A stretch of DNA of 32,201 nt from a virus. The notes beneath the pieces are model-generated. The model ran no database searches. It was not told where the DNA came from and saw only the letters and a list, made by a program, of their open reading frames with translations. Position 1 is the first letter of the stretch, and each line of letters opens with the position of its first letter. A program made the translations under genes and the position numbers. The stretch spans positions 1 to 32,201 of the IMG/VR virus record IMGVR_UViG_3300020205_001593, one strand, 5' to 3'. This document shows positions 1 through 32,201 of the stretch, one piece after another.

Positions 1-15
1 CTATCTTGCGTTTGT

Positions 16-44
16 GGGGAGTGTCCCACCGTGGGACACTCCCC
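16..44. repeat. TGTCCCAC palindrome, copy 1 (14-bp arms)
   Basis: The core TGTCCCACCGTGGGACA (22-38) is extended on both sides by GGGGAG/CTCCCC to a perfect inverted repeat with 14-bp arms around one central base. It lies just after the stop codon of the helicase gene. As RNA it would form a long GC-rich hairpin without a U tract, so it may be a terminator or processing site. The invariant core could equally be a protein-binding site. Confidence 0.8.
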
Positions 45-52
45 TAGGTTGG

Positions 53-1648
53 TCAGCGGTACGAGTCCAACAGTTCGTTGGCTGTTGAACCGCCGACCAA
101 GGTCTCAGCCTCGTCGTCAAGGATGGCGCCGACGACGCCTGCCTTGCCTTCAAGCATGCCCCACAGACGCTCATCAACCGACGAGTCGCCATCAAGGGCA
201 CTGACCAAGATGTTGTTGGTGCACGGGCGTGTCTGCCCATACCGATGGAGCCGAGCCTCGGCTTGCTTGAGTGCGCTCGGTGTCCACGGCAATTCAACCG
301 TGATCATCGTCGCACCTGAGGTCATCGTGAGTCCCTCGGACACCGCTTGGATGTTTCCGATCAACACACGGGCAGTGCCAGCCTGCCATTTGTCAACGGC
401 ATCCTGCTTCTGCTTGCCCGAGTCGTCGCCAGTCACGGAGACGATGGTGCGAGCATCCACACCCTCAGCGATCAGTGCCTCACGCAACTTCCAAGCCACC
501 TCACGGTGGGCGGTGACAAGGAATACTTGCTCGCCCTCGTCTAAGAGGCTCACAGTGGCGTCTACGGCGGTGCTGACCTTGCCGAGACCAGCGATCTGTC
601 GCAACTGCCCGAGCAGGACAATGGCGTGCGCCCTCTCATTGAGAGAGAAACGATCATCGTCACGCTTCTCCTGCAAGAACTCCTCAAGGTCTCGCACGGC
701 TCGCTTGTAATCCGTGACAGCCTTGCCAGTCAATGCGACGGGCGTGATGTACCGAGAGAACTCGGGGAGGATGATGACATCCTCACGCTTGCGCCTGATC
801 ATGACCCACTGGGTGAGTTGCTCGTTCAACTCCTTGATGTTGCTGGCGCCATTGAATGTCGTGCCCCAGCCGTTGAAGACGGGGTCGCAGTAGCGAGTCT
901 TGAAGCGACTCGCACCACCGAACCTCGGCAGGTGACCGAGGATGTTGAGCAGTGGGATTAACTCCACTGGTCGGGACAACATCGGCGTTCCCGAGAGCAA
1001 CAAGATCGGAGCCTCGGGGTTGAGGTTCTTGGCAATGGTGACCATCGCCTTTGACCGACCCGAGTCCTCGCTCTTGGAGCGGTGCGCCTCGTCTTGAACC
1101 AAGCCAGCCCAAGCGTGCTTGGCGAGGACATTGACGGGCTTGGGCGTGCGCTGTTCACGGGTCTTGCCCTGACTGGCTCGTGCCCATGCATTGACTTGGG
1201 CGACAGGAGCCAGCGCCCAATACTGGACAACCGAGTCGGGGCAGATCACGATGTCGGCGTTGGGGACTGTTGAGGGCTTCTGCCCTGCGATGCGAGCCAC
1301 CGAGCGGTGTGGGAGCGCCATCTTGATGGAGCGTTCCCAGTTGATCACGAGTGCTGGTGGGCACACGATCAAGGCAGGGTATGCGTTGAGTTCGTCAAGC
1401 GCCAGCAAGGCGCTGTAGGTCTTGCCGACTCCCATGTCGTCAGCGATGAGCAGGCGAGTGTGACCAGCCTTGACAACTTCACCGATGACCAACTGGTGGG
1501 GCATCGGCGTGATGGCGAGAGTGTGCTCTACGATGCCCTCAGGGGCGATGCGATTACTGAATGGGCGCAAGCCCGTGCTGACCTTGGCGACAGCCTCAGC
1601 GAGGATGTCATGGGCGTTGCGTGCGTTGGTGCGGTCACTGAGTGCCAT
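53..1648 (-). CDS. SNF2-family DEAD-like helicase/ATPase
   Basis: A 531-residue superfamily 2 helicase-like ATPase, expected to translocate on or remodel DNA during phage replication or recombination. Visible motifs in order: a Q-like residue near 52, Walker A DDMGVGKT (70-77), DEAH (186-189), SGTP (219-222, motif III), then motifs V/VI in the C-terminal RecA lobe ending in QAEARLHRYGQ, a hallmark of SNF2/SMARCAL1-like enzymes. The upstream in-frame ATG at 1708 lies inside a palindromic repeat. I chose the ATG at 1648 because AAAGGAG lies 6 bases before it and the protein then begins MALSDRTNAR. It is the last minus-strand gene in the window. Its promoter-like box (1675-1684) and two palindromes flank it. 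Family assignment is secure; the precise role is inferred. Confidence 0.93.
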   Translation of the reverse strand: MALSDRTNARNAHDILAEAVAKVSTGLRPFSNRIAPEGIVEHTLAITPMPHQLVIGEVVKAGHTRLLIADDMGVGKTYSALLALDELNAYPALIVCPPALVINWERSIKMALPHRSVARIAGQKPSTVPNADIVICPDSVVQYWALAPVAQVNAWARASQGKTREQRTPKPVNVLAKHAWAGLVQDEAHRSKSEDSGRSKAMVTIAKNLNPEAPILLLSGTPMLSRPVELIPLLNILGHLPRFGGASRFKTRYCDPVFNGWGTTFNGASNIKELNEQLTQWVMIRRKREDVIILPEFSRYITPVALTGKAVTDYKRAVRDLEEFLQEKRDDDRFSLNERAHAIVLLGQLRQIAGLGKVSTAVDATVSLLDEGEQVFLVTAHREVAWKLREALIAEGVDARTIVSVTGDDSGKQKQDAVDKWQAGTARVLIGNIQAVSEGLTMTSGATMITVELPWTPSALKQAEARLHRYGQTRPCTNNILVSALDGDSSVDERLWGMLEGKAGVVGAILDDEAETLVGGSTANELLDSYR

Positions 1649-1674
1649 GTGTGGCTCCTTTGGTTGTGGTGGTG

Positions 1675-1684
1675 TCACTATCAG
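1675..1684 (-). promoter_or_regulatory. Conserved CTGATAGTGA box upstream of helicase
   Basis: On the minus strand this reads CTGATAGTGA and begins 27 bases upstream of the ATG at 1648. The same ten bases sit at the identical distance before the genes starting at 3124 and 3379. TGATAG fits a -10 hexamer. At this gene, 17 bp further upstream, GGGACA (end of palindrome copy 2) could serve as a -35. Promoter role is inferred. Confidence 0.55.
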
Positions 1685-1693
1685 ACTAGCGGA

Positions 1694-1725
1694 GGGGGAG
1701 TGTCCCACGGTGGGACAACTCCCCC
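1694..1725. repeat. TGTCCCAC palindrome, copy 2 (bulged 15-bp arms)
   Basis: Core 1701-1717. Flanks GGGGGAG and CTCCCCC extend pairing to 15 bp with one unpaired A at 1718. It lies between the stop of the gene at 1733 and the promoter-like box of the helicase gene, with its GGGACA placed 17 bp upstream of TGATAG. It could therefore act as an operator overlapping a -35 element. Confidence 0.8.
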
Positions 1726-1732
1726 AATGTAA

Positions 1733-1966
1733 TCAGGCTGGCGTGACCGTGTCAGACACAGTCGGCTCGCCAGCGATGATGTCTTGCTCACGGAAGACGC
1801 GAGCGATTTCTCGCTGTGCGCCCCACTTGGTGGTGGTGGTGCGAGTGAACCATTCGTTTCGGATTGGGTCAGCGAATGGGTTTGGGTGCACGATGTGCAC
1901 TCGGCTGAACCACTTGCCGAAGCCCAGTCTGTAGATTTCTATCTCGTAGTGCTGTTGCTGTTTCAT
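1733..1966 (-). CDS. Small unknown protein (77 aa)
   Basis: A 77-residue protein I do not recognise. It has a Gln-rich start (MKQQQHYEIEIYRL), an aromatic middle with several Trp/Phe residues and a threonine run before KWGAQREIARVFRE, which looks like an amphipathic helix. It has no signal peptide or membrane segment. GAGGAGG lies just before the ATG, supporting the start. On the minus strand TAATAT (1997-2002) is placed 31 bases before the ATG and is a good -10 hexamer. It sits between palindrome copies 2 and 3 and is probably expressed from its own promoter with the other left-arm genes. Confidence 0.72.
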   Translation of the reverse strand: MKQQQHYEIEIYRLGFGKWFSRVHIVHPNPFADPIRNEWFTRTTTTKWGAQREIARVFREQDIIAGEPTVSDTVTPA

Positions 1967-2034
1967 GTGTGTTTGCCTCCTCGGCGTTGTTGGTTGATAT
2001 TAGGTCTAACGATTTGCTGACAGGGAAATGTGCA

Positions 2035-2053
2035 CTGTCCCACGGTGGGACAG
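2035..2053. repeat. TGTCCCAC palindrome, copy 3 (9-bp arms)
   Basis: Core 2036-2052, extended by one C/G pair. It lies between the stop of the gene at 2067 and the start region of the gene at 1966. Weak further pairing (GTG/CAC with a two-base mismatch) surrounds it. Confidence 0.78.
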
Positions 2054-2066
2054 CACACACTGAAAC

Positions 2067-2588
2067 TCACCAAGACGATGAGTACTCAAACTCCCAGCCC
2101 TTGCTGGGGATGAACTCGCTCAGGAGTTTCCACAGTTGATCTACGGTGTACCGCAGACCCTCTAGATACCACTCGTCGTAATTTGTGCCCCCGAAGAAGA
2201 AGCCCTCGGTGGTTGGGAGGTGTTCCTGAGCGTAGGCAACCCCACGCTCGGACACCCATTCACCATTGACTGTCTCGCCCCAAACAAACTCGCCCAGCAC
2301 CTTGAGGCAGAGTTCGTGGAGGTTCCACAACTGGTCGTGGCTGACGGGGTACTTGGCACAGTTGTCTTCGCCACCCTGAACATTATCCACGAACCAGTTG
2401 TGAATGGCGTTGGCTTTGCGCCACTGTGCCACCGTGATGTCCACGGTGACATACGGGTGGTCGTCTCCGACGATCTCGGAGGCATCAACCGCCGAGATGA
2501 TCTCGGCGTGCATACGGCGCTCGTAGTCCGTGCTCCACTGACCACCGCTGATGAACTTCTTGGCTGATAAAAACTGATCTAATCCCAT
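2067..2588 (-). CDS. Conserved phage protein, MGLD-type N-terminus
   Basis: A 173-residue soluble protein with the start MGLDQFLSAKKFISGG, resembling a widespread phage family of unknown function that begins MGLDMYL and has a lysine/aromatic-rich first strand. The rest is acidic and Trp-rich, with WRKANAIHNWFVDNVQ near residues 56-71 and a Trp-rich helix (YTVDQLWKLLSEF) close to the C-terminus. AAGGAG precedes the ATG at 2588. A structured spacer upstream (2630-2778) could form its leader. Family resemblance comes from the N-terminus; no enzymatic motif is visible, so no function is offered. Confidence 0.82.
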   Translation of the reverse strand: MGLDQFLSAKKFISGGQWSTDYERRMHAEIISAVDASEIVGDDHPYVTVDITVAQWRKANAIHNWFVDNVQGGEDNCAKYPVSHDQLWNLHELCLKVLGEFVWGETVNGEWVSERGVAYAQEHLPTTEGFFFGGTNYDEWYLEGLRYTVDQLWKLLSEFIPSKGWEFEYSSSW

Positions 2589-2629
2589 GACGGGTTCTCC
2601 TTGTTGGTTGGTGGTTGAATTGCCGTAGA

Positions 2630-2738
2630 CACCCTCCCCACTTTTGGCAGATCACTGATGATTTCTCATGGATGATCAGACCTAGTTGCCTTTACTCGCA
2701 ACGGTGGGGAGGGTGCTTCGGGAGTTTGTTGTCCCGAA
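2630..2738 (-). promoter_or_regulatory. Structured leader between genes at 2588 and 2786
   Basis: This spacer holds a perfect 12-bp inverted repeat (CACCCTCCCCAC at 2630-2641 and GTGGGGAGGGTG at 2704-2715) separated by 62 bp. Next to it is a 7-bp hairpin TTCGGGA/TCCCGAA (2717-2738, 8-nt loop). With palindrome copy 4 just upstream it forms three consecutive helices ahead of the MGLD-type gene. It contains no ORF. It may be a regulatory leader, or a set of terminator/antiterminator structures. Confidence 0.45.
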
Positions 2739-2753
2739 ATCTTGAGGTTGGTT

Positions 2754-2778
2754 GGGGTGTCCCACCGTGGGACACCCC
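2754..2778. repeat. TGTCCCAC palindrome, copy 4 (12-bp arms)
   Basis: Core 2758-2774, extended by GGGG/CCCC to perfect 12-bp arms around one base. It lies 7 bases past the stop codon of the minus-strand gene ending at 2786, where a terminator would be expected. Confidence 0.8.
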
Positions 2779-2785
2779 GAGGGGG

Positions 2786-3124
2786 TCATCCGAAGACGAG
2801 AGCACCGAGCACGATGTGCTGGAGCACCACATCGCTGGCGTCGGCGTCAAAGTCGTCGCTGTCCACGGCGACCAGCACGACATGCCATCCAGCCCTCTGC
2901 TCCTTGATGATGTCGTTGACGACATTCAAAGCGTGAGTCGGGCTGAAGGTCAACTTGACCAGCAGTGGCTCGCCAGTGGCGTCGTCGGTCTCGCCTGTTT
3001 CCATCTGACAGACGATAGTCCCGTCAATGTCGTGCAACTGGCGATACCAGTCGTAGGTTTCGGCTCCTGCGCCGACAAGGTGGTCAATGATGTCTTCCGC
3101 TGTTGCTTTCCATACTGTCTTCAT
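2786..3124 (-). CDS. Small unknown protein (112 aa)
   Basis: A 112-residue acidic protein of unknown function (begins MKTVWKATAEDIIDHLVGAG). The pattern of alternating hydrophobics in VKLTFSPTHALNVV and WHVVLVAVDSDDFD suggests an alpha/beta fold. The C-terminus is hydrophobic (IVLGALVFG) but too short for a clear membrane anchor. GAGGAGG lies 4-5 bases before the ATG. The promoter-like CTGATAGTGA box is 27 bases upstream. The spacer between this gene and the next upstream one is a near duplicate of the spacer at 3383-3441. Confidence 0.75.
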   Translation of the reverse strand: MKTVWKATAEDIIDHLVGAGAETYDWYRQLHDIDGTIVCQMETGETDDATGEPLLVKLTFSPTHALNVVNDIIKEQRAGWHVVLVAVDSDDFDADASDVVLQHIVLGALVFG

Positions 3125-3186
3125 GTTGCCTCCTCAGGCGTTGTGGTGGTTCACTATCAGATGTTTGTGGGGGAGTCAGTCGTTGA
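3125..3186 (-). repeat. Duplicated leader/stop-codon spacer, copy A
   Basis: This stretch matches 3383-3441 almost base for base. Both contain the ribosome site GAGGAGG, the CTGATAGTGA box, a GACTCCCCC run, and the last two codons (Asn-Asp) plus stop of the preceding gene. The duplication includes coding sequence, so it arose by duplicating a segment with a gene boundary, or by recombination between gene cassettes. Confidence 0.7.
3151..3160 (-). promoter_or_regulatory. Conserved CTGATAGTGA box upstream of gene at 3124
   Basis: The same decamer at the same 27-base distance from the ATG as at 1675 and 3406. It is probably a -10 element (TGATAG) with a fixed untranslated leader. Confidence 0.55.
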
Positions 3187-3379
3187 CCAACACACCGTCA
3201 TGGTCGCCGTAGGCATATGCGTCAACGACTCGGGCGCCGATCTCTCGGGCGACTTCCCGTGCCCATGCCTTGGCACGGGCGACAGCGACCTGAGGGTTGC
3301 TGGTGCGAACGAGGTCGGAGTGCTCGTGCTCTTCGCCATCGGGCGTGATGAGTGAGATGTGGATGGTGTAGTTCTTCAT
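3176..3379 (-). CDS. Small unknown protein (67 aa)
   Basis: A 67-residue protein of unknown function. An in-frame ATG at 3409 would add ten residues but falls in the promoter-like box. I chose the ATG at 3379, preceded by GAGGAGG, giving MKNYTIHISLITPDGEEHEH. The first half reads as two beta strands with an Asp-Gly turn. The second half, VAVARAKAWAREVAREIGAR, is an Ala/Arg-rich helix. The layout resembles small phage proteins with one helix packed on a sheet, but I cannot name a family. Confidence 0.75.
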   Translation of the reverse strand: MKNYTIHISLITPDGEEHEHSDLVRTSNPQVAVARAKAWAREVAREIGARVVDAYAYGDHDGVLVND

Positions 3380-3382
3380 GCT

Positions 3383-3441
3383 GTTGCCTCCTCGGGCGTT
3401 GTGGTTCACTATCAGATGTTAAGGGGGAGTCAGTCGTTGAG
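3383..3441 (-). repeat. Duplicated leader/stop-codon spacer, copy B
   Basis: Second copy of the segment at 3125-3186, including GAGGAGG, the CTGATAGTGA box and the Asn-Asp-stop end of the neighbouring gene. Confidence 0.7.
3406..3415 (-). promoter_or_regulatory. Conserved CTGATAGTGA box upstream of gene at 3379
   Basis: Third copy of the decamer, again starting exactly 27 bases upstream of the chosen ATG. This fixed spacing also supports the start at 3379. Confidence 0.55.
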
Positions 3442-3753
3442 AAAAATCCAAGAACCTTCAATGCCTTGAACTTTACAACCCGACTCGCAGATGTCGTAAG
3501 TGCCGAGCGTCGTCACGATGCGCCCATTGGCAACCGTTGCTCCGTTGGCGAGCAACCAATCTATGTGTGCGTGCGCTCTTGCGAGTGAACTTGTAGCCCT
3601 CGTTGCGTCGGCAGTAACATCGCTCCACCGATCAGGCGTGTAGGTAACTGCAATGTCACGGATTTGGATTTTGTTGCCACCGTTGCGAGCGTTCCGCAAA
3701 GCAAAGATCGTCACGCCTTTGTAGGTTGTGTGTTCTTTCATTGTGGTCTTCAT
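3430..3753 (-). CDS. Small unknown protein (107 aa)
   Basis: A 107-residue protein of unknown function. A longer reading from 3822 would translate through palindrome copy 5. The ATG at 3753, after GAGGAGG, is preferred. It gives MKTTMKEHTTYKGVTIFALR. The middle (RDIAVTYTPDRWSDVTADATRATSSLARAHAHIDWLLANG) combines a strand and a long helix, followed by GRIVTTLGTYDICESGCKVQGIEG with two cysteines. It ends in Asn-Asp, like the neighbouring gene, because its 3' end is part of the duplicated spacer. Confidence 0.75.
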   Translation of the reverse strand: MKTTMKEHTTYKGVTIFALRNARNGGNKIQIRDIAVTYTPDRWSDVTADATRATSSLARAHAHIDWLLANGATVANGRIVTTLGTYDICESGCKVQGIEGSWIFLND

Positions 3754-3792
3754 GGTGTGCCTCCTCGGCGTTGGTGGTGGTTGATGGGGAGT

Positions 3793-3825
3793 GGGGTGAG
3801 TGTCCCACGGTGGGACACTCACCCC
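3793..3825. repeat. TGTCCCAC palindrome, copy 5 (16-bp arms)
   Basis: Core 3801-3817, extended by GGGGTGAG/CTCACCCC to perfect 16-bp arms, the longest of the set. It sits between the stop codon at 3835 and the start of the gene at 3753. Confidence 0.82.
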
Positions 3826-3834
3826 GAGGGGCGG

Positions 3835-4593
3835 TCAGGCTCCGATTTGAGTTGCCACCGTGACGCTGGCGACTCGCAAGACCGTCTTGGTCTCGTCGTC
3901 AGCAATCGGGGCGACATTGGCGCTCGCCTCAAGCAGTGCGACTGCGAGCAGTGCGAACACCTTGTGGTCGTCGGCGCCTGAGGCGACGAGGTTGGCAACG
4001 ACTGGGGCAATCGCCTCAGCGCCATCTTCGGTCAGGTTGGCAATGATCTCGGCAAGGGTGAACGCCACCACTTCGTCGTCGGCGCTGTCTTCGGCGCCCT
4101 CGGTCTCGGCTTCAGCCTTGGCAGGCTTGTCAGCCTTTTTGGCTTCGCTCTTCTCAGCCTTGTTGATCTTGGCGAGCACCTCAAGTGCATCGGCGCTCTC
4201 ATCCTTGATGAGGATGGCTCCTGCTTTGGCATAGCGAGCGAACGACGACTTGCTGATCTTCTTGCCAGCGGTCTTGGATGCTTGCTCAAGCGCACGGAAC
4301 GAGACGCCAGCCTCGTTGGCATTGAACACGGCGATGCATGCCGAGCGCAAGGCAACCTTGGCGTCGGCAACTGCATCTTCGGACTTGATGGCTTCAGTCA
4401 CTGCGATTGCCAACAGGTCGGCAGGCACTGCCTTGACTTCAACGACTGGCACTTCAACGACTGCGACTGGCTTGGCTTTGGGTGTGGTCTTCACTTTGGT
4501 GGTCTCCTTGTGGTTGGTGGTGGGGAAGTTGGTGTGGGCTGGCAAACCAGCGAGCAGATTGGCAAGTCCTACGGGGCGGTCAGTGGTCTTCAT
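3835..4593 (-). CDS. Ala/Lys-rich protein with possible HTH segment
   Basis: A 252-residue protein of unknown function from the ATG at 4593 (weak AAAGGA site). Composition is strongly biased: an N-terminal Pro/Val/Lys stretch, a helical region (residues ~60-130), a charged linker of Lys/Ala/Glu (~135-170), and a hydrophobic Ala-rich helical end. FRALEQASKTAGKKISKSSF at about 100-119 could be a helix-turn-helix, suggesting DNA binding. A second plausible start is the GTG at 4494, with a strong AAGGAG 9 bases upstream. It also gives a protein beginning Met-Lys-Thr-Thr, so the leader and N-terminus may have been duplicated. It is the first gene of the minus-strand arm. Confidence 0.75.
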   Translation of the reverse strand: MKTTDRPVGLANLLAGLPAHTNFPTTNHKETTKVKTTPKAKPVAVVEVPVVEVKAVPADLLAIAVTEAIKSEDAVADAKVALRSACIAVFNANEAGVSFRALEQASKTAGKKISKSSFARYAKAGAILIKDESADALEVLAKINKAEKSEAKKADKPAKAEAETEGAEDSADDEVVAFTLAEIIANLTEDGAEAIAPVVANLVASGADDHKVFALLAVALLEASANVAPIADDETKTVLRVASVTVATQIGA

Positions 4594-4616
4594 GTGGTGG
4601 TTCCTTTGGTTGCTAC

Positions 4617-4633
4617 TGTCCCACGGTGGGACA
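4617..4633. repeat. TGTCCCAC palindrome, copy 6 (core only)
   Basis: Only the 17-bp core is present, with no extended arms. It lies upstream of the first minus-strand gene rather than after a stop codon, so it cannot be a terminator for a known gene. This favours a role as a protein-binding operator at the left-arm promoter. Confidence 0.75.
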
Positions 4634-4654
4634 TGGTGGACAGGTGAGTTTGAT

Positions 4655-5370
4655 CTCTACGCCCGAGGCGCCTGCCCGAATTGCGATTGATCATGTATGT
4701 CTCCAAGATCGGTGGAGTCACGCCCTACGCCTGCGTTGATTAGGCAACTGTTTACGAACGGCTCGCCAACCTTGGTGATTGCTAGTCACCGATACATCGT
4801 TTATTTTTAGGTATCCATCGGACTCTCCAACAGCGCACAGGTGGCGGTGCATATCGTTGGTCACTTGATCTTGGTGAAGTTTGCTCGTCGTATCGGCTCG
4901 GCGCTCGCCCTCATACTCACCAGCGTCGCTGGGGCGCATCTCGGTCATTCCTTGTGCGGACATCCGCTAGGAGTAACCATCACGGCGTGAGCCTGTGATG
5001 CTTGAGTGTTTGGGTTCACGCTCTGCTGAGTGTCTGTTACCAAGTCCCGAGGGACTGCTGAGTGCTTCTGCTTGGCACACCGCTTGTCAGGCTGGTGTGG
5101 TGGGCTGGCTCATTCTGCACAGACACCCGTTGATACTGGAGAAGCCCGAAATTGTTTGGGCGCTTCAGATCAGAGGTGTGGTCTCATGGGGTTCTGAGTC
5201 TACTTGTCGGTCAGAAGTTCAGGTTGCTTTCGCATTTCGTCTACCGCCGATGTGCTGGCGTTCCCACTAGGTGGGGCAGGACTACCTGTCGTTCTGATCG
5301 CCGTTCGGCTATTTGTCAAATTGTGTTGTGTTGTGGGAGTTGGTGAGAATGTCTCACCGACTCTTTTTTT
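4655..5370 (+). ncRNA. Candidate large structured RNA ending in intrinsic terminator
   Basis: A roughly 0.7-kb stretch without a credible ORF but dense in hairpins. It ends in an intrinsic terminator on the plus strand. Visible helices include 4660-4670, 4701-4717, 4729-4745, 4774-4790, 4920-4932, 4978-5000, 5004-5023, 5040-5075, 5076-5099, 5141-5166, 5192-5216, 5263-5275, 5275-5290 and 5300-5309. The best is 4978-5000: CATCACGGC, a GTGA tetraloop of the GNRA class, GCC, one bulged T, then GTGATG. CTGCTGAGTG occurs twice (5023-5032, 5055-5064). The 3' end is well defined; the 5' end is not, and the core could start near 4970. Size and phage context recall GOLLD and ROOL RNAs, but I cannot match a family by eye. 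No tRNA is embedded. Confidence 0.5.
5338..5370 (+). terminator. Strong rho-independent terminator
   Basis: An 11-bp stem (5338-5348 with 5352-5362, one G-T pair), a 3-base loop, then C and seven T residues. No protein-coding gene precedes it on this strand, so it most likely ends a non-coding transcript. Confidence 0.88.
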
Positions 5371-5564
5371 ACTTGCTCGTTTTCCTTACAAATGAATCAT
5401 GACACATGACCCCCCGTTTCAAAAAATGTGTATCGCCGTTTTGGGACATAAGTGCTGGTCAGGGCACATAAAAAAACTTTATATTTATTTTCAAATAGGG
5501 GGTAAATGGGTCAATTCCCTGCTGTTTTGTGTGATCTCAGGGATATGGCTTGATTTGGTTAGAA

Positions 5565-5660
5565 ATGGCTAAAAAGCCCAATGATTACAGGGTGGATGGG
5601 TACGCGGAGCGCGCCCTCATTTCTCGTCTGAGGGCTGATACAGGAGAGAATGAGTGGTAG
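5565..5660 (+). CDS. Possible 31-aa peptide
   Basis: An ATG-to-TAG frame of 31 codons giving a peptide beginning MAKKPNDYRVDGYAERALIS and ending ENEW. It has a balanced, charged composition like a real small protein. There is no convincing ribosome site. A leaderless or chance ORF are both possible. It sits within the candidate origin region, which argues for caution. Confidence 0.3.
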   Translation: MAKKPNDYRVDGYAERALISRLRADTGENEW

Positions 5661-5757
5661 GGGCAGAAGAGGGGGGGAGGCTGTCAGAGAGCGTTTAAAT
5701 GGCGTTTGCCGAGCAAGGGTGCTGTGAGCAGGTGTTATGTCATAACAAGATTATGGC

Positions 5758-5766
5758 TGTGGATAA
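5758..5766 (-). promoter_or_regulatory. DnaA box (TTATCCACA)
   Basis: The nine bases read TGTGGATAA on the plus strand, i.e. the consensus DnaA box TTATCCACA on the minus strand, with no mismatch. One 9-mer can occur by chance, but it lies next to repeats typical of an origin. Confidence 0.5.
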
Positions 5767-5842
5767 GGGGGGGTTACTTGGGGATACCTACCCCTATCCC
5801 CCAACCACCTCGCGACGCCCCGAGGTAGCCCCAAACCTAGAG

Positions 5843-5897
5843 GTTGTTGCATTTGCAACTACTTTGGAATGTGCCTCTACGCTGGGCATATGCGAGC
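5843..5897 (+). repeat. Control-region direct repeat, copy 1
   Basis: Begins with GTTGTTGCATTTGCAACTAC, containing the palindrome GTTGCA-TT-TGCAAC (5846-5859). It continues through CTTTGGAAT and, after a diverged stretch, ACGCTGGG...TATGCG. The same order occurs at 5947-6001. A candidate iteron or operator. Confidence 0.7.
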
Positions 5898-5913
5898 AAA
5901 AGGCTCCAAAACC

Positions 5914-5944
5914 GCTCAAATGCTCAATGTTTGAGCGATTGAGC
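5914..5944. promoter_or_regulatory. Four-half-site dyad (GCTCAA x2 / TTGAGC x2)
   Basis: GCTCAA at 5914 and 5922, TTGAGC at 5931 and 5939. Both nested pairs share one symmetry centre at 5929, and same-orientation half-sites are spaced 8 bp apart. This suits a multimeric DNA-binding protein. It lies exactly between the two copies of the direct repeat. Confidence 0.65.
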
Positions 5945-5946
5945 AT

Positions 5947-6001
5947 GTTGTTGCAAATGCAACTACTTTGGAATTGACCCCACACGCTGGGGTTATGCGC
6001 G
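5947..6001 (+). repeat. Control-region direct repeat, copy 2
   Basis: Matches copy 1 over its first 28 bases except at the palindrome centre (GTTGCA-AA-TGCAAC at 5950-5963), then again at ACGCTGGG...TATGCG. The inverted central bases preserve the palindrome, which suggests selection for dyad symmetry. Confidence 0.7.
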
Positions 6002-6143
6002 CCCCTCACAGCAAGCCACAGTCAGGTCACGGGGGAGAGAGGGGGCAGTCGCTCGGTGGGCGGTGGGGAGACCCCCCCATGGTTAAGTCGGCGCGCCGAG
6101 ACGGTGGGGGGGTAGAGGCGAGGAGCCAAGCACTGCCCAACTG

Positions 6144-6161
6144 CCAAATAGCCCTATTCTG
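6144..6161. promoter_or_regulatory. AATAGCCCTATT operator-like site, copy 1
   Basis: The sequence CCAAATAGCCCTATTCTG contains the perfect palindrome AATAG-CC-CTATT. It ends 2 bp before the TATAAT box of the gene at 6175, so a bound protein would block that promoter. Confidence 0.6.
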
Positions 6162-6162
6162 G

Positions 6163-6168
6163 TATAAT
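6163..6168 (+). promoter_or_regulatory. -10 box, leaderless promoter of gene at 6175
   Basis: TATAAT preceded by TGG (extended -10). It ends 7 nt before the ATG at 6175, so transcription should start at the A of the start codon. No ribosome site is present. Confidence 0.7.
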
Positions 6169-6174
6169 TGCAAT

Positions 6175-6411
6175 ATGACACTTGGGCCGCAATTTAACAT
6201 TGATTACCCATACCCACGACTTCGTGAGGCATATGCCAAACATTGGTCTAAAAACTACGCCCAAATGCTCCAAGGTGAGGGAGAAGTAGTATCCCCTGAA
6301 GAATTACATGAGGATGGCATGGACCAGGCCAAGATGCTGATGGAGAATGCGCTGTACGGTGACGACTATTCTAAAAAATTGCTGTACAAAGGCTTCCAAA
6401 ATAGGCACTAA
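6175..6411 (+). CDS. Small unknown protein, first right-arm gene (78 aa)
   Basis: A 78-residue acidic, helical protein (MTLGPQFNIDYPYPRLREAY at the start; GEVVSPEELHEDGMDQAKML in the middle). The open frame extends far upstream, but the ATG at 6175 is fixed by the TATAAT box placed for leaderless initiation. I do not recognise a family. It is the first plus-strand gene after the control region. Operator-like palindromes lie on both sides of it, so it may be an early product or a regulator. Confidence 0.7.
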   Translation: MTLGPQFNIDYPYPRLREAYAKHWSKNYAQMLQGEGEVVSPEELHEDGMDQAKMLMENALYGDDYSKKLLYKGFQNRH

Positions 6412-6413
6412 GG

Positions 6414-6439
6414 GGGTACTATGCCCAGATGGGGTACCC
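6414..6439. terminator. Hairpin after gene at 6411 (no U tract)
   Basis: GGGTAC (6414-6419) and GTACCC (6434-6439) form a 6-bp stem right after the stop codon, with a G-rich loop. Without a T run it may be a weak terminator or a processing site. Confidence 0.35.
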
Positions 6440-6448
6440 GTAATTCGC

Positions 6449-6464
6449 CCAAATAGCCCTATTC
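6449..6464. promoter_or_regulatory. AATAGCCCTATT operator-like site, copy 2
   Basis: CCAAATAGCCCTATTC with the perfect palindrome. Not next to an obvious -10 box, as expected for an auxiliary site. Confidence 0.55.
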
Positions 6465-6510
6465 CACGAGGAGCGACCCGATAAATGGTAATTTCTCAGG
6501 GGAATGTAAA

Positions 6511-6525
6511 CCAAAAGCCCTATTC
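6511..6525. promoter_or_regulatory. AATAGCCCTATT operator-like site, copy 3
   Basis: CCAAAAGCCCTATTC; one palindrome arm is degenerate. Confidence 0.45.
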
Positions 6526-6538
6526 GCTTAACATTCTC

Positions 6539-6556
6539 CCAAATAGCCTTATTCTG
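6539..6556. promoter_or_regulatory. AATAGCCCTATT operator-like site, copy 4
   Basis: CCAAATAGCCTTATTCTG. It lies 3 bp before the TAAAAT box of the next gene, almost the same geometry as copy 1. Confidence 0.55.
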
Positions 6557-6559
6557 ATG

Positions 6560-6565
6560 TAAAAT
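6560..6565 (+). promoter_or_regulatory. -10 box, leaderless promoter of gene at 6572
   Basis: TAAAAT ending 7 nt before the ATG, the same spacing as at 6163-6175. No ribosome site. Confidence 0.65.
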
Positions 6566-6571
6566 AAGTAC

Positions 6572-7045
6572 ATGGCTCCTAAAATCGTATATCACGGCAC
6601 TTTTGAGTCCCAACCACCGCATGAGTACAATCAAGACACCTTTCATGCAGGTACACGAAAGGCTGCAGAGGAACGCCTAGACGAGGCAGAGGAATCTGGT
6701 GGCATTGCCACCATGCATGCCTATGAGATATCCGATACTGCGCCTACTTCCCGCAGGAAAACTTGGGCAGACCCATACGCAAACAGCGATAATGTTGTCC
6801 CTGAGCATAAAACTAATCGTATTTACCCATACACAAATGAGGTGGAAGACAGTGGCTCTACTTCTTATGTTATTCCTAACCAATTTGTCGGCAGGCATGT
6901 AAAACACCTCGGCCCACAGTTCCAAGAACTGCGTGGGGAAGACGGAAAAACGATTGCCAATGCCATGTCCACCATGTTGGGCGGTAAATACTACGACAGA
7001 ACCGCATATGAGCCTGCTGATGAGGAGTATGGTGATGGCATCTAA
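6572..7045 (+). CDS. HGT-motif protein, paralogue 1 (possible ADP-ribosyltransferase fold)
   Basis: A 157-residue protein beginning MAPKIVYHGT. The HGT at residues 8-10, preceded by hydrophobics, followed by FHAGTRKAAEERL (24-36), recalls the first two motifs of PARP-like ADP-ribosyltransferases. That is a motif-level resemblance only, and I cannot place the third (Glu) motif. The rest has HAYEIS, RIYPY and SYVIPNQFVGRHVKHLG blocks. It is clearly paralogous to the next gene. Its last 20 or so residues (KYYDRTAYEPADEEY) are instead shared with the end of the third gene, so the tail is modular. Translation is probably leaderless. Function unknown. Confidence 0.8.
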   Translation: MAPKIVYHGTFESQPPHEYNQDTFHAGTRKAAEERLDEAEESGGIATMHAYEISDTAPTSRRKTWADPYANSDNVVPEHKTNRIYPYTNEVEDSGSTSYVIPNQFVGRHVKHLGPQFQELRGEDGKTIANAMSTMLGGKYYDRTAYEPADEEYGDGI

Positions 7046-7493
7046 GATCGTATATCACGGCACCCTGAGTGAGGAAGCACCTCATGAGCATGGCTATCCC
7101 TTCCACGCTGGGACCCTACGCGCCGCTGATGACCGACTAGAAGACGAAATATCACACGGTGTTGACTGGAGTGAGGTGGGTAGGGGTGTTTCTTCTATCC
7201 ATGCCTACGAAATCAGTGATGGCGCTCCCACATCTCGCAGGACATGGCAGGACCCCATGTTTGGTGAGGATGAAAATCAGTTAGTACCCGAGCATAAAGA
7301 GAACCGTATCTACCCATATAAGAATGATCGGGAGGATCGTGGCTCCACCTCTTATGTCATTCCTAGTCATTTTGTGGGTAAGCATGTAAAACACCTCGGT
7401 GTGCAGTTCCAGCAACTAGTCAACCCCTATGACGGTCGTGATACGGATGTCTTTAACGCCATGTCCACCATGTTGGGTGGTAAACGAGAATGA
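7035..7493 (+). CDS. HGT-motif protein, paralogue 2
   Basis: A 152-residue paralogue of the preceding gene, starting MASKIVYHGT. Aligned blocks: HAGTLRAADDRLEDE, HAYEISDGAPTSRR, VPEHKENRIYPYKN, GSTSYVIPSHFVGKHVKHLG and NAMSTMLGGK. It lacks the KYYDRT tail of paralogue 1, ending right after LGGKRE. The start at 7035 overlaps the upstream stop by 11 bases and follows GAGGAG by 7 bases; an ATG two codons earlier is possible. Tandem duplication with divergence suggests related but distinct targets. The ADP-ribosyltransferase idea applies here with the same caution. Confidence 0.8.
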   Translation: MASKIVYHGTLSEEAPHEHGYPFHAGTLRAADDRLEDEISHGVDWSEVGRGVSSIHAYEISDGAPTSRRTWQDPMFGEDENQLVPEHKENRIYPYKNDREDRGSTSYVIPSHFVGKHVKHLGVQFQQLVNPYDGRDTDVFNAMSTMLGGKRE

Positions 7494-7891
7494 ACCCAAT
7501 GCGCCACATGAGTACCCAATTTCATGTTATTCATGAAAAAATGGGCAAGGGTTCACATAAGTTGACCCTATCTAACCCCGACAGTTCCCATTTGGCGACG
7601 GTCACATATGATCATCACAACGATCCGTTGATGGACCCAACATCGCGCATTGAGGTTGATTACCTAAAGAGTCACCGTGAGGGGCAGGGCCACGGTCAGG
7701 CACTCATGCAGCACCTGTATGACCGCTACCCCAAGTCATTTATTGACTGGGGACGCACTATCCACCCAGCCTCCACACATATGGCTGGAAAATTTGAGGA
7801 TAAGTATTATGACCGAACTGCCTACGAGCCTGATGATGACGAATACATCTCGGGGACAGAGGGTATGTACTCAGGAAGACCTGGTGACTGA
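7490..7891 (+). CDS. GNAT-like N-acetyltransferase-fold protein
   Basis: A 133-residue protein. The segment IEVDYLKSHREGQGHGQALM (about 54-73) matches GNAT motif A: a beta strand, then R/Q-x-x-G-x-G/A that binds the acetyl-CoA pyrophosphate, then a helix. It is followed by a strand and helix as in motif B. A short N-terminal sheet (TLSNPDSSHLATVTYDH) fits the fold. The last part, KYYDRTAYEPDDDEY, is nearly identical to the tail of the first HGT-motif gene. It overlaps the preceding gene by ATGA, implying coupled translation. Substrate unknown. Confidence 0.72.
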   Translation: MNPMRHMSTQFHVIHEKMGKGSHKLTLSNPDSSHLATVTYDHHNDPLMDPTSRIEVDYLKSHREGQGHGQALMQHLYDRYPKSFIDWGRTIHPASTHMAGKFEDKYYDRTAYEPDDDEYISGTEGMYSGRPGD

Positions 7892-8259
7892 TGGCTACTG
7901 CTAAACAACTTTGGAATCAAACATATGTACAAGGGATGTCAGAACATACCGAATCTTCTTTAGATACGGTATATAACCGTTTGTCACAGCGTCCCATCAA
8001 GTACCCAACCGACTGTGGTGTAATGTGTCGCCGTATACACAACCACCTTTCTACTATGGGTGTTAAGTCTCATATCCTGTCTGGACAATTTATTGGTGGG
8101 TATAACCATAATCCTGACAGTGTAGAACCACCACTTAGCCGTGAACACATATGGCTTAAAGTAGATAACAACATCATTGACCCAACTGCAAGTCAATACA
8201 ACCACCATGTTGATGAGTTTAAACCAGAGCATTATAAAGAGTATGAGGCTGGTGACTGA
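7891..8259 (+). CDS. Papain/transglutaminase-like cysteine hydrolase candidate
   Basis: A 122-residue protein with the order Cys, His, Asp expected for a papain/transglutaminase-type fold: DCGVMC at 41-46 (C42 or C46 as nucleophile), EHIWLKV at 85-91 (H86) and IIDPTASQY at 95-103 (D97). The DPTA-x-Q signature after the His strand is common in small Cys-protease-like proteins of phages and bacteria. No signal peptide, so it would act in the host cytoplasm unless packaged. Its ATG overlaps the preceding stop by one base (TGATG). Activity is inferred from motif order. Confidence 0.62.
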   Translation: MATAKQLWNQTYVQGMSEHTESSLDTVYNRLSQRPIKYPTDCGVMCRRIHNHLSTMGVKSHILSGQFIGGYNHNPDSVEPPLSREHIWLKVDNNIIDPTASQYNHHVDEFKPEHYKEYEAGD

Positions 8260-8745
8260 ATGAGACGACACCTCGGTAAGCAATTTACCAAATTAACTAG
8301 AAATCCTGGCGATAACCCCGAACAGTTGCAGATGTTCATGCGACCACATGAGATTCTGAGCAAACTCTACGGCTTTGCCGATGACACGCAGAACTACGAT
8401 TTTGGTGACGATGAGGACTTTGGCGACCCCATCACCCCAAAAGATTACCCCGACAGTCAACTACACGAAGATAAACTTCAAGAGGCTAAAGATTCTGGGC
8501 TGCACGACAGTATTGAGACTGAAGGCATCAGGAACCACATCGTCCTACAAACAAGTCCACACACAACACAGTTCCGCATGGGTAATGGTCACCACCGACT
8601 CTCAGTCGCCTTAGACTTAGAGAGCAAGGGTCGTCAGGTACACATCCCAGTTATCCATGACAGTGACATAATGCATGACACCTACGATGAATACAAAACA
8701 CGCTACGGGAGACCTAACCGCCCTGAATGGGACTGGGCTGAGTAA
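8260..8745 (+). CDS. ParB/sulfiredoxin-like domain protein
   Basis: A 161-residue protein. GLHDSIETEGIRNHIVLQ (80-97) followed by FRMGNGHHRLSVALDL (105-120) is the ParB/Srx nuclease-like core, in which the G-x-G-H-H-R loop binds nucleotide. Related phage proteins have been implicated in DNA binding, nuclease or CTP/ATP hydrolysis; the specific role here is unknown. The N-terminus carries EQLQMFMRPHEILSKLYG, matching EQLVMF blocks in three downstream paralogues. An acidic linker (DFGDDEDFGD) separates the two parts. It begins directly after the preceding stop codon. Confidence 0.82.
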   Translation: MRRHLGKQFTKLTRNPGDNPEQLQMFMRPHEILSKLYGFADDTQNYDFGDDEDFGDPITPKDYPDSQLHEDKLQEAKDSGLHDSIETEGIRNHIVLQTSPHTTQFRMGNGHHRLSVALDLESKGRQVHIPVIHDSDIMHDTYDEYKTRYGRPNRPEWDWAE

Positions 8746-8747
8746 GG

Positions 8748-8753
8748 TATAAT
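8748..8753 (+). promoter_or_regulatory. -10 box upstream of gene at 8784
   Basis: GGTATAAT followed by AAGTA; predicted start near 8760 gives a short leader containing AAGGAG (8772-8777). Confidence 0.6.
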
Positions 8754-8783
8754 AAGTAAGCATTACCCGATAAGGAGCCTCTC

Positions 8784-9161
8784 ATGGTTATGAAAAAAGC
8801 AATTGCAAAGCGTCCAGCACATATGTCCGAACAGTTCCAGCCTAAGGGTCGTTCTGAACTACCCCGCTTGAGTGCAGCCCTCGCCTCATACTTGGACGAT
8901 TCGCGAGAGGAACACCAAGCAGAGTTTGGTGACGACGACGACTACGACGACCCGAACAACGGTCAGGCTGAAGAAGAATTCCGCATGGCGCACTCCATCG
9001 CAGAACCATACCGCAACGATAAAGGCTCAGACATTGAGGACTCCGTGGATCAGAATGATGCAGAGGAAATGCTTCTGAACTACCGTCAGCGCCGTGACTC
9101 AGGTCAGAACCAACCGTCCCAACGCGAAGACATCCGTACCGCTTACCAGTTATACCGCTAA
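8784..9161 (+). CDS. Acidic unknown protein (125 aa)
   Basis: A 125-residue protein I do not recognise. A basic N-terminus (MVMKKAIAKRPAHMSEQF) is followed by a very acidic stretch (EFGDDDDYDDP, near 50-60) and a charged helical end rich in Gln and Arg. MSEQFQPKG echoes the QF/QL pattern seen in neighbours. AAGGAG lies 6 bases before the ATG, and a TATAAT promoter is present. Probably a cytoplasmic phage accessory protein. Confidence 0.78.
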   Translation: MVMKKAIAKRPAHMSEQFQPKGRSELPRLSAALASYLDDSREEHQAEFGDDDDYDDPNNGQAEEEFRMAHSIAEPYRNDKGSDIEDSVDQNDAEEMLLNYRQRRDSGQNQPSQREDIRTAYQLYR

Positions 9162-9171
9162 GGAGATAATA

Positions 9172-9399
9172 ATGGCCTCTAGAAAGAAATCTGACCCATA
9201 TGATATTGGTGCCATGATACTTGGTGGCGTTAGGCAGGCACAGGGTATGATGCCACGCACCACACCCAGCCGTGCCAGTAGAGTCATCGCTGCGCCCCAA
9301 GAAGAGGAATACGACGATAGTTGTAGCACCTGCGGCGCTAACGACATGGACTGCGAATGCAGTGACGGATACATGCGGAGGGGACTCAGGTCCCTGTGA
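9172..9399 (+). CDS. Small Cys-cluster protein (75 aa)
   Basis: A 75-residue protein from the ATG at 9172, preceded by AAGGAG; a longer frame upstream is a shadow of the previous gene. The basic N-terminus is followed by a Met/Gly-rich helix. A C-terminal cluster CSTCGANDMDCEC offers four cysteines in a C-x2-C-x6-C-x-C pattern that could bind zinc. It overlaps the next gene by four bases. Confidence 0.75.
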   Translation: MASRKKSDPYDIGAMILGGVRQAQGMMPRTTPSRASRVIAAPQEEEYDDSCSTCGANDMDCECSDGYMRRGLRSL

Positions 9400-9656
9400 C
9401 TCTTAATCCCAGGCAATTCACCACAGTTCTTGGTGAAAAACTAAAAGTAATGCGAAACCATCCTGACGCTGAAGATGAGGATTGGTTTCTTAGTCATAAG
9501 ACTATGGATAACTATGGCATTGAAAGCGTGGATCGTGGACCCCGTGATGTGTCTGCGCCCTCTGGTGAGGCCATTGAGACTGCTGAAAGCCTCAGGCATG
9601 CCGTACAGATCATTCAACAGCACCGCTCACGCCAGCAACCTCCCGCTGAGCAGTAA
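9396..9656 (+). CDS. Small unknown helical protein (86 aa)
   Basis: An 86-residue protein starting at GTG (9396) in a GTGA overlap with the preceding stop. GGAGGGG upstream supports initiation. The sequence is helical and charged, with EAIETAESLRHAVQIIQQHR near the end resembling a coiled coil, then a Pro/Gln tail. No family recognised. Confidence 0.75.
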   Translation: MTLNPRQFTTVLGEKLKVMRNHPDAEDEDWFLSHKTMDNYGIESVDRGPRDVSAPSGEAIETAESLRHAVQIIQQHRSRQQPPAEQ

Positions 9657-9673
9657 AAATTCGCCGTTTAATC

Positions 9674-9802
9674 ATGTCTGATGATAAATGCGATACCTCC
9701 ACACAGTGTGTCTACTGCGGTGGTGAGATGCGTCCAGAGCATGCACACTATAAGTGTGTTGATTGTGGGCAGAGGGATGCCTGTTGTGAGGGCGTGTACT
9801 AA
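9674..9802 (+). CDS. Zinc-ribbon mini-protein (42 aa)
   Basis: A 42-residue protein: CVYCGGEMRPEHAHYKCVDC supplies two C-x2-C knuckles, followed by GQRDACCEG. The spacing is that of a zinc ribbon. I recall closely similar Cys-rich mini-proteins in cyanophages and other tailed phages, of unknown function. The four knuckle cysteines make a chance ORF unlikely even though the ribosome site is weak. Confidence 0.78.
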   Translation: MSDDKCDTSTQCVYCGGEMRPEHAHYKCVDCGQRDACCEGVY

Positions 9803-9812
9803 CTATTTAAGG

Positions 9813-9818
9813 TAAAAT
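9813..9818 (+). promoter_or_regulatory. -10 box, leaderless promoter of gene at 9826
   Basis: GGTAAAAT ends 8 nt before the ATG at 9826; no ribosome site. Confidence 0.6.
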
Positions 9819-9825
9819 AGGTTCT

Positions 9826-10383
9826 ATGGTACAGAAACTAAACATGATTGATTGGTCTGAGTTAACGGACCGCAATGAAGTATCTGTCCATAAACACAGC
9901 CCCGCCTCTAAAGAGCAAGGCTTCCCGATCTTCTCAGTTGGTGGCAAAGTAAGAAATGCTGCTGGTGTACTAAAAGAGGGTGTGCTTGGTCATACCACCG
10001 CTGGTCAACTGGCCCAGCCGCACATTCAGTATGACAAGTTTCAATTAGAGCAAGCCATTAATAATAGTGGTTCTAAGACCCGCAATATGTTTCTTAAGGG
10101 CAGGCCAGTGGGAGACCTTGAGGGTGAAGACATCCCAGTTGAATTCCGTGGTAAGGGTGCCGTTATCTTAAATAATCAAAAAATCTTTGATATCCCCACT
10201 AGACCAGGACTCGTGCGCCTACGGGAGAAGGTTCCTAGTACTGGGAAGTATCAGATGGGTAAAGAATTTATGGGGACCCAAGTAATTGGACCAAACACAA
10301 ATCTGCGATCACATGTATTTGCTGATGGCGTACGCTTCGGCGCCCACGGTGTGAGTGCCATTAGACCTAGGGAGGATCGCTGA
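9826..10383 (+). CDS. Unknown phage protein (185 aa)
   Basis: A 185-residue soluble protein, not recognised. It reads as mixed alpha/beta with Gly-rich turns (FSVGGKVRNAAGVLKEGVLG; VEFRGKGAVILNNQKIFDIP; RLREKVPSTGKYQMGKEFMG). Basic residues are spread along it, and there is no membrane segment. The start is set by a leaderless -10 box. Its stop overlaps the next ATG by one base, so it heads the operon carrying the three tandem paralogues. Confidence 0.8.
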   Translation: MVQKLNMIDWSELTDRNEVSVHKHSPASKEQGFPIFSVGGKVRNAAGVLKEGVLGHTTAGQLAQPHIQYDKFQLEQAINNSGSKTRNMFLKGRPVGDLEGEDIPVEFRGKGAVILNNQKIFDIPTRPGLVRLREKVPSTGKYQMGKEFMGTQVIGPNTNLRSHVFADGVRFGAHGVSAIRPREDR

Positions 10384-11120
10384 TGGGGTCTAACCGCCTA
10401 CAGTACTTTAGGTACGCGTATGGCGTTTCTGGACCTTCTGGGATGCCATCTGACTACTCTAATATGAATCCTGATGCTTCCCATACTTATACTGCTGTTG
10501 ATGAGAATGGAAAAGTGCATTCCACTGTAGATGTCAGCCATAGTGCAGGTCATTCATTTGCACAGATGAATATGAATGGTTCATATAATGACCATCCCGT
10601 TGCAGACAGTGGACAAACACAAGACGAAGGGTATGTACCATATGATGCCAGGAGCCACAGAGACGCTGAAGAAAACGAACAGTTAGTTATGTTTGGGATT
10701 AAGCACCACCCAGCGACCAGAAGAATAGAGGGTTTATACTCGCGCGACACACCAACTGGTAAAATTTCCGCTATGAATTTATTAGGAATGATAGATAATG
10801 CCTCAAGAGATACTACTAATCGTGGGGTACTACCATCAAATAGTCTTTCAGAATATAGTTTGCCATTAGTACAAAGATTAAAAGATAGCGGTGCTATTGA
10901 TCGCAACATATCCATACCGAGTAATGGCAACAATGGTGTGACCTTTGATGACGCAGACTACCACCTAGATGCAATGCAGGGAAAACCAGTGCGACCAGGC
11001 GAGGTAAACATTACGCATCGCCTACCTCACGCCCGTACCCGTATCCGTGAGGCAATGGGGAGACCAGTACCAACTATTGAACCCAAAAATGAACAATTAC
11101 AGTTAGAAGGTTTTGAATGA
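10383..11120 (+). CDS. Tandem paralogue family, member 1 (245 aa)
   Basis: First of three adjacent paralogues of about 240 residues, of unknown function. Shared order: a variable N-terminal half with short strands around DENGK; NEQLVMFG (~100); LYSRDTPTGKISAMNLLGM; SLSEYSLPLVQRLKDSGAID; then LPHARTRIREAMGR and the terminal EQLQLEGFE. EQLVMF and the C-terminal EQL motif resemble clamp-binding (QLxLF) or other short linear interaction motifs. GGAGG precedes the ATG, which overlaps the previous stop (TGATG). It is joined to member 2 by ATGA. Confidence 0.82.
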   Translation: MGSNRLQYFRYAYGVSGPSGMPSDYSNMNPDASHTYTAVDENGKVHSTVDVSHSAGHSFAQMNMNGSYNDHPVADSGQTQDEGYVPYDARSHRDAEENEQLVMFGIKHHPATRRIEGLYSRDTPTGKISAMNLLGMIDNASRDTTNRGVLPSNSLSEYSLPLVQRLKDSGAIDRNISIPSNGNNGVTFDDADYHLDAMQGKPVRPGEVNITHRLPHARTRIREAMGRPVPTIEPKNEQLQLEGFE

Positions 11121-11851
11121 CTAGGTATTCACGATACATCCCCGTTGATGATGCGGACAGGACATCTGACTACACCAGAAGTAATAACAACTTTGGTGGT
11201 ATGGACTCTTATTTCGCGCATGATGACGATGGGAAAGCCATCGCTCTGGCTAAAATTGCCCATTATCCCTCCTATCAAACTACACATATGCGTACATACA
11301 ACCCCGATACGGCTACAGAGACAGCCATTGCTGACGGGCAAAGGGCACATGCTTCCGAAGAAGATGGGTACGGTTCTTGGAATGAGGGCATGACGCGCCC
11401 CGCTAAATCTGGTGAACAAATGGTAATGTTTGGGCAGATGCACACAGCACCAAGATCAGAGGTGCATGAGTTGTACGCCCGCGACACACTCGCTGGTAAA
11501 ACAGCCGCTATGACTTTAATGGGTATGGCTGATATTGCATCTACAACAACAACTGGTGAACACCTAAAGCCTTCCAGTAGCCTATCTACACATAGTATAG
11601 CGCTAGTTGATAAGTTACATCAGGCTGGTGCTATTGCTGACAAGGACATGCCAGAAAATATAGATAATAATGGTATTAGTTTTCATTATGCAAACAGGCA
11701 ACTTGATGGGTATCCATACAACAACCAAATTAGACGCCAAGATTTAACTTCACGCATACCTCACGCCCGTGCCCGTATTCGTGAGGCAATGGGTAGGGGT
11801 CCTAAGGCTCAGGCTAGACCCGAGCAACTAAAGTTTGAGGGGTTTGAATGA
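11117..11851 (+). CDS. Tandem paralogue family, member 2 (244 aa)
   Basis: Second paralogue. It starts MTRYSRYIPVDDADRTSDYT and contains YFAHDDDGKAIALAKIAHYP (probable beta hairpin), GEQMVMFGQMHT, LYARDTLAGKTAAMTLMGM, SLSTHSIALVDKLHQAGAIA and IPHARARIREAMGRGPK, and ends EQLKFEGFE. The block order is the same as in members 1 and 3, confirming tandem duplication. The N-terminal DDDGKAIA pattern also appears in member 3. Coupled to both neighbours by ATGA overlaps. Function unknown. Confidence 0.82.
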   Translation: MTRYSRYIPVDDADRTSDYTRSNNNFGGMDSYFAHDDDGKAIALAKIAHYPSYQTTHMRTYNPDTATETAIADGQRAHASEEDGYGSWNEGMTRPAKSGEQMVMFGQMHTAPRSEVHELYARDTLAGKTAAMTLMGMADIASTTTTGEHLKPSSSLSTHSIALVDKLHQAGAIADKDMPENIDNNGISFHYANRQLDGYPYNNQIRRQDLTSRIPHARARIREAMGRGPKAQARPEQLKFEGFE

Positions 11852-12570
11852 CTAGGTATTCTCGCGTCATTAATAATAGTTACCCCACATCAGACAAAGA
11901 TAATAACCCACATCAGGATTATTTAGAATATTTAGCACATGATAGCCAAGGTGAGGCCATTGCAAAACTGGCTGTTCAACACCACCCAGAAATAAACGCT
12001 ATTCAACAAACTGACTTCAAGACAGGAAAACCTGTGGTGGATACTGAGATGACACATACAGATACACCTGTTAATAGTAAAAACTGGGATAGCACTCCCT
12101 ATACAAGACCTGCTGAATCTGGTGAACAGTTAGTTATGTTTGGGCATAGAAATGTCCCAGCAAAAAGAATAGCGTCCGTCTTGTATTCTAAAGACACACT
12201 CGCTGGTAAAGTTTCCGCTATGAACTTACTTGGTATGGCAGATAATGCATCTGTTGAGGCAACTGGTAAGAACTTAGTACCTGATGGTAATCTTTCCCCA
12301 CATAGTGGTGGATTAGTTGACCGATTACGCGCAACAGGACATATCCCTGCTGAGGACATGCCTAGTCGTAGGTCATCAAATGATCAAAGTTTTTCAAATA
12401 GTGATGAGGTTTTAAGAAATAGATATATGAGTGGTTATTCAACCAACGCCGCAGAGAGTTTGGAAGATGTGTCTTCCCGAATACCTGCCGCCCGTACCCG
12501 TATACGGGACCTACTTGGAAGAACTAAAAAAGGTGAGGAACATACACAAATGAGTCTGTGGGATGACTGA
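11848..12570 (+). CDS. Tandem paralogue family, member 3 (240 aa)
   Basis: Third paralogue: MTRYSRVINNSYPTSDKDNN, then YLAHDSQGEAIAKLAVQHHP, GEQLVMFGHRNVPAKR, LYSKDTLAGKVSAMNLLGM, NLSPHSGGLVDRLRATGHIP and IPAARTRIRDLLGRTKK. Its C-terminus differs: HTQMSLWDD replaces the EQLxxEGFE ending, still a Q-hydrophobic-x-hydrophobic-aromatic pattern. Its 3' end overlaps the next gene by 8 bases. Retention of all three copies suggests each has a use, possibly against different host partners. Confidence 0.82.
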   Translation: MTRYSRVINNSYPTSDKDNNPHQDYLEYLAHDSQGEAIAKLAVQHHPEINAIQQTDFKTGKPVVDTEMTHTDTPVNSKNWDSTPYTRPAESGEQLVMFGHRNVPAKRIASVLYSKDTLAGKVSAMNLLGMADNASVEATGKNLVPDGNLSPHSGGLVDRLRATGHIPAEDMPSRRSSNDQSFSNSDEVLRNRYMSGYSTNAAESLEDVSSRIPAARTRIRDLLGRTKKGEEHTQMSLWDD

Positions 12571-13201
12571 TAAAAGAATTCACCATTTTTACCACCTATA
12601 CGCAGATGGAAAATGGCAGATGTGTGTAGTTGACCATATTCGCGCATTAGTGCAATACGGTCTATACGAGAACCTTGCTTCATTGAATATTGGTTTTGTG
12701 GGCACACCTCAAAACATTCTTATGGCTCAGGAATACCTTACTTTAAGAGGTTTGCATTACAATATTGCCGCAACCAGCCCAGATGGTTGGGAACAGGTAA
12801 CTCTTGACCCGTTATATGAAATGGCTGTTAGAGACCCTGATGCATACTATGTGTATGCACATACCAAGGGAGCGGCTAACTTTGCACCTATTAATGAGGT
12901 ATGGCGTAATGGTATGACGCGCTTTAATATCGTGAACTGGGAACGAGCCGTAGAGGTGCTAGACGAGGGCTTTACCACCGCTGGCTGTCACTACTACCCC
13001 ATTAATTTTGATAATCCAAATCCATTTTGGGGTGGCAACTTCTGGTGGGCAACAGGCAAGCACATCAGCATGTTAGGTATCTGCGCTAAAGACCACCGCC
13101 ATTGCGCTGAGGCATGGGTGGGCAGGATTAACGACGACCCGTATTATAGGCACTATGACTTATTCCCAATGGGTATTGGTACTACTACGCAGCCTTTTTA
13201 A
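12563..13201 (+). CDS. Glycosyltransferase-like protein (HTKG family)
   Basis: A 212-residue protein. YVYAHTKGA (about 96-104), followed by WRNGMTRFNIVNWERAVEVL and the NPFWGGNFWWATGKHI block (~152-167), matches a family of phage and bacterial proteins with a Y-x-H-T-K-G signature and a C-terminal G-N-F-W-W-A. These are usually treated as glycosyltransferase-like, related to capsular or rhamnan polysaccharide enzymes. It could modify a virion protein or host surface glycan. It converges with the minus-strand methyltransferase, overlapping by 4 bases. Family is fairly clear; substrate is unknown. Confidence 0.72.
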   Translation: MTDKRIHHFYHLYADGKWQMCVVDHIRALVQYGLYENLASLNIGFVGTPQNILMAQEYLTLRGLHYNIAATSPDGWEQVTLDPLYEMAVRDPDAYYVYAHTKGAANFAPINEVWRNGMTRFNIVNWERAVEVLDEGFTTAGCHYYPINFDNPNPFWGGNFWWATGKHISMLGICAKDHRHCAEAWVGRINDDPYYRHYDLFPMGIGTTTQPF

Positions 13202-13701
13202 TTAGTGTTAACTGCATCAATGTAGATGTCACCATGATCTCGGTCAACAATGACATCCATACATTTCCAGTTAGTCTCAGCAAGTGCCTGACATAAGTCT
13301 TCTACATCCACATTGCCGTAAAACTCGTCAATTGGCATGCCTGGTGTACCAATAGCGGCATGGGGTTCTCTTGGATCGGTAGCACAGGTAATTAGAAGCG
13401 CACCCCCTGGAATAACGGCTTTACCTAAAGTAACCAAAACCTTACGGTAATCCTCAGGAGTGACATGCTCAAACACCTCTGTGCAGATTCCCATATCCCA
13501 TTTGTCAGTTGGTTCCCAATTTGTGGCATCAGCCACAATATCTACCCCATCGCCACCAATATGATCAAGGGCCACATACTTAGAGTTAGGCCAGAGATCG
13601 CGGGGCGTACCATTAATATTTCTACCGCCAATATCAATAATGGATAAAGGTGCTATTTCTAATGACTTGTTGACTAAGAATGTCCAGGCTTCTGCGTGCA
13701 T
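13198..13701 (-). CDS. Class I SAM-dependent methyltransferase
   Basis: A 167-residue Rossmann methyltransferase. SIIDIGG is motif I (SAM-binding, with Asp-x-Gly-Gly), YVALDHIGG supplies the acidic residue of strand 2, DIVADATN is motif II-like, and WDMGICTEVFEHV is motif IV with the typical E-V-x-E-H. Substrate unknown; it could act on sugars together with the adjacent glycosyltransferase-like protein. It is the only minus-strand gene in the right arm. An ATG at 13707 is in frame, but the one at 13701 lies 7 nt after TATACT and fits leaderless initiation. The gene shares a divergent promoter with the holin-like gene. Confidence 0.85.
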   Translation of the reverse strand: MHAEAWTFLVNKSLEIAPLSIIDIGGRNINGTPRDLWPNSKYVALDHIGGDGVDIVADATNWEPTDKWDMGICTEVFEHVTPEDYRKVLVTLGKAVIPGGALLITCATDPREPHAAIGTPGMPIDEFYGNVDVEDLCQALAETNWKCMDVIVDRDHGDIYIDAVNTN

Positions 13702-13707
13702 AAACAT

Positions 13708-13715
13708 AGTATAAT
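13708..13715. promoter_or_regulatory. Overlapping divergent -10 boxes
   Basis: The eight bases AGTATAAT read TATAAT on the plus strand (13710-13715) and TATACT on the minus strand (13713-13708). The plus box ends 8 nt before the ATG at 13723 and the minus box 7 nt before the ATG at 13701. One site should fire both leaderless transcripts. Confidence 0.65.
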
Positions 13716-13722
13716 CATAATT

Positions 13723-13968
13723 ATGAACGATATTACAAATATTAAAGCCATCAGCATGCGGATTCTGGCAGTATTTGCTGCCTCAGCACTTGGTGTGGTT
13801 GGAGCGGGCGCTATCGCGGGTGTACCCTTATGGAAGGCATGTCTTATGGCTGGTATCGGCGGTATGTCTACTGTTATTGAAGGACTTGCGCGGGCATACA
13901 TTGACGATGGTAAGTTAGACGCTAAGGAAATCAATTCAGTGTTTGACAAGATTGAAAAGACTGAGTAA
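13723..13968 (+). CDS. Holin-like membrane protein (81 aa)
   Basis: An 81-residue protein with two closely spaced hydrophobic helices (ILAVFAASALGVVGAGAIAG and LWKACLMAGIGGMSTVIEGL) and a charged C-terminal tail, ARAYIDDGKLDAKEINSVFD. This arrangement matches small actinophage holin-like proteins whose tail contains a D-G-K-L-x-x-x-E-I motif. It would sit in the host inner membrane and could help release the endolysin. The start at 13723 is fixed by the leaderless TATAAT box. Several other small membrane proteins nearby are also holin candidates. Confidence 0.65.
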   Translation: MNDITNIKAISMRILAVFAASALGVVGAGAIAGVPLWKACLMAGIGGMSTVIEGLARAYIDDGKLDAKEINSVFDKIEKTE

Positions 13969-13972
13969 GGTG

Positions 13973-13996
13973 ACCGTACTTGACGGTTTATCTTTT
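13973..13996 (+). terminator. Probable weak terminator after holin-like gene
   Basis: ACCGT-ACTTG-ACGGT (13973-13987) is a 5-bp stem with a 5-base loop, followed by a T-rich run (TTATCTTTT), starting five bases after the stop codon. Confidence 0.5.
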
Positions 13997-14020
13997 AGGT
14001 AAAAAGTAAGTAAAAAGTAA

Positions 14021-14026
14021 TATAAT
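14021..14026 (+). promoter_or_regulatory. -10 box upstream of gene at 14053
   Basis: TATAAT in an AT-rich setting; the predicted leader carries AGGAG (14042-14046) before the ATG. Confidence 0.55.
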
Positions 14027-14052
14027 AAAAACCACACAATTAGGAGCACAAC

Positions 14053-14319
14053 ATGAGTTCTAACCCTATCCGCGAACACCTTGAGCAAGAATATGCAGAC
14101 TTGTTATTAATGGATGGTCTTGACGACGCCATTATTGGTGTCTCTCAGCGCATAAATGAGCCGATGCTTTCGGTCTACTCCTGGGAAAAGATCATTGAAA
14201 TATTAATTAAGCGCGACGACATGGACTTTGAGGACGCAGTGGAGTTTATTGAGTTCAATATCCTTGGTGCTTGGGTTGGGGAAAAGACCCCAATTATTGT
14301 AATGCCACTTGATTGGTAA
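14053..14319 (+). CDS. Conserved phage protein of unknown function (88 aa)
   Basis: An 88-residue protein with the pattern LLLMDGLDDAIIGVSQRI, then YSWEKIIEILIKRDDMDFED, then EFIEFNILGAWVGEKTPIIV. I recognise this as a widespread small phage/bacterial protein family without a known function; the conserved parts are M-D-G-x-D-x-A-I-x-G and the F-N-I-x-G-A-x-V-G-E-x-T-P end. It is soluble, has its own promoter and ribosome site, and sits between membrane-protein genes. Confidence 0.82.
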   Translation: MSSNPIREHLEQEYADLLLMDGLDDAIIGVSQRINEPMLSVYSWEKIIEILIKRDDMDFEDAVEFIEFNILGAWVGEKTPIIVMPLDW

Positions 14320-14345
14320 GTAACCCACGGTAGTGATATATCGTG

Positions 14346-14351
14346 TAAAAT
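14346..14351 (+). promoter_or_regulatory. -10 box upstream of gene at 14382
   Basis: TAAAAT; GGAGG (14370-14374) lies in the predicted leader ahead of the ATG at 14382. Confidence 0.5.
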
Positions 14352-14381
14352 AAAACCATACCGAAAAACGGAGGTTTTATA

Positions 14382-14666
14382 ATGACAACTAATCACAGAG
14401 GACAACCAACTGGTGCCCGACCATGGATGCATGGCGTTGAGGAACTGCGTGACAGCGCTCGTCGCGGTAACGCAAGAATGACTCATAATGACCGACGCCC
14501 TATGCAAGAACAAGAAGCCGTTGAAATGTCTAACATTCATGGCGTAGGCCCAGTTATTGGTGGTGACCCTGAGGGTCGCGGAGATGCTGCTGACCAGTGG
14601 TTGCAGGACAATGAGGACAATGAAGTGGCTTCACAGGTCGCGTCGGGTATGGGTCGTTCTTTCTAA
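14382..14666 (+). CDS. Small unknown protein, paralogue A (94 aa)
   Basis: A 94-residue, highly polar protein, probably flexible. The N-terminal block NHRGQPTGARPWMHGVEELR is shared with the next gene (HRGKNTGARPWMHAVEKLR), so the two are tandem duplicates with divergent C-termini. The rest is rich in Asp, Glu, Asn and Gly. GGAGG precedes the ATG. Function unknown. Confidence 0.75.
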   Translation: MTTNHRGQPTGARPWMHGVEELRDSARRGNARMTHNDRRPMQEQEAVEMSNIHGVGPVIGGDPEGRGDAADQWLQDNEDNEVASQVASGMGRSF

Positions 14667-14836
14667 TGTCAGTAACCGATCACAGGGGAAAGAACACTGG
14701 CGCTCGCCCGTGGATGCATGCCGTTGAGAAACTGCGTGCGTCTTCGGGTCGTAAGCATAGGGAGACCTACGGCTACGATTCGGGTAACCCCTACATCGGT
14801 GGCAGTCAACCAACGGATAAAGACGAAAAATACTAG
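14666..14836 (+). CDS. Small unknown protein, paralogue B (56 aa)
   Basis: A 56-residue protein starting in a TAATG overlap with the preceding stop. HRGKNTGARPWMHAVEKLRA matches paralogue A residue for residue at most positions, which makes it a genuine gene despite its length. The C-terminus (YGYDSGNPYIGGSQPTDKDE) is polar and diverged. Confidence 0.75.
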   Translation: MSVTDHRGKNTGARPWMHAVEKLRASSGRKHRETYGYDSGNPYIGGSQPTDKDEKY

Positions 14837-14853
14837 TTATACTTCTGTAACTT

Positions 14854-15012
14854 ATGGTAATCACCTATGACATAAACACTCCATATATTGGAGATGTCCG
14901 TACTATCGCTATACGGCGAGCAAAATCTGAGGGTTGGAGAAATATAATGGTATTGAGTACTTACCCAGTTGGACCAAACTCATGGTCCGTAACCCTCACC
15001 GTTTCGCGTTAA
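14854..15012 (+). CDS. Small actinophage-type protein (52 aa)
   Basis: A 52-residue protein. The pattern of an Arg/Ala helix followed by E-G-W-R-N, a strand, and W-S-V-T-L-T-V at the end (VRTIAIRRAKSEGWRNIMVL) resembles short unnamed proteins common in actinophages. No ribosome site is evident. TATACT at 14838-14843 could give a very short leader. The terminal beta strand and regular composition support it as real. Confidence 0.6.
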   Translation: MVITYDINTPYIGDVRTIAIRRAKSEGWRNIMVLSTYPVGPNSWSVTLTVSR

Positions 15013-15015
15013 CAC

Positions 15016-15273
15016 ATGCTTGCATTCGGAGTATCAGAAGTTGTACAAGCCTCAATGGTCACCGCAGTTGGTGGAGTTATTATTGCACTTATTGCTCAAT
15101 TTACTAAACAGAATGCCAAAGATCACTCTATCGTTACTTCTAAATTAGATCAGTTATCTGATAAGATTAGTGATACCCACACGGCAGTTACTGAAGTAAA
15201 AGTAGATGTAAAGTACCTGCGTGAGGACCAATATCGCTTAGAAGACCGTTTTAACAAACACTTGGAGGACTGA
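15016..15273 (+). CDS. Membrane-anchored coiled-coil protein, holin-like (85 aa)
   Basis: An 85-residue protein with one N-terminal hydrophobic helix (ASMVTAVGGVIIALIAQF), then a charged helical tail with heptad character (SKLDQLSDKISDTHTAVTEV and DQYRLEDRFNKHLED). This architecture matches small phage membrane proteins such as DUF2746-like or holin-associated proteins. It likely works with the adjacent 60-residue membrane protein in lysis timing. Assignment is by architecture only. Confidence 0.65.
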   Translation: MLAFGVSEVVQASMVTAVGGVIIALIAQFTKQNAKDHSIVTSKLDQLSDKISDTHTAVTEVKVDVKYLREDQYRLEDRFNKHLED

Positions 15274-15274
15274 A

Positions 15275-15457
15275 ATGAAAAATCAAATTGCTGACCAAAC
15301 AGGTAAGGGTGCAGTTCTAGGACTCATCGCATATGCCTTTCGCGATACTCCTGAATTAGTCGTTATCCTTGTCCCAGCCGTATCTGCGGTACTTGCTTGG
15401 GCTTCTACTCTTATTGGTAATCCTAATATTGCCTCCTTCTTAGAAAAGAAGAAGTGA
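15275..15457 (+). CDS. Small membrane protein, holin candidate (60 aa)
   Basis: A 60-residue protein with a first helix GKGAVLGLIAYAFRD, a second hydrophobic helix ELVVILVPAVSAVLAWASTL, and a lysine-rich C-terminus (FLEKKK), typical of a small holin or holin antagonist. GAGGAC upstream acts as a partial ribosome site. It overlaps the next gene by GTGA, tying its expression to the secreted protein that follows. Confidence 0.6.
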   Translation: MKNQIADQTGKGAVLGLIAYAFRDTPELVVILVPAVSAVLAWASTLIGNPNIASFLEKKK

Positions 15458-16788
15458 GACGGGCCGTATTTCGGCGCATCACACAATCACTACAGTGGGC
15501 TTTAATAGCCATCGCAATATTCCCAATACCGTCCGCTAAGGCTGACACAAACCCCATAATTACTGAACCAACTGACTTTTGGTTTTCTTATTCGGAACCA
15601 ACACAGTTCCTGGCAAGAACATATCAATCTGAGGGCTTTCCCTCAGACCCCCAACTTTGGCTGTATAACAATGACACTGGTGTGTTATTAGTCACCAATG
15701 ACGACTACTATGGTCTACAATCAAATATTGAAATAAACCTTGAAGCAGGGAACTATCGGTTACGAGCATCAACCTGCTGCTATCAACCTGATGTTTGGCG
15801 CAAATGGGATGATACATGGAACATTCAGTATGAGTTATCTTTTAACGGCAATCCTGTAAATACAACGACTACAATTCCCGAAACAACGACTACAACTGAG
15901 GTGACGACATCGCTACCAGCCGAAGTATCTACGACGACGACCCAAGCAGAATTGCCTACGACAACGCTACCAGAGGAACCGACATGGCCCCCAACTACGG
16001 AATCCACACCCCCGACGACGACAAGTACTACTACTGCCCCAACGACGACTGTGACTGTCACGGAGCCACCGACCCCTTCTACGGCTGTTCCCACAACAGT
16101 TGTTCCTGCTACTACGACGGTACCCCCAACGACGGTACCTGTAACTGTGCCTGCCACATCTACTGTTGTGGACACTGTGGTTCCTTCTACAACCCCCACG
16201 ACAATCCAACCTGCGACGACTGTGGATGTCCCGCAGACCTCCGCACCCCCGACCATTATATCTGCACCCCCAACTGTTACATCTGCGCCCCCGATAACTA
16301 CATCGGAACCTACAACAACCGTACCTGAAGTACCTACAACAGTTGTAGTAATACCTGATAACCCCACACCAGAAGAAATAAACCAATTAGCAGATGAACT
16401 GGTGTCATCAATTGAAGAGTTATCTGACGAAGAGATTACCAACCTAGTAGAATCTATTGATGTAAGCGCATTAACCGAGGAATCAATCTCCGCTGTCTTT
16501 AGCGAAGAAGTACTTAACGAACTATCTGATGACCAGGTAACAGAACTTATTGACGCAATTGTTCCAAATGAACTATCCGATGAACAGGCTTCGGCTATAT
16601 CAGAAGCATTAACAGATGCCCCTGACGATGTAAAAGAAGAGTTCCAGGACCAGATCAATGTGTTTGGCGGACAATTTGATGGTTATGTGCCAACGGGATC
16701 AGTGGTCTCTGTAGCGGCACGGCGTGCAGTAGTCGCGGCAACAGCAGTCATATTTGCAATGCCAGCCCCAGTGACCCGAAGGAAGTAA
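15454..16788 (+). CDS. Secreted mucin-like Thr/Pro-rich protein with PPC-like domain
   Basis: A 444-residue protein starting at GTG. Layout: a signal peptide (basic start, hydrophobic core WALIAIAIFPIPSAKA, cleavage near 30). Next is a beta domain of about 100 residues resembling the bacterial pre-peptidase C-terminal domain (PQLWLYNNDTGVLLVTNDDY; INLEAGNYRLRASTC). A Thr/Pro/Val repeat region follows (~136-300), then acidic helical repeats of the type ELSDEEITNLVESI (~315-395), and a hydrophobic C-terminal helix with a basic end (ARRAVVAATAVIFAMPAPV). It would be exported by the host and anchored at its surface. This is unusual for a phage; possible roles are surface alteration, superinfection exclusion, adhesion or host-derived cargo. 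Confidence 0.75.
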   Translation: MRRAVFRRITQSLQWALIAIAIFPIPSAKADTNPIITEPTDFWFSYSEPTQFLARTYQSEGFPSDPQLWLYNNDTGVLLVTNDDYYGLQSNIEINLEAGNYRLRASTCCYQPDVWRKWDDTWNIQYELSFNGNPVNTTTTIPETTTTTEVTTSLPAEVSTTTTQAELPTTTLPEEPTWPPTTESTPPTTTSTTTAPTTTVTVTEPPTPSTAVPTTVVPATTTVPPTTVPVTVPATSTVVDTVVPSTTPTTIQPATTVDVPQTSAPPTIISAPPTVTSAPPITTSEPTTTVPEVPTTVVVIPDNPTPEEINQLADELVSSIEELSDEEITNLVESIDVSALTEESISAVFSEEVLNELSDDQVTELIDAIVPNELSDEQASAISEALTDAPDDVKEEFQDQINVFGGQFDGYVPTGSVVSVAARRAVVAATAVIFAMPAPVTRRK

Positions 16789-16790
16789 CC

Positions 16791-16961
16791 ATGTTTAAGA
16801 AATTATGGAAAGAATCATCAGGATTAGCCTGGACCCTTGGCGGTACAGGGCTAGTTCTTATCACCCTGTCAGGATCAACTCGTGACCTTGGTGTAGTTAT
16901 TTCAGTAGTATCATTACTATTTCATATGGCAGGAGTCTTTACGCCTGATGACGACGAATGA
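16791..16961 (+). CDS. Small two-helix membrane protein (56 aa)
   Basis: A 56-residue protein with two hydrophobic segments (GLAWTLGGTGLVLITL and LGVVISVVSLLFHMAGVF) separated by a polar turn, and an acidic end (TPDDDE). Likely a membrane protein and another holin candidate. GAAGGAAG upstream could serve as a ribosome site; it begins two bases after the stop of the secreted protein gene. Confidence 0.65.
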   Translation: MFKKLWKESSGLAWTLGGTGLVLITLSGSTRDLGVVISVVSLLFHMAGVFTPDDDE

Positions 16962-16975
16962 GGTAGCATTAGACC

Positions 16976-17713
16976 ATGACGAATCGGGCCAAATACACAC
17001 TTACTAAAGGTTTGCCATGGGAAAGGCTAGTCGTCGTCAAAGATAGCCGTACGCACCGCCTAGTAGCCGTATCTGAGGCCCGTGGGGCTGTTAAAACTAG
17101 TAATAACACGGTTAGTGAATTTGCTATTACACTTACTAATAAGGGTGAAATACTTATTTGCTTGACTGCCGAACAGACACGAGAATTACCAGTTGGCGAT
17201 CTTGAGTTTGATGTTATTGCTACCTGTAACCGTTTGGTCTACTACTCAGGCCAAACACCAACAATTACCCAACCAGTTGTCCGTGGAATTATCTCAGTAT
17301 CAGAATCGGATGACATTACACCTTCGGAGGACTCACAAGCGATGGAGATCAGGTTTAAACAATATGTGGACTTCCGTCGCACATTTACTTGGCGAGACTC
17401 TGCTAATGTCATCATCTCAGTCACAGACGCCTACATGCAGGCAAAGAACGCCGCTGGCACCACTGTCCTAGACCTACGCTGGTATGCCACTGTCCCTGCC
17501 GAGAATACAATCGTTGCCTTAACGGCTAACCGCCGTGGCTATATTGCTCCCGCCACTGGCGCTACCTTAGAAATTCACATTTCTGATAAAAACAGTATTC
17601 CCGCTGGTAATCATTCATTTGACTTGTTTGTGAAAGACTCCGCTGGGGACTGGGACAACCTCGCATCGGGAACCCTATTTGTTCAGGAAGCAGTGTCTAC
17701 GCCCCCGACATGA
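16976..17713 (+). CDS. Tail-associated beta-sandwich protein, two repeats (245 aa)
   Basis: A 245-residue protein made of two similar ~120-residue halves. Each starts with a polar strand around F/W-R-D (WERLVVVKDSRTHRLVAVS; FRRTFTWRDSANVIISVTD) and ends with a ...F-D-L/V... strand and a G-x-V/L-x-V end. This resembles baseplate upper protein/fibre-adaptor N-terminal domains, which attach receptor-binding proteins to the tail tip. It is the first gene of the fibre module and overlaps the next by ATGA. Role inferred from domain pattern and position. Confidence 0.65.
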   Translation: MTNRAKYTLTKGLPWERLVVVKDSRTHRLVAVSEARGAVKTSNNTVSEFAITLTNKGEILICLTAEQTRELPVGDLEFDVIATCNRLVYYSGQTPTITQPVVRGIISVSESDDITPSEDSQAMEIRFKQYVDFRRTFTWRDSANVIISVTDAYMQAKNAAGTTVLDLRWYATVPAENTIVALTANRRGYIAPATGATLEIHISDKNSIPAGNHSFDLFVKDSAGDWDNLASGTLFVQEAVSTPPT

Positions 17714-18132
17714 GCACTGTAGAGATATCTAAGCCCGCTGGAAAGTTTATTACAGTTACGCAAACTAAAACAGACGCAGTGGTCACAGAACCCGCTGATC
17801 GTCTGTTGGAGATACACGATCCTGGTGTAGCAGGACCCCCTAATACCCTCGCAATTGGGACGGTAACAACAGGAGCAACTGGCGTAACCATTACTGGTAC
17901 TGCTCCATCACAAGTTCTTAACTTTGTACTACCCGTTGGTGGAAATTACACGCATAACCAGTCAACAGCCTCTGCAACTTGGACAATAACTCATAATTTA
18001 AATTTCAGACCCGCAGTATCCGTAGTGGATAGCGGCGGTAACCATGTCATAGGTGATGTAAACTATGTATCAGTCAATGTTTTAACCATTTCATTTTCAT
18101 CCCCATTTGGGGGTTCGGCCTACTTATCGTGA
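17710..18132 (+). CDS. Tail fibre/receptor-binding protein (140 aa)
   Basis: A 140-residue protein. The N-terminal half has a short collagen-like turn (PGVAGPP). The C-terminal half, NQSTASATWTITHNLNFRP then VVDSGGNHVIGDVNYVS and SFSSPFGGSAYLS, is a beta-rich tip domain of a type frequently found at the ends of phage fibres. It is short for a fibre and may be a cap or adaptor for the long fibre proteins encoded next. Coupled to the preceding gene. Confidence 0.7.
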   Translation: MSTVEISKPAGKFITVTQTKTDAVVTEPADRLLEIHDPGVAGPPNTLAIGTVTTGATGVTITGTAPSQVLNFVLPVGGNYTHNQSTASATWTITHNLNFRPAVSVVDSGGNHVIGDVNYVSVNVLTISFSSPFGGSAYLS

Positions 18133-18138
18133 GGTATC

Positions 18139-19572
18139 ATGTCTAAATTTCTAAATAATCTTGATCTCAATGGCAATGAGTTACGCAATGTTAAATTGCA
18201 AAACCTAGCCACGGCACCAGCAACCAGCGCATACGCAGGTGGTATCTACTACGATACTGTCAGTAATACGGTTCAGTTCCATAACGGAACAGCATGGGTA
18301 ATCGTGTCGGTAGGTGCCTCAGGAACTTACCAACCAGCAGATGCTGACCTTACGGCTATTGCCGCGCTCACTGGTACATCAGGCTTCCTTAAGAGTAACG
18401 GTTCAGGAACTTGGACTATTGATACTGCTACTTATTTAACCTCTGGTACTGGTGTAACCACGGTTAACGGTTCTAGCGGTGCTATCTCTAATGTGGCCCT
18501 AACCACTAATACTTTGGCGCAATTTGCTGCTACTACATCTTCCCAGTTAGCAGGGGTAGTTTCAGATGAAACTGGTACTGGGGCATTGGTATTTGCTAAC
18601 ACGCCAACCTTTGTTAGCCCTATCCTTGGAACACCTACATCAGGAACATTGACTAACGCAACTGGTCTCCCAATTGGGACTGGTGTTTCGGGTCTAGGAA
18701 CAGGCGTTGCCACCTTCTTGGCTACCCCTTCGTCAGCCAACTTGGCATCGGCTGTTACAGACGAAACTGGTACTGGAGTACTTGTTTTTGGTACTAGCCC
18801 CGCAATTACTACCTCTATTACTACTGGTAGTACTACTTTTGCCCTTGTTAACACAACTGCCACAACAGTTAACTTTGCTGGTGATGCAACCACCGTAAGT
18901 ATTGGTGCTGCCACTGGTACCACTACTATCAATAACAACACCGTTGTTACGGGTAACTTGACGGTTAATGGTACAACTACCACCGTAAACAGCACAGTTG
19001 TAACTGTTGATGACATCTTAATTGAGTTGGGTGCGGTAACAACCCCAACAGATGTTACTGCTGAAGGTGGCGGAATTAACCTTCTTGGCCTAACCAATAA
19101 GACCCTTACATGGCTTGGCGCCAATACCGCATGGACATCCTCAGAAAACTTTGATCTTGTTACTGGTAAGGCTTACAAGATTAACGGAACTAATGTTTTA
19201 TCAAGCACAACATTGGGATCAGGAGTAGTTTCCTCATCACTTACCTCAGTTGGCACAATCACCAGCGGTATTTGGACTGGCACAACTATTGCCATTGCTA
19301 ATGGTGGTACTGGTGCATCTACTGCGGCAATTGCTAAGACTAACCTTGGTTTTACAACCAAGTACGCTGCTGACATTGGTGATGGCACCGCTACATCAAT
19401 TACTGTTTCTCATGGACTTGCCTCAAGTGATGTTCAGGTCTATGTTTACGAAAAAGCCTCCCCATACGGACAGGTGTTCCCAGATGTTGCACATACCTCT
19501 TCATCTGTAGTAACTTTGGCGTTTGCAATAGCCCCAACATCAGCACAATACAGAGTCGTAGTTATTGGGTAA
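18139..19572 (+). CDS. Long tail fibre protein (477 aa)
   Basis: A 477-residue Ser/Thr/Gly/Ala-rich fibre. N-terminal head MSKFLNNLDLNGNELRNVKL followed by GGIYYDTVSNTVQFHNGTAW is the usual fibre start. The shaft contains many short beta repeats. Near the end, ANGGTGASTAAIAKTNLG is a common fibre linker, followed by a tip domain ending VSHGLASSDVQVYVYEKASP...YRVVVIG. GAGG just before the ATG supports the start. It probably binds the host surface. The long antisense ORF here is a shadow. Confidence 0.87.
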   Translation: MSKFLNNLDLNGNELRNVKLQNLATAPATSAYAGGIYYDTVSNTVQFHNGTAWVIVSVGASGTYQPADADLTAIAALTGTSGFLKSNGSGTWTIDTATYLTSGTGVTTVNGSSGAISNVALTTNTLAQFAATTSSQLAGVVSDETGTGALVFANTPTFVSPILGTPTSGTLTNATGLPIGTGVSGLGTGVATFLATPSSANLASAVTDETGTGVLVFGTSPAITTSITTGSTTFALVNTTATTVNFAGDATTVSIGAATGTTTINNNTVVTGNLTVNGTTTTVNSTVVTVDDILIELGAVTTPTDVTAEGGGINLLGLTNKTLTWLGANTAWTSSENFDLVTGKAYKINGTNVLSSTTLGSGVVSSSLTSVGTITSGIWTGTTIAIANGGTGASTAAIAKTNLGFTTKYAADIGDGTATSITVSHGLASSDVQVYVYEKASPYGQVFPDVAHTSSSVVTLAFAIAPTSAQYRVVVIG

Positions 19573-19589
19573 TACCATAAAGGACAACA

Positions 19590-21764
19590 ATGGCTAACTT
19601 TCTAAAGTCCCTCTTTGTTAAAGGGATTGAAATTGATCCTGCTGGGGCTACAAGTACCCAGGTATTGTCGTACAACGGCACCAAGTTTGTCCCAGCCGCT
19701 GCTAGTGGTGGTGGTGGTGGTGGTGGTGCTTCAACCCTAGATGACCTCACTGATGTCGTTATTACATCACCAGCAGAGTTCCAAACTCTTGAATATAATG
19801 GTACTAACTGGGTTAATACTTATGCATCAGTAGTTACATATGTCCGTAATGCTGAAGCAACCACCCTTACAACTGGTACTTGCGTCTATTTGTTTGGCGC
19901 AACAGGTGACCACGCCACAGTTAAACGAGCAGATCATAATAGTGATGCCACCTCATCCAAGACTATTGGTGTTGTTGGTGCAAACATTACTGCTAGCAAT
20001 AATGGACCTATTGTTACCCGTGGCTATGTAGACGGTATTGACTTATCAACGGGGTACACCGCTGGAGATGTGCTGTGGTTGGGCGAGGCTGGTGCATTTA
20101 CCACTACCAAGCCAACTGCTCCAGACCACTTGGTATTCATCGGTGTAGTAGTTCGTGCAACTAACAACGGCATTATCTATGTTGCTACCCAAAACGGTTA
20201 CGAACTTGATGAACTTCACAATGTAAGTCTGCCCTCGCCTGCTTCTGGTGACTTTTTAAAGTACAACGGCTCATTATGGGTTGCTGATGCTATTGACCTT
20301 GGTACTGATACTACTGGTAACTACATGTCGGGCATTTCTGGAACAAGTCCTGTATCTGTGGCACATACTGCTGGTGAAGGTTCGTCGGCTACCGTTTCTC
20401 TGGCGGCAAACTACGGAGACACCCTTAATCCATACGCTTCCAAGACTGCAAACTATGTTTTAGCGGCTCCCACTGGCACTGCTGGAGTTCCTACATTTAG
20501 AGCAATTGTTGCTGCCGATATCCCTACACTTAATCAGAACACTACAGGTACTGCCGCTACTGTTACTGGTGCTGCCCAAACAGCAATTACTTCTGTAGGT
20601 ACTTTAACTGGATTAACTGTTGCGGCTTCTAGTGGTACTGTTATGCAAATTACCAATACTGGTACAGGCAACTCTTTCCTTGTTGAAGACCAAGTTAATC
20701 CTGATTCGTCGCCCTTTGTTATTGACGCAAATGGTAATGTCGGCATTGGAAAAACAACTCCAGCAGTCTTATTGGATGTTAATGGTCAAGTCGTAATTCG
20801 TGGCGGAGCATTAACAGACGGTATTTCGCTTACTAGTAATGGTAATGGTAGTGGTAATTTTGTTGTCACTTTTCAACCCACTACTTTGACTGCTAGTCGT
20901 TTGGTAACTTTGCCTGATGTTGCTGGGACAATGCTTACCACAGGCAACTTGTCCAGCATTACTTCTGTAGGTACTTTAACTGGATTAACTGTTGATGGGT
21001 CCACTTCTCCGTCTTTAACTATTGGAAACGATACATATACTAATTATGGTGGCATTAGGGGTAACAAGGGTTATTTACTTGTAGGCAATGATGTTGCCGA
21101 TCCTATAATGTATTTACGCACAAGCACAGCAGGCGTAGTTAGTATCGGAGCAAACAATAGCGACACGCTACAGGTTGGTAATGCAACTACAACATTAAAT
21201 GGTACTTTGACTGCTACAGGTGGAATTACAGCATCGTATATAAAACTTAGTTCTTCTGCTTTAGACTCAACTACCAACTGGGGTTATACAGCACCTGGAA
21301 ACATTAGAACATACTGCGCGTATGGAACAGGTATGGGTTGGTTGTCAAATGGTTCAACAGGACCTTCGGGGTTTACACCAAACGCTCATGCAACATTTAT
21401 GGCGGGTGCTACCGTATCTGGAGATATTCGTTCCAACGCAATCAACACCACCTCCTACAGTACATCATCCGACTATCGCCTAAAAGAAAACATTACCGAA
21501 ATTAACGATGCAATTGAGCGTATTAGGCGACTGCGACCCGTTAATTTTCAATTCAAAGACCCAAATAATGACATTTTCTATGATGGGTTTTTGGCACATG
21601 AGGTACAAGAAGTTATTGAATATGCTGTTGGCGGTGCAAAGGATGCTGTCACCGCAGACGGTGATATTATTCCGCAAATGATAGATATGTCAACGATGGT
21701 AGGGTTACTCACGGCGGGCATAAAAGAGTTAGACGCACGCTTAGCGCAGTTAGAAACAATCTAG
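19590..21764 (+). CDS. Tail fibre/spike with C-terminal S74 chaperone domain (724 aa)
   Basis: A 724-residue fibre. It begins MANFLKSLFVKGIEIDP, then a poly-Gly hinge (GGGGGGG, ~38-44), a beta domain, and a long repetitive shaft with SVGTLTGLTV modules. The C-terminus (from ~627: SDYRLKENI, then INDAIERIRRLRPVNFQF, FLAHEVQEVIEYAVGG and a final trimeric coiled coil KELDARLAQLE) is an intramolecular chaperone of the peptidase S74 family. In that family a Ser/Lys pair cleaves the domain off after trimer assembly; S and K are present in SDYRLKE. AAGGA precedes the ATG. A 37-bp exact repeat (20586-20622 and 20958-20994) lies in the shaft. Confidence 0.9.
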   Translation: MANFLKSLFVKGIEIDPAGATSTQVLSYNGTKFVPAAASGGGGGGGASTLDDLTDVVITSPAEFQTLEYNGTNWVNTYASVVTYVRNAEATTLTTGTCVYLFGATGDHATVKRADHNSDATSSKTIGVVGANITASNNGPIVTRGYVDGIDLSTGYTAGDVLWLGEAGAFTTTKPTAPDHLVFIGVVVRATNNGIIYVATQNGYELDELHNVSLPSPASGDFLKYNGSLWVADAIDLGTDTTGNYMSGISGTSPVSVAHTAGEGSSATVSLAANYGDTLNPYASKTANYVLAAPTGTAGVPTFRAIVAADIPTLNQNTTGTAATVTGAAQTAITSVGTLTGLTVAASSGTVMQITNTGTGNSFLVEDQVNPDSSPFVIDANGNVGIGKTTPAVLLDVNGQVVIRGGALTDGISLTSNGNGSGNFVVTFQPTTLTASRLVTLPDVAGTMLTTGNLSSITSVGTLTGLTVDGSTSPSLTIGNDTYTNYGGIRGNKGYLLVGNDVADPIMYLRTSTAGVVSIGANNSDTLQVGNATTTLNGTLTATGGITASYIKLSSSALDSTTNWGYTAPGNIRTYCAYGTGMGWLSNGSTGPSGFTPNAHATFMAGATVSGDIRSNAINTTSYSTSSDYRLKENITEINDAIERIRRLRPVNFQFKDPNNDIFYDGFLAHEVQEVIEYAVGGAKDAVTADGDIIPQMIDMSTMVGLLTAGIKELDARLAQLETI
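20586..20622 (+). repeat. 37-bp direct repeat in fibre shaft, copy 1
   Basis: Identical to 20958-20994. It encodes the ITSVGTLTGLTV module of the fibre shaft and could mediate recombination that shortens, lengthens or swaps the shaft. Confidence 0.85.
20958..20994 (+). repeat. 37-bp direct repeat in fibre shaft, copy 2
   Basis: Second exact copy, 372 bp downstream of the first and in the same reading frame (372 is divisible by 3), so recombination between them would keep the protein in frame. Confidence 0.85.
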
Positions 21765-21800
21765 TAATATTTTACAAACCAAACAACAAGGAGAATAGTA

Positions 21801-21959
21801 ATGTCCAATGTACAAATAGATATCAATAAGGTAATTGAAAGCCTTACCTCTACCATCTCACAGCAGGCCCAGCGTATAGCAGTCTTAGAGGCTACAATTG
21901 ACGCTATTCAGAAGGGACAAGACAGTGCCGAGGAACGACTTAATACAAGTACGGAGTGA
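21801..21959 (+). CDS. Small coiled-coil protein overlapping fibre gene start (52 aa)
   Basis: A 52-residue protein with a clear AAGGAG and ATG. VIESLTSTISQQAQRIAVLE continues as a heptad coiled coil. Its 3' end overlaps the start of the next fibre gene by 35 bases in another frame. Length, coiled coil and position suggest an assembly helper or small structural partner of the fibres. No family name recognised. Confidence 0.72.
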   Translation: MSNVQIDINKVIESLTSTISQQAQRIAVLEATIDAIQKGQDSAEERLNTSTE

Positions 21960-23574
21960 CACCTCCTCTAACTGGACCTCAGTAAACCCTACTCTCGCCA
22001 CTGGTGAGATAGGGTTTGAGAGCAATACTGGTAAGTTCAAAATAGGTACTGGCTCTACCGTGTGGTCTAGTCTTCCCTATACTTCTGACACAGCGGGTAG
22101 TGCTACAACAGCGGGTAGTGCTACAACAGCGGGTAGTGCTACAACAGCGGGTACTGTCACAACTGCTGCTCAACCAGCAATTACTTCTGCCGTAAACCTT
22201 ACTTCTGTAGGTACGCTCTCGGCTTTAGATGTTACGGGTGTCTTTGAAGTAAGCCCCACAAACCACACCTTATTCGTTAGTGGAAACCGTGTCGGTATTC
22301 GTAACGCTGCCCCCACAACCCCACTTGATGTTACTGGAACTGTAACTGCAACCTTATTTAGCGGATCAGGGGCAAGCCTCACTTCTATTCCCAACTCTGC
22401 CACTACCGCTACTTCTTCAAATGTGTCACCATACGGCACAATAGTTGCCCGCAATTCAAGCGGAGATTTTAGTGCAGGAACAATTACCGCTTCGTTGTCG
22501 GGTAATGCTACATCGGCGGGTTCTGTACCTGCAAGTGGTATAACAGGTCAGACTGGTATGTGGACAAGTGCTAACAGGCCAGGACCTCATCGTTTGTACA
22601 GAAACGATGGTGACTCTGATTATAATGTTCAGACATACTTTACGGCGGGTTCTAAATGGCGCTTATACGGGTACAACGGTGCCACTCCACATGCGGATAC
22701 ACATGTTGGTTATGCAGATAGGGCGGATACGGCAGATTCTTGGACTACTGCCCGAACAATTTCCCTTACTAACGATATAACTGGGTCAGATTCTATTAAT
22801 GGTTCTGGGAACATTTCTATAAGCGCTACAATTGGTAATGGGAAAATTACTGCTGCAATGATTGCTACTAATGCAGTTACTGCTAGTAAGATTGCCAGCG
22901 GCGCAATAACAAATAGCGAAGTTAGCGGTACTGCTGCTATTGCGCTGTCCAAGTTAGCAACTACGGGAACACTACAGGCGGATTACCTTATAGGTAATGG
23001 TACATATGTATCAGGACTTAGCGCCTCCGCTCTAACTTCTGGTACTGTTCCTTCAGCACGCATCAGCGGTGGTTACAACGGAATTACTGATGTTGGAACA
23101 TTAACAAGTGGTCTTAGTGTGACAGGAGCAATTAATGCTTCTAGTGCTATAACTATTACTGGCGCAGGTGAAGAGTTTAGAGCAGTTGGGCCTAGCACAG
23201 GTTCAGGGTACGCCGCAGAATGGGTTGGGATTGGGTCATATTGGTATCTTTACAGAGACACCTCAACGCGCGTTGATAAAGAGAATATACAACCATTAAA
23301 TGGGATAATTAATCCAAGCATGATTGACGATATTGCTATCAGTTTATGGAACAGAAAAACTGCCGTTGGCATCCCAGAAATTGGTCCAATGGCAGAAGAT
23401 ATGGATGATATTTCACCATTCTTATCAACACGAGGATTGGATTGGGATGAGAACGGCGAACCCTTTGCAACTCCACCAAATGGTATTAACCAGAAAGCAT
23501 GGCTGAGTCTGTTAACAATAGGTATGCAAGACATTCGGCAACGGTTAGCAAAGTTAGAGAACCCAGATGTTTAG
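21925..23574 (+). CDS. Second tail fibre with variant S74-like C-terminus (549 aa)
   Basis: A 549-residue fibre from the GTG at 21925, with AAGGGA 8 bases upstream. The first residues (VPRNDLIQVRSDTSSNWTSV) followed by LATGEIGFESNTGKFKIGTG are the standard fibre head. Next come four 6-residue TAGSAT-type repeats, a shaft, and a C-terminal domain from ~447 (STRVDKENI). There S and K keep the S74-like spacing, but the remainder (IGPMAEDMDDISPFLSTRGL) is a distinct variant. A final helix, MQDIRQRLAKLE, should trimerise. An upstream TTG at 21898 is less likely. Its stop overlaps the next gene by 8 bases. Confidence 0.85.
   Translation: MPRNDLIQVRSDTSSNWTSVNPTLATGEIGFESNTGKFKIGTGSTVWSSLPYTSDTAGSATTAGSATTAGSATTAGTVTTAAQPAITSAVNLTSVGTLSALDVTGVFEVSPTNHTLFVSGNRVGIRNAAPTTPLDVTGTVTATLFSGSGASLTSIPNSATTATSSNVSPYGTIVARNSSGDFSAGTITASLSGNATSAGSVPASGITGQTGMWTSANRPGPHRLYRNDGDSDYNVQTYFTAGSKWRLYGYNGATPHADTHVGYADRADTADSWTTARTISLTNDITGSDSINGSGNISISATIGNGKITAAMIATNAVTASKIASGAITNSEVSGTAAIALSKLATTGTLQADYLIGNGTYVSGLSASALTSGTVPSARISGGYNGITDVGTLTSGLSVTGAINASSAITITGAGEEFRAVGPSTGSGYAAEWVGIGSYWYLYRDTSTRVDKENIQPLNGIINPSMIDDIAISLWNRKTAVGIPEIGPMAEDMDDISPFLSTRGLDWDENGEPFATPPNGINQKAWLSLLTIGMQDIRQRLAKLENPDV
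22093..22164 (+). repeat. 18-bp tandem repeat in fibre gene (four units)
   Basis: Units GCGGGTAGTGCTACAACA at 22093, 22111 and 22129 are identical; a fourth at 22147 is degenerate. They encode six residues each (AGSATT register). Copy number could vary without shifting the frame. Confidence 0.85.
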
Positions 23575-23827
23575 TCCAGGCGGTAAAGTTTATCGGGCTA
23601 TTGTTAAATCGTCTAATAGCACCACTGGCGAGATTTATGTGTCATTACCTCATGTTATGGGTGAAACTAGTTATTTACCACTTTCTTATGTAGATCGTAA
23701 GGCAATTAATGGCGTCTGGTCCGTACCCACTCCTGGTGATATGCTTATTGTTACAAGCGACGACGACCAGTTTTCTAATGTATTCTGGTTAAAGACAACT
23801 ACTGGCACACACGGTGGGTCAGCCTAA
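23567..23827 (+). CDS. Baseplate/tail-spike OB-fold protein candidate (86 aa)
   Basis: An 86-residue all-beta protein: KVYRAIVKSSNSTTGEIYVS, a loop, then VWSVPTPGDMLIVTSDDDQF and NVFWLKTT. The P-x-P-G-D-x-V/L-x-V pattern after a set of strands is typical of the OB-fold domain of phage baseplate hub or spike proteins (gp5/gpV-like). It sits between fibre and endolysin genes. Start overlaps the fibre stop. Assignment is by pattern only. Confidence 0.6.
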   Translation: MFSPGGKVYRAIVKSSNSTTGEIYVSLPHVMGETSYLPLSYVDRKAINGVWSVPTPGDMLIVTSDDDQFSNVFWLKTTTGTHGGSA

Positions 23828-23838
23828 AGGAGACATTC

Positions 23839-24609
23839 ATGAATTATCCATTTATTCAATTGGTAGTACCAACACCTCTCAAGCAGTTTAAAAATGGGCA
23901 ACTGCCAGCCAATGTGTTAGCACCAGTCGCTACTGGCGGCAAGATGTACTCTGAGGCAGCAAAGCACTTTAACGCTCTGTACGCCGCCGCTAAAACTGCT
24001 GGCTTCAAACTAAGAAATGTCGGTGATTACCGTTCATTTGATAGCCAAGTGGCTATGTTTAATGATCGCTATGTGCTCACTGATCAAGGCGCAGGAGTTA
24101 CCCGACAGTATCAAGGTAAGACTTGGTACTTGAAGAAGGGTAAGGCTCCATCGGCAGCACCAGACCCAACAGGACTCAAGGGTTCTAACCACGGTTGGGG
24201 ACTCGCAATGGACCTTGGTTATGAGAATGCTGGAAAACTTACATCTATGGGTGGAAAGTGCTTAGAGTGGATGTGTGCCAATGCGCCCACATATGGCTTC
24301 TACCTACAAGGTTCTGACCCTAAGTCCAAGGAGTTTGAGGCATGGCACTGGCAGTACGCCTTAGGTGATAAGACCCCAAGTGAGGCACCAGCACCAGCAC
24401 CCCTACTTAAGTTTGACTATCCAGGAACACCCGTTAAGCAGGGTGCAAAGGGTGATGTGGTTAAGTTGGTACAGGCAATTCTTGGCGTAGCAACCACTGG
24501 TGAGTTTGACGCTAAGACCCATGAACTTGTCCGCACATGGCAGAAGTCTAAGGGACTTACCTACGATGGTGTCGTTGATCAAGCGACATGGAAAACCATG
24601 TTCGGCTGA
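23839..24609 (+). CDS. Endolysin: M15 (VanY-type) peptidase with peptidoglycan-binding domain
   Basis: A 256-residue lysin. Residues ~35-180 form an M15B/VanY-like zinc peptidase: YRSFDSQVAMF (64-74), SNHGWGLAMDLGY (116-128, H118 and D125 as zinc ligands) and EAWHWQY (168-173, catalytic E168 and ligand H170). After a Pro/Ala linker, residues ~198-256 are a peptidoglycan-binding domain of the PF01471 type (VKQGAKGDVVKLVQAIL and WQKSKGLTYDGVVDQATWKT). It would cleave D-Ala-containing peptide bonds in host cell wall. No signal peptide, so it needs a holin for release. AAAGGAG precedes the ATG. Confidence 0.93.
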   Translation: MNYPFIQLVVPTPLKQFKNGQLPANVLAPVATGGKMYSEAAKHFNALYAAAKTAGFKLRNVGDYRSFDSQVAMFNDRYVLTDQGAGVTRQYQGKTWYLKKGKAPSAAPDPTGLKGSNHGWGLAMDLGYENAGKLTSMGGKCLEWMCANAPTYGFYLQGSDPKSKEFEAWHWQYALGDKTPSEAPAPAPLLKFDYPGTPVKQGAKGDVVKLVQAILGVATTGEFDAKTHELVRTWQKSKGLTYDGVVDQATWKTMFG

Positions 24610-24615
24610 TAAATA

Positions 24616-25218
24616 GTGGCATCAAGAAAACCAGGACTGGGTCCCGCCGCACAAGGGGTATGGGACAGATTAGAACAAGGTAAAAAAGACGGTGGCTCTA
24701 CGGGTCGTATTGACCCGACCACGGGCGCCCGTCTCCCACCCACAAACCTCTATGCGGGTATAAATGAAGTCATACCTAGCGGTGATGACTTTGGCGTCTA
24801 TTGGGTACAGCCCGTAGACCAGTACTACATGGGTCCGACTAAGAGTTCCTGCGTCGTTGCCCATGTCTTTATACCAGTCTCCACGCGTGATGAGGCATCA
24901 CAAAATGAAATGTCTGTCACTAACAGCAAGGGATCACAAACATTTGAAGAAAATGTTGATGAAGGTTTAAGCGTCCTCTCTAAACAATTCTCTAAAATAC
25001 GCAAGACTGACCGAACTAACCTAGGTAACTCTCACATTATCTTTGGTTATGCATATGTGATGTTCCGTAACCGCGCTGGTGCTACCAGCGGTGTCTATAA
25101 ATACGGACCAATGACATTGGATGTTTACCGCAGTTACCGTGAGTACAGTTCTAAAGGTAAGGGCATTAAACAAATTCTTGAGCCATTTGGTTACAGTAAG
25201 AGTAATTGGCCCGTCTAA
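24616..25218 (+). CDS. Unknown protein with KTSC-like end (200 aa)
   Basis: A 200-residue protein starting at GTG (weak ribosome site; six bases after the endolysin stop). The N-terminal half is polar with Gly/Pro loops and beta strands (FGVYWVQPVDQYYMGP; SCVVAHVFIPVS). The C-terminal GVYKYGPMTLDVYRSYREYS followed by SKGKGIKQIL resembles the short KTSC motif found at the end of various phage proteins. Function unknown; it may be structural or a lysis accessory. Confidence 0.75.
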   Translation: MASRKPGLGPAAQGVWDRLEQGKKDGGSTGRIDPTTGARLPPTNLYAGINEVIPSGDDFGVYWVQPVDQYYMGPTKSSCVVAHVFIPVSTRDEASQNEMSVTNSKGSQTFEENVDEGLSVLSKQFSKIRKTDRTNLGNSHIIFGYAYVMFRNRAGATSGVYKYGPMTLDVYRSYREYSSKGKGIKQILEPFGYSKSNWPV

Positions 25219-25233
25219 CAATAAGGAATTACA

Positions 25234-25641
25234 ATGAGAGCATTTCTAGCCATTTCAGTATGGCTGGCATCAGTTGTTTGGTTAGTCATAAATCTGTATC
25301 ACATGGACTCAATGATTATCACAGCGTTAATTATTAACGGTATATTGTCATACTTACTGTTCAGAGATACCCTGAATGCTGTCCAAGCGGTGGGACCCGT
25401 GTACTGGATATACAGGGATATAGTGCACCCTAATACGCCGCTCATTGCTTGGGGATACATGCGCCAGACATCTGCTCCTTGGCGCGTTGGTAAGGGGATA
25501 CAAATAAAAGTTAGGAAACATACCTTTCAAATTGGTATTTCTAGGGTAGGTTTTAAGATGTCTGATGAAGAGGGCCTGATGAGCGCTGTTCAGGGTCGTT
25601 ACCTTAAACTTAAGGCAAATGAAATTGGAGACTGGAAATGA
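25234..25641 (+). CDS. Membrane protein with two N-terminal helices (135 aa)
   Basis: A 135-residue protein. Residues ~3-21 (AFLAISVWLASVVWLVINL) and ~28-43 (IITALIINGILSYLLF) are hydrophobic helices. A ~90-residue cytoplasmic or periplasmic domain with basic strands follows (IQIKVRKHTFQIGISRVGFK). AAGGA precedes the ATG. It overlaps the next gene by ATGA. Could be a lysis or superinfection factor; no family recognised. Confidence 0.72.
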   Translation: MRAFLAISVWLASVVWLVINLYHMDSMIITALIINGILSYLLFRDTLNAVQAVGPVYWIYRDIVHPNTPLIAWGYMRQTSAPWRVGKGIQIKVRKHTFQIGISRVGFKMSDEEGLMSAVQGRYLKLKANEIGDWK

Positions 25642-25859
25642 TTAGACGCAAACCTAAGACTGATCTCCCAAAGATTGCCCGACTTCAAAAGATGTCTAAG
25701 GGTGAACTAGCCACATGGGGAGAGCAATGCCTAATCTATTCCTGTCAGGCATTTGATAACTGGCGCTACCGAGATGGCTCTAATGCTGAGGTGCTACAAG
25801 CGGCGGAAGCGTTTCATGAGATATTAAAAGAAATTGCCTCCAGAGATATTAGTAAGTAA
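25638..25859 (+). CDS. Small helical unknown protein (73 aa)
   Basis: A 73-residue protein, basic at the N-terminus (MIRRKPKTDLPKIARLQKMS) and helical throughout (EVLQAAEAFHEILKEIASRD), with one Cys in each of two positions. The start is in an ATGA overlap with GGAGA nearby. No family recognised; the position immediately before the terminase leaves open a packaging-related role. Confidence 0.7.
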   Translation: MIRRKPKTDLPKIARLQKMSKGELATWGEQCLIYSCQAFDNWRYRDGSNAEVLQAAEAFHEILKEIASRDISK

Positions 25860-25879
25860 TACCGCCTTGCTTTTTGTTT

Positions 25880-25885
25880 TATACT
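25880..25885 (+). promoter_or_regulatory. -10 box, leaderless promoter of terminase gene
   Basis: TATACT ends 8 nt before the ATG at 25893, and there is no ribosome site. The terminase message is therefore predicted to be leaderless. Confidence 0.6.
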
Positions 25886-25892
25886 TACTCTT

Positions 25893-27467
25893 ATGAGTGA
25901 TGCATCAAATGACGATAGTTCCGAAGAAAACGACGATATCGGTGACTATCAGCAGGACGAACTAGACGAAACATCCACTGAATTCGTTGACCAACTGGTC
26001 ATGAAGTTAATCGTTTTCACAGAGGAATTCTGTAATATCACCCTGTTCCCATATCAGGTCCCGATTGCTTATCGGATCATTGAATCTGTTGTTATTGGTG
26101 ACGGTGAAGAACTAACTCTTATTGCTACCCGCCAGTCAGGTAAGTCTGAGGTTCTGTCTAATGTCATGGCATCCATGATGGTCATTCTCCCGCGCCTAGC
26201 AAAGGTCTACCCAACTTGGTTAGGTAAGTTTGAGAAGGGTTTTTGGTGCGGAGTATTTGCCCCCGTTGAGGATCAGGCTGACACCGTATTTGGTCGTATC
26301 GTTGGCAAGTTGACCAGCCAGCACGCCATGGACTTCCTGCTTGACCCTGAGATTGATGACAAGGCGTCATCAGGGGGCGCTCGCGGTAAGGGCCGCATTA
26401 TTAGCCTCAAGAATTCAGGGTCACTCTGCCGTATGCAGACATGTAACCCTAAAGCAAAAATTGAGTCTAAGACCTACCATTTCGTGATGATTGACGAGGC
26501 CCAGGAAGCCGATGAGTATGTAATTGCAAAGTCAATTAAGCCAATGTTGGCATTCAATAACGGCTCAATTGTCCTTACTGGCACGGCTAGTAGGAATAAA
26601 TCTTATTTCTATAAGATGATCCAGTTTAATAAGCGCCGAGATACAAACGCCAGACGGGGTCACAGGCAAGCACACTTTGAGTACGACTGGCGGGTGGCTT
26701 CTAAATATAACGATAACTACGGTAAGTTCATTTCTAAGGAAAAGACCCGTATTGGGGAAGACTCTGATGAGTTCCAAATGTCCTACTGCAACAAGTGGGT
26801 TTTGGAAAAGGGTATGTTTGTTACCGAGGAGCGCCTAGAGCGCCTCTACGACCCATCTATGGGCATTGTGAAGAAGTGGTGGCGTAGCCCCATTGTTATG
26901 GGTATAGATGTGGCGCGTACAAATGACTCCACCGTGGCTACCGCTGTATGGGTTGACTGGGATCACCCTGATGGTTTTGGCTTCTTTGAGCATCGCGTCC
27001 TTGACTGGCTAGAAATCAACAATGTTGAGTGGGAACAGCAATACTTTGAGATGATTGACTTTATCCGTAACTTTGATGTTTACCGAATTGGTGTGGACTC
27101 GCAGGGCGTGGGAGGGGCTGTCACCGAGCGCCTACAACTACTGCTCCCTGAGATTGAGGTTTTGGCTGTCTCGTCTGACGCCAAGACTCAGAACGAGCGT
27201 TGGGTCCATCTAACTGAATTAATGCAACGAGAGCAGTTAATTATCCCAGGACATTCCAAGGCTCGGCGCACCCGATCATGGAAGAAGTTTAACCAACAGA
27301 TGTGCGACCTTGAAAAGATTTACCGTGGACCATACCTATTAGCCGCCGCCCCTGACGAAAAAGGTGCATTTGATGACTACCCAGATTCACTAGCAATTGC
27401 TTGCAGTATGACAGCATTAGAGGTAATGCCAATGGTTGAATCATTTAACTCTCCCTTCTATAGATAA
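25893..27467 (+). CDS. terL: Terminase large subunit
   Basis: A 524-residue packaging motor and nuclease. An acidic N-terminal tail is followed by the ATPase: Walker A TRQSGKS (79-85), Walker B HFVMIDEA (196-203, D201/E202) and coupling motif VLTGTAS (227-233). The C-terminal RNase H-like nuclease shows acidic residues at MGIDVARTND (D339), IGVDSQGVGG (D402) and DDYPDSLAIA (D494/D498). Length is normal for the family. It pumps DNA into the prohead through the portal and makes the end cuts. The portal is not in this window. Its own leaderless promoter precedes it. Local GC is higher than in the flanking paralogue region. Confidence 0.97.
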   Translation: MSDASNDDSSEENDDIGDYQQDELDETSTEFVDQLVMKLIVFTEEFCNITLFPYQVPIAYRIIESVVIGDGEELTLIATRQSGKSEVLSNVMASMMVILPRLAKVYPTWLGKFEKGFWCGVFAPVEDQADTVFGRIVGKLTSQHAMDFLLDPEIDDKASSGGARGKGRIISLKNSGSLCRMQTCNPKAKIESKTYHFVMIDEAQEADEYVIAKSIKPMLAFNNGSIVLTGTASRNKSYFYKMIQFNKRRDTNARRGHRQAHFEYDWRVASKYNDNYGKFISKEKTRIGEDSDEFQMSYCNKWVLEKGMFVTEERLERLYDPSMGIVKKWWRSPIVMGIDVARTNDSTVATAVWVDWDHPDGFGFFEHRVLDWLEINNVEWEQQYFEMIDFIRNFDVYRIGVDSQGVGGAVTERLQLLLPEIEVLAVSSDAKTQNERWVHLTELMQREQLIIPGHSKARRTRSWKKFNQQMCDLEKIYRGPYLLAAAPDEKGAFDDYPDSLAIACSMTALEVMPMVESFNSPFYR

Positions 27468-27474
27468 ACTATGG

Positions 27475-27480
27475 TACGAT
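27475..27480 (+). promoter_or_regulatory. -10 box upstream of gene at 27521
   Basis: GGTACGAT followed by AAGTAG, similar to the box before 8784. The predicted leader contains AGGAGG before the ATG. Confidence 0.45.
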
Positions 27481-27520
27481 AAGTAGTACATAAACACCCC
27501 CTACTAGGAGGAATCCATAG

Positions 27521-27922
27521 ATGGCAGTTGCACCTGTTCCCATGTTTCAAGAAAAAGGCACCCCAGTGTTTGAGCGTTCCTACGCCCCAAGCATTCCAGG
27601 TAACCGCGGACCTCTTCGCTTTGAAGAAGGTATTGCAACCGATACCGATGTCCCGTACGACTTCGGCGTTGGTGCTTACGAGGATACCGCTCCGTCGCCT
27701 TTGCGACAGAACCATAACAACCCTGAGATGTTCTACAAGTACGCTGAGGAAACGATGCGCGAGCGCGCCCACATTGGGTCGTCTTCGTGGATTGAAGCCC
27801 CAAGCGTTCTTGGTGAGTTTGTGCAGGGTTCAATGGCTGGAGATTACATCCCGCAATTTGAATACTCGTACAACACGGGTGGTCACATGAACCGCCCGAA
27901 CCCCACTGTCGTTTACGACTGA
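27521..27922 (+). CDS. Unknown, possibly structural protein (133 aa)
   Basis: A 133-residue protein rich in Pro, Gly, Tyr and Asn, with few helices and no membrane segment (PVFERSYAPSIPGNRGPLRF; QFEYSYNTGGHMNRPNPTVV). A strong AGGAGG site suggests high expression. Composition and placement after the terminase suit a virion or head-completion protein, but I recognise no family. Confidence 0.72.
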   Translation: MAVAPVPMFQEKGTPVFERSYAPSIPGNRGPLRFEEGIATDTDVPYDFGVGAYEDTAPSPLRQNHNNPEMFYKYAEETMRERAHIGSSSWIEAPSVLGEFVQGSMAGDYIPQFEYSYNTGGHMNRPNPTVVYD

Positions 27923-27924
27923 TC

Positions 27925-28398
27925 ATGGGCGATGCCGAGAATTACTCGGTAACTGGCTCAGTACCGAGTAGCGCATTTGGGTCATCCCCCGAACTGTCTA
28001 GTTATCAGGCAGTTGCGGGGATGTTTCGTCGTGTCCAAAAAGGTAACGAACTAGTTACGGCACGCGCTGATGACTTTGGTCTTGTTACCAAGATTTCCAG
28101 CCCATATGTACCTAGCCCTCTTGGTGGTAAGGCAGCACTCAAGATGCCCCGCTATGCATCAGGTATGGGTGAATTCGTGCTTGACCCCATGCAGAACTTC
28201 AGGTCTGAGAAGTTAGACCTAGAGGGCCGTAAATACGGCAAATCTGTAATTGCTAACCCAGGTCAGAAGTTTGATTCTAATAAAGTGCGCCGTAAGGGTA
28301 TAACTGCTTATAACCGCTATAAGGCTAATAAGCCTTCTTATATTGGTGGTCAATTTGGTCACGCCCTGTATACCCCAGGAAAGCCTAAGGTTCTGTGA
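27925..28398 (+). CDS. Unknown basic protein (157 aa)
   Basis: A 157-residue protein. The first third is Ser/Gly-rich (NYSVTGSVPSSAFGSSPELS). The rest is basic with KVRRKGITAYNRYKANKPSY and ends in a Gly/Lys stretch (IGGQFGHALYTPGKPKVL). No ribosome site is obvious, and it begins two bases after the previous stop, so translation is probably coupled. No family recognised; its neighbours suggest a virion-associated role. Confidence 0.72.
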   Translation: MGDAENYSVTGSVPSSAFGSSPELSSYQAVAGMFRRVQKGNELVTARADDFGLVTKISSPYVPSPLGGKAALKMPRYASGMGEFVLDPMQNFRSEKLDLEGRKYGKSVIANPGQKFDSNKVRRKGITAYNRYKANKPSYIGGQFGHALYTPGKPKVL

Positions 28399-29783
28399 TG
28401 GCTAAGAAAAAAGAAGTAGCACCAGCATCAGAACCAAAGCGTCTGGCAACGCCAAAGCGTGATACTACCAATACAGAAAGTTTGGTTGATCCAGGATATA
28501 TTGTCCCAAAAAAAGCCGTATCATACAGAGATTTTCCTGTTGAAGACAGGGAACATATTGATCGTTCAATGGCAGATGCTGGTATGAAAGCGTACGGTCA
28601 TCCAATACGCATGGCTGATTCTGTAGCAAGTCGTGTGAATGCCATTCAAGCCGCAATTGGGCGCCTACCCGCAGGTTCATATACCCCTGAAGGTCATGAT
28701 TGGTACACAGAGCATCAATCTGGCTATCGTGAGGTTGCTAACAGAACTGGCACACGCATTGGTAGCATCGTTGATGCCGCTGGTGTACTAAGTGTCAAGA
28801 ATACACCAAAACAAGAAAGAATAGCCACTGAATCGGCGGGCCATATTGCTGGAAACCCAGATCGTATGGTAACAGTTACGCCTGGTATGGTTCCCCACAT
28901 GGGTAACCCAGACATTGCCGCAGGGGAACACCGTATTGGTGATTTATCGGATGAAGGTGTTGCTCACCTTGGTTATGCTGAAAGTCAAGCGCTTAGAGAC
29001 CAGTATGGTATACCGCAAGATAAGCCTGTACCTCTTGATAAAAGAGACCTTTCAAGAGAAGTTACTGGGGTAACTTTAAATTCAGCGGGCCGTAAGATTG
29101 CAACTAAGGCTGTGGCTGTTGTTCGCGGAAAAACATTTGATGAAGTAAATCAAGTAGGAGCAGTCCCTAAGACTCGTAATTTCTCACGAGCAATCCAACT
29201 CGCTAGTCCAGAAGAAAATGCTTTTAATAATGAAATATTCCGAAGAAGGGCACAAGCCCCAACATTTGTAGAAGGCAGTAGAAACGGTAGAAAAAATACA
29301 TTTCATCAAAGTCATTTATGGTCCGCGGCTGAAGAAACTGGATTTGATCCATCAAAGTCTGATGAGGGAGTTGAAGATTACGCAATGAACCACCTCAGTG
29401 CTAAAGAAGCCGCCCGACAAGGGACTACAGGGGCAACCTCAAGAGAAGCACAAAATATTGTACAGCCTGCAAAAGGTACAAAGACCTTTGACAAATCGGT
29501 TAAAACTGAAGAAATTAAGCATGCATACAATGAAGAAGCCACCCGCCAATCCGCTGAGCATTTTAATTTTGATGATGAGCATATTACTCCCCGAGCCGCC
29601 CAAGCCATTGCATGGGTGGAAGAGCGGCGACATGTACTTGGCGAAGATGAGGAGTACAACGCAGCCCAAAAGCAACTTGCTAAGGACGCCAAAAAAGCAG
29701 CCAAAATAGCAAGTAAGTCACCAGTAGCAGAAGTCAAAGCACCGCCTACTCCTGAAGAAAGAGGACAACTTTCATTGTTCTAA
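28398..29783 (+). CDS. Large unknown protein with QLSLF C-terminus (461 aa)
   Basis: A 461-residue protein from the ATG at 28398 (TGATG overlap; a GTG one codon earlier is possible). The early region PAGSYTPEGHDWYTEHQSGY and SIVDAAGVLSVKNTPKQE recalls an actinophage family (DUF7178-like) with a Trp-Tyr motif and an A/G-V-L-S-x-x-N/K block. The middle is basic; DDEHITPRAAQAIAWVEERR is a strong helix near the end. The last five residues are QLSLF, the consensus binding motif for the bacterial sliding clamp, after a lysine-rich flexible linker. This suggests clamp recruitment, though the enzyme activity is unknown. Confidence 0.75.
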   Translation: MAKKKEVAPASEPKRLATPKRDTTNTESLVDPGYIVPKKAVSYRDFPVEDREHIDRSMADAGMKAYGHPIRMADSVASRVNAIQAAIGRLPAGSYTPEGHDWYTEHQSGYREVANRTGTRIGSIVDAAGVLSVKNTPKQERIATESAGHIAGNPDRMVTVTPGMVPHMGNPDIAAGEHRIGDLSDEGVAHLGYAESQALRDQYGIPQDKPVPLDKRDLSREVTGVTLNSAGRKIATKAVAVVRGKTFDEVNQVGAVPKTRNFSRAIQLASPEENAFNNEIFRRRAQAPTFVEGSRNGRKNTFHQSHLWSAAEETGFDPSKSDEGVEDYAMNHLSAKEAARQGTTGATSREAQNIVQPAKGTKTFDKSVKTEEIKHAYNEEATRQSAEHFNFDDEHITPRAAQAIAWVEERRHVLGEDEEYNAAQKQLAKDAKKAAKIASKSPVAEVKAPPTPEERGQLSLF

Positions 29784-29849
29784 TTGTTATCGCAATAACA
29801 GTACTTTCTAGGCTCTGATAACCTTTCCTTCCCAGTAGAAGGAGACAGT

Positions 29850-30008
29850 ATGCGCCCACAAGACGCCGCATTAATTACACATTATCTTAAGAGACTTGCA
29901 CCCCGCGGCTACACAGAGGAACAGGAGGTGCTACGGTTAATCTTAGTTCTTGGAGCAATCCAGAAAATGTCACACAACAAGGAGCAAAACTTTGAGCGAG
30001 TTAAGTAA
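29850..30008 (+). CDS. Small unknown protein (52 aa)
   Basis: A 52-residue helical, basic protein (MRPQDAALITHYLKRLAPRG; EVLRLILVLGAIQKMSHNKE). AGAAGGAG lies before the ATG. It overlaps the next gene by 17 bases, so the two are probably translated together. Could be a small DNA-binding or regulatory partner; no family recognised. Confidence 0.65.
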   Translation: MRPQDAALITHYLKRLAPRGYTEEQEVLRLILVLGAIQKMSHNKEQNFERVK

Positions 30009-30258
30009 CGAACTGCTCTCGCGTGGTCCAGTTAATTGGGGTTGTGGTATTGCCACCCTTAGAGACGAACTTCGCGGGGATGAGTTAACTGCACTAAACA
30101 CAGCCTTAGAAAGAATTACAACTGATCCTGGTAAGGGTAGGTCTAAGGTGTATTCTTCTATGTGGTTAGCAAATGTATTAGTTAGACATGAACATCCAAT
30201 CAGTAGAAGCACAATAGAACGACATATAAAGGGGAAGTGCAGTTGTGGCAAACCTTAG
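29992..30258 (+). CDS. HTH protein, possible terminase small subunit (88 aa)
   Basis: An 88-residue protein from the TTG at 29992, chosen because AAGGAG lies 7 bases upstream; the longer frame is a shadow. CGIATLRDELRGDELTALNT, a second helix pair (MWLANVLVRHEHPISRSTIE) and the terminal RHIKGKCSCGKP form a helix-turn-helix plus a C-x-C end. In actinophages I associate this arrangement with small DNA-binding proteins sometimes annotated as terminase small subunits. It lies 2.5 kb after the large subunit; that role is plausible but not shown. Confidence 0.68.
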   Translation: MSELSNELLSRGPVNWGCGIATLRDELRGDELTALNTALERITTDPGKGRSKVYSSMWLANVLVRHEHPISRSTIERHIKGKCSCGKP

Positions 30259-31390
30259 CGATGATTTAGGAACACCACCAGCGAAAGCAACATTAGGAAA
30301 GATTGCGGAACTTTTAAACCGTAATAACATTGATGTTGAAGAAGTTGGATCAATCAAGCGCGTATCCCTGTATCAGTCACTCACCAAGAATGATCTTGGT
30401 CAGGCTGAGATACATGACCTTATGGGTATCCAATTCAACCCTAAATGGGCTGATGGGCCTGATTGGCCCGTGGTACAGCCTGGTCCTTCAATCAAACTCC
30501 CAGTACGCAAAGTAACCCAAAGTAATGCAGATGGTTACAAAACAGCGGTTATCCTCCCCGACATGCAGATCGGTTACTACCGAAATGCTGACGGAAGTCT
30601 GGAACCCACCCATGACGAGGAGGCTCTCTCTATCTCCATGGCAATTATTAAGAAGTTGAATCCCGACAGAATCATCATGGTCGGTGACAACCTTGACTTT
30701 CCTGAGTTTGGTAAATACCGCCTCAGCCCAGCATACGCAGTTACTACTCAGGCGTCTATTGACCGTGCTACTACTTTGTGCGCGGAACTCCGTGCTACCG
30801 CACCAAACGCCATCATAGATTGGATTTCAGGTAACCATGAAGAACGCCTCGTTAACTTCATCTTGGACAATGCAAAGGTTTCGTTTGGCTTGCGTCGGGG
30901 CAATACACCAGACTCTTGGCCTTGCCTTAGTGTTCCTTATCTATGTCGTTTCAATGACTACGGGGTTAATTATGTGGCTGGCTACCCTGCTGGACAGGTA
31001 TGGATTAACCAAAGGCTCAAAGTCATCCATGGAAACAAGGTTCGGTCTAACGGTTCAACCGCCCACGCCTACCTCAACGACAGCAAAGTCTCCGTTATCT
31101 ACGGGCACATTCACCGTAGGGAATGGGCTGAAAGGTCACGCGAAGACTGGGATGGGGCAAAGACCATCATGGCGGCGTCCCCAGGGACACTAGCCCGCTG
31201 TGACGGTGCTGTACCCAGCACCAAGGGCGGTATAGACCTAGACGGGCGACCTATGACCATTGTGGAGGACTGGCAACAGGGTCTCGCTGTGGTTTCCTAC
31301 GAGGAGGGAGAAGGCGCTTTTTGGTATGAACAGATACCTATCCATAATAGGACTGCTTTTTTCCGTGGTAAGGTTTACTGTCCCGAATGA
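30245..31390 (+). CDS. Metallophosphoesterase (calcineurin-like)
   Basis: A 381-residue enzyme starting at GTG (30245) with a purine-rich site upstream. The first ~65 residues look like a helical/winged-helix domain. From ~100 the phosphoesterase core shows PDMQIG (105-110), MVGDNLDF (145-152), SGNHEERL (195-202), VIHGNK (260-265) and YGHIHR (286-291), the usual two-metal ligand set. Such phage enzymes hydrolyse phosphodiesters in nucleic acids or nucleotides; the substrate here is unknown. Overlaps the preceding gene by 14 bases and the next by four. Confidence 0.9.
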   Translation: MANLSDDLGTPPAKATLGKIAELLNRNNIDVEEVGSIKRVSLYQSLTKNDLGQAEIHDLMGIQFNPKWADGPDWPVVQPGPSIKLPVRKVTQSNADGYKTAVILPDMQIGYYRNADGSLEPTHDEEALSISMAIIKKLNPDRIIMVGDNLDFPEFGKYRLSPAYAVTTQASIDRATTLCAELRATAPNAIIDWISGNHEERLVNFILDNAKVSFGLRRGNTPDSWPCLSVPYLCRFNDYGVNYVAGYPAGQVWINQRLKVIHGNKVRSNGSTAHAYLNDSKVSVIYGHIHRREWAERSREDWDGAKTIMAASPGTLARCDGAVPSTKGGIDLDGRPMTIVEDWQQGLAVVSYEEGEGAFWYEQIPIHNRTAFFRGKVYCPE

Positions 31391-31689
31391 TTGAGGTAGC
31401 ACATATGTCTGAAAGAGAAGAACTTAAAGCAGTTGTCGTCGTTTGGTCTGATGCTTTTGATGGACCTGGTGGTTGGGTTGACCCAGCCAAATATGCGCCA
31501 TTTATTATTGACCCAATTACCATTGGTTTTGTCCTAGATGATGACGACGATGCTTCAAATGAGTATTTTACCTTTTACTCATCATATTATTATGACGAAG
31601 ATGATGAACTTATGTGCTCAAATCCTATGCATATTCCTCGTGGTATGATTAAGTCCATTACTCCCGTAAAAATAAACCTAAAGAAGTAG
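31387..31689 (+). CDS. Acidic unknown protein (100 aa)
   Basis: A 100-residue acidic protein. ELKAVVVVWSDAFDGPGGWV forms a hydrophobic strand and turn; a DDDDDA run and a Tyr/Asp-rich block (EYFTFYSSYYYDEDDELMC) follow, then PRGMIKSITPVKINL as strands. It is a small beta protein, possibly a regulatory or virion-related factor; no family recognised. The ATGA overlap with the phosphoesterase supports the first ATG, though an ATG six codons later is possible. Confidence 0.72.
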   Translation: MIEVAHMSEREELKAVVVVWSDAFDGPGGWVDPAKYAPFIIDPITIGFVLDDDDDASNEYFTFYSSYYYDEDDELMCSNPMHIPRGMIKSITPVKINLKK

Positions 31690-31698
31690 GTACAACTA

Positions 31699-32201
31699 AT
31701 GGGTTTACGCCGTAAAAACAGAGGTTCCCGAGCAGGCACTCGTCGTGGGGAACTACTTCCTCGTGAGATTGCACAGGCAGACCCATCTGGTTTTTCTTTG
31801 CGTACTTCTGGTAGGGGCGCAGGTAGGGTTGCCCGTAACATATTTTCCGTTGGTTATGCCCCTGATGCAGGTCGTGGGGCTGAGGTTACCATTGACCCTA
31901 GGGAACCATTCCATGCCCAAATGCAAAACTTTAACCGTCAGAATGCCCACCTCTTAGGTAGTCGTGCCGCCAATATGATTCAGGGTGGCTGGGTTAATGA
32001 GTATGATTCACTCTCTCAAGATGTATCCGTAGCACTACCAAGAACTGCTGGTGGTATGGAAGCCGCTATGCAAATTGGCGCCCAGAGTAAGCAAGACTCT
32101 ATTGGTAATGTTGGACACAAGAAGTTTATTGGTGAAATTAAAATTAAACCTGACCTCTACCCAGGCGCTGGGGTGTGGCATGACACAGAGGGTATTGATC
32201 C
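31699..32201 (+). CDS. Unknown protein, truncated at right edge
   Basis: An ATG at 31699 opens a frame that runs 167 codons to the window end without a stop. It is basic at the N-terminus (MGLRRKNRGSRAGTRRGELL), then Gly/Arg-rich, then more ordered (FHAQMQNFNRQNAHLLGSRA; NEYDSLSQDVSVALPRTAGG). The reading frame shows normal codon usage and continues past the edge. It looks like a virion-associated or DNA-packaging-region protein, but the available part matches nothing I recognise. Confidence 0.75.
   Translation, partial: MGLRRKNRGSRAGTRRGELLPREIAQADPSGFSLRTSGRGAGRVARNIFSVGYAPDAGRGAEVTIDPREPFHAQMQNFNRQNAHLLGSRAANMIQGGWVNEYDSLSQDVSVALPRTAGGMEAAMQIGAQSKQDSIGNVGHKKFIGEIKIKPDLYPGAGVWHDTEGID

Follow-up and report, generated by a model that had tools for sequence, protein, structure and literature searches.

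The window, by which we mean the whole stretch of DNA that was analysed, comprises a single IMG/VR phage record (32,201 bases) and is a fragment of a phage of roughly 92 kb. Leftward genes occupy positions 1-4593, including an SNF2-type helicase at 53-1708, and rightward genes, among them tail fibre and terminase, begin at ~6175. Between these two blocks lies a divergent, non-coding junction of 1.58 kb (4594 to about 6174), within which an RNA is flanked by the operator-like palindrome of the leftward operon on one side and, on the other, by non-coding sequence that is conserved and includes a DnaA box. The features of the locus are as follows:

3835-4593, minus strand: leftward gene nearest the RNA, with no family assigned, 72-74% identical in relatives
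4617-4633, no strand assigned: palindrome TGTCCCACGGTGGGACA, operator-like, bordering the RNA on its left and ahead of the leftward operon
4638-5368, minus strand favoured as probable: conserved large structured RNA of about 731 nt, with homologues, covariation, no conserved ORF and A-rich unpaired bases on the minus strand
5443-5512, no strand assigned: AT-rich non-coding block with the hairpin GTGCTGGTCAGRGCAC, nearly identical in relative L029 and not recognisable in L008
5758-5766, minus strand: TTATCCACA, a perfect DnaA box that is also conserved in the junctions of L029, L008 and G003

Using the flanking proteins and a conserved 16-mer as queries, we recovered the same locus in full in L010 (contig 3300042371_000472), L008 (three near-identical contigs) and L029 (3300027798_000035), and in part in L006, where it is broken off at the contig end. 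Together with the window this gave five distinct sequences, one of them partial, which are 77-94% identical; the homologues share 77-83% identity with the window, and two of the five sequences are 94% identical to each other. The conserved unit at 4638-5368 reaches slightly further left than the 4655-5370 first marked out from the window, and whole-record searches found the element once per phage and in a constant position. No homologue was found in isolated phages and plasmids by blastn, beyond the clade by exact 16-mer scans of viral contigs, or, with a GC-rich and over-common 16-mer, among the matches listed from genome contigs. Likewise, when the domain at 4702-4875 was made into a covariance model and run against the fetched loci and 16 phage records, matches came from the same clade only. 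Structured-looking non-coding stretches do occupy the equivalent slot in L070 (7960-8330) and L011 (7830-8310); neither has sequence similarity to the window RNA, no relative was found for either, and the L011 stretch folds no better than shuffles. These are possibly unrelated RNAs that share one position.

The sequence-only reading had proposed a large structured non-coding RNA at this site and had set against it a conserved protein encoded across the region. When this was tested, no reading frame on either strand was conserved among the homologues. Stops and frameshifts break the frames in the relatives, which rules out a protein gene across the region and shows it to be non-coding.

On folding, region 4638-5368 forms many hairpins. 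Their number alone is unconvincing because single-sequence folding only mildly beats shuffles, with modest z-scores of -2.8 (plus strand) and -3.1 (minus strand) for the window and of -1.6 to -2.9 for four homologues on both strands. When the four full sequences were aligned and analysed using RNAalifold, the fold fell 6.5 sd (plus) and 9.4 sd (minus) below shuffles that preserved gaps and the conservation of each column. Both sides had changed in 29-30 pairs, vs 8-11 expected. Folding without G-U pairs treats both strands alike and gives a strand-neutral structure, and such folds on either strand share 165 of about 190 pairs. In a strand-neutral model of 164 pairs, 96.9% of cells pair across the five sequences. 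The covarying helices that had been sought among homologues were found with the four relatives, 24 pairs being changed on both sides vs 12.4 ± 2.1 in shuffles (0 of 500), a count that comes from only five distinct sequences, the 94% identical pair included, and in which many helices are invariant. Pairing falls to about 35% when partners are slid by 1-3 columns, although some of this drop is to be expected, as these same sequences were used to derive the structure. As judged from these alignments, the base-paired structure is shown to be real, nested and multi-domain, and maintained by compensatory change. The proposal of a large structured non-coding RNA was borne out, and the region has the features of a large ornate phage RNA, namely a length of at least 0.5 kb, no coding capacity and extensive covariation-supported structure.

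Read along the minus strand, the structure consists of an end hairpin (5338-5363), a linker, a stacked-helix domain (5207-5301), a branched domain, an invariant hairpin (4979-4999) and a large domain, and includes the following elements:

About 5335-5370, no strand assigned: end hairpin with its stem within 5338-5368, terminator-like on the plus strand (T7 in the window) and a 5' hairpin if the RNA runs leftward
5225-5234, minus strand: UGC-GAAA-GCA hairpin with a GNRA tetraloop that three of the four sequences spanning the site retain
5028-5128, no strand assigned: branched domain with closing helix 5120-5126/5030-5036 (helix 10)
4978-5000, no strand assigned: invariant hairpin with one bulge (helix 16), 100% paired with no variation, the GTGA hairpin of the sequence-only reading
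4663-4944, no strand assigned: large domain with closing long-range helix 4933-4944/4663-4672 (10 bp, invariant) and inner helix 4860-4874/4703-4717 (helices 18 and 22 of the model)
4774-4790, no strand assigned: hairpin of 5 bp whose 7-nt loop reads NYAGCAA on the minus strand (helix 27)

The clearest case of covariation is the closing helix of the branched domain, where all seven pairs are altered on both sides between lineages and none is broken. Three sequences have GUGUCUG/CAGACAC there, and two have UCAGUCA/UGACUGG. Pairing is also preserved in the end-hairpin stem, which reads GAGT../..ACTC in the window vs GAGCA../..TGCTC in L008, L010 and L029. Inside the 4663-4944 domain are inner helices of 13 and 8 pairs. 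The minus strand of the 4774-4790 hairpin pairs in all five sequences via compensatory and G-U changes, and in the model the hairpin either competes with UGCU at 4829-4832 or is joined to it in a pseudoknot. The GAAA-capped hairpin belongs to the stacked-helix domain. At 4978-5000 the singly bulged helix of 9 bp is present as originally described, with its GTGA loop at 4987-4990; this tetraloop is not conserved, the five sequences having GUGA, GAGU, GAGU, GUGA and AAGU. Palindromic loops in the RNA are not conserved.

The RNA strand is probably the leftward (minus) one, which is favoured because its A-rich unpaired bases (A 0.38 and U 0.16 for the minus strand; U 0.38 and A 0.17 for the plus strand) match the sense-strand pattern of the RNase P controls, six subsets in which A is 0.27-0.33 and U is 0.13-0.14. 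AT skew is -0.22 to -0.28 within the RNA vs about 0 in the adjoining non-coding block, and is partly common to the leftward genes. A count of G-U vs A-C by eye gave 7 to 1-3 for the minus strand; with RNase P controls, an automatic count had little power at 4-5 sequences, and alignment z-scores likewise had little power as a strand test. Single-sequence folding energies favour neither strand.

We compared the RNA with known classes using Rfam (4,227 families), and no match with a usable score was obtained in the window or its relatives, with the exception of tRNA and tmRNA in the Streptomyces phages. At E ≤ 10 cmscan returned only chance-level matches, and self-splicing introns, RNase P, tmRNA, SRP and 6S were unmatched. 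GOLLD (RF02032; gathering score 150 bits) and ROOL (RF03087; 99.1 bits) were searched for in the window's record and those of nine relatives, and neither model matched any of these ten phage records at E ≤ 10; for ROOL the controls were silent too, so that this negative is one of the model search by itself. A tRNA island is often the site or neighbour of GOLLD, whereas tRNA genes are lacking in the window and in the near-complete 92.5-kb relative G003. Like GOLLD, which is about 0.8 kb, the window RNA is phage-borne with many helices and no known protein; unlike GOLLD, it matches no model and goes without tRNA genes in the 92-kb relative. It resembles ROOL, which is phage- or prophage-borne and of unknown function, in being a large ornate RNA, but differs in matching no model, in length and in having no tRNA neighbourhood. 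OLE RNA is likewise a large ornate bacterial RNA, of about 600 nt, but is cellular and found mostly in Bacillota, whereas the window RNA has no Rfam match. In phage ICP1, which has no tRNAs, an ORF-less stretch of about 1 kb contains an ncRNA of ~800 nt that is the most abundant ICP1 transcript (PMC7567579). The window RNA, known from sequence alone, is likened to it by description, as ORF-less and from a phage without tRNAs, and by this analogy the ICP1 transcript may share the broad kind "large structured phage RNA". Within that kind, sequence comparison indicates that the window RNA is a new family. The original suggestion had been a divergent GOLLD or ROOL member or else a new class; the GOLLD and ROOL models are unmatched, and a new class is preferred because of the covarying helices and the absence of a match to any Rfam family. 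An antisense regulator of the P4/N15 type was also rejected, as no exact match of at least 13 nt, in either orientation, links the RNA to the remainder of the window; the same type of search against G003 gave one 14-nt antisense match.

The host of the phage clade is probably an actinomycete (Actinomycetota), because a WhiB-family gene is present in G003 and the closest isolated phages by terminase, those of the BRock group (47% identity), infect Streptomyces. The WhiB family is known from actinobacteria and their phages. Streptomyces phage pSt2308 likewise has a divergent non-coding junction, of roughly 1.1 kb; however, the BRock group differs in having many tRNAs, and no homologue of the RNA is present in LuckySocke or pSt2308. 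A temperate lifestyle was considered and rejected, no tyrosine integrase being found in seven records. In L011, a distant relative from a ~93-kb phage, the divergent junction has eleven perfect DnaA boxes (8326-8989) and is likely a DnaA-dependent phage origin. The RNA-bearing junction is probably also a replication origin region, because of its conserved block and DnaA box, because cumulative GC skew in G003 reaches its minimum at this junction, and because of the eleven boxes of L011.

We put about even confidence in the explanation that the element is a new family of ~0.73-kb structured ncRNA from one ~92-kb phage clade, free-standing and most likely leftward. Such an RNA would be transcribed during infection, most likely leftward, would accumulate as a free folded molecule acting through its shape and, by analogy with what has been proposed for GOLLD and ROOL, might serve as a scaffold, a multimer or a sink for protein or ribosomes. 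Expression of GOLLD rises during phage lysis, and ROOL RNA forms an RNA nanocage (PMC12286853). What counts against a free leftward RNA is that no terminator separates it from the operon, none being found on the minus strand between the two in the terminator scan. This same observation favours the main functional rival, in which the leftward operon begins with a very long, structured 5' leader. Transcribed leftward from near 5400-5500 and perhaps processed off, it would control or protect the message of gene 3835-4593 and of the genes that follow. The minus-strand loop composition fits a leader too, as does the end of the RNA 45 nt short of the start codon of this first leftward gene, which is conserved together with it. 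However, the operator-like palindrome separates the gene from the RNA and also stands ahead of leftward genes where this RNA is absent, which makes a separate promoter for the gene probable; 731 nt would also be unusually large, and we consider a leader unlikely. Somewhat unlikely, too, is a free-standing RNA read rightward, from beside the operator to a terminator at 5338-5370, as in the sequence-only reading, which would place the RNA on the opposite strand with no different function. The stem plus T7 of this terminator is present in the window, a T-rich tail (TTTTCCTT) follows the hairpin in L029, paired changes conserve the hairpin itself, and single-sequence folding is neutral as to strand. 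However, the T-run is not conserved (T7 in the window only, GTTTTCC in L029 and a weak GGTTTGT in L008 and L010), a plus-strand RNA would have U-rich, A-poor unpaired bases unlike the RNase P controls, and its GNRA loop is not conserved, whereas the GAAA loop on the minus strand is kept in three of four sequences. The scan found two terminator-like sites vs 2.0 ± 1.3 in shuffles, and because the count equals that of shuffles any significance of the site lies in its stem length.

The free-standing leftward RNA was also weighed against two explanations drawn from its DNA setting. An origin-linked RNA, which would regulate or prime replication from the adjacent phage origin, would fit the conserved DnaA box and AT-rich block on the right, the G003 skew minimum and the boxes in the equivalent L011 junction; the window junction has a single DnaA box, though, and primer RNAs are not usually so elaborate, which makes this very unlikely. 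We regard as extremely improbable an effect at the level of DNA, whether a protein-bound or single-strand DNA structure or template switching at quasi-palindromes that mimics compensatory change. The strong folding signal on both strands and the switch of all seven pairs of helix 10 in one step between lineages would suit it, but covarying pairs occur in about a dozen nested helices, in some of which 50-100 nt separate the two arms, and the unpaired bases are strongly strand-skewed.

Very few classes of large structured RNA are known in bacteria and phages, and two of them form RNA-only cages of unknown purpose. If the free-standing RNA is real, an unrelated class backed by covariation, in tRNA-less phages and next to a likely origin, would extend this diversity beyond the catalogue, and such RNAs would not be bound to tRNA arrays. 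That it is further a class of ~730 nt which accumulates in infection and self-assembles like GOLLD and ROOL, with its gene next to the replication origin and not within a tRNA island, and with relatives bearing unrelated RNAs in the slot, is an analogy we think decidedly unlikely to hold in full. The sequence set provides concrete material for probing, cryo-EM and knock-out.

Several smaller elements were seen around the RNA. The palindrome GTCCCAC(C/G)GTGGGAC is repeated among the leftward genes of the window (six copies, at 23, 1702, 2037, 2759, 3802 and 4618), often with flanks that extend the inverted repeat, and all sites found in G003 by the same pattern lie in the leftward arm (74-92 kb; L215, L216). 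Other versions are GTCCCGA-type in L029 and L006, GTGCGTTACGGTAACGCAC in L011 and TGCCGTGTGGCA in L070, and from their sequence and placement the palindromes look like a phage-specific operator set. A leftward protein of repeated helix-turn-helix units (G003 79181-79747; L215) is a candidate binder. One of the palindrome sites in G003 (92090) falls inside the RNA, where a hairpin of L010 and L008 copies the operator with a single mismatch, GTCCCATGGTGGGAC; the stems of the window and L029 differ there. On the other side of the junction, the motif TAGCCCTATTC occurs ahead of rightward genes (window 6149-6182 and 6454-6580) and also in G003, L029 and L011. TATAAT at 6163-6168 sits just before an ATG, only a few bases upstream, which suggests that the rightward mRNAs may be leaderless. 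Finally, inverted copies of GTTGCATTTGCAAC lie in the right part of the junction (5846-5968), with one copy in L029 and G003, and are possible binding sites.
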